Positions 1 through 64,000 of a stretch of 64,000 nt of DNA are shown here, in pieces. Source of the DNA: Puccinia triticina. Its lineage: Eukaryota; Basidiomycota; Pucciniomycetes; Pucciniales; Pucciniaceae. Each line of letters begins with the position of its first letter. Position 1 is the stretch's first letter. The notes under the pieces are model-generated. The model did not search any database. It saw nothing but the letters and a program-made list of their open reading frames with translations, and was not told the DNA's origin. Made by a program: the position numbers and the translations under genes. Where the stretch lies: contig NC_070570.1 of NCBI RefSeq assembly GCF_026914185.1, positions 1,426,001-1,490,000 of the forward strand, written 5' to 3'.

Positions 1-2552
1 TTATTCAGTGTGTCACTCGCCCAGATGTAACTGAAGCCCCAGAAAGACTTATCCAGCTTGCTGTCGATCAGAAGAGTGCGCCCCATGTCATTCAGCGTCC
101 TATTGTACCGCTCAATCGCCCCATTCTGATAATGGTGGTATGGAAGCGCCCGTTCAGCAGTTATGCCCCGGTCTACTAGGAAATCAAGGAAAACTTTGCT
201 GTTAAATTCCCCGCCATTGTCGCTGTGGATCGTTTTCACCCTGTCGCCCGTGATCAACTCCCAGCGCTTGATGGTCGCGATCAGCAGACCACATGATTGA
301 TCCTTAGTCTTCATAACCTTTGCTTTGGAGTACCCGGTACCAAGATCCCGGACTGTGAGCACAAACGACCCCCCATTGAAAGTCGGCACTTGGAACGGAC
401 CTATAATATTGCAGGAGATGATAGAAAGCCTGTTGATAACCCGGTCAGTACTCCCTAGTCGGTTTGTCAGTACACTCTTGCTGATAGCGCAATTCGCGCA
501 TTTGATACTACCAGGTGGGAGGACTCTTGGTAGTCCAATAACCTGGCCAAGTTTACACATATGTCTTATGGTCCTCAGGCTGGCGTGGCCAAAGATACAA
601 TGCCAATATACCAGTGTTTTTTCATTTGTTGTCAGCTCCTTGCCATCAAAACTCTCAGCTTCTGGCACATCGACTGGGATCACAAAAGGAGGTTTTATTT
701 GCAGGCGCTCTGGGGTAGAAACAGGACAAAAGGAAACGACAGGTCTGGTTCTCAGGGGAATAACAGGAGGGATAGGGCACGCGATCGTGGCAGGGTTGGT
801 CAAAGGTTTCGGGAACACCCATTTATTCTGGTGTTTGACAAAAGGACACGAGAAGAGATGCTTTTTGTCTCTTCCAAAAATCTCATAGGAGTCACGTTCT
901 ACATCATACGTAAAGTAACAGTCAGCTTTTCTGATTGCAGCTAGCGAGATCAAAGTCGTCCTTGCTAGCTTACAGTATAGCACCCCATGGACAGTAACCC
1001 GTTGGTTGTCAGCGCCACTGAACTGCAGGTCGCCTTGGCCTGTGATATAGGCGGCATTTCCTTCGGTGGCTACTTTAAGAGGAATGGGGATGGGTAATGA
1101 GCGGAAGTTGAAGAAAAAACTGCGGTCACCACAGAGGTGTTGAGACGCACCAGAATCCACAATGGGAGCTCCATCGGCCATGTCAACGTTGATTTGGCCA
1201 AAGTGTAGATCCGCCAGATCGTCGGCCAAGTCTCCCAGTTCCACAATGCTGGCACCTCCCCCAGAGTCATTGCCGGAGGTTCCCACATCTGCCATCCTCG
1301 CGCTGGCAGGGGTCGGTCTGCCCATCGGATTTTGACTTTGATGCGCTTGATCAACCCGCTGAAGTCGATATTGAGGCCGATAAGAATCGCCTCTCTGGCG
1401 TTCGAAACTTCCCTGCCGAGGACCGGGTTGTTGGCCCGTGGCTTGTTGGAACTGCCGGCCGGGAGGGGTCACAGTCGGGTAGGTCCCTACTGAACCGGCC
1501 GGGGCCACGATCGGATAGAAAGGCTGGAAACCGGATTGTTGAGTGACCGGGTACCGATTGTATGGGCGAACGACCGGAGGACCCCTATTGAAGTTGCGGG
1601 GTTGTTGGCCGGACTGTCGGAGCGGGCAATGTCGGAGTTGGTGGTCCGGGGATCTGCAAAGAAAACAAACACCCGCCTGCATCACTTGAAAATCCGCCGC
1701 ATCCGGCATGTTGTCGAGATTCATCGGTGCTGCAGGGATTGCCGCATTCAGCCTTTCAGGCTGCATGTTCGTTGTCGCCGCCTCCGCCCTCATTGCTAAA
1801 GGGGTCTCCTGCACCCCAGCCCGGTCTGGGCCTCGCGCCTCAGCTTGATTCCGCATGTTCGAGCGAACCTGTCCAATTGTCCTGACAATGGTGTCGAAGT
1901 CGTCCACTGTTTTGGACCTCGATTGGCTCATTGACAGCTCCACTCGCCGGTCCACTTCGTCCATTAGCTCCGGGTCCAAGCCGAGGCCGTTTTGTAGGAT
2001 CAGTCCAGCAATTTCATCCCGCGTCAAGCTGATATTCATCCTGCGTAGCTCGTCCAATTCGTCATTGATGGCGTTGCTAATCGTACCTGTTGTAGGATGA
2101 TCGCAAATGTTGAAGCGCAACAGTCGTTGAAAGGCTGCAATCTGGCCACCGCGGCTGATGACATTGAACCGGAGTCGGATTTCTGCGAACATCCCATACA
2201 CTGTTGGGAAGCGACTAAGAGAGCGCCTGAGAGAACGATCCACAGATGATAGGAGAATCGATCTTGCAATACGCTCGTGAAGGGGACCGGTGGATTGATA
2301 CATAAGATAATCCGGGTCGTTGATGGCGTCGCGCAGTCGCTCCTCGATGAAGTCGCCCCAAGCGCCAAAATTGCTCCCGTCAGCAAGCAGTTGATCTTCA
2401 TCTCTGATCTGGCCTGTGATGGCCGATATGATGCCGGCCGCATTTCTGTCGTCCGCGATATTTATCTGCGCTGGCAGTCTCGGAGGGGGAACAGCGGGAT
2501 CCACTGCACCCTCAACATTCGGATCGTCGGCCGCAACGTTGTTGCGGTTCAT
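1..2552 (-). CDS. Ty1/copia retrotransposon Gag-Pol polyprotein, 3' part cut by window edge
   Basis: One open minus-strand frame of about 850 codons runs from an ATG at 2552 to the window edge without a stop. Domains in order: Gag-like N-terminus; a zinc knuckle CX2CX4HX4C (CFLCRSPDHQLRHC, near 1630-1670); an aspartic protease motif VDSGASQHLC (near 1150); a GAG-pre-integrase HHCC zinc finger (H...H then CANC, near 500-640); and the start of the integrase core with IHSDNGGEF (near 220) and NGAIERYNRTL (near 110), which supply the second D and the E of DDE. Protease before integrase, with no reverse transcriptase before integrase, is the copia order. RT and RNase H would lie to the left, outside the window. 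The long intact frame suggests a young copy. Any plus-strand reading frames here are shadows. Confidence 0.93.
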   Translation of the reverse strand, partial: MNRNNVAADDPNVEGAVDPAVPPPRLPAQINIADDRNAAGIISAITGQIRDEDQLLADGSNFGAWGDFIEERLRDAINDPDYLMYQSTGPLHERIARSILLSSVDRSLRRSLSRFPTVYGMFAEIRLRFNVISRGGQIAAFQRLLRFNICDHPTTGTISNAINDELDELRRMNISLTRDEIAGLILQNGLGLDPELMDEVDRRVELSMSQSRSKTVDDFDTIVRTIGQVRSNMRNQAEARGPDRAGVQETPLAMRAEAATTNMQPERLNAAIPAAPMNLDNMPDAADFQVMQAGVCFLCRSPDHQLRHCPLRQSGQQPRNFNRGPPVVRPYNRYPVTQQSGFQPFYPIVAPAGSVGTYPTVTPPGRQFQQATGQQPGPRQGSFERQRGDSYRPQYRLQRVDQAHQSQNPMGRPTPASARMADVGTSGNDSGGGASIVELGDLADDLADLHFGQINVDMADGAPIVDSGASQHLCGDRSFFFNFRSLPIPIPLKVATEGNAAYITGQGDLQFSGADNQRVTVHGVLYCKLARTTLISLAAIRKADCYFTYDVERDSYEIFGRDKKHLFSCPFVKHQNKWVFPKPLTNPATIACPIPPVIPLRTRPVVSFCPVSTPERLQIKPPFVIPVDVPEAESFDGKELTTNEKTLVYWHCIFGHASLRTIRHMCKLGQVIGLPRVLPPGSIKCANCAISKSVLTNRLGSTDRVINRLSIISCNIIGPFQVPTFNGGSFVLTVRDLGTGYSKAKVMKTKDQSCGLLIATIKRWELITGDRVKTIHSDNGGEFNSKVFLDFLVDRGITAERALPYHHYQNGAIERYNRTLNDMGRTLLIDSKLDKSFWGFSYIWASDTLN

Positions 2553-3345
2553 GATGTTTCGGATCAAGGAAAAGAAAGAGGGGGTGGTTGTGAAAAGGAA
2601 AGATGGGAAAAAGAATTGAAGTCAAGGGAAAATAGGAGAGAGGTGCTTGGGAAAAAACTGATGTTGAGAATAATTGGAAATGGAGGTTCGGGGAAAAAGG
2701 GAAAGGGAATAGGGGTTTTTTTTATTTTTTTTTTATGTATTTTAATCGGAGGACGAAGTGAACTGGAGAGGAAAGGAAAGGTGTAAGTATATGGAAATAC
2801 GGTAGATACATTCTAAGAGGAAAGAAGGTTTGGATTGACGGGGGTAAAGAGGGCAGAGGTAAAAGAAAAAATTGATGATTGGTATCGGCGAAGACAAGAA
2901 AATCCAGAGAAGGGTCGGCCACGTGTCGATATTTGTGAAAACTCTTTTCAGCCCTTGAACTCAGCGTCCTGAGTCAAGATATACACTCGGATAGCAAGTC
3001 CTTGTGTAGCTTATTTGGAGAAATGAGAACAGAGGACTTTCAGAGTTCGGAGAGTTTAGGATAAGAGGATAGAGAAAACGTGATTTGTTTTTGGATGATG
3101 ATCAATCGATCTTCCGCGAAGAGAGTCAGAGACAGACAGAGACTGTAGTAGAAACCTTAGATGTAGAGAGAGAAAAGAGGAGAATGATAACGTTTGGATC
3201 CTTTAGACGAGAATTTGAGGGCTCATAACCTAAAGGAACCCAGAATGTGGTTTGCGGTAGGATAGATAATTTCATGTATATAAAGAGGAAGACTATTTAT
3301 GTACATGCAATTATCTAAGCACAAAAGGGGTCTAGGAGAGAAAAC
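2553..3345 (-). other. Probable untranslated leader and 5' LTR of the copia element
   Basis: This 0.8-kb stretch upstream of Gag has no gene. On the plus strand it is A/G-rich (long GAAAGG and GGAAAAA tracts), so the element's transcribed strand is pyrimidine-rich. A TATA-like motif lies near 3275. The matching 3' LTR is outside the window, so the LTR boundaries and the primer binding site cannot be fixed. A small perfect inverted repeat, TGTAACC-TCACTG-GGTTACA, at about 3349-3368 is one candidate outer end. Confidence 0.4.
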
Positions 3346-3369
3346 TCACTGTAACCTCACTGGGTTACA

Positions 3370-3630
3370 ACAGGAAGCGTCCAAGTGATGCTTGGCACTC
3401 GGAAATGTCCACTGGACATCAAAAAACACCGTCCAGCGGACACTCCCAAGTGAGATTGTCCGATGGACATCTTGATGTTCCACAAAGCTCAGCATCCATC
3501 GGACACTCCAGCCAGAGTGTCCGATGGACACCAAAAACCACTGTCCATCAGACACTCTTGATCAAGAGTGTCTGATGGACACCATGACTCACTATCCATC
3601 GGACACCCAAGCTGGAGTGACCAAAGGAAT
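3370..3630. repeat. Tandem short dyads of the GTCCGATGGAC type
   Basis: About six imperfect palindromes follow each other, each of the form GTGTCCGATGGACAC or GTCCACTGGAC, with paired arms such as CATCGGACACTC...GAGTGTCCGATG around 3495-3535. Each could fold as a short hairpin. No coding frame of interest is present. The same GTCC/GGAC vocabulary recurs at 7150-7300, just outside the right end of the neighbouring TIR element, so this may be one older repeat that was split by later insertions. Confidence 0.6.
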
Positions 3631-3808
3631 TTATCAATTCAACCATTGGAACAAGTCTCCAATGGCTGCATCTTGTACTGTCTAGATTTCAACAGTCCAA
3701 GATGTTCAGCTGCCTGTTGGGTGGCAAGAGGGTCTGCCGTTGCAAACTTGACCCTATATAGATTTTGTTTAGAGACCTTGCACTAAAGGCATGATGTTGG
3801 CGCACACC

Positions 3809-5009
3809 GCCAGCAAACGGCTGATGTAAACCGGATTTTGTCACGCTGATGAAATCCAAACTCAATTTCAAACTTGCGCCCCGGGTGTGTCGTCAATTGT
3901 TGTGGATTTCGTCACCTGCCATTCTCAGTGGCAGGTGCAAGAGGAAAGCACGACCCCCTCGATGGCCGGTGCTAACCGGTCATCAAGGGGACACACACAC
4001 CTCCCTTGATGGCCCGTCTGTACTGGCCATCAAGAGGAACACCCTACATTTTCTCGTTGGCCAGTCAGTACCGGCCAGCAAGAGTAAGGCACTGTTTGCA
4101 CTCTTGATGTGGCCATCCAAAGGTGATGCATATACCCCTCGGTGGCCTGTCAGTACACCGGCCATCGAGACAAAAACACTAAACTCTCAATGGCCCATAC
4201 TGGCCGGCCATCGAGAGCAAAACTATTTTCTCAATGTGTATACACATCACCCTTGATGGCCCGTCAGTACCGGCCATTGAGAGGAACATAATACACTCTC
4301 AATGGCCTGGACTGATCGGGCATCAAGAGGACATACACACCCCACTCAATGGCCCGTCAGTACCGGCCATCAAGAGGAATATACTACACTCTTGATGGCC
4401 TGCGCTGACTGGCCATCACGAGTGCAGCGCTTTGCTCTTGATGACCAGTTGGGTCAATGTGCAAGGTGTGTATGTCCTCTCGATGGCCGATCAGTCCAGG
4501 CCATTGAGAGTGTATTATTTTCCTTTCAATGGCCAGTACTGACGGGCCATTGAGGGTGATGTGTATACACATCGAGAAAAGAGTTTTGCTCTTGATGGCC
4601 GGCCAGTACGGGCCATCAAGAGTTTAGTGTTTTCATCTCGATGGCCGGTGTACTGACAGGCCACCAAGGGGTATATGTGTCACCTTTTGATGGCCGGTCA
4701 GTAGCGGCCATTGAGAGTGCAAACAGTGCCTTACTCTTGCTGGCCAGTACTGACCGGCCAACAAGATAATGTAGGGTGTTCCTCTTGATGGCCGGTACAG
4801 ACGGGCCATCAAGGGAGGTGTGTGTGTCCCCTTGATGACCGGTTAGCACCGGCCATCGAGGGGGTTGTGCTTTCCTCTTGCACCTGCCACTGAGAATGGC
4901 AGGTGACGAAATCCACAACAGGTGACGACACACCCGGGGCGCAAGTTTGAAATTGAGTTTGGATTTTGTCAGCGCAACAAAATCCGGATTACGTCACCTG
5001 TTTGCTGGC
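3809..5009. repeat. 1.2-kb near-perfect palindrome (foldback element) built of hairpin units
   Basis: The left arm (3809-4409) is the reverse complement of the right arm (4409-5009). GCCAGCAAAC at 3809-3818 pairs with GTTTGCTGGC at 5000-5009, and the CCGGGTGTGTCGTC block ending at 3894 pairs with GACGACACACCCGG starting at 4924. Both pairs give the same midpoint, 4409, so there is no net indel between arms. Conceptual translations of the two arms on opposite strands match almost residue for residue, which implies roughly 5-10% divergence. There is almost no spacer. Inside each arm lie many smaller dyads (GATGGCCGGT...ACCGGCCATC). No transposase and no clear TSD were found. The reading frames are by-products of the repeats. 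Confidence 0.85.
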
Positions 5010-5429
5010 TGTGGCAGTTGGTTGTGGACCCCGCTTACCTCACACTGCGACCCGCGAGCGCGAACCCCAGGCAAGCAGGTTGGTGTTCAAGCCCCACTCA
5101 GGCCACGCCCTTCCCCCCGCCCCCTCCACACCCCCCGCATCTGTTCCCCACTACCCACCCAGCTCCATGGCCCCCCGCGATGAGCGCGAGTGAGCAAATA
5201 CACCAGGGCATGGATGGATTTCCTACATTTTTTTCCAACCTGGTGATAGTGGAGGACTTCCCTTTGATTTACACGGCCGTGTAAAGTCAGATCTGACACG
5301 TGTAAAGCCAGATCTGACTCACCTTGTATTTTTTAGCTTTAGAGCTTTTCCGCAGGCTTGAGATGCCAGAATACCTGCCAGATTCACAACCACAGGTATT
5401 CCAGCAACTCGGGCCTCATCCCTCATTTG

Positions 5430-6182
5430 TTAACCCCATCGAGAGTACACAACCCTCTTGATGGCCGATATAGACCGGTCATCGAGAGGACCATCCCTCT
5501 CAATGGCTGGTACAGACCGGCCATTGAGAGAGAGGGCACCACCCTCTCGATGTCAGATCTGTGCCGGTCATCGAGAGGACACAACTCTCTCAATGGCCGG
5601 TACAGACCGGTCATCGAGAGTACACACCCCTCTTGATGGCCGGTACAGACCGGTCATTGAGAGTACACACCCCTCTCGATGGCCGGCACGGACCGGTCAT
5701 TGAGAGGGTACAATGTCCTCTTGATACCCAGTACAGATGTGTCCTCTGTACCAGTTATCAAGAGGACACATCCCTTTCAATGACCGGTCTGTACTGGGCA
5801 TTGAGAGGGTAGGTCATCAAGAGGACAAAACGCCGGTCATCGAGAGGACTCAAGCCTCTTGATGGCGGGTACAGATGTACCCTCTCGATGACCGGTCTGT
5901 ACTGGCCATCAAGAGGGATGTGTCCTCTTGAGGCACAGGCCGGTCATCAAGAGGGCTTTGTCCTCTCAATTGTGCCAACCATTGAGAGGGTTGAATTCTC
6001 TTGATGACCGGTACAGACCGGGCATCAAGAGGGTTGCGTACTCTTGATGGCCGGTCTATACCGGGCATCGAGAGGGTTACGTACTCTCGATGGCCGGTCT
6101 GTACCGGGCATTGAGACGGTTGAATCCTCTCGATGATCGGTCTGTACCAGTCATCAAGAGGGTTGTGTACTCTGGATGGCCG
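5430..6182. repeat. Tandem array of GATGGCCGGT dyads
   Basis: About a dozen units follow the pattern CTCTCGATGGCCGGT, then a short loop such as ACAG, then ACCGGTCATCGAGAG, separated by 8-20 bp linkers often containing ACACACCC. Each unit is its own inverted repeat with a stem of about 14 bp. Sequence varies between units, but the two arms of a unit stay complementary, e.g. GATGGCCGG paired with CCGGTCATC, using G-T pairs. The array continues at 6965-7035 after the nested insertion. Reading frames across it are artefacts of the repeat. Confidence 0.85.
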
Positions 6183-6190
6183 GTACAGAC

Positions 6191-6964
6191 AGGACCCAGG
6201 AAAGCCCCTATGGAACACAGTAACCTAAATTCCCATATTTTTGAAAAATTCATACATTTTTGGGGCTCATTCATACACGTTTTGTGTGTAGGTTCAGAGC
6301 TTGGTCTAAGAATTCATACAAATTTTGTGCCTACGTTTTTTTGGACAGCATTGATGCTGCTGCCAAGGGGGGGGGGGGAAGAAAAGAAAAAAAAAACTGG
6401 GAACCAGACTGCTGTAACTGTTGAGGGGGGGGGGGGGGGGAGGAATGGGGTCACTTGGGCAGGGTTATTAAGAAGGACAGAAAGTGGGATGCAACCTGTG
6501 GATGGATTGGGTGGCGCAGGGGGAGGTGGATTGATATACTTTGTATATAATTGTGGTGGTGGTACTGGAGCCGCAGCCAGAGGGTAGACTTGATTCAGAC
6601 TGAAAAATAATTAGCACTGTTCACGTAAGCTAAACATCAGCAAGATTGAAATAAAGTTTATCCCATTGTTCCAGCCAATTTGGCTGGGAAAGTATGCTGA
6701 TGTATATCTCTCACATGGTCATAGATTTCTTACGTGAACAGTGCTATTACAGACAAGGCTTTCAACCTTAGCTTGAGCCCCTGATTCTCATACATTTTTG
6801 GTTACTACCCCCCTTGCCCTCAGAAAAAATTCATACAATTGAGGTGAGTACCTTTACCGACCAAAATGACCATTCATACATCTGGGGTGCGTAGGTTTTT
6901 TGGTTTTTGACAAAAAAATCATACATTTTGGTTACTGTGTTCCATAGGGGCTTTCCTGGGTCCT
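6191..6964. mobile_element. hAT-like MITE nested in the hairpin array (8-bp TSD GTACAGAC)
   Basis: The ends are perfect inverted repeats of about 36 bp, beginning AGGACCCAGGAAAGCCCC and ending GGGGCTTTCCTGGGTCCT. The 8-bp duplication GTACAGAC is present at 6183-6190 and 6965-6972; the copied bases belong to the loop of a dyad unit, so the insertion split one hairpin. TIR plus 8-bp TSD fits the hAT superfamily. The element is 774 bp, contains G-runs and ATTCATACA-type subterminal motifs, and has no transposase. Confidence 0.85.
6612..6746. mobile_element. 135-bp MITE, TIR TAGCACTGTTCACGTAAG
   Basis: An 18-bp perfect TIR (TAGCACTGTTCACGTAAG and its complement) bounds 135 bp. The core holds CCAGCCAATTTGGCTGG, a 17-bp palindrome. 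A copy of exactly the same length, in opposite orientation and with the same core, is at 49418-49552. The duplicated target is probably TA, which suggests a Tc1/mariner-type MITE. It sits inside the hAT-like MITE at 6191-6964. Confidence 0.8.
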
Positions 6965-7149
6965 GTACAGACAGCTATCGAGAGGGTTGAATGCTCTCGA
7001 TGACGGGTCTGTACCGGCCATCGAGAGGGATGTTCTGTTTTGATCTAGCCGCTGAAAAGTGCGTGTAAAACCAGGGTGTAAAAATCTGGCTTTACAAGTG
7101 CCAGATCTGACTTTACACGGCCGTGTAAATCGAAGGGAAGTCCTCCAGT

Positions 7150-7510
7150 GGCTGATATCCGGTGGACGTTTGCATTCCATCCAGTGGATGCATTCTGGTG
7201 GGACGTCCGCCATCGCGCAATGCAAGTGGCATCCAGCGGATGTTTCCTGCAGCGCCAGAGCTGGACATCCGCAAACATGTCCATATTGTCCGATCAACGT
7301 CCGCGACGGCCCGTGGTGTAGGGACGAAGATCGGTTTATTCTTGAGCGTGCCCTGGGCCTCTTCTTCCAGCCGCTGCCGATCTTTCCATCATATGGCCAA
7401 GAGTTGGCATCGGGGGTTCGAGTATTTACCCGACCTAAGACGGGGATAGCTCGCCGATCATACGGAGCACACCCGAAACAAACCCCAAGAGGACCAGAAG
7501 AACGATTGAA
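7150..7510. other. Intergenic region left of KEI1, no gene recognised
   Basis: It contains short GTCC/GGAC-type dyads up to about 7310 (for example CATCCAGTGGATG), then unique sequence that probably carries the KEI1 promoter and 5' UTR. The frame of KEI1 stays open upstream of its ATG at 7521, but the translation there is not conserved in character. Confidence 0.5.
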
Positions 7511-7520
7511 GTCGAAGAGG

Positions 7521-8786
7521 ATGCAAAACCCACTCTCGTATCAATGGATGACGAACAATAACAAATCGATCAGACTGCTGTCATCATTCCTCGGATTCTT
7601 CGATATCAAACTCGGAGTCACGATCATCTGTCTGATCTCCCTGCTTAACAAAGTCGTCGGCTTCTACGGTATCTTGGCCATCTTTCATGGCGCTAACCTC
7701 ATTCAAGTAAGTTTCGCCCGCTGCATAGAATAAATGACCTATCCGCTAAACTTCTTCTTCCTCTTATTTCTTTTGCTTGGGTAAATGTAGATCTCAATGT
7801 ATTTGTACAACATTCTGACGATCGGTTTGGTAATTTATGGACTACAAGCAACGGGTGAAGTGAACCAGGCTTCTCATCGATATCATCATTCCACAGGAGC
7901 AGAAGAAAAAATCGGATAACACTGCTGACATCCAATCAAATATTATGTTTCAAACCAAAACTCGACTGAATATGATTAAACGCAAACGATCGACCAAACG
8001 TTACCGATGTGATTTGATGTCCAAAAGGAGAACCCAAGACGAACATTTATCTACGCCAATTCTCTGCTTTTAGATCATCTGATTTCAACCCTCTATCTGG
8101 TCTACTTTGGCGTCGAGTGGTACTTCAAAAACCCTCATGATGGCCGAAGAGAGGCCCATGGAGACGCACAAAAAAATGTCGGTAATCAATCCGTTTCTTT
8201 CCCGGGTCCAAACTTGTGACAGAAAAGATTATTACTTTGTTTTATTCAATAAACGCCCCTGACATCTGCAAACTGCCAATAAGGTATCCAAAATCCTGAC
8301 TTGAATTGAACCTGCTGAAAATGATGGTGATATAGATGATGAATCCGGACGCGCCTATGCTATCACCCGAACTGAGGAAACATGCCGCTCAAGCGATCTG
8401 GAAAGAGGAGCAAGGATTCGCCAGTGCGATTTTAGGGCTAGTATGGCTGACGAAAGTGAATAGGGAATCTCTTGCGTTTCGCACCTTTTCTCGAAACTGA
8501 ACCTGACGGGGTGTCCTGTGACATGTGATACCAAAGACTGACGGACGTTTCTCTCTTTTCTTCGGCTGGATCGGTGGCGACCTGATGATGATTATAAAAG
8601 TTATACTTTATCTTTGTCGTTTATTCATTTGCGCTCCATCTACGTCGAGGCACTTACACCGCTCTACCACTCTCTCGGCCCCCATCAACGATATCCACTT
8701 CCTCCCGACTACGAGCCGTCTCACGTACCCTCAACCCCAACTCCTCAAGTGCTGAACTTGGCGTGAATCCTAGCAAATTCTCTTGA
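7521..8786 (+). CDS. KEI1: Inositol phosphorylceramide synthase regulatory subunit Kei1-like
   Basis: Kei1 is a Golgi membrane protein that binds Aur1 and is needed for inositol phosphorylceramide synthesis. The call rests on SSFLGFFDIKLGV, then SLLNKVVGFYGILAIFHG, then the pattern STLYLVYFGVEWYF, and a C-terminal membrane segment with VYSFALHLRRGTY, in the order I recall for the family. Exons: 7521-7706, 7791-7854, 8074 to about 8180, 8336-8455 and 8601-8786. The junctions at 7706/7791, 7854/8074 and 8455/8601 keep frame with GT-AG. The exon 3/4 junction is not resolved: the obvious donor at 8182 would leave exon 4 out of the conserved frame, and a GTCGGT donor at 8178 would fit. Four hydrophobic segments are visible. 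The start ATG is the one just before the conserved region. Confidence 0.75.
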
Positions 8787-8789
8787 ATC

Positions 8790-9300
8790 ATTGGTCTAAA
8801 AACTCTTCCCCCCATTGTTATTATTATTTAGCATCCCTTTTTCTGAAGAACGATCCAACAGCAGCTTTTTTCGATTTCAAAAAACAAGTTAAAATACTTA
8901 CTCATGTGGGATGATGTATTGCATACAGTCAGTCAAATTAGTCGAATCAATCAATTGACGATCGAAAAACTTACGATAAAAAAAGGAAGAGAGGGAAGTG
9001 TGTTATCATACATGCATTTGCTTGACAGGCCTCCACCGATGCGGATATTTATCACCTCTCCAAACCCATTCTTATGAAAAGAAATATATAGAGTTACAAT
9101 CCATCCAAACTGTGCCTCGCATGAAGCAGCATCACTATTTGAGCCTTTGGAAAATGCAAAGTTTGATTGTTCTATATACTATCAATTCAACCAAAGTCTG
9201 TCCTCCATAAATTATTTGGAGCTTTGCGAGCAAACGACTACACATGGGCAAGAAACACTACACCGCCGACAATCACGACAGCAATGAAGATCATATCTCG
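8790..9300. other. AT-rich intergenic region, no gene recognised
   Basis: This lies downstream of KEI1. Short reading frames exist but none looks conserved. On the minus strand a short frame ending at about 9240 encodes a basic stretch followed by about 20 hydrophobic residues, resembling a tail anchor, but no upstream coding exon could be joined to it. Confidence 0.4.
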
Positions 9301-9304
9301 ATGA

Positions 9305-9345
9305 GACCGCCTTACAGTTGATCTTTCAGCCACCTCGAACGCTCC
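9305..9345 (-). pseudogene. Fragment of the CCA1 3' end
   Basis: Thirty bases here (around CAGTTGATCTTTCAGCCAC) match the 3' coding end of CCA1 at about 14803-14832 with two differences. The fragment still translates as RWLKDQL and then meets a stop, where CCA1 has KWLKDQLQAGL. Nothing else of CCA1 is recognisable nearby. It is probably left over from the local duplication that also produced the OTU pair. Confidence 0.6.
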
Positions 9346-9349
9346 TGGC

Positions 9350-9690
9350 CAGTCCGACTGAATTAGAACCGGTCGGATTGACCTGTCTGAGGGCCTTGTC
9401 AGAGTGGTCGGCTTGTCTACTCAGGTGGCCGACTGTCTGACGACCTTTCAGGCCAGCCGATGCTCATGCCACACCCTTCGGGACCGTCGGCTCGATCCAT
9501 GCGGTGGGCCGACCCTGATTACCAGTGCATCGGCATGGTCGGACTGCCCTTCCCGTCGGCTTTGGCGTCAATTTCACTCGGTCGAGGCTGGCCCTGGCTG
9601 GCCCTTTGGAATGTCCGACGCCGCGCCCGGTTGGCCTGGCCATAATCTGACGTCGGGGCAAAAATGACGTCGGCACTGCTCTACAAGTGG
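9350..9690. other. GC-rich insertion-like stretch, no gene recognised
   Basis: Base composition changes sharply to GC-rich, with repeated GGTCGG, GGCTGGCC and GACGTCGG motifs, between the CCA1 fragment and the start of OTU-duplication homology at about 9711. It looks like an old repeat insertion, but no terminal repeats were found. Confidence 0.35.
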
Positions 9691-9928
9691 AGCCGAGTGT
9701 AGACTTGCACCCATCAAACTTGTAGGAGGATCGAAATAAAAAACATATAATTATATTTACATGTCGTAATACCGCCTTCATCATGCTACTGCGTTGGTAT
9801 TTTAGGCTCAGGCAACACACACGTCAACACCCTACTAGACCCTATTATACTTGACATTGATTCACTCAATTGTGACTGCAGAGCCGATTTGGATCTGTCA
9901 CTTTCTGGAATCAGAATTGACGTTGAAA

Positions 9929-11425
9929 ATGTTGCGAAGCTTAATCAATGCATTGGCTCCACTCTACCCATTTACTGCCTCTTTTTTTCTGCTCTTGCTC
10001 CATGGATTGTCATCCGGTGAGTAATTACTTGATTCTCCATAGTAAATAACTAAGCACTTGTTCTAGCTGCTGATTTTTGGGACGACGTGCATCAGGTCTT
10101 GGATCTGAGGAATGTCTGAGCAACATGGGTAAGTAAGAATCGACTCCAAACATCTCTAGGAAAAAGCTCCCTCACCCTAACTAATAACTGGTCATTGCAC
10201 CATTGAACAATTCTTTCTTCTTCTTTGGGATTTCATGTCTCAGGAGAAGTCGACTGGATTCAGGATAGTGACGGACAGGTGTACCAGCAAGCCTGGTCAC
10301 CCATGTCGAACACATGGGTAGGCACACCTAAAGGTAACCAACGACTACTTTTTAAAACATCATCGTTCTGTGATTCATACTTAGATCCCCAGGAGTTGTG
10401 GCGTGCATCAGATGACAATGATACCGGGCCCAAGGACTGGAACATGGCAGATGGTTCAGTTCGGTCAGGTTACATTGAGAACATGCATGACCACTATCAG
10501 CCCAAATCCTACAAATCAAATTTACAAGGTAGGTGTGCAAAGTAAACCTATGTCAAACATCCTTGATGACACATCCGCGCTGCTTTGCCTTATCAACCTC
10601 CATTATTACCATATTCTTATTTCAATCCTGTGTAGATGCAACGGTCGAACAAGTTCGCAAGAGAAAAGTCTACACGGATACCAGCGACCTCAGCGGTTCT
10701 TTATCTAATCTTCCCAAAGAATTGCTTCAACAGTATTCGGCTAAAATATCGAGTAATCCCCCTGAAAAAGCAAAACTTCTTGACTTATCTTCGCACGGCA
10801 TACAATTTACTGGAACTGAGCAATACATAAAAGGCGATGGAAACTGTCAATACCGCGCCTTGTCATATCTCTGTTTTCAAAATCAAGATTATCATTCAGA
10901 CATAAGGAGATATGTTAACAATTAGAAAGTGGAAAATATAATGAATCGATTGACAGTGAAAAGCCCGGCGAGTTTTTTGCAAGACTGAAGAGGAGCGGGC
11001 AATGGGGTGCAGAACAGACGCTTGCAGCTGCGGCGGTTGTATTCCAAAAGAAGATTATCCTGCTTTCTCTAGCCTCATCACCACATTTCCAAGAATATGG
11101 AAGTGGACCAATTGATTGTGAAGCGCCCGGTTTGCTCTTCAAGGATGACCACTATGAATTGCTTTTTTCCAAGGGAAGCCAAATCTCCAATGACAACAGG
11201 ATCTCAGAAAGTAACAGAATCTCCAAGGGAAGCAGAGTTTCTGAGAAAAAGGGAGTTTCTAAGAAAATCAAGGTTTCAAAAGAAAAAATAAAGACTAAAC
11301 CTCATCCCAACTCTTCCCTCAAGGGCTCTTCATCTGCTTCCTGTGATATTTATATGATTGCCATGATGTTTGTGATGCTTGTTAATCTGCTTATCATGTG
11401 TTTTTGCGCCATGCATTTTGATTAG
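9929..11425 (+). pseudogene. OTU-domain cysteine protease paralogue 1, frameshifted
   Basis: Five exons splice in the same phase as the intact paralogue at 12884: 9929-10016, 10096-10128, 10244-10333, 10385-10528 and 10636 onward. Exon 1 encodes a signal-like N-terminus with a long hydrophobic core (FTASFFLLLLHGLSS). The OTU catalytic block DGNCQYRALSY is intact. After TATGTTAAC the sequence is 4 nt shorter than in the paralogue, so translation stops at TAG 10923-10925. The rest of the domain, including the catalytic His block (DDHYELLF) and a C-terminal hydrophobic tail, remains readable in another frame to 11425. The good conservation of this remnant implies a recent break. Homology to the paralogue starts about 220 bp upstream of the ATG, so the promoter was duplicated too. 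Confidence 0.85.
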
Positions 11426-11504
11426 GCTCACAAATTCTTAGCACCCTCTAGTTAAATGATTGAACAGAACACTTTTTTCAAGAGGCAAATGATGAGGGGT
11501 CAGT

Positions 11505-11890
11505 GTTTAGGCACTCCAAAACATTACCACATGCACTCCAAAAATGGAGTGCATTACTGTGTACTCCAAATATTTTGGAGTGCACATTTCATGCACTCCA
11601 GAAACTTGGGGTGCGCACTTTTCCACTCAAAAATGGAGAGCATAATTACCTTATACTCAAAATTAAATGTTGGAGTGCACACTTCACTTCAGAAAACATG
11701 GATTTCAAATTATCGCACTCCAAAAATGTAGTGCATTCCTGTGAATAAAAATCTTTTTGGAGTGTACAATTCATGGAATCCAAAAATACTTTGACTTTAT
11801 AACTCCCTTTAATGGCTGGTCTTGACACACCATCAAGGGCTCCACACTAAACCCAATGGCCAACAAAGACCAGCCATTGAGAGAAATGGA
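11505..11890. repeat. Tandem dyads of the GCACTCCAAAA/TTTTGGAGTGC type plus one degenerate GATGGCC unit
   Basis: Several units read GCACTCCAAAAATGGAGTGC, ACTCCAAATATTTTGGAGT and similar, each an inverted repeat, spaced about 30-60 bp apart to about 11790. The last part (11815-11885) carries AATGGCTGGTCTTGACACACCATCAAG and a related unit, which are decayed members of the GATGGCC dyad family. No coding content. Confidence 0.7.
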
Positions 11891-11894
11891 GTGC

Positions 11895-12680
11895 AATAAC
11901 ATATTGATTACTATTCTGTCCCAGTTATCAGCAGGCAAAACTCTTCTCAGTAATGGCTAGTCTTTACCAAAGTTGATTGAGATCCTAACTCAGCTAAGTC
12001 CCTTCTTGGTTTGGAGGGTCCCTGCGGGAAGTTGTCCCCCCTCCAATAGAGAGACTTAGTTCAGTTAGATTGAGATTAGGTTTTCACCAGCAAACAAGGT
12101 TCAGTAGACCCCTTTCAATCAGCCCATTTAGGCAGCAAGAAGTCCTCCACTATTGAGCTTCCTTTATTTAATCAGGATAACCAAGCTGTCAATACATCAC
12201 TCAATAATAGACCTCTTTGGAGGGATGTTACATTTGGTCATAAGTAATGTAATTCCAGGAATGCTTGGACAGATTTTTGAGCTGTGCACACCATATCATA
12301 TTCATGGGATCCTGAAATTTGAGTTCAGGGTTTTATCTCTTTATGCTGTAGTGTGAGCAACAAATCAGGCTTGGATGAGAAATGACCACAAGCTGTGTTG
12401 GGCAGAAAACCAAAACCTCTGAAGTGCACACTCCAAGGCCATAACTTTAGCTCAATCAACATCAAGCTTGATATTTAAAACATTACAAGTTGGATAAAAA
12501 CAAAAACAATATTTTTGATACAGAAATACAAACACATCAGTCCCTCCAAAATCCCAATTTGCTTACCTATTAGCCTTGTAGCAATATGAGCCTGCTTCGC
12601 AGCCAGAGCCTGTACCTTGAGATTTATCATCACCGCAGGAGGGATTATTTATTCCATGGAGCCTCACGCCATCCCTACAA
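11895..12680. other. Region between the OTU paralogues, no gene recognised
   Basis: AT-rich unique sequence with small unsupported reading frames. Homology with the upstream region of OTU paralogue 1 starts at about 12689 (CAATCAAACTTGTAGG), which marks the edge of the duplicated unit. Confidence 0.45.
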
Positions 12681-12883
12681 TCTATCCCCAATCAAACTTG
12701 TAGGGGGATTGGAATAAAAATATGACATTATGTAGTAGTACACCTTCGTCACATTGCTGCGTTGCTAGGCGCATGCCAAACACAGGTCAACACCCTGCGA
12801 GTCCCCACTACTTATCATTGATTCACTAAATTGCAATTTGCGACTGCAGAGCCAACTTAGTTTGCTTCTTGGAAGTAGAAGTG

Positions 12884-14532
12884 ATGTTCAAAATGTTACA
12901 AAGCGTAAGCAATGGATCTGGTCCAGTCTACTCATCCCTTGCCTTGTTTGTTCTACCAATGCTCTATGGATTCGTGTCTGGTGAGTGTTGAGCCTCCATA
13001 GTAGCTAAGGAGCTCAGACGCACTTATTCTAACTACTAATTTTTGCAACGGCGTGTATCAGCTCCTCGACATGGGCTATCTTGGAAGAAAGGTAATAGTA
13101 AGTAAACCTCAAGAATCGACTTCAAACATATCCAGACAAAAAGTTCCATCACCCAAACTCATAACTGATTATTGCATCTACGAACCATTTTATTTTCTTT
13201 GGGATACCATGCAGAAGGAGATTCCTGGATTTATGAGAATGAAGCAGACGGGCTATTGTACCAGAGGACTTGGTCAACTAAGCGGGATAGATGGCTAGAC
13301 GCACCTCTAGGTAACCAAAAACTACTTCTGAACATCACTTTGTTATTGATGCTTCATTGTGAATTGAGCCAAAAATGGGCTCTGCCTGGTACGCATTAAA
13401 ATCAGATGCCCCGATTGGGTCCATGGGGGACGCGGTGGCAGATGAATCGGTTGGGTCAGGTGAGGGGGAGAATTACGTTAAGAGCATGCATGACCACAAG
13501 TCTCGGCCAGAATCCTCCAAATCAAATTCACAAGGTGTGTAGAGTAAACGTTACCATGCCAAACATCTTAAGAACACATCCTCGCTGCTCGACTAAGAAA
13601 CGTCCGTTATTGTCAAACTCTTGTTTCAATACGGTGTAGGTGCAAAGGGCAAACAAAATCGCAAGAAGAAAGTCTCTAAGGATCCAATCAACCTCAACGG
13701 ATCATTGACTGGGATTCCCCAAGAATTGCTAAAAGGTTTCTCAGCTAAAATCTCAACCAAACCCCCTGAAGGAGCCAAACTGGTTAGCCTTTCTTCGGAG
13801 GCCGCCGGGACACCTCAATTTACTGCCACTCATGAGTACATAGAGCGCGACGGAAACTGTCAATACCGGTCCTTGTCATATTTCTTTTTGCAAAACCAAG
13901 ATTTTCACTCAAACATAAGGGAATATGTTAAAAATGAGTTAGAAAGTGGAAAATATGATGATTCAATTGTGGGTGACGGGCCGCAGGATTTCCTTGCAAG
14001 GCATGAGAGCGATGGGGAATGGGGTGTAGAACAGACACTTGCAGCTGCGGCGGAGGTATTCCAAAAGAAGATTATCCTGCTTTCTTTAGCCTCATCACCA
14101 CCATTTTTTCGACAATATGGAAGTGGACCGATTGATCGTGAAATGCCCGGGTTGCTCTTCAGGGATAGCCACTACGAATTGCTTTTTTCCAAGGAAAATA
14201 GAATTTCCCAGGGAAGCAGAGCTTACGAGGGAAATAGGCTTTACGAGGGAAGCAGATTTTGGGAGGGAAACAGAGTTTACGAGGGGAACAGAGTTCATGA
14301 GGGAAACAGATTTCATGAGGGAAACAGATTTTATGAGGGAACCAGATTTTATGAGGAAAACGGATTGTCAAACAGATCAAACATAATCTACCACGGAAAC
14401 ATCTTTCCCACGGAAAGAACAAATAGATCCCATCTCTCCTCTTCCCCAAACTTTCTCTCATTGTTTTCCACTGATTATTTTGTCATTTGGCTCTTTTTGG
14501 GTGTGCTCTTCTTTCATAATTGGTTTTTTTGA
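12884..14532 (+). CDS. OTU-domain cysteine protease paralogue 2, intact, candidate secreted or membrane protein
   Basis: OTU proteases remove ubiquitin-like modifiers. Exons: 12884-12980, 13062-13091, 13218-13310, 13406-13534 and 13640-14532; all introns are GT-AG in phase 1. An alternative start is the ATG at 12893. The N-terminus has a hydrophobic stretch (SSLALFVLPMLYGFVSG) ending at the first intron, consistent with a signal peptide or anchor. Exon 5 carries the OTU core: catalytic Cys in RDGNCQYRSLSY and a His in RDSHYELLF. Next comes a run of EGNR(F/V)(Y/H) hexapeptides, then a C-terminal hydrophobic segment (YFVIWLFLGVLFF). The part between the signal and OTU domain is short, acidic and not recognised. 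Two hydrophobic ends make the topology uncertain. An effector role is only an inference. Confidence 0.82.
14200..14352 (+). repeat. 18-bp coding minisatellite in the OTU gene
   Basis: About eight tandem copies of an 18-bp unit close to GAGGGAAACAGATTTCAT encode the hexapeptide EGNRFH and variants (SRAYEG, NRLYEG, SRFWEG). Purine-rich on the plus strand. The corresponding part of paralogue 1 has only weak hexapeptide periodicity, so the array expanded after the duplication. Confidence 0.8.
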
Positions 14533-14783
14533 TTAGTCTCACAGCTCGTGAACACCTTGAGTTGATTGAACCAACCAGTTTTGTTAGAGGGGCGAAGAAT
14601 GAACAGCCCTGCCCTCCTTTTTCCTTTTCAATCACGCTCAATCACGTTTAATTTCTTAGTTTAATCCAATTTCATGAGCCTCTTTGACTAAAGAATGGAT
14701 TAGATTGCTTTATCAGAAATTCCGAGTCTTGGCAAAGAAAGGTATTGACTTCTGACGGGGAGATAGATATGGACTGAAGATGA

Positions 14784-17300
14784 TTACGAGAGCTTGATAA
14801 GTCCGGCTTGCAGTTGATCTTTCAGCCACTTCGAACCATCTTCCTTCGTTTGATCAGGATACTCGATCTGCCGATCAATCACCTTCTCAATGATTTGGCC
14901 TAGATGTCTTCCTGGCTTGGTCCCTAATACTTCACATATCTCTTTCCCCTATAATTGTTGCACCAAAATTCATAGATCAGCCTCAGATGGGTTTTTCTAG
15001 ATGTTAAATCTTGCAGTGAAACCCTTTTTGTCTAGAAAGTTTGAAAAACGTACGTCTAATCTTCTTTTCTCAAATTCGGGCGTGACAACAAAGGTTAAGT
15101 CTAAGTCGGAGATCTTTTGAAAGACCAGATCATAAGACGAGATAATCGAGTTTTCGAGATCGGGTGATGACTCTGTAGTAAGATCATTATTGCCGAGGTT
15201 TGGCCAGAGATCAGCTCAAGAGAAAAGTGAGACGAAACGTAGGTCTATGAAAGCAATCGGACTGACGGGATTGAAGATGAGTGAGCTCGATGACCAGAGC
15301 GAAGAGGAGAGAAGTTTGCCAGTTCAAGCTTGCTTCAGCCTCGGGCTGCTTGAGATCATGAACATCGGGTAGCCGGAGAAGACGGCCTAACTCGAGCCGG
15401 ACAGACGAGCTTTGCGTGTTCAGGAGTGATTCCAGATGGGCTGAGTTGAGAACCTCGAGTGCCCGGAATAGGTGAGAAATGAAATTCTTGTCGTGGGTTC
15501 CTAGCTAAGCGTGTTTTCCATTCCAAACAGTGAGCGCGTGATGTAAAGAAGAAGGAAAAAATCCTTAAGAAAAAAGTCAAAAAGATAAAACATCCAGCAT
15601 TCGATCAGCATGAAACTCTTGCTCACTTTCAGACTCTCCATCAGGACCACCTCGCCAGCCCAGACCTGCTTCTTCCCTGTCTTGGCTTTCAAGAGGCGAT
15701 AAGGTACGAGTGCACAAGCGAGGAAAAGACGACGACTGAGGGCGACCGATTGCGGCAACAGTTTGGAGATATTTGGGGGTAGAGCGGGATCGCTGGGGGC
15801 GGCGGATGGACGGAGAAGCCGGGCTAGCCACTCTGCCGTCTGGACTGCCAATGATGACTCCAGTGGTGTATCTTGTAAACTCAAAGGAGGGCTGAAAACT
15901 AAATTGTATAGCCCCAGATCTTCGATCATCTTGAGCGACGATAGCGGATCCCGACCTGTTTTCACAAACAAATCAGCTCCGGATGCTTTAGATTTCATAT
16001 CGATAGAAGAAAAACTTTTATCGACTCTTACGGATGCTATCAAACTAACCTTTCAGCATCTTGTCAACTTCAGTTCCCACCCTCTCCCTGCTAATCTTTT
16101 CCTTTAATGCAACCTATTTGGATGACAGATGAAGATAAAGTATCAATAAAAACGGACATAAATGCTTTACTTTGAGGAAAAGGGTCTTACTCTGATGGGT
16201 TCTGATTTAGCAGCAGAAATGATATCGGAATCTAATTCGAATCCAAAGCGGGTAGCGAACCTAATACAACGCAGTAGGCGGAGAGGGTCGTCCTTGAAAG
16301 TGTGCTCGGCAGGGAGTGGGGTCCGGATGAGCCCCGCTTCGAGGTCTGCGAGGCCCTAGTAAAATAAAATAGATGAAGGTAAATCAGTGTTGGCATTGAC
16401 CAACTGAGTAAGATTTGTTTTCTTGTACCTTTCCAGTGTGATCTTCTATCGCCCCGCTATGAACGTTGTAAAATAATGAATTGATCGTGATGTCTCGTCG
16501 TAAAGCATCCTCCAAAGGGGTTCCAAAACTCTAATTGTGTCCCAGAAAAAAAAAACACGTTGATAGGCAGCAAAACAAACAAGAAGGCTTTCATAATCTG
16601 TCGCAGCAGAAAAAAGGGACGAGTATATATTCGGAGGGGAGTCATAGAGACCTACGACGGCGCTTGGGATCCGACTATCCTGATCGCCATATTCCTCGCT
16701 TCTGAGTTGGACAAAGTCGAGGTCCAAGCCGAGGAAAGTAGTCGTAGCAGTTTCGAGATGTTTACTCTGGTCGGGGCGGGCCTCGATGGTTGCGATCTTG
16801 CCCAGCTGGAAGACTTCCGCCTTCTCCTGCCCATCTCTCTTCCGATCGAGCTGCTCTTTTCGATGTTCGTGAAGATACTGCGAAAACCGGGTTGCGAAGT
16901 CTTGACCGGTTAACGATGAGATCGCAATATCCAGATCGTTGGATTCGACCCCAAGCAACTGTATACATGTACGAGAATGAGTTATCAGTATCCGCTTCGG
17001 GATTTGGGTATGTGTAATCCTGACCTTATCTCTGACCCAGCCACCAGCGATTCTGAGGGTGAGGGAGTCGAGGTCTTGATTCGCCGATGATCTGAGACGT
17101 GAAGTACATTGATCGAGCAGTCCGCAGAGCTTTGATTCGGCCCGGTTGAGGGTAATCTCGTGGTTCTTGATGCCCATCTTCGATGGCCTGAATGGTTTCT
17201 TGTGGGGATGATAGTTGGTATCAGTCGTCCTTCGTTTGAGACATCCCATCAGTGCTGGTCGTTGGTCGAGCTGCTTCCTGAGTAACTGGGCCAGTCTCAT
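14784..17300 (-). CDS. CCA1: CCA-adding enzyme (tRNA nucleotidyltransferase)
   Basis: It adds CCA to tRNA 3' ends in cytosol, nucleus and mitochondria. Supporting motifs: GGWVRDK joined by splicing to LLGVESNDLDIAI (nucleotidyltransferase DxD), ALRRDITINSLFYNV, DPLRLLRCIRFATRFGF, and ISRERVGTEVDKMLKG. The C-terminal GTKPGRHLGQIIEKV is also typical. Exons from the 5' side: 17025-17300, 16656-16958, 16429-16530, 16191-16355, 16050-16113, then from 15955 down, and a last one ending at TAA 14784-14786. Splices checked up to 15955 keep frame; those further 3' were not worked out. In-frame ATGs at 17300, 17249 and 17177 give a basic N-terminal extension or a short form, consistent with mitochondrial and cytosolic isoforms from one gene. 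Confidence 0.92.
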
Positions 17301-17304
17301 CAGC

Positions 17305-17940
17305 CAACCAAAGCATCCAAGTATGAAAGTGTAGTGGCTGTTCGTGGTCAACAAGATCGGACAACACAACCATAAAACATCCCAAGACACAACCTCGTCA
17401 CATTTGGAAAGTGGAACACAGAAGCACCGCATCCCTGAATGTAGCCTAACATATTCTAAATGAATGTGGTTGCAGACTTGCACCAAAGCGCGAAAAAAAA
17501 ACATACGCTGAAAAAAAGAGTCATTGTTACATAAAATCAATTGAGTCGTGGTGTAATCAGAGAGTAACATAAGGTAACATAGGTACCGAAAATTAGACAG
17601 AGTAACATAGAAACCAAAAATGAAACTACATAGTAACCGGAGAATGAAAAATCCCAAAGGGATGAGCACATGAAACGAGGAACAAAGATCAGCCAGCCGC
17701 TGATTGGCATGGCCAACCCACTCTCCCCGTTAGCGAAGTCACGGTTACCTTGATGGAACAACATGACTTATAAGTGTCACTTCTTTCCCCCACCCCATCC
17801 ATCCCATTCACCGTACAAACCCCCTTCCCGTCATATACACTCGTTGAGTTGTACCATAATTATGACCTTCATCGCTTCCTGAGAGTCGTCCATTCACCTT
17901 CATCTTCGTTGCCCCGTAACCATTTATCGCACCTGAACCC
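17305..17940. other. Intergenic region between CCA1 and the MULE gene
   Basis: No gene is recognised. A cluster of GTAACAT motifs at 17550-17620 stands out. The long minus frame continuing upstream of CCA1 into this region is probably 5' UTR read-through. Confidence 0.4.
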
Positions 17941-17946
17941 TTGCAG

Positions 17947-20900
17947 TCAAGACCCTCGCCTCCTCAAGTAAACCAACCACCTCAATCTCTCTTTAAACAA
18001 CCCCACAGACAGCTCGGTCGAATTCGCAACAAACGCCTTTGAGTGCTTGCCAACTCTCAACAAGGCATACGTTTTCTTTAACGCTGCCAATCCGGATTCC
18101 TGCATCTGAAATGTCAAGGCGCGAACCTCCGCATTACTGAGCCGAGAAGTATCTGCAATCCCACGAAAGACTGGCTGAAGCGTCTGAGACAGGCCCGGCG
18201 AACGCTCTTCTACCATGTGCAGAAGGGCATGGCATACACCTTGATAGTGGTTCATGGTCGCCGGCGGTGTGGCATCGGCCATGGTGGTCCTATCCTTTTT
18301 CTTCTTCATCACCTCGATCGCACGCTTGAGGATGGTTATAGCCGAGTCGAGTCCCTTGCTGGCTGCTCCCTTCGAGTGAGGTGATGTTGGGTGACTGAAC
18401 TCTTTGTTGAAATGGATTGGCAGGGCATTAGTGATGCAGGTAAGGTCACTAGGTGTCGCAGTTGGGGGTTCGAGTGGGCAAGCAGTAAGGTTTGGGTGTG
18501 AAGCGATGAAAGTGGGGATAGGTGGTGGCGCAAAGCGGCTGCGCTTGGAATCAGTCGCTTCGCGAGGTGAGAAGACACCAGAGATGCGTCTCTTGTGCAT
18601 CCCTGATTGCGTGGTCTGTACGACTTCGATGTCCGAGTCTCCGTCGATAAAGGTTGGGTCAATGGTGTGTACGCTACTAGGTGCCCGCTCTACCACCAAC
18701 ATGCGGTACTCTCGGGCCAGGTAGTACATGTGAAGACAACCACTGCCAACTTGAGTGAAATGTTTGCAGGAGCAGCTGATCAGGCGTGCTCTGGAAAGCC
18801 CGACTGCTGCCTCGTAGTGGACGTGATAGAATCGCAAGCCCGGAGCTGAGAAAGATGAAACAACAAACTGTAGTGATATGTAGTACATTAGACATGTGAG
18901 TATATACTAGTCACCCACGATCAACGATAAAGAAAAGAGCTCACGTGCAATGTATACCGATGGATCTCAGTACCAATCACTGCCAGATGTTCCCTTGTAT
19001 ATCCGTGTGCCCGGGTCTTAGATTGTTGCTGGTATAGATTTGCCACTTGCTTGTGGAATCCAGTATCCACCTGGTAGAACTCATGGCTGAAGTGAGGTTC
19101 GACAACATCACAGAGAATTTGAATCAGCTCGTCGATTCGGCGACGCTCGGGTGGGGGAATGAATTTGGTCTTGAGTATGAGGTGCCATGCTTCGGTGTAG
19201 TTGTTTGTATGCATGTTCTGGTGAGCGGTCTTTGGGAAAAAAGGTTCTCTAGTCAGATATTTTGGTATTCAACAGCTGAGAGGAAAATATAGCACTGACG
19301 ACTCTGTAGAACATTGACCAATGTTTGATATGCGTGTACCACTGTGAGTCTACGTACTTCGCAAAGGGCTCGTCAATTTCCCTCCATTTGCTGAGAAAGA
19401 TCATTGCTCGGCTTTTCGGGAACGTTTTTGCATGCATCAGCTTTTGGAAGTCGCTGATCGCCTCGGCTGAACGTTGACCCAAGTACATTCTTGCCTTTGC
19501 CTTCATGGCTTTCATGACATGGAAGTAGCACCAATAGTGCCTTGGTGCTCCGTCCGCGAGGTCGCAAAAACACGAGGAAACCGCTGTCTTGATTGCCAAT
19601 GCACAGTCGCTCATGACAGCATGAGGGACCAGCCCAGACGAGGACCGTAACCACCTGAGGATCTGTTCCAAGGGTTCACTGAAGCATGTAATTGAAAGTC
19701 AAGAAAAGATTAGCGGGATGTGAGTCAAGAAAGAATGTGATATTGGGCCACTCACATTGCAAGTGATCCCGTAAAAGCCCAGCAGACCGGCAATCCTTTG
19801 CCTGTGACTGGATTGCGGATCATGACGGTATCAAGACTAGCCTTCCGATTGCCCGAAAGAAAATGGTTGCTGACCGCGTTGTGAGTTGTGTCAACAAATA
19901 GCATGGTGGTCCCGTGCGCGAGCATCATTTCGCGTTGCCATGGGGACTGGAGCGCAAAAAGAAACATGTTGGAGTCCACAAGTGCCGGGGAAAAAGTGTA
20001 CCATCCAAGCCCGTCAAGGTGAGATTGCCAGAGGGCCAAGGAGGTGAAGACGTTTGGATCCCGTCTTGCCGGAGCGATAAGTCGGGTGTGAATGAGATTG
20101 TGAACGAGGTCATACATAATGCGCCGGCCCTCGGGGGCAGCAGAGACGGTCTTGCAAAGCTGATAATGTGTCAAAAAGATGGTGTCAATGTCTTTTCTTG
20201 TTGGATTATACAAAAGAAAGTTGTCTTACTGTGTTGAGGTCCGGGGCCAACAGGAGCTTTTGAATCCCCTTCCATCCAATGCCTGAATCAACACGGTTGA
20301 CAACCCACTGGTGCACGGAGACAGGAAGACGGGTGGCCTGCATGTCCTCAAGAGTATTGAGTTTGTGGCTGTGCTTCCAATGCCACTTGACTCTCATGGT
20401 GCTTGTAGGAAGGTGGTGTGAAATCTCAAACTTGGCTTTGCAGCCACACTTTCTATCGGATGCTTCTTTGCGGGAATTGAGAGGTGCTTCGTGGTGGCCA
20501 CTGCGAGGACAGGCGTAGAAGATCTTGAAGTGGCACTCCGGTGGGCGGCCGGCTTTCCGAGATGAAGAGGCGGCGGCAGCGGAAATAGCTTTATAATTGT
20601 CGTATCCGTTCTGGCGGGTCCATCGCACCGTCTCCTGCATCTTCTCAACAAAATCATATGCATCCCCCATAGAATGACCCGGTATAGAGAAGCAGAATGG
20701 GTGTTGCGGGAATGAGGGGGCTACACCATTTAGCCGTTGGACCATTCGCATTGCAGAAGGGTGGGCTTTCGTGCCGTGGGGGGCTGGCACCTCTGAGGTG
20801 GTGGGTTCGGGTGCAACATCTTCGATATTGGCAATGAAGGGGTAGATTTCTGTCATGGTTGGGGAATAGGATGGCAAGAATGATGGGATTGGCTTTTTGT

Positions 20901-21015
20901 TGGTGGGGGAAGTGGAGAGACGGGAATCAGAGATTGGGCGGACAGAGTCGACTCGAGGGGCGCTGAGAGGAGGAAAGTTGGGTGAAAGGTGGCGGAAGGG
21001 GTTGAGAGCGGTCAA
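17947..21015 (-). CDS. Mutator-like (MULE) transposase with FAR1-type and SWIM zinc fingers
   Basis: The first exon (about 20230-21015; the ATG at 20856 or 21015) has a FAR1-like region with Cys/His spacing CHFKIFYACPRSGHH and RKCGCKAKFE. Exon 2 (about 19752-20210) carries the first catalytic Asp in LFVDTTHNAVSNHF. Exon 3 (about 19249-19671) has VPHAVMSDCALAIKTA with the second Asp and HYWCYFHVMKAMKAKA. Exon 5 (17947-18888) has a SWIM finger, CSCKHF...GCLHMYYL. Exon boundaries between these blocks are approximate. The pieces remain open, so the gene may be intact. Terminal inverted repeats could not be identified, so the limits of the transposon are not set. Confidence 0.8.
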
Positions 21016-21019
21016 GAGA

Positions 21020-22170
21020 GGGAAACTTGTGCGGAGTCAAGAGGGGGGAAATTGGGGAAGTGCAAAGTTTTGCGGTGCTGTGATGATAAAGTAGAAGCTC
21101 AAAATTACAACAAAATATCCAAAACGAGGTATGTAGCTTGTGTCACCAACAAGAATAAACAAAGCTGAAAAATGAAGGGTTGCGAACAAAGCTGAAAATC
21201 AAGGGAGGCACCGGGCCTGAGTAACACAAAGGTGGGGAAAGCAGCTGGGGGTAATGCTAGGAAATGAAACAGCTGAAGTGGGATGACAGTTAACGGAGGG
21301 CCAAGCTGGCCCTTATATGAGCCTCTATGAAAGTGAGGCTCTCCTTGGGAAGCTCCAACTTAGGAAATAATTCACAAGGCGCACAGGCAAACACGGTTGG
21401 GGTGTGCTCATCATCCCAACCCAATCAGTAAGGTATGTAAGAGCATTTATTGTTTTTGGAGGATTAGTAACTATGGGGATTTAACCAAATGAGGAATTGG
21501 TTAGGTTATTTTCAACCCCCGAGAAGCACCTAAGTATGCTATGAACACTCCCTTTTCCGAGTTTTTCTTTCCCTAACATCCCGTTGGACCACTGTTGACC
21601 ATCACCAAAGCTCACCCGGTGGTCCAAGAGGGCCCAAAGAGTGAAGAATTCCATCCAGCAATTGAAGCTTCACCTCCTCTGATTAGGTACAGCTATCTCG
21701 GGCGGCATAAGAGCTCATCTTTCCAGGCGACATCCTCAGCTCAACATTCCCCCATTTCCTGCACCCGAGGCCTCCCGAGGCTAACATCAAAATATATTGA
21801 TGTTGTGCATGCTGCAAGATTCGTGCTTGGAATCAGCTAAAAAGCCAAGAGGCCCTTCATATAGAGCAGGTATTTCTATGGCACGCAAGATACGACTGCC
21901 CTTCATCGGGCCTTGCCGATCGCCATCTCTGCCAACCATCAGATTCGACAGCTGAGATCCCCGACAAGGGTGACGGGACCAAGCACCACCACGGGGGATT
22001 CATGGCAGAAGGTGAAACAACCCTGCCAAGCCCTTTAAGGTTGATCTTCGTGCCCTGCAGGCTGAACTAATTTATCCCCGTGTGGATGGGGCTGGCCACA
22101 TTCTTCTGCCCTTCAACCACCTCCCTCCACCCCAGCTCTCTCCAGATCTCTCCCGCCACTCCATCCCACA
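21020..22170. other. Intergenic region, no gene recognised
   Basis: It includes the 5' side of the MULE element and, toward 22100, the 5' UTR of the exonuclease gene. Small open frames at 21595-21840 have no recognisable features. Confidence 0.4.
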
Positions 22171-22173
22171 ACG

Positions 22174-23377
22174 ATGTCCCGCCCTCATCGGCAGCCACCC
22201 ATTTCTCAGCCGGCTCAGTCGTCCTCATCGGCTGCCCTTCAAAATCCACCAGCGGGTGGTCCCAATCAGCCCAAGCGCAGTCGACCCTCTGCTAGTCAGT
22301 TCGAGACACATTTTTTTTTTTTTTTTCATGCATCAAATACATGATCTGAAGAAATTTAAACAATTTAGATAAAGTCGTTCACTATCAGTCCTAAACTGCA
22401 CAAGCTGATTTTCTCTTCTTTTGTTTGAATCTTTGAACTCCAGATGAGAAAGTTTATCAAGAGCTTCGCTCAAAATCCGCACTACGACGCTCATCCATGG
22501 ACCCCAATAATAACTCTCAAACCCAAGAGGCAGACGTCACTCGATTCGACGTACATGACCCTGCGTATCGACCCCAATCAGTATACGTCTTTCCGTTTGG
22601 AGAGGATTCATCGGACGAAACCCTTCGCGCGATGATCGAGAGCGTCTTGCGAGATGGCATAATGATCACGGCTTGTCGACCACCTTTAAGACTAGTGTCC
22701 TTTGACATGGAGTGGACTACCGACCATCGTGCTCGCAAGCCACGACCGACCTCGTTGATCCAAATCTGCGGCCAATCGATCACCCTGATCATCCAACTGG
22801 TCCACATCCAGAGGCCCAAATGGCACCTACATGTCCTGCCCACGCCCATAGCCGAGTTCCTCAGGGACCCGTTTGTCGTCAAGTTTGGCGTCGGAATCTC
22901 CGGCGATGCCGACAAGCTGGCCCGTGACCGATTCACTGACCCCACTGGATCTAAAGTTTATCTGAACGCCTTCCTTGAACTCCTTGACGTCGCCAAGCTC
23001 ATCGATCCTACCGCCCGAGAAGATATCCCGGCCGACAACTTCTCTCTCCAACGCTTCGTCGCCAGGTACCTCGAACAGTTCCTCCCTAAAACCAAGAGTG
23101 TAGTCACTTCCAACTGGGAATCATCTTACCTCTCACCCACTCAATTAAGCTGTCAGTTCTTCTCATCCACCTCGACCACTCTTTTTTTTTCTTTCTAGAA
23201 TTGCACCACGTACTCATTTTCCCTCCCATTTTATTCTCATGTTTGTTTAAACAACTGGTAGACGCCGCTGGCGATGTAGTTTCGGCTATGCGAGTCTACT
23301 TGAAACTGTACATGCTACCAGCTCATCATCCTCGATTCATGCCACCAATCAGATACGCCGCTCCACATACCATGTAA
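22174..23377 (+). CDS. DEDDy-type 3'-5' exonuclease, WRN-exonuclease-like
   Basis: Three exons: 22174-22294, 22444-23151 and 23262-23377; both introns are GT-AG and the joins stay in frame. The first exon encodes a Pro/Ser/Gln-rich basic N-terminus (MSRPHRQPPISQ). Exonuclease motifs: Exo I LVSFDMEWT, Exo II VKFGVGISGDADKL, and Exo III SYAAGDVVSAMRVY, formed across the second intron, with the Tyr four residues before the Asp. That is the DEDDy arrangement of the Werner-type family. The protein of about 315 residues is a stand-alone nuclease with no helicase. Intron 1 has a pure T-tract of more than 15 bases. Confidence 0.87.
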
Positions 23378-23756
23378 TCCGGTCCCTTTGGCTAATCTTC
23401 CAGCCCTCTGTCAAGTATGTCTTCTCAAGCAAGACCTAAAAGCATTCTCAAACAGCAATATAGCAAATCTTTTTGTTTAAAGCTGCTTCATAAAACAAAC
23501 GAAAGGACGAAAACAAAGAGCCGAAGCTTATGTTTCTTTGAATAGTTGTAAACACTTATAACCCCACTCGTCTAAATTCCTACAAAAAATTGAGTTGGAC
23601 ATGCTACATATAAATACAAAAATGAATCTAGTTTCTTTGGCCTTTTTTCTTCTCTTGTCTGGGTTATCGATGCTCTGTATTGCTCTGTATATCATCCACC
23701 ATATACATACATACACACCACTAGCATATGCCCTCTGATAAAGCCAAAGATGGATG

Positions 23757-23972
23757 CTATTGAGGCACTGCCCGCGGGTGAGAATGGGTAGCGGTTATTG
23801 TTGCGCAAGCACGCCTGAAGTGAGGAAGAAACAAAAGAAGCACAACTGCCATCCAGGCCTTGGGTCCTGGGTTATACCCAAATTTGACTCTGCCGGAGTG
23901 CTGATCATTGTTGATGCGGACCTTTGGATTCTGGCTGGTCGGACGCAAAAACGGGTGGGAGATTGTGCCTGA
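23757..23972. repeat. Left copy of a direct repeat flanking the PIF/Harbinger element
   Basis: The sequence from CTATTGAGGCACTGCC to GATTGTGCCTGA recurs at 26290-26524 with scattered substitutions and an insertion of about 18 bp in the right copy (around CTCAATCGGCGCGGGAA). The transposon lies exactly at the end of this left copy. No gene inside. Confidence 0.8.
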
Positions 23973-24143
23973 GGGCATCCGCATCGGTGCGGGAGTAAAT
24001 AGGGTCGGAGTAGATTAGCCTAATACTGGATTACCGCTAATCCAGCCTGTCAACCGCATCGGTCCGGCATAAACACAAGAGTAAACTGGCTACTACTTCA
24101 TCTACCCTGGTCATCCACATCGGCTCGATTTTACTACCAAACA

Positions 24144-25424
24144 ATGGCACCAAGATTCCTGTTCAACGAGGAGGACTTCAACACTCGACGACACCTGTCA
24201 TACATCCACCGAACGAACCAAGAACTCCTGAAAGAAGTTGACAACAGTTACCTTGATTCTAGCAGCTCTGAGGATGAAACACGACCATCAATCAAGTTAA
24301 TTCGAGCGCCCAACAAGGACCGGTGCCACCTGAAACACCATGAAGAGCTTATGAACGACTATTTCAAGGAGGGCTCGCGTTATGACTCGGACGATTTTGC
24401 TCGGCGTTATCGCATGGAGAAGGGGTTATTTTTGCGTATTCTGAACGATCTCACGGCTCGATACCGTTACTTTGTTCAACGCCCGGTGAGACTGGTTTTT
24501 ATTTCTTCAAAGATCCACGGCAGCATATCTGATTAATGATCTTTTCCTTCTCTGTAGGATTGTACTGGTAAATTGGGCTTGAGCCCGCATCAAAAGCTCA
24601 CCGCCGTTATTCGACAGTTGGCGTATGCAATTCCCCTCAATGCGACCGATGAGTACTGTCGACTCGGAGAGACCACAGCTCGACAAAACATGGAACAGTT
24701 TTGTGCTGCCATTCAAGAAACATATGGACCAACCTACCTACGCGCCCCAAACAAAGAAGACCTCAAAAAAATTCTCGCAGAAAATGCAGCCAGGGGCTTT
24801 CCGGGATGCATTGGCAGCCTAGACTGCATGCATTGGGAATGGAAGAACTGCCCGACAGCACTCACTGGACAGTTCCAAGGCAAAGAGCAGACCCTGACCG
24901 TCGTACTAGAAGCAGTCGCCACAAAGGACACCTGGATCTGGCACTCCTTTTTTGGGACGTGCGGAGCTCTGAACGATAAGAATGTTTTGGATCAATCGCC
25001 TCTGTTTGATGCGGAACTTGCGGGGACGTCTTGGGGTGTCGAGTTTGAGGTTGAAGGCAATGTTTACAAGCGGCCTTACTATCTTGTTGATGGTATTTAC
25101 TACCCATGGTCGAATTTGATACAATCCAAATCTCTAGTTGCACAAGATCGAGCAACGAAACTCTTTACGAAGCGGCAAGAGTCAGTCCGAAAAGATATTG
25201 AACGGACTTTTGCAGCCCTTCAGGGCCAATTCAAAATCCTAAGGGTACCAGCAATGAGTTGGTACCCAGGTGATTTAAATGCTATCATGACTACATGTAT
25301 AATTCTCCACAACATGATTGTGGAGACCCGAGCAGTTCCGCAATCCTACCCACCACTCCCGGCATCGACTAAATTCATTGTGGTGACATCAACAGTGGCT
25401 CCCTCTCTTGCGCAACCATCTTGA
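24144..25424 (+). CDS. PIF/Harbinger DDE transposase (plant transposon protein family)
   Basis: Two exons, 24144-24485 and 24558-25424, join in frame through a GT-AG intron of 72 bp to give about 402 residues. Recognisable family blocks are GFPGCIGSLDCMHWEWKNCP (first catalytic Asp), WIWHSFFGTCGALNDKNVL (second Asp), and SVRKDIERTFAALQGQF (catalytic Glu), then CIILHNMIVE. The N-terminal exon is acidic and serine-rich. The 3' end overlaps the convergent Myb-like gene by 79 bp. Confidence 0.92.
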
Positions 25425-26004
25425 TTTGCCTCCGCAACTCGACCTGTCTTTGCTTTGCCGCCCAACATCTTGAACTTGGCCACGTGCCTCAGGAGTTGCC
25501 AGGGTCGCTCATTAAGAAAATGCTTTTTAACATGAGCATAGTATTGCTCGCGAGCCATCGTCATCCAATCCTCAGGGGAAGAGCCAGACGGTGGGTGTTT
25601 TTCAATTCGATCATACAGCACTGAGAACTTCAGGCAAGCTTGCTGCAAATTCTTCCACCTGTTTGCATCAGAAATCAAACAAACAAATCATTAAACGCAC
25701 AAATAAGTGCCATAAAAAATAGAATCACAATATGAACAGTAATTCACCTTGTTTGTAAAGCTGCAGCATTGCGAACGGGTCCTGGACTGAACTTGGTGAA
25801 ATCGTTGAAAACACGCTCCCAGAACTTGTCGATCTTTTGGTTATTTGATTTGATTGCGTCCTCGGAAATATGAACCCAGCTTTTCGCAAGCTGTTTGTCT
25901 TCCTCTGGGGTAAAGTTGGGTCCTCGGCGTTTTGTTGGATTGGTTGAGGCAGGGGGAGACTTGGAGGTAGGGGCTGGAGCTGGTGCAGAATTGGCTGCTG
26001 GCAT
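25346..26004 (-). CDS. Myb/SANT-like DNA-binding protein of the PIF/Harbinger element
   Basis: Exon 1 (25748-26004) starts at MPAANSAP and has a Pro/Ala/Ser-rich leader followed by the Myb-like block RRGPNFTPEEDKQLAKSW and KFWERVFNDF. Exon 2 (25346-25658) continues RWKNLQQACLKF. The GT-AG splice restores an Arg codon (AG plus G). Such proteins are expected to bind the element ends and help bring in the transposase. Upstream frame 26005-26073 is open but lacks an ATG. Confidence 0.82.
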
Positions 26005-26289
26005 GCTGTTCGAAGCTTGGGCTGGGCTGGCGTATACACAAAGACTTGTTGAGGTGGGGTGCGTACTCGGCACTCCTAGCTTAATCCAGCTTAATCCAGG
26101 CTGTTTTGAATATTCATCTTGCTATTACTCCCAGGATTAGCGAGGAGGAAATCTACTCCTCGCTAGTCCAAATTGGACTCCTGGGAGCAACTTAGCCCGA
26201 TTAAATCGGGCCTGGTGCGGTTGCCAAGGAGGATTAGTTACGCTAATCCTCCCTTAACCCGCGACCGATGCGGATGCCCTGAGGTCCTG

Positions 26290-26524
26290 CTATTGAGGCA
26301 CTGCCAGCGGGTGAGAATGGGTAGCGGTTATCTCAATCGGCGCGGGAATTGTTGCGCAAGCACGCCTGGAGCAAGGAAGAAACAAAAGAAGCACAACTGC
26401 CATCCTGGCCTTGGATCCTGAGTTAGACCCAAATTTGACTCTGCCGGAGTGCTGATCATTGTTGATACGGACCTTTGGATTCTGGCTGGTCGGATGCAAA
26501 AACAGTTGGGAGATTGTGCCTGAG
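26290..26524. repeat. Right copy of the direct repeat flanking the PIF/Harbinger element
   Basis: See the copy at 23757-23972. Here the repeat continues into GGTCCCGGCAG, while after the left copy the same position (past the element) reads GGTCCTGCTATTGAGG. The pre-insertion locus was therefore a head-to-tail tandem duplication of about 225 bp. Confidence 0.78.
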
Positions 26525-26529
26525 GTCCC

Positions 26530-27235
26530 GGCAGCAGTTGTTTTATTGTCATCCAACATTCCAACTGACATTTTCACAGGCTGAGCATCACACGGACAAG
26601 CTGGATGCCCTACTTTTAAGTGGATAGCATCCAACTGACTCCGCCTGTAGCATGATGGAGTCCTGAACTCAGTTGGATGCTGTTTGATCATGAGTACGGA
26701 GGTGCATCCGTTGACAATTTATTATAAAGGTACTCTGACTTGTGCCACTTATCCCCATCCATCCATCCTCATCCGTATTGCGTTGGTGAAACTTACACTC
26801 TTTACTTGTACTTACATATTTATACCAACATGCTCTTCCCACCGTACCTAATCCTTCCCAAGATTCCCCCTCCCACCCTCAACCCACCGTCCCTGCCGTG
26901 TTTATCCAACCAGTTCATCCACCTATTCCTTACCCTCCAGCGTGACTGTAGGTCAACAGCTTCCCTTTATACATGTCAAATAGACTGACACTGTTTTTTT
27001 TTTCTTTTTTTCTTTTTCTGCAGCTGGTTTGGCTGAGGTTGCGGACAACCATTGCGTTGCAAACTTTGCCCTTGATGCTGTCGGCGCATGTTTGTCAGTC
27101 CTTGCTCAACAAGGTATGTCTTCTTTCCTTTCACCGCGCCTGCCAAATATTATGTATATACTGATTTTTTTGCATGTACTTAGGTCCAGAATTGCTGATT
27201 ACACGGCGGACGCACTTTTAAGGTTTTTCGCCGAA
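26530..27235. other. Intergenic or possible upstream exons
   Basis: No recognisable gene. A short open block at about 27024-27112, preceded by CTGCAG and followed by GTATGT, reads GLAEVADNHCVANFALDAV in one frame and would fit an exon, but its partners are unknown. Confidence 0.3.
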
Positions 27236-27239
27236 AAAC

Positions 27240-27790
27240 CTTCGAAGTGAGGGTTCTCACTTGGAGGACCTCCGAAGTCGCCGTCCTTTGGATGATCTTG
27301 GAAGAAAATCCGAAGATTTTCCAAAGGTGGGGCAAAAACTTCGAATGACATTCGAAGGTGACAGAAATATCCGTCCGACCACCGGGTTGGACCGGATAAA
27401 ACCTAATTTTTTGACATCTCACTCTACTCCGAAGTACATTGGGAGGAAGGACCCTCCCCTCCCAATATTCTTCGGAGGACCTTCGAGTGCCGCTGACTTC
27501 GAAGGATCTTCGGAGGCGGAGCCCTCCCCTCCCAATATTCTTCGGAGGACCTCCGGAGGACCTTCGAATGCCGCTGACTTCGAAGGATCTTCGGAGGCGG
27601 AGCCCTCCCCTCCCAATATTCTTTGGAGGACCTTTGAATGCCGCTGACTTCGAAGGATCTTCGGAGGCGAAGCCCTCCCCTCCCAATATTCTTCGGAGGA
27701 CCTCCGGAGGCCCTTCGAATGCCGGTGACTTCGATGGATCTTCGGAGGCGGAGCCCTCCCCTCCGATTATTTTTCGATGGACCTCCAGAG
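27240..27790. repeat. TTCGAAG-rich region with about four tandem 72-84 bp units
   Basis: Units contain GACTTCGAAGGATCTTCGGAGG, then CGGAGCCCTCCCCTCCCAATATT, then CTTCGGAGGACC, repeated from about 27425 to 27780. The motifs CTTCGAAG and CTTCGGAG are themselves palindromic or near-palindromic. Both strands are open in several frames because stops are absent from the unit. A related TTCGAAG-rich block is at 36410-36770. Both lie directly 5' of a lineage-specific gene. Confidence 0.8.
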
Positions 27791-27813
27791 GACCTTCAAA
27801 TTTCAACCCGTTC

Positions 27814-28626
27814 GATGGAGGCGAGTGGAGCCAACATCCATGGCGAAGGGCATCACTCACCTGGACCAGTCTCCTCGACATCCCCCACCAGCTCCCCTCC
27901 GCCAACAAAGCCACCGATGTTGTCTCAGCAGGAGGACACCCACCCAACGGTAAGCGGGTTATTTTTTCTTCCCTCCTTGCTGACAAGAAAGAACTCACGT
28001 TCTTTACATGATTGGACCCGATAGGCTCGCGAGGAGTCCTGCGACGGGTCGCCGCCTATCGGCCCCCAACAAGACGATGTAGCGTCGCAAGAAGACGACC
28101 CCGGCCCCCAACAAGACGATGTGGCGTCGCAAGAAGACGACCCCAACCCCCCCCCCCCCGGCCACCAAAACGCAAGTCATTCTTGGATAAGTTTGTCGAA
28201 CAGACGGACAGGTTCTTCTCCGGCGACTTTGGTGACAACAACAATGGAGGCGACAACGTCCACTCGCCAAAGGAGGAGCGGTCGTCACGGGTCGATCAAC
28301 TAGCTTCGTCCGGTTCGTTGGCTCATTTGACTCAATCTCCCCTGACACCAAAGCGAGTCAAGACCAACAGTCAACCCGAACCTGTGACCCCAACCCCTCC
28401 AACCTCACCACGCGACCTGTCAATGGACCAGTATCTCGAATTGTGCCACATCGAGGCCGAGGACAAGGTGACTCAAGCTGTGATTGAGAATCATTCGCTC
28501 TACCACTGGACTATCTTCAAGACCACCTCTGTCAAGACCCTCTGCGACCTCGGGATGCGCTACGGGCCTGCGGTTTTGCTTACAGACGGCGTCCCCGAGG
28601 CCATGAAACGACTCAACCAGACCTGA
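27814..28626 (+). CDS. Lineage-specific protein, frame broken at a C homopolymer
   Basis: Function unknown. Exon 1 (27814-27949, MEASGANIHGEG) joins exon 2 (28025-28626) through a GT-AG intron. Exon 2 begins with two copies of a 14-residue unit PQQDDVASQEDDPG, then meets a run of 13 C after AA near 28146. Beyond it the coding signal is one frame over: KRKSFLDKFVEQTDRFFSG, a Ser/Pro/Thr-rich linker, and a C-terminal block DLSMDQYLELCHIEAEDKV and HWTIFKTTSVKTLCDLGM to RLNQT-stop. A run of 11 or 14 C would make the whole gene continuous. I recall the C-terminal block as typical of a repeated family in rusts; its role is not known. Confidence 0.6.
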
Positions 28627-28639
28627 CGTGTTCCCTCCC

Positions 28640-29220
28640 GCACCCGCCACCACCCCCACTGCTCATTTGTTTGTTTAAAATGTCCTGTTACCCCTGTGAC
28701 CCACCCCCTGCAATTCTTGTTTTGTGCCATAAGCTCATGCCCCCCTTGTGTGTTTATGATGTATTTATTTCTGCTGATTTATTCTATTGTGCTTGCCTCT
28801 ATTACCAATCCTGCTCTCTCTTGGTTTGACCTGCAATCTCCTGCAAGCTGATGCAATCTCTGTGTCTTATTTATTGATTTCTTGTGAATTACTCTGATGG
28901 GAATATCATGCTTATACAATTTCCCTCTGAAGAATACTTATCCAAATTACCTCTGAAGAAAAATGAAGAAGTCAACCAAAAAAACTAAGTTCAATTGGGC
29001 TATACAAAAGCATTCAGACTTGCTTGCACAACAATGATGGAGAGAAATTACCAAGCTAGCTTCATAAATAATGATTGACATAAAACATGCTACACCCATT
29101 AATGAAATGTATGTGGTGAACAGCTACATCCTTTGGATGAAATGGTTGGGGTCCCTTGTATGAAACGGATGGGCTGAAAAATTCTACATAGTAGAGGAAC
29201 ATCCATTCAAATAAACAAAG
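28640..29220. other. AT-rich intergenic region, no gene recognised
   Basis: It lies between the lineage-specific gene and the 3' end of the Plavaka-like transposase. No repeats or frames worth calling were seen. Confidence 0.4.
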
Positions 29221-29225
29221 ACATT

Positions 29226-32200
29226 TTAATCACTGAGATCATCAGGCTCATTTTCTCCGCGCCACTTCTGGAGTCCCTCATGTAATGCGTTCATCATGAG
29301 TGATTCAGGAATGTATTGTGGCTGCAAAGAAGATTCATGGCGGTGGATCTGACCCTCATGATGTGCAAAGGAATTCAGCAGATAACTGTTATAGTTTGTG
29401 TGTTGGATGTGATGACACACAGATGTTCCCTCCTGTCGCTTGTTGACTGGCAATGCGCCTTCAAACATATTGCAGCCTCCATCAAAGCAGTTATGCTGTA
29501 CATTGAGACAACACTTGACCACCTGTTTGTAATTGTCAGGAATCAGCTTTCTCTTGAACTTCTTGATTATTTTCAGTGGATCCTCATGTGTTTTTTATAT
29601 CAGAGGGACTTACAGGGACAGGTACAATGGTTGATGTGGAACTTTTGGCCAGCGTCCACATTCGTGTATGATGATTTATCTGCCCACGTGTGCATTCCAC
29701 TCGACGCAAATAGAATCGATTCCCTGGAGTGACCTCCCAAACTGATTGAACACACGCTATCACATGGCTATTTTGGGATCCTTGCTCCTATTAGCCACAT
29801 AAAATGGATAGTGTTGTTATTACTGGTTATCAGTGGTAGTATTTTATGAGTGTTTTGCATCTTTGCTCACCAAATAAAACATTCCCTTGTAAATGGTTTC
29901 CTTTGAATTAAGTTTGATTGAAGAAACTTGCCTGATTCTACTGTTTGGGAAGTTTAACCTCAGTGCGGATGGGATTTGCTCTTCATCATATGGATTCACT
30001 TTGGGATTGTGTAAGTAGGGTTATGAAATCATGTGGTTCACTGATTTTGAGTTGTAACCAAAAGAGCGTTGAATATGTTCATTCTGTGCAAATATGTTTG
30101 TAATTTCTGATGATGCTTGGAAGTATTCTCCTGTTTGACGATCATAAATATAGGCACCAGAGAATAAGAGCCTCTCTACATGATAATTGCTGAATGTGAG
30201 AGCCAGATCATGACTGGGAGCTTGTCTGTTGGAATGAATAGACGCAGTGCGGACTATGCCATTGTAACTCTCAAATTTCTCTGTGGCAAACAGAATTGGT
30301 GGTCCAAATCGCCTGATTGATTGAGGGAGGTGTAGTAGCATGTGAATCTTTGGTTTATTTGACCATCTGCCTGACATTTTAGATATGTGATACATAAACT
30401 GCCGAATAACAGCTGTCAGTTCTTGTAAATACTCTTCCATATCTTGGATGGTGGTCTGAAACACCATACTTGCTATGTAGCACATTGAGAACCATAGATC
30501 CTTCATGTCTTCTGTCATATATGGGAAAAAGACAAATGAGGCCACCTGCAATATTATTCGAAAATCTTTCCCAATGAAGGATGCATGGTGAGCCATCATG
30601 TAAGTGGCCTGAAGAGGTGGGAAATTGAGTGCATCAGTATTGAATGATCGTAATCTGGCTTCCACTTCTTTGAGGTGCCTCTTGCTTAGCCGATTTTTCA
30701 TGAAGTCCGCCAAAAGGTATTTCACACAACCAAGTAGGACTACATGTAGTATTTCCACTGGTGTGTCATTACAACCATCAAAGGAGGCAAGTTCTAGGTA
30801 TGAATTGAATATTTGTGGTCGTGCATTTGTTGCAAGTTCATTGATTCTGATCCTTTCATGTACCTTCTGTGTGTGCAATTCAATCAATCTATGGTTGATT
30901 TGGTCTTTCAACCCATACTGTGCAGTTTTGGTTAGGAATTCATTCTTGGTCTTCGTATAATATGTTTCCCAAAGATCATGAGATCGAGATCTAGTTTCAT
31001 GCCACTGTCTGGAAACTGGTAATTCTGGGAGGCCAAAGAAAGATCGTAGAAATTCCAATGTGCACCTCTGGCTTTTGGATTGCACGCTCAGATGGCACAT
31101 TCTGCAAGGATTATTTGCTTGGCCAGGATTGGGTGTGCTGGTAATTTCAGCTGCCATTGGTGAGTCCGCCAGGAATGCCAGAGGGACAATCATATACATC
31201 ACCTCCTGTTTCATACCCGCGTCATATGCAATGCCACCTGCATTTGCCAATGTGCTATGTGCATTTGGTATAATTTCAGATTCAGATGTCCTTCCTGAAA
31301 AGCCTTCAACATTTAAACATATATTGGACTTACTTTATTTCTGCTACAATTGGCTCCCCAATTTCCAAGGCTGATGCAACATTAGAGGTGGCAACAAAAT
31401 GACAATTATACTCCATATTGGTCATTTCTGGAGGCAGGCCACCTAATGTGAAGTAGTATGAAACATGCTTGTTCCATCGTTTGGACTGGTTACCTGAGGT
31501 GTCATCCGAATATAGGGTGATGGGAACATGGCGGATGACCCTGTTGTCTGCCCTATTTCTCCATTCATTGGGAACTGGGATTGGTTTGGAATAAGTTGGC
31601 ATTCCATGTTCTGTCATTAGATACAGATTCAAATGAGGTGATTAGTGAACATGCACAACCATGTGAAGCATGATATGTGAAAGGCAGCTTACCCCATATC
31701 ACATTGCCACACTTGGACATCAACAATTCTCCAGATCTATGAAAGATCTCCTGGTAAGTCTTGTTGAATAATCTGACAGGTATCTCCTGTAAATCTTGGT
31801 CATGATACCCGATGTCTGGCCGTATGTAGCAATGGAATTTTCCTTCTTCATCTGGATGAGTGAATTTGGGCCTAATACACTTTGCGTATAAATCATTTTC
31901 TACCTCAGTGACCTTCTGGTAGAAAAATATTGGCACCAAAATGTAACTATCTGGTGATCCAATCAATGTGATTGGCTCAAAAATATAGTAATGTTGGTTT
32001 CCTACTGCAGCCATCTGCACACGGTGTTGTCGGGGGAGGTGTTCACGCCATTTTGCACTTTGGTACAATGCTCTGATGTTCTTACCATTGGTGTCATGTG
32101 GGTAGAATTGTAAATGTGGGTGTACTATTGGATTAGCCAATTCCTGGAAGATGAGACAAGGCAGGTCAGCACTAGGTCACTATTTCAGAACTCATCAACA

Positions 32201-33216
32201 GTCAACAGTCATAAATCAAAAGAGGCCCACGTGTCCAATAATATCCCTCAGACTCAGATAATAGCAGGTGTTATTGAACACTGACACATGCTGTTTTAAT
32301 TGAACATCTAACGCTTTCCTAATCAATTCCCGGTTTCTCTTGATGCTATCCCAGTGTGGGAGTTCTATGCCACACACAGTCAATATGATACGTATCTGAT
32401 TGTACATTGTCCGTGACAATCGATTATGAAGGTGCCCAAGCATGAGAGCAGAGACTGCATACTGGTGAAAGGTATTGATATATATGGCCATGCCAAGCAA
32501 AAAATCAGCCATTATCTATTGAAACTATTGATGATGATGAGACATAGCTGTGAAATAGACAGCTTACCTCCTTGGATCTGAAAGGGAACCAAGAGGAATT
32601 TTTGCATGCTTCTGCAAATTGATGATCAGGGAGAGGTGCATCTTGACTAGGGAATAAAACCTCTTCATCCATCAATCCAGCCGCCAATGCATTGTGGACC
32701 CAGCGTTCCATTTCTTGGGGTCCACAAACAACTTCATGTCTTGCATCCGATCCAAAACCAAAAGCATCTGAATTATCCATATCCACCTCCACCCTTTGGG
32801 AATGGCCAGGTGGAGAGCCCTCAGGCAGAGGTGGAGGCAGAAACTCTGGACCAATGTCAACATGCAGCTCGGGGGGGTCCTGGGTCCAAGTGTGCGGTAT
32901 TGATGAGGCAGGTTGTTGTGAACTTTGTGAAGAATGTGCCATCTGATTACGGAAAGCCTGTACTTCATTGAACTTTCTTATATGTGTGGAGGCTTTAAGA
33001 TGTAATGGAATATTTTCCTCCTTGGCCCATTTTGATTTACACATAATGCATCTGTACCTGTATGTACCATCAGGATACATGTGATGCTCAAAACCTGATC
33101 ATAAACCAGAAAATATCAGCAAGTTCACCCAATTGGTGCAATCAGACCCAACCCTGCTTACCAGTGTGAATGTTTGGGGGGGCTGTGGGCCGACCCCAGG
33201 GACTTTGTGGTAGCAT
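29226..33216 (-). CDS. Plavaka/CACTA-superfamily-like transposase
   Basis: Exon 1 (33162-33216, MLPQSPWGRPTAPPN) splices in frame to an exon starting at 33094 that carries a C2H2-type finger (YRCIMCKSKW...HLKASTH). Later blocks at 32216-32512, 31565-32140, 31330-31632 and 30021-31250 have family signatures: ALYQSAKWREHL, LYSDDTSGNQSKRWNKH, NCHFVATSN, and FDGCNDTPVEILHVVLLG. The C-terminal block (29226-29522) has LNVQHNCFDGGC. I recall this series from the Plavaka-type CACTA-related elements of basidiomycetes. Several introns were not resolved, and 29530-29760 may contain a stop. Element ends were not found. The frames are otherwise clean. Confidence 0.72.
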
Positions 33217-33814
33217 GGCAAAAACAGAACTAGGATATTCCCAAGCAAGCTTTACTTATATGCAAATTTGATAGTGGAAATGGGGCAAATGATATACGGT
33301 ATTTATGTGGGGAATTGGGAGGAATGAATGCCTTTATTTTGACTGTGTTTTTGAATGTGTTTTGTGTGCCTTTATTTTATGAAAATGTGCTTTGAAAATT
33401 GTATTTTATCATTATCATAATTCAGACAGAGCTTGCTTTTATAAGAAAGGGAAGCCCCTGGACTTCAGTTGATGCACGATCCGCCCCTCTTAGCCGCACA
33501 GTCCGCAGCGCCGCGCCGCCATGAAACCCCGACTCCATCGGACTCAAGGAGTCCAAACACTGCCACATCACCAGGGGACCAACCCATCACCGCCACTCGA
33601 ACTCGATCGGACTCCACAACGCCCCTTGGACTCCACGGCACCGACACCATCCCAGACCCTCGGGCCTTGCCCACACTAGTCTTCCCGATGGCGCAACCAA
33701 ATCCAATGGCGCAACCGATGGCGCAACAGATGGCGCAACCAAATCCAATGGCGCCACAACCCAATCCGATGCCCCACCCGAACGGTTTGGCGCAGCCCAA
33801 CTCAATGGCGCAAC

Positions 33815-33896
33815 TGTTAAAACTAACAATGCATTTTGCAGACGCTTAGCAGAAAATGATTGACTTGGGCAGGATTTGAACCAGCAACCTTAGCTT

Positions 33897-33949
<53 letters not shown>

Positions 33950-33999
33950 CCATGCCTGATGTGTTGATTTTGACCACTGAGGATTACAACATTTCAACA
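33815..33999 (-). repeat. TRIM LTR, left copy (3' LTR)
   Basis: 185 bp with terminal TGTT(A/G)AAA inverted ends. It differs from the right copy by very few bases (for example CAGCAACC against CAGCGACC), indicating a recent insertion. It contains the tRNA-like unit at 33862-33950. Confidence 0.88.
33862..33950 (-). tRNA. tRNA-like gene inside the left TRIM LTR
   Basis: On the minus strand an 89-nt unit has a 7-bp acceptor stem GACTTGG/CCAAGTC, a D-arm GCCT...AGGC, an A box TAGCCTAGTTGG, a B box GGTTCAAATCC and a T-stem with one mismatch; TTTT follows shortly downstream. Two folds compete: (a) a class II shape with stem GCACT/AGTGT, an 8-nt loop, and a long variable arm CTTAGC/GCTAAG; (b) a canonical anticodon arm CTTAG-CTTCAAG-CTAAG with anticodon TCA plus a 19-nt insert. 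The odd loop in (a) and insert in (b) argue against a normal decoding tRNA. Confidence 0.7.
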
Positions 34000-34263
34000 C
34001 ACCTCCTTAATCCACAGTGGGAGAATAGGAGACCCTGAAGTCAATCATTCCTGAGCTAGTCTATACAGTGAGAATGCATATTGCATAAGTGGATTTTGCA
34101 TATTCCAAAGTAGGGTTATACCCCAAAGCTGCATATGGCAGAAGTGGATTTTGCATATTCCAAAGTAGGGTTATACCCCAAAGCTGCATATTGCATAAGT
34201 ACAATATTGCATAATCTCATGTAAATGCATATCATGCGCATAGCACATTTCGACTGTTAATCG

Positions 34264-34345
34264 TGTTAAAACTAACAATGCATTTTGCAGACGCTTAGCA
34301 GAAAATGATTGACTTGGGCAGGATTTGAACCAGCGACCTTAGCTT

Positions 34346-34398
<53 letters not shown>

Positions 34399-34448
34399 CC
34401 ATGCCTGATGTGTTGATTTTGACCACTGAGGATTACAACATTTCAACA
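34264..34448 (-). repeat. TRIM LTR, right copy (5' LTR)
   Basis: Same 185-bp sequence as the left copy, bordered on the right by the TSD GCAAC. With the element on the minus strand this is the promoter LTR. No TGG-starting primer binding site is obvious next to it. Confidence 0.88.
34311..34399 (-). tRNA. tRNA-like gene inside the right TRIM LTR
   Basis: Same 89-nt unit as at 33862-33950. The single noticed difference lies in the stretch before the T-arm. A and B boxes and the acceptor stem are unchanged, so both copies retain Pol III promoter signals. Confidence 0.7.
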
Positions 34449-36059
34449 GCAACCGCTTTCGATGTCGCAGGCAACCCCAGTGTCGCAGCCCCTTGGTGGG
34501 CAGCAATCCTGGGACGAGTTTCAAGGTAATTACAACCCTTTGGGCACCCATCAAGACTACAGCTTAACCCCCGGACATGACCCACGCCTCATCCCCGGTA
34601 ACAACCTCTCCGGACACCCAGGCCCCCCATTTGGAAGCAACCCCGCCTCCTCCATCGGAAACAACTCCCTTGCCCTCAGAGGGCCCAATCATCCTCCTGG
34701 TGAGTATTGATCCACTCACTCACTCCTTCCCCCATCTCATCTCCAACCCCCTCCCCTTCAGCTGAAAGCGTGTCAGGTTCCAACCCCCCAGACGTGCACA
34801 ACCGACTGAGCGAGGCAGGACCCCAACGCACGCCCACAGTGGCCCGAACTGGCGCACCGGCGTCCCCTTACGCCATGAATCCGTTACCACCCAAACCCCA
34901 TCAAGCGTGGTCGCCAAGCAGTGCCAACTCGAGGCAACTGAGTCGATCCTTGCAATCAAGTGGCGGACAGTCTGTGGCCCTTTCGCCCGAAGACCTTGAG
35001 GAGATGCAGGTGGCCCTACAAGCCATCAAGGGCACCTTTTCCCTCAGTCCCGAGCTGGTGGAACGGGCCCAGCCCCTATTTCAGGTGAGTGATCGACCTT
35101 CTTACTCGGGTCAGGTAGTCTGTTGAAGCCTTCCAGATTTGCAGATGACGCCAGAAGCCCGCAACATGGCCATACTCCTATTGGCCCTCCATAATGGCCT
35201 CAATCCGCGCTCAACATCCGTTGGCTCGATCACTATTCCGGACGAAACCGCTTCCCCCTTCGAGTTCAGCAACCTCTTCAAGACCCATCTCCGCAAGACC
35301 GTCCAACGAGTGTTACTCCGTGAGGACCTTCGATCTTACGGCAGCCGCGCCGCAACTCGGTTGCGAGTCAATGAGACCCCGGTCTCCAAAGCCATTGTAA
35401 GTCTCTCCTCTCTCAGTATATTGCAGTACATTTTCTCACCTATCTCTCAACAGGGTGCAATCGAGAGTGCGTCGGCAGAATTCCGTGCCGCGCACTTACC
35501 GCCTTCGGGTCACGATGGCCCCGAATTGAAAGCACTTGTTACCGAGTACGTGAAGCAAGAAAAAACCGCCCTGGCTCTGCTCATCAAGGTCGGTCTCACG
35601 GGGGGGGGACCCCCTCCAAGGTACCCAACCTCTATTCGCTCATTGCGCACGTTTACTCGACTTTCCACCCCGATTTCAAAAAGGCGGACGACGAATTCAT
35701 TCATAAGAAAGTTCCCGCCGGCGCCAAGATCCGCTTGTCCTACCTGCGCTTCATGGCCAACCGTAACCGAATCACCCAACGTCGACAATCGACCCGGAAG
35801 CAAATCTCCTTCTGGGACGATATCGACGAGGACCTAGTTAGAATCAGGAAGAAGTCGCCCGCATACGGCGTGGCGTACTCTAAGCTCATCCTTGACCTCA
35901 ACCAACAACTCTGGGACGGTAAGAAGACCGTCCGCGATGTCAACGACAACCCGGCCGAGAACCAAGAGCCCCCTTCCGAAGAACAAATCATGGAGCACGT
36001 GGCCTCCATTGCTGAAAATCCACCCCCCCCGGAAGTTGTATTACCTCCCAACTAAAACC

Positions 36060-36195
36060 CTATCCCTTTCTCTCTTTCCCCCTTCTCTCTCTTTCCCCCT
36101 TCTCTCTCTTTCCCCCTTCTCTCTCTTTCCCCCTTCTCTCTATTTCCCCCTTTCTCTTTCCCCCTTCTGTCTCTCTCCCCCCCTTCTGTCTCTCC
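36060..36195. repeat. Pyrimidine microsatellite (TCTCTCTTTCCCCCT)n
   Basis: About six tandem copies of a 15-18 bp C/T unit follow directly after the stop codon at 36055, in the 3' UTR. Pure strand asymmetry is kept over about 130 bp. Confidence 0.85.
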
Positions 36196-36299
36196 TCTGT
36201 ACGTACAATGATATATTAGCCGAATGAGAAATACACGCAGCGATATCCCAACCAATTGTGAGGGGCGGGCCCAAGGGCCCGCCCGATCCCGGAGCATTC

Positions 36300-36390
36300 T
36301 GTCCAATCAAGCCCGATCGGGGGAGCCCGATCAGAGGAGCCCGATCAGAGGAGCCCGATCAGAGGAGCCCGATCGGGGGGGCCGATCTGG
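36300..36390. repeat. 16-bp tandem repeat GAGCCCGATCAGAGGA
   Basis: About five copies, some with GATCGGGG in place of GATCAGAG. It leads into the TTCGAAG-rich block. Frames through it give Arg-Ser-Pro-type repeats and are not treated as coding. Confidence 0.8.
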
Positions 36391-36409
36391 GGAGCCCGAC
36401 AGGACGCAC

Positions 36410-36770
36410 ACTTCGAATGGCCTTCGAAGAATCTTCCGAGTGCCTTCGAAGGCCAGTTCAAATGCATTCGAAGCCTCTTCGAAGTCGCCATTCGAAGGGG
36501 CTTCGAAGTAGCAATACTTCGAAGTTTTTCCGAAGGCCTGGCGAAGGATCTTCGAATGACATTTGGAGAGCCTTCGGAGGAAGGTTTTCCTCCGAAGGCT
36601 CTCCGAAGTACATTCGAAGTTCCATTGAAATCTTCCTTCGGAGGAACTTCGTCAGATATTTTGACCAAGTGCCGACCGTCCGCTGCTGCTGGCGGGTACT
36701 TTGGAGGCTCTCCGAAACACTTTCGGAGATACTTTGGAGTTTTGCGTCCGCCGTGTACTCCTCAACTCCG
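36410..36770. repeat. TTCGAAG/CTTCGGAG-rich block 5' of a coiled-coil gene
   Basis: More than a dozen TTCGAA or TTCGGA motifs occur in 350 bp, for example GCCTTCGAAGGCC, CTCTTCGAAG, and GAAGGTTTTCCTCCGAAGG. Inverted pairs of these could fold into long stems. Similar in composition to 27240-27790. Confidence 0.7.
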
Positions 36771-36777
36771 CGCCGCG

Positions 36778-37194
36778 ATGGACCAAGCCATCCGGAATTC
36801 CACCGACACCGTTGTCCGCCAAATCGCCGAGTCAGAAGGTCGGTCAGCCCGGCGGCTCAGGCAATTGGAAGTTCGAACGGCCCAGCGGCTCAGACATTTG
36901 GAAGCTCGAGTAGCAGCTCGCATCACCCGCCAGCTCCGAGAATCGGAAGCTCAAACTGCGGACCTCATCACCCGCCAGCTCCGAGAATCGGAAGCTCGAA
37001 CGGCAGACCTCATCACTCGTCAGCTCAGACTATCGGAAGCTCGCACAGCAGCTCGCATCAACCGCCAGACGGATCAGATCATCCAGAGGCTAGCCGTCGT
37101 GGAGGCTGACACAACGAACATCTTGCAGCTCTTTGACGGTATCACCCCCGCCGTGAATCAATTTGCTCGGCAACAGCGCAACCTCCGTAGATAG
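36778..37194 (+). CDS. Lineage-specific protein with 17-residue helical repeats
   Basis: Function unknown. From MDQAIRNSTDTVVRQ the protein has about six degenerate units of 17 residues close to ITRQLRESEARTADL, rich in Arg, Glu and Leu, which predict a charged coiled coil. The tail VVEADTTNILQLFDG to NLRR-stop is not repetitive. The frame stays open upstream to 36556, but that part lies in the TTCGAAG repeat and is probably non-coding. No membrane segment or signal. The gene is plausible but not certain. Confidence 0.5.
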   Translation: MDQAIRNSTDTVVRQIAESEGRSARRLRQLEVRTAQRLRHLEARVAARITRQLRESEAQTADLITRQLRESEARTADLITRQLRLSEARTAARINRQTDQIIQRLAVVEADTTNILQLFDGITPAVNQFARQQRNLRR

Positions 37195-37199
37195 TCTCC

Positions 37200-38650
37200 A
37201 CTGCTTTACGTCTCTAGGTGTGTATGGAATTTTTGTCACATAGCTGTATATAAAACATCATGAAAGCAAGCTATGCCGAGTCTTGAAATTTTGTTCTTGT
37301 TCCAAAATTTGAAACACAGAGAAAATATGCCTTTCCTTGTTGTGAAAATCTGATTGATAACTGTGGAAGAGCAATCAATGAACTGGCGCGAGAGCGTCGT
37401 CGCGAAGCGACTCTAAGGAGGTACTTGATCCCTTCAAAATCTTTACATCAGCTTACACAAGAAAAATTGGTGGGAGATATTGTTCAAACAGTTCAAAGGC
37501 CGGTTCAAGCTATGCTTTGAACGTCTTCGATAATCTTTTTAAAAGATCAAGTTCAATTGTTAAGAAAAGTATCCGCAAAGCCTGGCCGGCGAGACCTGTG
37601 TGGATGAAGAGTCTTCAAACATTCTCACAGGCTTTGCATGCCGCTGGCAACCCAATGATTTCATCGCAATCGAGCGGACACCAAGAGAAATCGCGCCTCG
37701 ATCATCGCTCATCCCGCAATTCCCCCAAACAGTGCTTGCCCATCGATCGAAGCCCATCAACTTCGCACATCACTCTCGCATCTATAACATAGAACATCAT
37801 CCGGGCGGTGGAGATCCATTCCTTGAGGTCTTGCTCGGCAGTCCTGCTCAAATTCAATCAAGCCATGAGTTGACGTGTTTTCCAGCCAAAGTTTTCCATG
37901 CAATTGTTCACCAAGTCATGGTCAGGTGATTTGTGATACAAACATGATTCTGGTGAGAGGAGTTCTTGAGATAAATAGAATTGACAACCAACCTTTACAC
38001 TAACCTAATCAAGTTCCTCGCGGCTGTCGAACCCGATGGCATGAAGGACCTGACTGTATCCCCCCAGACTTTCAAGGTGGCTTTGCCACGGCTCGTCACA
38101 TTTCACTCCCATAAGCTATCCACGTACCGTGACGTCCGCTGCTATCCTCCAACTCCGGTAACGTTACGAGTATAACGGAGCAAAACCCTGGCAATTTGGA
38201 TTGTAACTAGATATTCTTTTTTGGCTCCCCAGGAAGTATTCATGTGGTATCATAGCTTTTCAACCCCTGATTATCGTGTCTGCAACGCATTGCTGCGATA
38301 ATATGGATTCATGGATGGGAAGGGCTTCTTTTTCTTTCCAGTCCTTCCCTCCATCATTTGAAACAAAGTAAAACCAGAAGATCAACATTGCAAAAAAGGA
38401 AGACAAGATAGAGGAAAAGATTGTACAAGCATATGATGTCAAATAAGATGTTAGCAATCAGATTCACTGGTCAAGATTTGAAATTTTTGGGGTACTCCAG
38501 ATTCCGTTCCAGCTTGATGTTGCTGAGGTGAGATCAAGCTTGAACAACGCAAGTCAAAACTATTTCCATACTGTTTTAGCCATCCGTTATGTGGACCAAG
38601 GGATATCCAACCTAGCTGGGGAGGGGGGGGGGGAGTAATTGAGGAACGTT
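37200..38650 (+). other. Possible degraded gene, not resolved
   Basis: Several open blocks look non-random: around 37350-37520 (NELARERRREATLRRYLIP), around 37600-37929 (WQPNDFIAIERTPREIAPR), and around 38016-38160, preceded by an AG and followed by GTAACG. They are in different frames and could not be joined with confidence. Nothing was recognised. Confidence 0.3.
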
Positions 38651-38663
38651 TGGATGACAAGAA

Positions 38664-40476
38664 CTAGCTCGTCAGGTTCTGAGCGGGGGCGGGAGGGTTT
38701 TGACTAGAGCTACCGTTGTCGATGATGTCGAGTGCTCGAGACTGTGATTGACTCAACTCACTCCCCTCGTCGTCCGTAGAGTTGATAAATGCCATCATCT
38801 TGCTGGAGATTTCGACTGGCATCTTTTCTGCTTCTCTGAGTGACCGCCAATGTGGCCACGGTATTTCTTGGCTTGAGTGACGGTTCCAAAAGGCGATGTA
38901 GTCAATAGTCATTCCGTATGCAACCATTTGATCGAGGTCCGAGACTTCGTCTCCTGCTTTGAGTAGCATGAGAATGGCCATGTGGCTTCGTGGCCAGTAT
39001 GGGTCTGGTTCCAACGAGAGGGCAGCGGGTCGAGAGAGGTACCACTTGAGGTACGCGACAAGTACTACGAGGCATTCAGGGGGTATTGGTTTGCTTCCAG
39101 GTGCATATATGAGTCCGGCGACTCCGCTCACCAGGAAGGCACAAAGATAATGAACTGGTCGCTTGCGAAGTCTTTTGATGATGTTCGTCTCGTCCGGGTC
39201 ATTAATCTCACGAAGAATGGACTGGACTTCGCAAATTTTCATTAAGAACTCGGAGAACTTGGAGGGGCCCAGCTGGGGTGCTTCGTCTTCGAGTGAAGCA
39301 TAGAAAAAAACAATCGAATCTCTGATGACCTGAGGCCATCTTTGATTGAAGTGGGTGAGTGGCCATTCAGACGAGGTTTTGGCCACGTACTGCAGGGCGC
39401 GTCGTAATCGAGCATGTGAAAGGGGGAGATCGGGCTCTTCCTGGAAGTGTTCAAATAATGCCATGTTGATTGCCGGGTGGATGAGGTTTTTGTTCAAAGT
39501 CAAATCCATGACCTTGGGATCTGCGCACAAAAAAAAAAAAACTGCTTCAATGATTTTTGATTTATTATAGCATGAAGCTTACCTAGTGCCAAGAGCTGCT
39601 TGGCCAAAGCTTCCGGTGCAATTTTCTCCTCCGGCTTGATGAAACGTCGGTGCAGGAGATTTGCAGGCAAAGATCTATCCCAGTCGGAATATGACTCGAG
39701 GTATGACTCGAGGTAAATGTTCATCGCAGAGCCTAGGTTTTCAAAATGGGTTGGTAATAGTGTTTGATGATTGAAGCCATGGATAAATTCCAATGGTGCG
39801 GATTGGGAGGGATGAGTGGTAGAGAAACCACGGGGAGTTAGGTCACGAGTAGCAAGTTGAAAGGTGTCATAATTTGTAGTGTGATCGGTCATCTTCTGCT
39901 GCATTGAGGCAACGAGGTTGGCAAGCTGTTCCTGTTTTTCCTCGATCGGTTTCAGCTTGGTAATTTGTGATTGCAACTGGGAGACGACGTTTGCGAGATC
40001 ATCGATTTTTTGGATCGCGGGTTTCAGGGATGCCAACTGAGCCACGTCGTCCTGGAGTTTAGCAACCAGTGCCTCCAAGGCAAGAATATGATTTTCGCAG
40101 TGCTCCACGCGCTGCCGCAAGTGCTCGTTTTCTTCCTCAAGGTGCTGGAGTACAGCATTCGACGTGTTTGCGGTTGCCGAGTCGGTGACCATCCTGTTCG
40201 AGGAGGCCCAGGTAGGACCGCTATCTGTACGGGCGCGTTTGGTGGGAGTAGCAGCGCTATCTGGACGGGTGCGTTGGGCGGGGGCAGGATTGCCTTGATT
40301 GGTTTTGTGCACATATGATATTTCCGAGGTTGGTGACGAGGGGCGACCGCGTCCCTTTGTTTTGTCCGCTGATTGCAATCACAAGCAAGAGTCAGCCGAC
40401 CAGCTTACATGAGCTGGAGGAGGTACACCATCGAAGTACACTTACTCCGGCTACTCGGATTCGGTTCAGCGTCCAT
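38664..40476 (-). CDS. Lineage-specific coiled-coil protein
   Basis: Three exons, 40446-40476, 39583-40368 and 38664-39520, join in frame through GT-AG introns to give about 557 residues. The short first exon encodes MDAEPNPSSR. Exon 2 has a basic low-complexity leader, then a long coiled coil (residues about 75-180; LQHLEEENEHLRQRVEHCEN and leucine-rich heptads). The region after it, including NLIHPAINMALFEHFQEE and RDSIVFFYASLEDEAPQL, appears globular. The C-terminus is Ser/Asn/Gln-rich and ends NLTS. No known domain was recognised. It could be a host gene or a domesticated or transposon-borne gene of a rust family. Confidence 0.65.
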
Positions 40477-40585
40477 GGCGCGTTGAGGGCAAATTGAGAT
40501 CGGTCTTAAAAGTTCATATGTACAACTGGCCGAGTAATCGAAGCATCTCCCCGGGGGTCGCTAAATCGGGTCCCCGGGTCCCTCC

Positions 40586-43004
40586 ATGGTCACTCGATCA
40601 CCACTCAGTTCTCCCTCACCAGCCTGGAATCCTCTGGTATCCGCATCGATGTCTTCATCGAGTGTCTTGTCTGCCCTCGGAATCGACACGGCTGATGGTC
40701 TCTCACCCAGCGCACTGTCGAACCTGGTCTGTAGGAAAGTCCCGTTTGCTATCGAGTTGCACAAGATCACTGATTGCCGTTCTCTTTGGGCGCTAGATCC
40801 TGACCTCCTTCCAAAACTTGCGCATTAGCCCAGAAGGTCGGATTGAACGCTTTTCAAATTTCAGTGGACTGTCCATACCCCATTGTCCTCATCAGTGCAA
40901 CCATCGTACTCATGCAAGACCCGAATCACCCGCAGATTTCCCTGAGATCGCACCCCAAGCTGCCCAACTATCGGTGGATCTAGAACATGCTTACACTCTT
41001 CAGGCCTCAAGGGCCGAGAAATTAGCAGATAATGTCGAGCAGTTTTGTGCGCCTTTCTACCCCTGATTTTCATTCCCTCCTTCAGATCAATCATACTGAC
41101 CTCGTGTCACGACTGCTCTCAGATGGAGGTCGGAAAAAAGAATATGAAGACTTGCAAGCGGAAATCAAAGTTTGTAGTTTTTTACAGTTTGGCGACGGCT
41201 TCCTTGGACGTCTATATGCCTCATGGGATTCTTGCTGAGTTCGTGCGGTTTTGTCAAAGACCAGTGGAGAGCTTTTGGACCTGCTTTCAGAGCTACTTGC
41301 TCACTTCCAAGCCGATTTATCATCGGTATCTACCTCGATAGCCGAACTTCAAGGCCGTTCCAAGTTGATCGAGAACCGATTAGAAGGGCGAAGGTCACTT
41401 GAACGCAAACTGTCCCCATACATCTCCAGCACTGTCATACCACCCTCGTTAATTTCGACAATCATGAGTACCGAGCCGAACGAAGCTTGGCTAACGGCGA
41501 TTGAAGAGCTGGAGATCCGATTAGTCTCATTACGCACATCTTCTTTCGAGAAACGACCGATCGACACCTCGGATCATGTGGCTGATAAACTGAGACTCGT
41601 CGCAGCCCACAAGATCCGCTCGTTCTTCATCTCCGCCCTGAGTCCTTTCCGGGTCTCAATCACCACCAATCTTCAAGTCACGCAGTCTTCTTTCTTGCTC
41701 AAGTATCGTCCGCTCTTCGCCTTCCTCCAGCGTCACTCAGCACGGATAGCCAACGAGGTCCAAAAAGCATACATCGGAACGGCCCGATGGTACTTCGAGA
41801 CCAGCTTTCGTCGGTACGTTAGAGCCTTGGAGAAAATCAAAGCTCGAGGGTGGGTTAAAGTCGGTCTGGTTGGCGATGCCCAATCGAGTCCCACAGTCCT
41901 GGATGACTCGGTAGTCTCACAATCTAAACTAGACGGGGCAGACGTGACTTTGGCATATTTGGCTGAGGATTCTTCATTTGTCAGTGACCTGGACATCATT
42001 TCCGATCTCTTGATACGATCAAAATACCGGTCTGATCAATCATTCTCTTCCAGCAACAACCACCCGAGGCCTTGTTCCGGTCCTTATCACTGGTGGCCAT
42101 AGACAACGCGATCTCAGAATGGAGCTTTGCAAATCATTTTTTTGGACAGCCTTCTCTGGGGATTGAACAAACTTCAGAATCCTCATCGACACTATTCCCA
42201 CCCAGCAGTAGACTTGATTCCGTCCCGGTTTCTCCATCAGGTAGTGCGACCGCGATGGTTAGGAAATCCAGTTTTGTCAGCAGTATCGCCGATTCAGATA
42301 GCTACTTGACCGGAACTCCCAGCGAAATGAATTCAAATAGTGGATTGAATGAGCCAAAGACCCAAACTGCCATCGATCTGGTCTTTAAACAAGTGATCGA
42401 ACCTGTTTTCGAGTATCACAAGGTAAGCTTCGCGCCCCCCAGTCTTTTCTCTGCGGAGTTCCTATCCTCCCAACTGAAGTGCCTGTCCTTGTTTCATTTC
42501 CAGACATTCACAACCAGCCTGTTGTCTATGAACGACCTGCCGGATACCAACAGTATTTATGCGATGATCCAATTGAATGAGGGGCTGCTTTCAGCGGCCA
42601 GTATGAACTGTCCGGCATTCGAGACGCATCTGATGGCGATCAAGATGAAACTGTGGCCGATATTCCAAACAAAGATGAATAAAGAGATCGAGAGTCTGGG
42701 CTCACCTTCGCAGAAGAAAGAGTCCAACGTCAAGCTAGTCTGTCAGAAGTATGTCTGGTTCTTCTCGACGATGATCGGCATGGAGTCCCTGAGGGATGAT
42801 GATAGTCTCGTCGGTGCGGCCGAGGAAGGCAAGGTTGTCAACGAGCTACTCAAGCTGAGAGACGCCCTCGTTTCATTCATCCAAGCTCATGCCCAAAATC
42901 TCTCCAGTCTAACTGAGTCGTCCAGGAAAACTTACCTAAGTTCAATCTATCAAGAAATCCAAACTGGGTTGATGGTCTGTGTCCCGCTACTCTTGGGCCA
43001 ATAA
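40586..43004 (+). CDS. VPS52: GARP/EARP complex subunit Vps52
   Basis: Vps52 is a subunit of the tethering complex for endosome-to-Golgi vesicles. Family features: a heptad-rich N-terminal half with ELLDLLSELLAHFQADLSS and LQGRSKLIENRLEGRRSLE, then AHKIRSFFISALSPFR, FLLKYRPLFAFLQRHS and ARWYFETSFRRYVRALEKI. The start is taken at ATG 40586 (MVTRSPLSSPSPAW). The 5' introns between 40800 and 41260 are not fully resolved. Two later introns fit well: 41980-42053 (phase 0, giving QQPPEALFRSLSL) and 42423-42503 (HK to TFTTSLLSM). The stop is at 43004. Intact as far as can be read. Confidence 0.85.
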
Positions 43005-43009
43005 AAAAT

Positions 43010-43776
43010 CGACCGAATAGCTGACCACTCTTACCGATGTATGGCATCGTCATTTTAGGGCTTTCCGTCTCATCACATACACAACCAGTCAGAAGCTGCT
43101 TACTGGAGAGAGTTGGTTTGGCGTACGAAATGAAATGCTTAAATAGCAGCAGCTTTGTATAGTTCTATACACTCCATTTGAAGAGCCTTTTTTGTTGGCT
43201 TCGAAGCTATCCTTGTGATCATTCTTTCAACCCTATCTTTAATTGGTTATGTACTGTGTATAAGAAATTGTACGACTTATTGAAGACGACTCTACGCAAG
43301 CAAATAATTCATTGTCCCAACTCCAAATAAACTGGTACAATTAGTTAAAACTGATCGAATGTATAAAAAAAAACTCTTTCTGCGTGTGTTAACACGGTGA
43401 GATTTGCATCTCACTCGAACTTAACACAAGCCCTTGTCCCTGCTGCGGCCGGGGGGGGGGGGGGGGGGCGCCCCCATTTGGCCTGGTCGAGATGCATACA
43501 CCCGGGGAGTCCTCCGACGAGGATATCTCGACGAATCCTCGTGGATTCCCCGTAGTGCCCCTGCGCGAGGTTGGACCAGCGGCTGCTGGTCCACACGTTC
43601 ACGTGATCTCCACCAAGTGGATCGCGGGGGCACCACGTGATGGCCCCGAGGATTCCACGGATATTTACAGATGTGTACACCATGAGAGCAATTTCGGCTC
43701 CCTCGGACCGACAACCCGACGACAAAGGGGCCCACGTCGGGCTACCGTGTGAAAACAGGGCAGCCCGTCGTCGGGG
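43010..43776. other. VPS52 3' flank and GC-rich repeat, target of hAT element 1
   Basis: To about 43420 this is AT-rich 3' UTR and intergenic DNA. From TTAACACAAGCCC (43419) a GC-rich repeat begins, with a G-run of about 20 near 43450. Similar ACTTGTGTTA ends occur near 50060 and 63560, suggesting a dispersed repeat family with ACACAAG termini. Confidence 0.45.
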
Positions 43777-46564
43777 TAAAGGTGTCACCCGAAACCCGCA
43801 CCTCGGGTGTTTTCACGGGTGGTACCACCCGGGTGTCGGTCCACGGGATCACTCCCTCAAACCACCCGAACACCCGGGTGGTTGTGCAACATAAATTGAG
43901 TGGGGGGCAGGAACGATCTCACAGTGATGTTCCGTGGTTCAGGGGCTGATAACGTCTCTTTCTATTTATAAGTGGAAGCCTGGAGGGCTGCATTTTGTCG
44001 GACATCATTCAATCTGGTGACTGCTGGTGCGGTGTAGCGGTTGAAGAACAAAGAAATAAACAAAGACGATTGAGACCGAGATAGAAAAATTAAAAAACAG
44101 GCCCTTTGGAAGACTGGTACCAGTCTTTGATACATAGAAGCTCTTCTACTGTATGAGGGGTGAGCGAGGAGTGCGACCAAGAACAGACCCGCCGACCTTT
44201 TGAAAATACCCTCTCCGACAACGCACTTGTTGCGGGGATAGCGAGATAACATCTAGCCATTCTGGCCAAGATGGGGAACGATTGCTGTCGGTTGCGCCAG
44301 TAATCGAGGAGCTTCGTTCCTTTAGACTCGGGGTCTTCTTTGAGATATCGCTTGATCTCGGCATCGATTGTGTCAACCGGACCGGTGGGTTCATAGAACT
44401 CAGAATCAAAGAGATCCATCTTCGTTTCTCCGTCTCGAGATTTGCTAGGTTGGCAATTTTGCTTCTCGCCTGGAGGGTGTTTCTTGTACTTGATATCAAA
44501 CTCGTTCGCAGTGTCGGAGAAAATTCTAAGTACTTGGTCAACTGAGATGTTGTAGTGTTCATGAATGAACTCAGCATGTTTTTTCCAGAACATGAGCTTA
44601 AATGTTGGGTCAAGGACCATTGCGCAGAAGTAGGCTGGTTTGGTGAGCGCGTTGCGAACATAGTAATCAATTTTCTGTATGACCTTGTCGGCTGGTTGGA
44701 TAAGCTGAGCCGAGTCATAAAGACCTTGTTTGAATGAGTGGAGATGTTTCATCAATACCATGTAGACTGGTAAGGCAGTGTTCAAAGTCGGATACTTGGT
44801 TCCGCAGAGCTTTTCAGTTGCATCGCTAAGTGGTGCAAGGAAATTCATGAATTTTTCGGCTTGATCCCATTCGGCAGATGTCAAAAGGTACGCAGTAGTT
44901 TCTTTAGTAGTTTTGCAGTAGTGATCACATGCGCTCCGAAGACTGATTGCCCGTCGGAACATCTGGAAGGTCGAGTTCCACCTTGTAGCCACATCGATCT
45001 CGAGGCAGTCAAATTTTGCACCACTTTCACGAAGTTCCGGTTGAATGAAGTTAACAACTTCTCGAAATCGTTCACGCCGTAGTGGAGAGAAGCGGACAAA
45101 ATTACATAGCCCATGGATACACTTGAGTATTGTTTTCAGATTGATACCGATTCCATCCGGCCAAGAGGTCAAATTAGTGATCCTCATAACAGACTGAGCT
45201 GGTTGTTGTTCCTCAGTCTCTATATTCTCGGTGTTTGTGGATGAATCCATTGCTGACATCGAGAGTTCTTCCACTTCCTTCTCCTCAAGGCCAGTTCCTA
45301 GCACCTTTAATCCCGCCTGAGCTCCAAGATTAATCACGTGCGCTATACATCCAAGTAGCTGCTTTTTAGTATCAAAGCCAGGAATTTGAAGCTCGATATC
45401 TTTTGCCATTGTGTTGTTTGTAGATGCGTTGTCAGCTGTGATGGTATGTATCTTGTTGCTACACTCGTATTTCTCAAGAACTTCATAGAATAATTCGGCG
45501 AACGTCTTTCCACTATGATGACCTAGAAAAACAAAAGCAGAATTATTAGACCAGAAACAAAAAGACAACAGAACTTGCAAGTGCAGCATGCCTTGTACGT
45601 TAGGAACGGCAATGGTTAGATCTACCATCTCAAACTTCTCATCGATGAAGTGTGCCGTTACCGCCATGTACGCACAGTAATTTGGGGCTGTCCAAGCATC
45701 CTCGGTGAATGAAAGATATTCTTGTTTAGCTATGTATTGCAGCTTGATATTTTCCTGTGATGCCATATGCATCCGAGAGAGATGGTTCGAAATCCCGGTC
45801 CGGCAGGTGTTGTCCATCAAGGGCATTGCCTCTTCATTCACAAGTCGGATAAGATTTTGGAAAGACTTCTTTTCCACAATGGAAAAAGAGAGATCGCAAT
45901 CGGCGATGAAGTACGCTAGTGCAGTTTTAAGCGTTTCGTTATTGAGCTCAACCTAGAAAAACAAAATCAGCCAATCATGATGCATGAAGCTTTCATTTAG
46001 AACACCTATCTGTCACGTACTTTTGGCACAAACTTTGAGTTCCTTGCCCATTTTTCTAGATCAATCTGTGAGTTCGCAGCTTTTTTGACAAGCTTCGGAT
46101 CGGCAAGGCGATGGATTTTCTTCAGATGCTCATGGAAGTTCTTGGTGCTGGAACTTTTATCCCTCTTCAACTTCGAGCCACAAATCTTGCCAGTCTTGAG
46201 GACCACTTGGCAGATAGCTACATCACCGTGGACTTTGAGATGGTTCCAAACCCAGCTACGGCGTTGATTATCCGGTTTTGACGTATCACCATTTTCTGTA
46301 TCGCTGTTGTCATCAACCTCAATGACCGTCCTTGGCGTTGGATCCGGTGTGGTTGGGCTATTGCAGCGGCTTTGAGTTTTGTTTCGCTTTCTCTTCATGG
46401 TTGGTTAATTTCGGAGCAGGAAAATGGCACCAATAGGGCTGGCCGCTGCCAATGAATGAAAAAAACCTAAACACCCGGGTGGTTCGGTGTCCACCCGGGT
46501 AAACTCGGATACAGGCCTCGGGATGGGGAAGACCCCCCGTCCCGAACCCCGGGTTACACCTTTA
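43777..46564 (-). mobile_element. hAT transposon 1, complete, 8-bp TSD CGTCGGGG
   Basis: Ends are TAAAGGTGTCACCCG (left) and the complement of TAAAGGTGTAACCCG (right). CGTCGGGG is present at both 43769-43776 and 46565-46572. Subterminal CACCCGGGTG palindromes are repeated inside both ends. The element encodes one transposase with a BED finger. TIRs, TSD and open frames make it a candidate autonomous copy. Confidence 0.92.
44090..46398 (-). CDS. hAT transposase with BED zinc finger
   Basis: Exon 1 (46021-46398) encodes a basic N-terminus and a BED finger (SWVWNHLKVHGDVAICQV, CGSKL, HEHLKKIH). Exon 2 is about 45592-45952, and exon 3 is 44090-45522. The first splice is GTACGT...AG in phase 0. 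The second fits only as a GC-AG intron, which joins NVQ to GHHSGKTF. Catalytic region: TADNASTNN, then a conserved CIAHVINLGAQAGL and TRWNSTFQMF. The C-terminal dimerisation region has ATSALSERVFSKGRRV. No stop or frameshift was found. Confidence 0.9.
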
Positions 46565-46639
46565 CGTCGGGGTGTCGAGACAGTCAGTCCGCCGTACCTC
46601 TTGACGTCAAGAGGTACAGCGGACTGACTTCGGTCAATC

Positions 46640-46830
46640 CGCCGCCTGTCTGCCCGTGTGTTGCCGGCAGGACCCACGGTGGCTTGACCAAGGTCGATCC
46701 ACCGCCGGTCTGCCGGTCTGTTGCCGGGTGGACAGTCGCTGGCTCGACCGGACCGGCAGACTGCTGGTCTGTTGCCAGGTGGACAGTCGCTGGCTCGACC
46801 GGACCGGCAGACTGCCGCCAGGTGTTTCCC
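46640..46830. repeat. 51-bp tandem repeat
   Basis: Two and a half copies of a unit containing CTGTTGCCGGGTGGACAGTC, GCTGGCTCGACCGG and ACCGGCAGACTG. It extends a GC-rich repeat region starting at the right TSD of hAT element 1. No gene. Confidence 0.75.
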
Positions 46831-46834
46831 AGGC

Positions 46835-47880
46835 CTTTGACGGTCACCCGCCGGGTAACCAACGCCGAAGATTGTCGGCAGCCCAACAATCTCACAGGCT
46901 GTTGGTCAGCTGCCCAGCATGCAAGCTGGCAGCCCAACCGTAAGAGTCCCTAAAGGACAGCCGCTCGGTCATTGACCAGCTGACCACAAAGCCTTGCATG
47001 GTCAGCTGCTGGGAAATTGAATCAAAGCAGTCCGCAGCACCCACTTTTTTCCCCCTTTGACCGGGACTTTATAATTTATGTCCCCCTGGTTTGCTCCCAC
47101 CCTTGTCTCCTCCCCTTCATCTTCCCTCATCTTCACCTCCTGAGGCTCCACTCATCTCCAAGAGAGCGCTCACCCGTGCCCACAAGGCTGCATCAGCAAC
47201 AAACGAGCAGCCGTGGATCAACCGCCGCACGGTCAAGGTACAATCTACAATGTTGTGAATCCTAAGGATTCAAGCTCCTAACCCCTGATGAGGTTGTGGC
47301 TGAGGTCTAACCGCACACCCGCCGCTGAACTCCCTTGCCAACATATTGCTCAAGTCTTCCAAACTGGACCTGTCTGTTACCCCAACCAAATGTTGGGGTG
47401 TTGTATCTCTCTCTTTCCTTCTTGTTGTTATGCCTCTATATCATACAACTCAGGTCCCTATCCGAGGTCGTTTCTTTATCTCTCTTGTCCTGCCCTGTTA
47501 TTTGACGGGGGTTGCTCTCTTGTATATAGACATGGTCATAGCCTATGAAATGATTATCTGTCCGACCAAACGTTCAGCAGCAAGCAATCCGGACTGTTGA
47601 GCAGTATAGCATGCTCCAGTAGTCCGTCGGACATGAGTGAACGGTCCTCTAATCCTTGGACACCGGATCAGTCAAGCAGTTCCCCCATCCGTCCTATAAT
47701 CCTCGGACAGCAGATCTCGAGCAGCTCCCCCATCCAGTCAAGCTGGCAGGTTGTCTTGACGGCAAGCCCTGGGTGCCCTGACCGCAGGTCCCCATCTCAC
47801 GGCTGTGTGAACAGGCCCCTTGGGATGGTGGCCTGACGGCTGCCTGCCCATCCCATGGGGCGGGGTGACGCCAAGGGCGG
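46835..47880. other. Repeat-like region, no gene; possible solo LTR
   Basis: A TATA-like TTATAATTTATG at about 47067, a pyrimidine-rich leader, and AATAAA-poor downstream sequence resemble the anatomy of an LTR promoter, but no duplicate copy, TG...CA boundary or TSD could be shown. GGACAG and CCCCATCC motifs are repeated near 47640-47730. Confidence 0.3.
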
Positions 47881-47884
47881 GGCA

Positions 47885-48010
47885 GCCCAACCGCGGGACG
47901 CCATCTCACAATGTCTCAGGCATTGCAAGATGGTATCTCACAATGTCTCAGGCATCGCGAGATGGTATCTCACAATGTCTCAGGCATTGCGAGATGGTAT
48001 CTCACAAGGG
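47885..48010. repeat. 30-bp tandem repeat ATCTCACAATGTCTCAGGCAT
   Basis: Three full units and a partial one, each with GGTATCTCACAATGTCTCAG followed by GCATTGCGAGAT. CATCTCAC and GCGAGATG are partly complementary, so each unit may fold. Open frames across it are repeat artefacts. Confidence 0.85.
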
Positions 48011-48344
48011 TCGGGACAACGGCGGCCTGCCCCTGCTGCCGTTGGATATGCGGCAGCGCTTGTGGTCGGCCCGACACTGGGGCTGCAAACCGCAACACCA
48101 CGACGGCGGCCAGCAGGAAGGTTTGGCTGGGTCGGGGAGGTTCAGGTTGCCCGCAAAAAAAATCAGCAAACCGATGTCGGCGCACTCCCGTGGTGTACCC
48201 ATGGAATCCACATGGCCGCCTAGGCGGGCCTCAAAAATTCATTGGGAACAGCCAGTTAAGAATGTCATCTATGGGACTCAAACTCGCAATCAAAGCAGGG
48301 AGCCTGGTTGAGAGGGAGTGCTACACAGCACACCCATTTCACAT

Positions 48345-48777
48345 TCTTGATATCTGCTTCTTCACACCCTATCAACCCCCCACACGATGGTTTGCAATAG
48401 GTTTTTTTGTCTTTTTTTTTTCAATTTTTTTTCCTCTCTTCAAAAATCATGTTTTGTCGGAATTTCAAAACCTCAGGACCAGCCTGAGGTGGTCTTGGCT
48501 GGAAGTAAAAAAAAAAAGAAAATGCCGAGGAACCAACGTGAGCAACGAGCTGACCTGGTCTCCACGCGTGCCAGGAAGGCACATTGTGGAACCGACGGGG
48601 AAAAGTGTGAAGCCCGTTTGTTCCACGTGGAAAAAAACAGTTTCATGGAACCAACGAGCTTACCAAGGGGTTACCAAGCCAATCCTTGTTGGTTCCACGC
48701 GTTACCCTCCTGTCATTGGTTCCACGGACGGGCGTGGCAGGAAGTACCCCCACCATGTAGCATCAAGATCTCTCCCG
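48345..48777 (+). repeat. Dispersed repeat of about 0.45 kb, copy 1
   Basis: It includes CCAGCCTGAGGTGGTCTTGG, CGTGCCAGGAAGGCACAT and several GGAACCAACG/CGTTGGTTCC dyads. An inverted copy lies at about 63580-64000. A T-tract and an A-tract bracket the first third. No protein is supported. Confidence 0.8.
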
Positions 48778-48780
48778 TTA

Positions 48781-49292
48781 GAGCATCCGCATCCGTGGCT
48801 AAGTTAGCCCGGATTAGGGCACTTAGTCCACCCCCGCATCCGCATCAGCTCGGATCAACTCGGAATCACCTTGACCCAGAGCTCTGTTTGGAGCTAGTGG
48901 AGGACTTCCCGTCAATCTGGGAACTCAGATTTTTCCAGATTTTGCGGGGAAATCTGGGCTCAATTGTCCCAAATCCTAGATCTGCCTAGATTTCCCAGAA
49001 AAATCTGGGAAAATCTGGGTTTCCAGATTGGCAGGAAGTCCTCCAGTGGGTCTAGATGTAGACCCCACTAGTCCTTGGACTAAACACAACATGCATATTC
49101 ATCATGCTCAAAAGCATGAACTCTATGTGTTTAGGTGCCCAACACATAACATAAAGGCACCTAAACACATAATCTCCAACAGCCTTGGACCTGCAAATCT
49201 GCGCCAATGCGGTGGGCCACTCGGATTAGCTTATTCCAAGCATAATCCAAGCTAGTTAGTCCATACTAAATTAGCCACCAATTCTGATGCTC
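48781..49292. mobile_element. Harbinger-type MITE, 3-bp TSD TTA
   Basis: Ends start GAGCATCCGCATCCGTGGC (left) and, complemented, GAGCATCAGAATTGGTGGC (right). TTA flanks both sides (48778-48780, 49293-49295). The GCATCCGCATC start is shared with the PIF/Harbinger element at 23973. A second MITE (48898-49045) is nested inside. No coding capacity. Confidence 0.75.
48898..49045. mobile_element. 148-bp MITE, TIR TGGAGGACTTCC
   Basis: Begins TGGAGGACTTCCCGTC and ends GGAAGTCCTCCA. The interior is built of AGATTTTTCC and GGAAAATCT-like inverted segments with repeated ATCTGGGA, so the whole unit can fold. Relatives are at 63357-63496 and, at the termini only, 5250-7147. Confidence 0.75.
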
Positions 49293-49417
49293 TTAGGACT
49301 AATCAGCACATTTGGCCTGAGATAATCTGCAAACTTTGGTGGTGGACGCATCACAGTTTGTTATATATGTACTGGCTACTAGATAGGTCCGCAAAGCTGG
49401 TTATACAGACTATCTAG

Positions 49418-49552
49418 TAGGATGGTTCACGTAGGGATTTTTTAACCCTGCTGATTTTATAAATCAGCAAGCCTTCCCAGCCAAATTGGCTGGGACTGTG
49501 GGATAAACTTTATTTTGGTCTTGCTGATTTTGGCCCTACGTGAACCATCCTA
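49418..49552. mobile_element. 135-bp MITE, TIR TAGGATGGTTCACGTAGGG
   Basis: Perfect 19-bp TIRs around a core with CCAGCCAAATTGGCTGG. Same length as the copy at 6612-6746 and inverted relative to it; the outer TIR bases differ (GGTTCACGTAGG against TGTTCACGTAAG). Confidence 0.8.
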
Positions 49553-50252
49553 GTAGCCAATTCCAGATTCCCGCCAGCTCCCCGCAGTTCTGTTACATTG
49601 CAACAGATTTACATGTTGTCCAACTTTGACCGGATTGAGCCCCCAACCAGCTGCTGTGCGCGCAGCACCATGAGCTGCAGCCTCAGGTCTCTCGGCCGTC
49701 CTCAGTTTCTGCTACCGCAAACGGCCAGCCTTTTCTTTCACATCTCAGCCTAGCTTAACTAAGCCTCTCAAACGGAGGGTCTGGGGGACTCCGCCCGGAG
49801 GGCTCTCCAGAGGAGAGGCTTACGCCTAATGTCTAAAGTCTGGCAGGGAAAGGAAGGAGAGCTGGGGTCCAGAAGTATCTTTTGGCTCTGGGGCAGGTCC
49901 ACAGGACCTGAGGGGGAGGCTGGCTGAGGCTTAATATTTTCCCTCCAGCCATTTGTGATTTCTTTCCCAGCCAAAATTTTGACATTAAGCGCAAGTTCCT
50001 CCCTGCGGGAGGGTCTGCTTTGCGGCCAGCCATAGCGAGCCTCCCACCAGGGGGGACTTGTGTTAAGTCAGCATTTCAGCTCAGTAGCCTTACATCACTC
50101 GTTGCGCGGCACCATCAAAGTCAAATCAACCGGCTTCCTTCTCAGATTACTTGCCAAGTTACCACTCATCCGCTTGCGTATCTCACCCACCAATGAGCTC
50201 AGGAACTCTCTACTTGCAAGCGGCCTTGTTGCGATGGCTGAAAATTGGGTGA

Positions 50253-50834
50253 TTGGAAGCTTACCAGGGTCTCATTTTTTTGTATCAATTAGGTATTAGA
50301 TATTGCCGGGAATCTTATTGTGGTCCTGCAGACTATGCAAAAATTCAGGAGTGTCATTACGCTAGCTCGATCCTAGGATGGCTGAGGAACCCGCCAAGTG
50401 GCGCTTCAACCTTCCCCGGTGGCCAATACTTCTACCAGTCTCAGCTCGCTCATTTACATCTCTTTCCACCTCCCATCAAGCTCTCCGCCTCCAACCATCC
50501 ATCGCGAGTGGATCGTGGGATTGGCATGGGCCACAAGATAACTCAGGTGTGGAAGAATGCACTCAAGGATATTGAGCTCTCTGTATTATGGCTGACCAAT
50601 CAGGATCCTATTCAAGGCTGGTACAAAGGGTGTGCCAGAAACAATGATCCGCAGCAACAGCCAACACCCACGTCCAGCAAGGGCAAATGGCTCTGGCAGC
50701 CAACCCATGACGGTCCCAAGCTGCAGCCGATGACGGTACACAAACAGGGGTCACTAGAAGTCAAGTGTGAGCGGGTGTTCTACGAGCGCAAGCAGGCAGG
50801 CGGGAAGCGGTCAAGGGGATCGTTGGATGGCTAG
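50253..50834 (+). CDS. Unrecognised open frame inside the 1.76-kb TIR element
   Basis: About 190 codons are open, with RYCRESYCGPADYAKIQE, then FPGGQYFYQSQLAHLHLF and a basic Gln/Lys-rich C-terminus ending RGSLDG. There is no clear ATG at the 5' end of the frame (it opens with TTG), so it would have to be an exon or a relic. No transposase motif was recognised. The position inside a TIR element suggests a transposon-borne gene. Confidence 0.35.
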   Translation: MEAYQGLIFLYQLGIRYCRESYCGPADYAKIQECHYASSILGWLRNPPSGASTFPGGQYFYQSQLAHLHLFPPPIKLSASNHPSRVDRGIGMGHKITQVWKNALKDIELSVLWLTNQDPIQGWYKGCARNNDPQQQPTPTSSKGKWLWQPTHDGPKLQPMTVHKQGSLEVKCERVFYERKQAGGKRSRGSLDG

Positions 50835-51134
50835 GATGTGTGACCTTCTCTGAAGTTCTGCTGGTGTCCTTCCCTACGGTGCAAGGCTCTCTGGCCAAGA
50901 AAGCTTGCTAAGAGCCCGCCTCTCTCTCGGCGCATCCTGTGGGCACGTTGGCCCCCAATTGACCCAATGCTAGCAATTTTGTCTTTGGTTTTTATTGTGT
51001 TGTGTGTGGAAATGTAATATTATTTTATTTCTCTGATATACTGTGGCTTTCAATATTGGCACTGCCTTATTACCAATCTCCCAAGTCCCAAGTCTGTATA
51101 ACCAGCTTTGCGCACCTATCTAGTAGCCAGGATA

Positions 51135-51460
51135 TAAAAAACTGCAGGGCATTGTGGTGGATCTGAATCGGCTGATGGATTCGCAAGTAAAGGAGAGATG
51201 AGAACCAACACCAAAAATGCTTGGCATTGACTTCCAAATAACCACACCCAACTTCAAGCAAGCCCAGTCCTTGTCTCACATTCCCCAAACCAACATCTCC
51301 AATCACCACAAATACCGCAGCCGCCGTTTTGGATATAGCTTTTCTCCCTTATAAGCCTTTTTTGCTGCCGTCACAAAAATCTCACATCATACAGTGATTG
51401 TTCACATAGAATTGACATGTGCTAGCAAGAAGAAATCAAAAAGAATTACCAGTGATTTCA
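51135..51460. other. Intergenic, no gene recognised
   Basis: Short AT-rich sequence between the TIR element and the gene remnant to its right. Nothing supported. Confidence 0.4.
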
Positions 51461-51734
51461 TTATTGCTTTTTCCAGCCTGGAGATGTGTGTCCTTTTTCT
51501 ATTGGAATGAGGTGGCCTACAATCTTTGGATCTGATCCGGCAATTGGCAGGTCCTGGGGTATTCCAAAGCTATCACAGCTTGCATTATCTTGACATGTTA
51601 TTTCACCCCCCGTTCTTTTTCTGGCATTTGTTGTTATGATCATATGATGAAAGTACAAGTAAATGATAAAAAAGAAACACCAGCCAAGAAAGAAATGATG
51701 GCACCACAGACACAAAAAGAAAAATATTGGATCA

Positions 51735-52220
51735 AACATCATCTTCTTTACCGTCCTCTCCATCTTTGCTAGTGCCCTCTTCATCTTCAGCTCCTCCTTC
51801 CTGTGCCAAATCCTTTCCACAAGGAGTGATGTTGTCCAAAAGCAAGGTATGATTGGATTTTTTGCTGCTGGACACATCAGGCTCTTCTTATTTGGATGTT
51901 TCTGAATCATCTACAGTGGCCTCGTCAGATGACAAGACCACTGCCTTGGATTTTTACTTTTTCTTGGAGACTTTGGCCTTGGATTTCAAAGAGGTTGTCT
52001 TGGAGACTGCGGCCTTGGATTTTGAAGATGTGATATTGGCACGACACGGCTTCTTGTTTTGCTTCCTGTCTTCCCCACCAGTTGTTGCAGTTGAACTAGT
52101 TGATAAGAATCCTTGTTTGGTGCCTGAATTGACAGCAACTTTGGTTTGCTGAGAGCTACCTTATGTTGGTAGGTGTCTGACACATCCAAAACTTCTACCA
52201 AATCAATATCTGGCCAATCA
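51735..52220 (-). pseudogene. 3' remnant of a Lys/Ser-rich gene interrupted by hAT element 2
   Basis: On the minus strand the sequence reads SKSKAAVSKTTSLKSKAKV, meets a stop, and continues with an acidic tail (LAQEGGAEDEEGTSKDGED). Beyond the transposon a short open block (56634-56831, minus; CHKLDFLKRGKLQRLPVVVK) ends at the same TSD, so it may be the upstream part of the same broken gene. Not recognised. Confidence 0.35.
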
Positions 52221-52228
52221 GTTCAAAC

Positions 52229-55200
52229 AACGCTGTAACAGATACAATATGATACAGTATCGGACTATTTGTTGAGTTTCATTTGCCGTGACAGCTCTGT
52301 GAAAGGAGCTGTAGAATCTCTCCCTGTAAATCTGAACTCGCTCAGCGGTCCGTTCCTCCCTTGCCAGCTCTTCCTTGTCAATCTCAATCCCCCATCCGGC
52401 CATCTTTCATTGACTTCGTCGACCGTATACTCCCTCAACTCCCTCAACTGTCTCGACCTCGATCAAGACCTATCTCCGCTTGACACAGATTGGCTCACTC
52501 TCCAATTTGGTGAGAAACAAACAAGGCTTCCTCGGTCCTTCCTCCCTCAGCTAATCCCCTCTCCTTTTCCGTTTCCTTAGTATCCCTGTTGTCCTTGTTC
52601 CTCTTCCACATCTCCTTGTTACCTGGTTGTCTGATTCTCTCTCTCTAGTGTGGTGGTAATTATTCTTTCCTCTATTCTCATCCTCCTTATATTTTCTTCT
52701 CATATATAATCCTGTCTTTTGTAGTCTGGTTCTAAATTCCTCAGCAATACAGATCAAATTCTATCACTATTTATCTGTATTGTATTGAAAATCAGATACA
52801 TGTTCCAGCAACTGTCTGTATCAGATCAAAAGTGCAATACATTGGCTACGTATTGGATCTAAAAACCCAATACAATCTCAGATGTTTAGCTGTATTGGAT
52901 CGCTAAACTGATACAATACAGACAAATATCAGTAAGTATCGGGAAAAACATTACGTGTATTACGTTTTTCAGAGCATCAGGAATCAAACACAATTTTTTG
53001 GGCGGGGGTGTTGTTTTTGCGGGGAGGGGAATCAGATAATATAAAATCAGGCCAACAAATTCTTTTCTTTCATACCAGCATCACACATAGAAAACATGTG
53101 TTATTTTATTTTTTTTTTGGGGGGGGGGGGAACTACTTGGAACTTGAAGTGGAAGCGTTTTCAGGGACATGGCGAGTCCGGGTTTTTTCCTGTTCGTCCT
53201 TAACTTGAGACATGTGCAGCCTTGAACTCGCCATTGGGTTGGACTCCTTGGAGCATCCACTGGTGTGAGCTAACACACCTCTCAATCGTTCGCAACGCTA
53301 GAGCCCCTCGGTCGTGTCCACATGTATCCGCAGCGGCAGAGAAACAGCGTTCAACGCTAGCTGAGGTTGAGCAACATGCCAAATAGTCCCTTGCCAGGAG
53401 GGATAAGACCAGAAACTCGGCAGAGTGTTCCTGAAAGATACCGACTAGTCAGTTGCAACATTGATATATGTATAATATATAAATACGAGGTTGGAAAAAG
53501 TGAAACTGACCTTCCACCATGAGAGTGGATTGTTTGCTTGTGAGACTGGCCACTTGTATTTCCCACTAAGGTATAGGGAGAGCTCACTGTTGACTGAGTT
53601 GACTGTATCAGGGAAGAAATTGACTTCGTTGATCTCTCTGTGAGGCCGTGGCTGTTTGTTGTGATTGCTTTCAGTTGGTTGGGACTTGGGTGGGGAATGT
53701 GCTTTGTATACAGTTTGTTTTGCATTGAAAGCGGCTTGTAACAAGAGCTGAGTGTACGAGTAAGTTTCTGGGAACCACATCTGTATAATAGAGAGACGAT
53801 AACTGGGATTCAAAGCTGTGGCCAGGAGGATTGCATCACACCTCAAAGCCTCCTGGAGATACTTGTTTGTCTTTGCAATCATTGCCCGGAACATTTGGTG
53901 GAATTCGGTTTTGGAAGGCGAGTTCAACTTCTTCGTGAGGAATGTCTTGATGAACCGGTATTCTGCAAGCATCAATCCAGCGGACAATATGTCGCCCTCC
54001 ATCCGCTTAGTTATGAAGTAGAATTCTCCCAGTATGTTGTTGAGTCGTTTGACCAAATCCCAGTTGCCTTGAAAGATTTCCTGGTTAGCAAAGAAGTTTT
54101 TCCCCCCCTTTGGGCCCTCCTGCTCTAGACAATCCTTTTTGCTCTCAATCAGCTTGTTGATAATGTTCTGTGCCTGGTAGGCTTGATCTTGACTTTGAAA
54201 CTTGATGTTCCATCAAATTCCATAGCCGGCGATGAGACCTGGCCCAGAGTAGTCAAGCTTCTTTGCCCAGGTATCAAATTCAGATCGTTTAGCCGCAGAG
54301 GAAGTGATCTTCTGGATCACTGAATCTATCTTCTTGAGGATCGAGTCAATACTACGGACACCGTCAGAATTGGATGGTTGGCCATCTGGGCAACTACGCT
54401 GGGTTTGAGCCGGAATATCTTCCACCTTGCTATTGCTATCACCATTCAGCAAAGTGCTCTCAGGTTTGTCCTCCACACCTTCTTCTTCAAAAACCTCGGG
54501 ATCAGTCGGAAGCTGAGATTCTTCAGTAATGGACCCAAGCCCAGGCACAAATCCAAGAGTTGATTTCTTCAATTTGACCAGGCCTTTGTTGGTCACAGAA
54601 ATTGCTTTGAGACCCGCATTGAGGATTAAAGCCACCTTGTGGCAAAAAAATTTGATGTGGTTCCCCGATAAGTCAAGATTGGTGCCGGCTTTCTCAAGAA
54701 TTAATCAATTGACCTCAGCAGCCATGGTCCCGTTGTTGGAGCCTGAGTCGGTCGTTTGGGCTAAGATGTATTGGACAAATAAGAAAATGTCAGCCTTTGC
54801 TGATCATGACCAGCTTGACACTGAAGCAAAAATTATTACTTATCTTATTGTGAAGGGAAGCCTTCATGATGATGTTTGCAAATGGGATCGCCAGATATTT
54901 ACCCTTGTGGGTCCACGCGATGTATTTCAATCCAAGGTGAGTAATACAGAACTGCCAATCCTCCAAGACAAAGGCAGCAGATATCCCCATGAAGGCCTGT
55001 CGGTTGCCCTTAGTTGTCCAAACGTCATGAATGAGTGTAATCTTTGATGGAAGTTTCTGCAAATAACGACATAAGTAGTTGTGAGTTATGATTATCAACC
55101 ACAAATCAAACCAAAATGGAGGAAAATGGGGAATAAGGTACCTTTAACTTGCATAGAACTTGTTCTTGCAAGTTGCAATAGAGCTTGTGAGCCTCAGTGG

Positions 55201-56644
55201 CAGCCCAAACTCAAGAGTGGAGTTTGATTCCTGGTCAAACATAGCTGAAAGCAACGGCCAGAAAGAAGTCACCAATTCGAGACCATGGCAAGGCGTTTTG
55301 AATGAGCCACATGACAAGCAGTTGATTAAAAATCTTTGTATCAAACTTCCCCACGTTAGTGTATTTGATTATTGAACCGGACTCCTGCTCCTTCTTTTTG
55401 GCAGCGACCTCTTTGGCGGTCAGAGGAAGCTTTGCGCCGCCTTGGATAGCATGGCTCGTGCGTGGCAAGGTGCCCAATTGACCGCTCCATCTCGGTGCTT
55501 GACAAGGTTTGCACGGGTGCCTTTGCCTTTCTTGTACATGCATCCACACCACTTGCATTTGTAATGCATGGGGTCGTCACCATTCTCAGCACTCTAATGA
55601 AGAAAAATAAAACAAGAAATGCTTCAGTATTACTATGAATCATAACTATGAGTATAGAAGCTGATATATAAAAACTACATACCTGCCCTTCAGCGTACAC
55701 AGGGGGAAGAAAATAGAGCTTGATGTCATCAATTCCAAACTCAGAGTCTCTTCGGCATTGGGATTTTCTTTGTTTTTTCTTTGCCTTTGCGTTTTCTCCA
55801 TCTGAGTCCTGGCAAAAGTTCATCTTGGATGGAGGCCGGTCAGAATTGACAATATCACGGCGTCTCTTCTTGGCCTTTGAAGCTGCAGAGTCAGTTGTTT
55901 GGGATCTGGAAGTGACAGATGGTCAGGCTTGGCTAGTGGAGGCAGAGGCAGGTTGTTGGGTCCTCTTGGAAACAACAATTGCACTGGATTCAGAGCCGGA
56001 ATTGACTTCAATGGGTGGTTCAGGTCCAGGATTGGATATTTGTGGTGCTTTGAGGGATTTTCAAGAGTCGCCGCTAGGCCGAATGAAATTAGGATCTGTG
56101 CGGATGGGGGTAATGATACGCGTAGACTGGCGGGATGGGGGTCGGGGGGGAGTACCTTGAGGGGATGGAGGTCTAGATGTGCGCGCCATGGTCGAGGGAT
56201 ATAAACTGGTCAGCGATATCGGCCTCTGTCGATACCGGAGCTCCGTCAATACCAGAGATGCCTGAGCTTGTGTATCTGTTTGCTTGGTTCAACCAATATT
56301 CCCTGGATGGAAGATACGGCGCAGTCTCACCAGTGTATCTGGTATCTGTGTAGACTGGTTCAACCAATACTTCCTGGATGGAAGCGCGGCGTAGTCTCAC
56401 CAAATCCACTCAATTAAATTAGGCAATACATACCGATACATATTGGTATCAGATATGTATTGTATCGAATATCCAATACATGATCTGACATATGGATGTA
56501 TTGTATCTAAAAATCAATACATCCAATCCAATACAGCCCAAAAAGTATCTGTTTTTGATCCAATCACAATCCACAGGATCGGGACCATTTTTGATATGTT
56601 ACAGATATGATACCGATTCACGTATTGTATCTGTTACAGCGTTG
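52229..56644 (-). mobile_element. hAT transposon 2, decayed
   Basis: TIRs begin (C)AACGCTGTAACAGATACA at the left, with the complement at the right ending at about 56643. GTTCAAAC is found at 52221-52228 and 56645-56652; one extra G at the right leaves a 7-8 bp TSD. Many GTATTGTATC/GATACAATAC motifs fill the subterminal regions (52240-52260, 52760-52960, 56420-56630). It carries one BED-hAT transposase gene with stops. Confidence 0.8.
53200..56189 (-). pseudogene. BED-hAT transposase pseudogene with two TGA stops
   Basis: It starts MARTSRPPSPQGTPP and carries KMNFCQDSDGENAKAKKKQ, then a BED finger (HYKCKWCGCMYKKG). Later come SKITLIHDVWTTKGNRQAFM and a DSGSNNGTMAAEVN block. Stops TGA lie at 54705-54707 and 54213-54215, the latter directly before WNIKF where hATs have RWN. 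The C-terminal dimerisation block follows: LLARDYLACCSTSASVERCF to the stop at 53200. Introns near 53450-53510 and 55060-55145 appear conserved. The gene is otherwise readable throughout, so decay is limited. Confidence 0.82.
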
Positions 56645-56659
56645 GTTCAAACCAAACCT

Positions 56660-58170
56660 CCTTAACAACCACAGGTAGCCTCTGCAGCTTGCCACGCTTC
56701 AAAAAATCAAGCTTATGACAAAACTTGGTTGGGGTTACCCAAGGTTGTTTTGCTTGACTTGCATCTTGACACCAAGCAAATTGAGCTTCCCAACTGTGCT
56801 CAAACCTGACCAACCATTCTCCACGGATCATTGGCCATTGGTAGCTTTATCTGAATTTCAATATTTATTGATTCAATTCAGGTTCCACTTGAAACTTGAA
56901 AGAATTTAAAGGTCTAAGAGCATTCATTTTAGATAAAACAATAATAGCTAAAGAGAATTTATTGTTTTTTAAGAAATGGATGAGAAATTACTTAAGAGCA
57001 ACAGACTAGCTTCTCTTTTTCTTAGTTGTAGTTTTGGGGTCTGAGGACTGTAGCGTTTTGTTGAACAAGGTTTTTTGGCACCTCTTCTAGTGCGCAGGTT
57101 CTAGCTGTCAAAGTTAGTTTTTGTCAGCTTTTACAGCATTCCCTTTTAGTCCAGAACTTGTAGTTCTTACAGGTTCAAGGCTTTGGGCTCAATTGCTCCT
57201 GCTTGTTTCTCTTTTGAGAAACAATCCAATAATCTCTTGACGTTCTCTGTTTTGATTAACGGTCAAGATCTTATTTTAGTTGCTTTCTCTATTGCTAGAG
57301 TTTAGAGTCTTTTGAACTCACTCACCGTCTTCCGTCTCTTCTCTTTGAGTAGATCCGGTCGTTTGGTTTGTCTCGTCCTGAGCGACTTTATCTGTCAGGT
57401 ACAGAAGATTAAAGCATTAGATTTTCTCCTTACTCTGTTAGTTTTAGACCTCAAGCTTGCTCACCTTTGGTGTTCACTGAGATTCTCTCTAACAGAGTTT
57501 TTGGACCGGGATTGACTTTCTCCACGTGTCTTGTGCTGCTGGCGGATGGTTTAACTGTATGCATCATACAAGCATCAGTATTTTCACTTCTCCGCTGCGC
57601 TGCTTTGGACTGCGGGAATGGGTTTGCTTTTTTTGCTTACCTTTCTCCACAGCTGTTTGAGCTCCAGGAAACTTCCTCAATTTATGAGGACAATGCCTTT
57701 CGCCTTGGTCTGTAATCTCACAAAACTTACATTGAATGAGAATGAAGATGTACTTAGCGCTTCCACAAGTTTAGGTCTCACTGCATCAAGCTGTTTGGTC
57801 TTGGTTCCTGGTTTAAAATGGAAAGCAAGATAATCAACAGCTGCGCTAGGTTCTCAGAAGGGGTAAACTTGCTTACCACAATTATATTGATGGTATAAGT
57901 CTGCTGGTAGATCTACCTTTCCCTTGTGCTGCTTCCTTGGCTATTTGGGTGGGGGTGGGAGGGAACCGGTTTCTCAATGGATTTTTGGCCTTTCACAAAG
58001 TCAATGAAACCCGTACGCAGATCTTCATCCGCAGGAAACATATCAAGAGATCAAGTAACAAGTTCACTTCTCCCAGAGGTCATGACTGTTTTTTTTCTAA
58101 AGCGCAAAGCAAAAATCAACAGGCCTTTAACCCCATAGGCAGCGCTTAATTTCCTGAGCTGCAACCCAAA
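56660..58170. other. Intergenic, with a possible Gag-type zinc-knuckle relic
   Basis: On the minus strand near 57720-57670 a short block reads CKFCEITDQGERHCPHK, which resembles a CX2CX4HX4C knuckle with Gln in place of His. A second block further upstream (FHFKPGTKTKQLDAVRPKL, near 57830-57770) is in another frame. This could be a decayed retrotransposon Gag or an unrelated gene. Nothing else was recognised. Confidence 0.3.
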
Positions 58171-58172
58171 AC

Positions 58173-58818
58173 TAAGGATCGCCAAGTGAACCCGGGTACC
58201 CGCGGCGGGTGCGGGTACCGCCGCTGTTTTTTAGCAATTCTGGACACCCGCGGGCGGGTACCGCGGGTGTTTTTCGCGGGTACCGCGGGTACTTGCAGGG
58301 AAGAAATGTGCCTTCTTGATGACCAATGTGTGCCAGTCATCAAGAGGGAGGTGTGCCTTCTTGATGACCGGTGTGGGCCAGTCATCAAGAGGGAGGGTGC
58401 CTTCTTGATGACCGGTGTGTGCCGGTCATCGAGAGGGCTGAGTGAGACCCTCTCAATGACTGGTCTCTGCCGGTCATCTAGAGGGTTGTGCACCTTCTCA
58501 ATGACCAATGTGTGCCGGTAATCAACTAGAGGGAGGTGTGCCTTCTCGATGACCCGTGTGTGGCGGTCATTGAGGGGGTTGTGTAGCCCTCTTGATGACC
58601 AGCACCAACCGTTCATTGAGGGCCTCAAGAGGTGCTGCAGCACCTTGATCCTTGATCCAAAATACAGTGGCGGGTGTTGACCACGGGTACCCGGGTACCT
58701 GGGTTTTTTTTTGCCAAATTCCAACACCCGCACCCGCACCCGGCACCCACGGGCGGGTACCCGCTGTAAGGCCGCGGGTGCTGGGTACCGCCAAACGGGT
58801 ATCACTTGGCAATCCTTA
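58173..58818. mobile_element. hAT-like MITE carrying a GATGACCGG dyad array, 8-bp TSD CCCAAAAC
   Basis: Ends TAAGGATCGCCAAGTGA and, complemented, TAAGGATTGCCAAGTGA. CCCAAAAC lies at 58165-58172 and 58819-58826. GC-rich subterminal regions contain many CGGGTACCCG palindromes. The middle (58310-58630) is a tandem array of CTTGATGACCGGTGTG...CCGGTCATCAAGAG dyads, the same family as in 5430-6182. No coding capacity. Confidence 0.9.
58310..58630. repeat. GATGACCGG dyad array inside the MITE
   Basis: About six units such as CTTCTTGATGACCGGTG then TGGGCCAGTCATCAAGAGGG. The arms stay complementary although their sequences vary (Leu/Ser-rich frames across it are by-products). Unit spacing is about 50 bp. 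Confidence 0.82.
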
Positions 58819-59798
58819 CCCAAAACCCAAACAATCAGCGAGCAAAGTAGTGAAACACATGGATACATGTACTTGTACTTACATCCATTATAGCCTTGCT
58901 TGCCCATCTGTTGGGTTTCATGTTGACATTGTCTTCTTCTTCTTTTTTTCCAAATCATTCTTGGCTGCTTCCCTAGCGGGTGCTTCATAAGGGTTTGAAG
59001 AGAGTCGGGCACTGCAAAAATAACTTGGTCAACTGCTTGCAGTTGACATGCAGGATACTCAAGCCAAGCTGCCATTGTAACTCCAAATGAATGCAGAAGT
59101 GCCTTTGTTGGCACAGTGACTGTGCATTGAAGCTTGGGTTGAGTCTAACCTTGAGTAAGGCTGGTGTAACACCACAAGCTTCCTCAGAGTTGCCGCATGT
59201 CAACTGCTCACAGTTGACACAGTTTTTTTTGAAGTGGGGGTATTCAAGATCCTTCCACTTTTCCCTATCTTCTTCCTTAGCCCACAGGGCACCCAGTTCC
59301 TTTGACTTTGATTCTACACAAAAGCAGGAAGTTATTTAGTGTGTGTATTAAGAAGACTTGTAATATAGTACACCATGGGAGTTTCCTCAGCACTTGCGTG
59401 CAAGTGCCACCTCTGAACTCAGTCATAGATTTAGTTGGATCTCACTTAGATGCTGGTTTGAAGGCAAGGTTCATGTTTGCCGCAAAATATCCTGAAATGA
59501 CCTGGAACAATACTTCATGTATTGTGTAATGTATGTGTAAAATTTATGCCACACCTATGCTGAAAACAAGGCCATTTTAATGATAAGTTTTACTTGATCC
59601 TCAAGCTTGACCAAAATTCCTCATATTTCAATTATCATGATTTTTGACCTCTTTGGAAACCCATACCCAGTAGGTTTCTCTGAAACAGTTTTTGTATTTA
59701 TTTTTAGGGCACACACCAAAGAGCTGACAGTTCTTTTTAAGTTGTTTCTATTACACATGGTGAAAACTTTGAATGGAGTGTAGTGATACTGTGGGAGG

Positions 59799-60101
59799 TA
59801 GAGCTGGTCCCTAGTACCTGTTGGCAGGTACATGGGCGGGGACCCCTGGAAGTGCGCAGGTATCCGCCGGTTTTGGGTGCGGGTTTCCAGTCTGGGTCCA
59901 AATTCTGGCAGGCACCCGCGCACAAATTGCCATTCTGCACAGCTCTGCTTGCCCCTGGTGCCCATTGGCGGGTACTAGGTACCTGTGGTCAGGTACCCGT
60001 GGAAGTACGCAGGTAACTGTCAGCGGGTGCCAGGTATGGGTGCGGGTGTCAATTCTGGTTCAAAATTCAGGAAGGTACCTGGGTGTGAAGTGTCAGCTCT
60101 A
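59799..60101. mobile_element. hAT-type MITE, TIR TAGAGCTG, 8-bp TSD GTGGGAGG
   Basis: Begins TAGAGCTGGTCC and ends GTGTCAGCTCTA; GTGGGAGG at 59791-59798 and 60102-60109. The interior is rich in GGGTACC and CGCAGGTA motifs. An inverted relative is at 60828-61142. Confidence 0.9.
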
Positions 60102-60189
60102 GTGGGAGGCCTGATTTTGCTCTGGTACTATGGATTGAATTTGGTGCTGTGGGGCCAGCTGTCACACAACCATGAAACCTGTGCGCGTT

Positions 60190-60765
60190 TCTGTGACACA
60201 TTTTGTCACACAAACGTACGCGCGTGCGTTTGTGTGACACATAGACCATCACCCAGCCATATCATGCCAAGATGAGTGCCCCGCAATCCCAGGGGCAAAT
60301 TATCTGAATCCTTTAATATTTGTATCTGATTTTCATCCATCTGTACAGAAATCCTGTTGAGGAGATTTTCTGAATTCATTCAAAAGCCCTGGGTAATCTG
60401 AGGCTCCCCTGGACTTGTCCCAGAATTCTAACTCCCTTGGGACAAAATTTAGCAGCTGAAGAATGTGTCACACAAATTTACACATGTGTGCTGGTGTGTC
60501 ACACTTTTCATCACTGAGCCAAGTGATGTCAACCTGAGTGCTCATGCAGATCCAGGGGCTTAGGTGGACCCTTCAAAAATTGTAATTTATAACTTTCAGC
60601 CACATGTACACAAATGATTTTGGGGATATTTTCTGAATTCATACACAACTCCTGATTAATATGAGGTTTTTTCCGCTGGACTTTTCCCAGAACCTCAAAT
60701 ATTTTGTGAAAAAATTCAGCAACTAAAGAATGTGTCACACAAACTTACACATGTATCTTTTTGTG
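60190..60765. repeat. Two diverged tandem copies of about 285 bp
   Basis: Both copies contain GTGTCACACAAA, ATTTTCTGAATTCAT, CTGGACTTGTCCCAGAA or CTGGACTTTTCCCAGAA, and CAGCTGAAGAATGTGTC or CAACTAAAGAATGTGTC in the same order. No gene. It lies between the two TAGAGCTG MITEs. Confidence 0.75.
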
Positions 60766-60827
60766 TACCACTAACATATCTTGAGCTTTTTGGGATTTAT
60801 GATAAACACATGATAGAATGAAATATG

Positions 60828-61142
60828 TAGAGCTGGCACTGCGGGTGCAGGTACCTTCCTGAATTTTGAACCAGAATGGACACCCGCACCCATACCCAGC
60901 ACTGGCTGGCTTTTACCTGCGTACTTCCACGGGTACCTGCCCATAGGTACCTAGTACCCGCCAATTGGCACTAGGGGCAAGCAGAGCTGTGCAGAATGGC
61001 AATTTGTGCGCAGGTACCTGCCTGAATTTGGACCCAGACTGGACACCCGCACCCCCACCCGCCGGAGAATACCTGTGCACTGCCACAGGTACCCGCCCCC
61101 GGGTGCCAAGTACCCGCCAACGGATGATAGGGGCCAGCTCTA
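60828..61142. mobile_element. hAT-type MITE, TIR TAGAGCTGG, inverted copy
   Basis: Begins TAGAGCTGGCAC and ends GGGGCCAGCTCTA. Flanks GAAATATG (60820-60827) and GAAATATA (61143-61150) match at seven of eight positions. It is the reverse complement of the element at 59799-60101 over most of its length (for example CAGAGCTGTGCAGAATGGCA). Confidence 0.85.
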
Positions 61143-61149
61143 GAAATAT

Positions 61150-62900
61150 ATGATTCCTGTGGTAAATACCTTGTTTTTGCCAAGTATTAGATATTGCTTT
61201 GCAAGGTAGTTGAAAATGTGTTCTAAAATAGTTCCAGTAATAACTAGATTCAAGTTGGAGCTGGTTTTCAATTGAATTCAACTCCTTTCAAAAGTGCATT
61301 CAGCTCAATTGAGCACAAGTTAAACATAAATTCATCGTGAATTCAGCATACACTAGAGGCCAAGGCAGCTTCGCCGCTGCAGGGGGAGGCATTTTGCCAT
61401 TTTGAACCCCCCTCTAATAATAAACATGGATAAATAGATGTAATCAAATATAAAATTGTGTTGATTTTATTTTTGATTCAGTGCAGTTTTATCAAAGTCA
61501 AAGATTATGTTGAGGGTAAGAGTGATGAGAAAGTAAAATCAGAAGTTTAAAGAAAAGTACTTGCCAGTTTGCAAAATGAAAAGATGGTCATTAAAATGAC
61601 CTCACAAAGCTAGCAAATTGGTTATTGGTTAAATTTGAAGCTAACAAAATATCACCCATTCTCCCATTTTTCCTGTACACAAAAAGAAAAGGTGAAAAAT
61701 ATGGTGTTGTTTGTTGTGGTATATAAGAACCACCTTGGTAATCATCTCGCCGTTGGAATCCAGCCCGGTTCAAGTTGCCTTCTGAATTGGGGTGCTCTGA
61801 AAGCGTCCAATGATAAACAGAGGGTACGGCGAGCAAGGACTGATGGCACTTTAGTAATGGACGTGGAAGGCCTGTGGCTGGCGGGAAGAGACGGGAAGGC
61901 TCTTATGCATGTTTAAACTTCCAGCTCATGAAGTAACATGGATGGGGCACTTCTCTTGTCAGCCGGTGCACAACCGCGCGCCCAGAATGTTGAGTTGATT
62001 AAGATTGAACTTGTGGGAGTCAAATGTGATAAGCAAAATGACCCGCCGCGTGGCTATTTCAAATAGGACGACTCAACATAGTGCACAACTTGAATGGTGT
62101 GCCTCCCTTGGGCACGCAAACGCTGCTCGCCGCGAATTTGATCTGCTGGTGAAATTTGAGAGTTTGTGTTAACACCAAAATCAATCCTACAATGCTGGAC
62201 TTAAGTGCCTGTAAGATACGGACTATCATCTTGGCCAAGAGAATTGGTTCAAAGACAAGTGTCAGGGGAGTTTGATGAGACATCAGTTCACAAGTTGAAT
62301 ACCTTGATAGATGAAGGTACAAGCTTTTATTAATTGACCTGCTTTGTCAGGTCTTTCCATGTCCCATTGACATCAGTCGCATGTGCAGTGACACCAAGAT
62401 TTTCTAGAGAGATTGAATGAGGTTAAGAGCCACATTTCTAGGTGTATGAAGGCGTTGAGCAAAGACGTACAATGTTCGCCGACCTCTAGGCATGCTTTTT
62501 CAACTTCCAATGCAAAGATATTCATCCGGTCAATCATAAACCAGTCCAAGTTGGGCTAGCTGGTGACGCCGCGGGCTTGAGGCGCTTGGGTGGGTGGCAG
62601 TCCCACTGGAAACAATGAAGGGTTGGATAGGATTAGTCGGGGAACCATGGCAAGTAGGGCAGGTGGTTGGGCCAAGCTGGATTGTAGGGTCATGGCGGTT
62701 GGCGGCGTGGCAATGTGGCGTTGGGACTCGGCGTGGCAACGTGGCGTAGGGACTGGTGGTCGAGTTGGCTTGCTTTGGAGAAGGATGAGGTATAATTCAG
62801 CATACATTGAGGCTCAAGTTCCAGGATATATCTAACAGGTTTCTTAAACAATATTGTGCAATGGCACTTGCACACAAGTGCCACGCAAACTCCCATGGTG
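61150..62900. other. Intergenic or intronic region, no gene recognised
   Basis: Open frames at 61591-61836, 62059-62322 and 62530-62807 show no known motif. At 62690-62760 the unit GGCAACGTGGCGTTGGGACT and a similar copy form a short direct repeat. Confidence 0.35.
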
Positions 62901-63356
62901 GTATCAAGTAAATTGGAACTTACTGTTGGACTTGATCTTGCAGGCTTCTGGATTGTACTTGCAGAATTTGTTGTAGTTTGTCAACCCCTTGATACGGGTC
63001 TTTTCCCCTAAATAAGCCAAAACTGGATTGATTTTGAGTTTATTCTTGATTGCCACCAAATACATCTCTTGCTGATAATTATCATAGACTTGTGCTAGTT
63101 CCACACAGTCTTCTGCACAAAGACGTGCATTCTTGCCATGCCTGTTTGCCAACCCTCCCAGATGGAATTTTTACATCATTTTTTTTCAGGGGATGGTGGT
63201 AGGTGTTGTTTTGGGCACATGAGATTATGTAGAAATACAATCTGATTCTAATAGTACTGGAGGCTGTGAAAAATTCAGAGGGGTATGTGGTGATATGTGG
63301 GTTAGAAGGAATTTTTCAACATTTGGCTGGGCAGCCTTAAGCCAAATGTTGGACAT

Positions 63357-63496
63357 TGGAGGACTTCCCGTGCAATCTGGGACTCACGCAGATGTCAATA
63401 TAGACCCAAAAAGTCTAGATTTTCGCAGGGAAATCTCGCTTTTTGGGGTCCAGATCACTTCTGGGAGACCCACAGATTCTGACGGGAAGTCCTCCA
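63357..63496. mobile_element. 140-bp MITE, TIR TGGAGGACTTCCCGT
   Basis: Begins TGGAGGACTTCCCGTGCAATC and ends GACGGGAAGTCCTCCA; the interior has repeated ATCTGGGA or ATCTCGC-type segments. Same family as 48898-49045. Confidence 0.78.
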
Positions 63497-63579
63497 TTAG
63501 GCACAAGTCCCTCCCGCAAGCGGGAGGGTGCTCGCGGGGCGTGAGCACAGGGAGGGACTTGTGTTACGTTTGTCAAATT

Positions 63580-64000
63580 CAAGTGGTGGTGTACACGGCG
63601 GGGGTACTTCCTGCCCCGCCCGTTTGTGGAACCAACGAGAGGAGGGTAATCCGTGGAGCCGACGAGGATCGGCTCGGTAACCCCTTGGTAACCTCATTGG
63701 TTCCACAAAAGGCTATTTTTCCACGTGGAACCAATGGGCTTCACCCTTTTCCCTGTCGGTTCCACGATGTGCCTTCCTGGCACGCGTGGAGACCACATCA
63801 GCTTGTTGCTCACGTCGGTTCCACGGCATTTTTTTTTTTTTTTACTTCCAGCCAAGACCACCTCAGGCTGGTCCTGAGGTTTTGAAAGTCCGACAAAACT
63901 TGATTTTGAAGAGAGGAAATAAAAACTTGAAAAAAAAAACTTAAGAAAAAAACCTATTGCAAACCATCGTTTGGGGGGTTGATGCAGTGTAAAAAAGCGT
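63580..64000 (-). repeat. Dispersed repeat of about 0.45 kb, copy 2 (inverted), cut by window end
   Basis: Reverse complement of 48345-48777: GGTTCCAC dyads, GTGCCTTCCTGGCACGCGTG, the T-tract, CCAAGACCACCTCAGGCTGG and CCTATTGCAAACCATCG appear in mirrored order. It is preceded by an ACACAAGTCCCTCCCG hairpin (63500-63567). Confidence 0.8.

Follow-up and report, generated by a model that had tools for sequence, protein, structure and literature searches.

The closest described relatives of the element reported here are the Helenus elements, TRIMs with tRNA-like LTRs that were named by Kojima in 2024 (PMC10886601). That paper describes 113 families in the Pucciniales, or rusts, including more than ten in Puccinia triticina. 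Among the latter are LTR-1_PTrit, with 529 LTRs, and Helenus-8_PTrit, which is given in Table 2 with tRNA-Thr-AGT and 55 genes (PMC10886601). As described there, fungal Helenus elements generate 5-bp TSDs, and most of their PBSs are complementary to the anticodon loop of a tRNA (Tyr, Ile, Asp, and iMet); tRNA-Asn-GTT is also named among their primers. The same source infers a Copia helper from PBS similarity and, in one family, from a shared internal region (PMC10886601).

The findings reported here bear on how TRIMs are mobilized when their LTRs resemble no autonomous element. We analyzed a 64,000-nucleotide stretch of P. triticina DNA (the window; G000:C13:1426001-1490000) and searched the genome, comprising 122.8 Mb in 18 contigs, for relatives of an element within it. 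As far as our searches reach, the kind of element was already published as Helenus in 2024, and natural Copia-Helenus hybrids are what this analysis adds. We found no paper on such hybrids in the literature searched, which left preprints and most subscription journals outside its reach, and the available part of the Helenus paper makes no mention of Copia hybrids (PMC10886601).

Element structure

At 33815-34448 of the window lies an LTR element of 634 bp, oriented on the minus strand. Its LTRs are two 185-bp direct repeats, identified by repeat search and comparison, with one difference between them. Its features, in window coordinates, are as follows.

33810..33814, no strand: left TSD copy GCAAC, read off the flanks
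34449..34453, no strand: right TSD copy GCAAC, read off the flanks
34264..34448, minus: 5' LTR, TGTTGAAATG...AGTTTTAACA, 185-nt direct repeat
34310..34399, minus: tRNA-like unit of the 5' LTR, a cloverleaf with a long variable arm (ARAGORN, Rfam tRNA, fold), containing A box TAGCCTAGTTGG and B box GGTTCAAATCC
34302..34305, minus: TTTT downstream of the 5'-LTR unit, weak candidate Pol III terminator; second T4 at 34268-34271
34249..34263, minus: PBS CGATTAACAGTCGAA, directly past the 5' LTR, complementary to a presumed tRNA-Asn-GTT-type anticodon stem-loop (half-tRNA priming)
34000..34263, minus: internal region of 264 bp, without a sense-strand T4
34075..34184, minus: two tandem 55-nt repeats, 96% alike, in the internal region (repeat search)
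34038..34049, minus: 12 nt (internal 215-226) fully complementary to LTR 134-145
34000..34013, minus: polypurine tract GGATTAAGGAGGTG, adjoining the 3' LTR
33815..33999, minus: 3' LTR, 185-nt direct repeat with one difference from the 5' LTR
33861..33950, minus: tRNA-like unit of the 3' LTR (ARAGORN, Rfam tRNA)
33853..33856, minus: TTTT downstream of the 3'-LTR unit; second T4 at 33819-33822

This is the organization of a TRIM: the LTRs are short and paired, a PBS, a polypurine tract, and a TSD are present, the size is below ~1 kb, and the element is non-coding, with no ORF of at least 90 amino acids found wholly within it. Each LTR contains a tRNA-like sequence with an A and a B box in sense orientation, as is characteristic of Helenus. 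The LTR pairs and TSD rule out a SINE.

An initial annotation, made from the same sequence, had described the 185-bp LTRs, GCAAC on both flanks, a minus-strand purine tract (which lies directly ahead of the 3' LTR, from 34013 to 34000), and the acceptor stem, A box, and B box, and all of these are as written there. The unit it placed in each LTR is present, but measures 90 nt with discriminator A instead of 89 nt, and the nearby T-tract is there only as T4, at LTR positions 144-147 and 178-181. Its reading of the locus as a rust TRIM with a sense-oriented tRNA-like unit per LTR is supported by the genomic copies, Rfam, and ARAGORN. As for its proposal of a fungal counterpart of Cassandra, the kind was right and the novelty was not, Helenus having been described in 2024 from the same fungal order.

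Gln/Pro-rich open stretches enter the element from both sides (window 33445-33849 and 34423-34710, plus strand). The insertion site may thus be a coding exon. The five ORFs of the interrupted locus have no Pfam match.

Genomic copies

The element belongs to a repeated family. Among the best 40 of 540 candidates, the LTR search recovered at least 40 full or nearly full LTR copies with 95-100% identity, and matched one fragment of another family. Every one of the 40 LTR alignments spans the tRNA-like unit. A tRNA captured by chance in a single copy, one of the two outcomes that would have refuted the initial annotation, is thereby rejected. A search with the internal region found 13 copies, two of them partial.

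Five elements are full length, and their LTR pairs differ at 1, 1, 0, 3, and 4 of 185 positions. Since these LTR pairs are young, we infer that the family has been recently active. Perfect 5-bp TSDs, the length typical of fungal Helenus, flank all five full-length copies; among 23 solo LTRs, 21 have them. The genomic copies do have paired LTRs and TSDs, contrary to the other outcome by which the initial annotation would have been refuted. In the two exceptions, the flanks match at four of five bases (L030) or show no duplication (L058). Four of the remaining seven LTRs are parts of three hybrids; the other three come from one element each on C5 and C1 and from an older C6 copy whose partner is truncated. 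Three damaged LTRs were seen beyond the 40 (L063, L102, and L103).

Some copies are rearranged. In the C5 and C1 elements (L048, C5:3751549; L050, C1:1246114), the 3' LTR is broken at an identical A-box position, GGTAGCCTA, and continues into similar foreign sequence. In L102 (C16:3630300) and L103 (C2:1243450), the LTR is broken just upstream of the unit by GC-rich foreign sequence.

Four loci carry a Helenus internal region without LTRs, 93-98% identical (L045, C7:878708; L046, C5:5753167; L047, C9:4709975; L049, C6:3504847). These copies are bounded by TTTAACA and TGTTGA and are placed past a G run inside another repeat, a relative of which lacks the insert (L097, on C16). The G run permits, and cannot prove, a GGGGG duplication. 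We rejected the idea that they represent a sister element with long LTRs, on the grounds that the left flank occurs once per copy and that the insert-free relative exists.

One solo LTR with TSD ACCAC (L062, C9:3693208-3693392) lies inside the 3' LTR of an element from a second, larger Helenus family. The A-box core of this second family has 508 matches at up to three mismatches, some of which may represent further families.

The tRNA-like unit

The unit resembles a tRNA in sequence and fold. ARAGORN calls a minus-strand tRNA in each LTR, reported as 'tRNA-???' without a proper anticodon, and the Rfam tRNA covariance model scores the unit at 45.8 bits (E 2e-08) against a cut-off of 29. For the isolated 90-nt unit, the cloverleaf is the minimum free energy fold (-30.3 kcal/mol, z -2.93), and the centroid structure differs. 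In the cloverleaf, the variable arm measures 7 bp and the anticodon loop 8 nt.

Within the family, the boxes are largely intact: of the 40 LTR copies, 35 have an exact A box, 37 have an exact B box, and 32 have both. Substitutions per site amount to 0.0136 in the unit vs. 0.0132 in the rest of the LTR, and no selection on the unit was seen among these 36 gapless copies of the 40. Because unit and LTR decay at equal rates, the copies are not kept as host genes.

The unit aligns between the element's family and the second Helenus family, and the A-box stretch is identical in both, while the rest of the second family's LTR gives no BLAST match to the window at E 1e-6. We imposed the cloverleaf on five sequences, three from the element's family and two LTRs of one second-family element. 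Of 138 cells, 92% pair under this structure, a value reached by 0 of 500 shuffles. Two-sided changes occur in 8 of 28 pairs (20 of 500 shuffles reach that number), and the covariation score of 0.293 was reached by none of 500. The number of further pair types is not raised in these five sequences, 445 of 500 shuffles being as high. As a control, sliding the pairing partner in the same sequences left zero or one two-sided pairs. These few sequences suggest that the cloverleaf has been maintained between the two families. They support selection on the fold without proving it, because the imposed structure was taken from one of the five rows and the rows are related. The two-sided stem changes hint that the whole cloverleaf, beyond the Pol III boxes, matters to the element.

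The initial annotation expected a parent among the genomic tRNAs. No clear parent emerged from 40 of the 57 Rfam tRNA hits (the best 63 of 6857 candidates were scored); the best partial matches were with tRNA-Ser genes, over 14-18 nt surrounding the B box, and at the A box over 16-18 nt. Of the 31 long tRNA hits of at least 80 nt (L109-L139), many look intron-bearing past the anticodon; these were selected by length, so that no proportion can be drawn from them.

The boxes and the sense orientation of the unit fit Pol III. A T4 is weak as a Pol III terminator; if functional, the one in the 5' LTR should shorten the RNA to about 100 nt. The internal region contains no sense-strand T4, as do fractions of 0.34 of dinucleotide and 0.13 of mononucleotide shuffles. 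We therefore rejected a depletion of T4 there as not significant.

The 12-nt complement joins the internal region to the unit's 3' acceptor strand plus trailer (34038-34049 with 34304-34315 and 33855-33866). It was noticed after the fact; complements of at least 12 nt arise in 8 of 2000 shuffles. As a speculation, such pairing could mask the tRNA 3' processing site in the full-length RNA. Being post hoc, and altered both in L045 and in the older copy on C6, it is left as a lead.

Primer binding site

The PBS is shared with many other LTR-like junctions. Its exact 13-mer, CGATTAACAGTCG, has 36 genomic matches (23 forward and 13 reverse), vs. 5 and 7 for the backward control. Six of the matches lie in the family's own copies, four of them full-length and two in hybrid 1. 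We inspected all of the other 30, and 29 resemble an LTR end followed by a PBS (the exception is L085). ATGTC occurs within 67 nt in 27 of these 29 junctions. These ATGTC are probably Copia gag starts; the domain scan covered the Copia of hybrid 1, which has the 13-mer in common with the Helenus element and the 29 junctions.

Judging by the anticodon loop, the PBS is presumably of the tRNA-Asn-GTT type. Together with the published mention of tRNA-Asn-GTT, this points to tRNA-Asn as the probable primer. A genome search with one intron-bearing pattern gave no match to a tRNA-Asn gene.

Copia-Helenus hybrids

Three natural hybrids of Copia and Helenus were found, each flanked as one unit by a single 5-bp TSD. 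The junction lies at the shared PBS in one of them and is tail to tail, U5 to U5, in the other two.

Hybrid 1 (C3:1396110-1401356, minus strand) has CGCAC on both outer flanks. It consists of, in order, a Helenus LTR, the PBS, a Copia internal region, a Copia LTR (ending GGTCCTTTA), the PBS, a Helenus internal region, and a Helenus LTR. The domain scan detected Retrotran_gag_2, rve, and RVT_2 in its Copia part, in open stretches separate from one another. The last 601 bases of the Copia have relatives at 98-100% in three other places; two of these, on C2, lie 4.6 kb from each other as an LTR pair flanked by TSD CCGCA. TSDs of Copia itself are likewise 5 bp (CCGCA and TGTAG). The two outer Helenus LTRs are identical except at one of 183 sites. 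Hybrid 1 would most simply have arisen when a Copia circle recombined into a Helenus copy already in place, through the 17 nt of PBS that they share; alternatively, it would derive from a chimeric cDNA. If it did arise by later recombination, hybrid 1 could show contact and not co-packaging.

In hybrid 2 (C13:2436632-2437535), a Copia LTR abuts an inverted Helenus LTR without a gap, U5 to U5. The five bases ahead of the Copia LTR, GCCTG, are the same as the five past the Helenus LTR. The Copia LTR has both termini, TGTTGAAACTTG to GGTCCTTTA, and is 97% identical over its first 216 bases and 100% over its last 95 to a C10 Copia family that carries the PBS.

Hybrid 3 (C7:3508925-3514561) comprises a Copia with both LTRs, a 38-nt filler, an inverted Helenus LTR, and GACAA. 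The Copia LTR ends GGTTCTTTA, and the filler consists largely of pieces of that end. One-step integration predicts GACAA ahead of the Copia 5' LTR, ~5 kb away, and we found it there, directly before TGTTGAAAC. An alignment of its two Copia LTRs shows 19 mismatches and 20 gap columns in 758, and the Helenus LTR is 98% identical to that of the window; these divergences do not clash with one common date. The PBS of hybrid 3, CAATTAACAGTCAAA, is the same site with two G-to-A differences, and an apparent relative, judged by eye, has the PBS unchanged (L065).

The Copia LTRs of the hybrids represent different subfamilies. The LTR of hybrid 2 is ~73% identical to that of hybrid 1, and that of hybrid 3 aligns with the others over just 61 nt in that orientation. 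All three subfamilies carry the element's PBS or a decayed form of it, and the U3 ends of Helenus and Copia both start TGTTGAAA. These comparisons are only suggestive of partner specificity via the PBS.

A possible older hybrid (L063, C7:3063150-3063966) consists of a Helenus LTR, a decayed PBS, and an inverted Copia-like LTR, with flanks AACCC and TACCC. We did not count it as a fourth, as its Copia-like part has no close relative and its flanks match at four of five bases.

Discussion

On its structure, copy number, and TSDs, its PBS shared with 29 other LTR-like junctions, and its hybrids within single TSDs, we consider it likely that the element is a Helenus-type TRIM with recent activity, helped by Copia and with a Pol III cycle. 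The unit's A and B boxes would recruit RNA polymerase III, which would start near LTR position 45-50, pass the weak T4 of the 5' LTR and the internal region, and end at the T4 of the 3' LTR. The anticodon half of tRNA-Asn would prime reverse transcription at the PBS. Copia elements with the same primer would supply reverse transcriptase and integrase in trans, and the Helenus cDNA would integrate with a 5-bp TSD. We lean, by a modest margin of confidence, towards reverse transcription of Helenus and its Copia helpers in one particle, where the two cDNAs would meet and be joined by their U5/PBS tails (having the same tRNA-Asn primer). In hybrids 2 and 3, integrase would then use one Copia and one Helenus U3 end. 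A point against Copia help is that Helenus LTRs end CA, while the Copia LTRs of the hybrids end TA.

Ordinary nesting or ectopic recombination of old copies could also produce mixed elements, and the hybrids would then be uninformative about the helper. Nesting does occur, as seen in the solo LTR with its own TSD inside another Helenus element, and hybrid 1 fits exchange at the shared PBS. A nested insertion nevertheless misfits hybrids 2 and 3, because the Helenus LTR adjoins the Copia LTR end or the filler without a TSD of its own on that inner side; moreover, the outer U3 ends share one TSD in both. We regard nesting or ectopic recombination as an unlikely account.

The polymerase is a separate question. 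Copia elements, the putative helpers, are transcribed by Pol II. Pol II might transcribe the element as it does other TRIMs, leaving the unit as a passenger or with a role in RNA folding, processing, packaging, or export. The two T4 per LTR and the 600-nt length, which demand readthrough under Pol III, speak for this, as does the apparent conservation of the fold as well as the boxes across families. Set against it are the 32 of 40 copies with both boxes exact, the A-box identity of two families with otherwise unmatched LTRs, and the sense orientation of the unit. Transcription by Pol II is accordingly conceivable but doubtful, and from sequence features we infer Pol III. That the LTRs hold true tRNA genes feeding the host tRNA pool is highly improbable: the Rfam score and the minimum free energy cloverleaf would fit such genes, but ARAGORN assigns no proper anticodon, the anticodon loop is 8 nt long, the unit decays like the remainder of the LTR, and isotypes are reported to disagree in many Helenus families (PMC10886601).

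The three hybrids are natural molecules in which a single TSD encloses a Copia end and a Helenus end, or in which the two elements are fused at the shared PBS. Any rust genome can be screened for physical evidence of this type, and the hybrids thereby open the helper question to direct test. If the joint-integration reading is true, hybrid integrations would provide a general assay, needing nothing but sequence, for the helper of any Pol III-type TRIM, and the hybrids would show that partner choice follows the PBS.

Comparison with known systems

Ty5 and Drosophila copia differ from the element in being autonomous, and their primer tRNA is not the same as the element's. They share with it anticodon-loop priming and a connection to the Copia superfamily (PMC10886601).

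The Cassandra TRIMs of plants resemble the element in having a Pol III gene unit in each LTR, and Pol III transcription is stated for them (PMC10886601). The unit is 5S rRNA in Cassandra and tRNA-like in the element, in whose LTR we detected no 5S rRNA; Rfam at E up to 1 gives tRNA only.

SMARTs are comparable in that their LTRs are unlike those of the putative helper, but they have an internal stretch in common with that helper (PMC10886601). For the element, sharing with Copia was found only at the PBS, at 8 terminal LTR bases, and in the hybrids.

Helenus, as exemplified by LTR-1_PTrit and Helenus-8_PTrit, is the closest match. Both it and the element are TRIMs of Pucciniales hosts with a tRNA-like unit per LTR, a 5-bp TSD, and an inferred Copia helper (PMC10886601). 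The PBS, tRNA-matching in Helenus, presumably matches a tRNA in the element too. The element's family may be Helenus-8_PTrit, a guess from the published Table 2 description.
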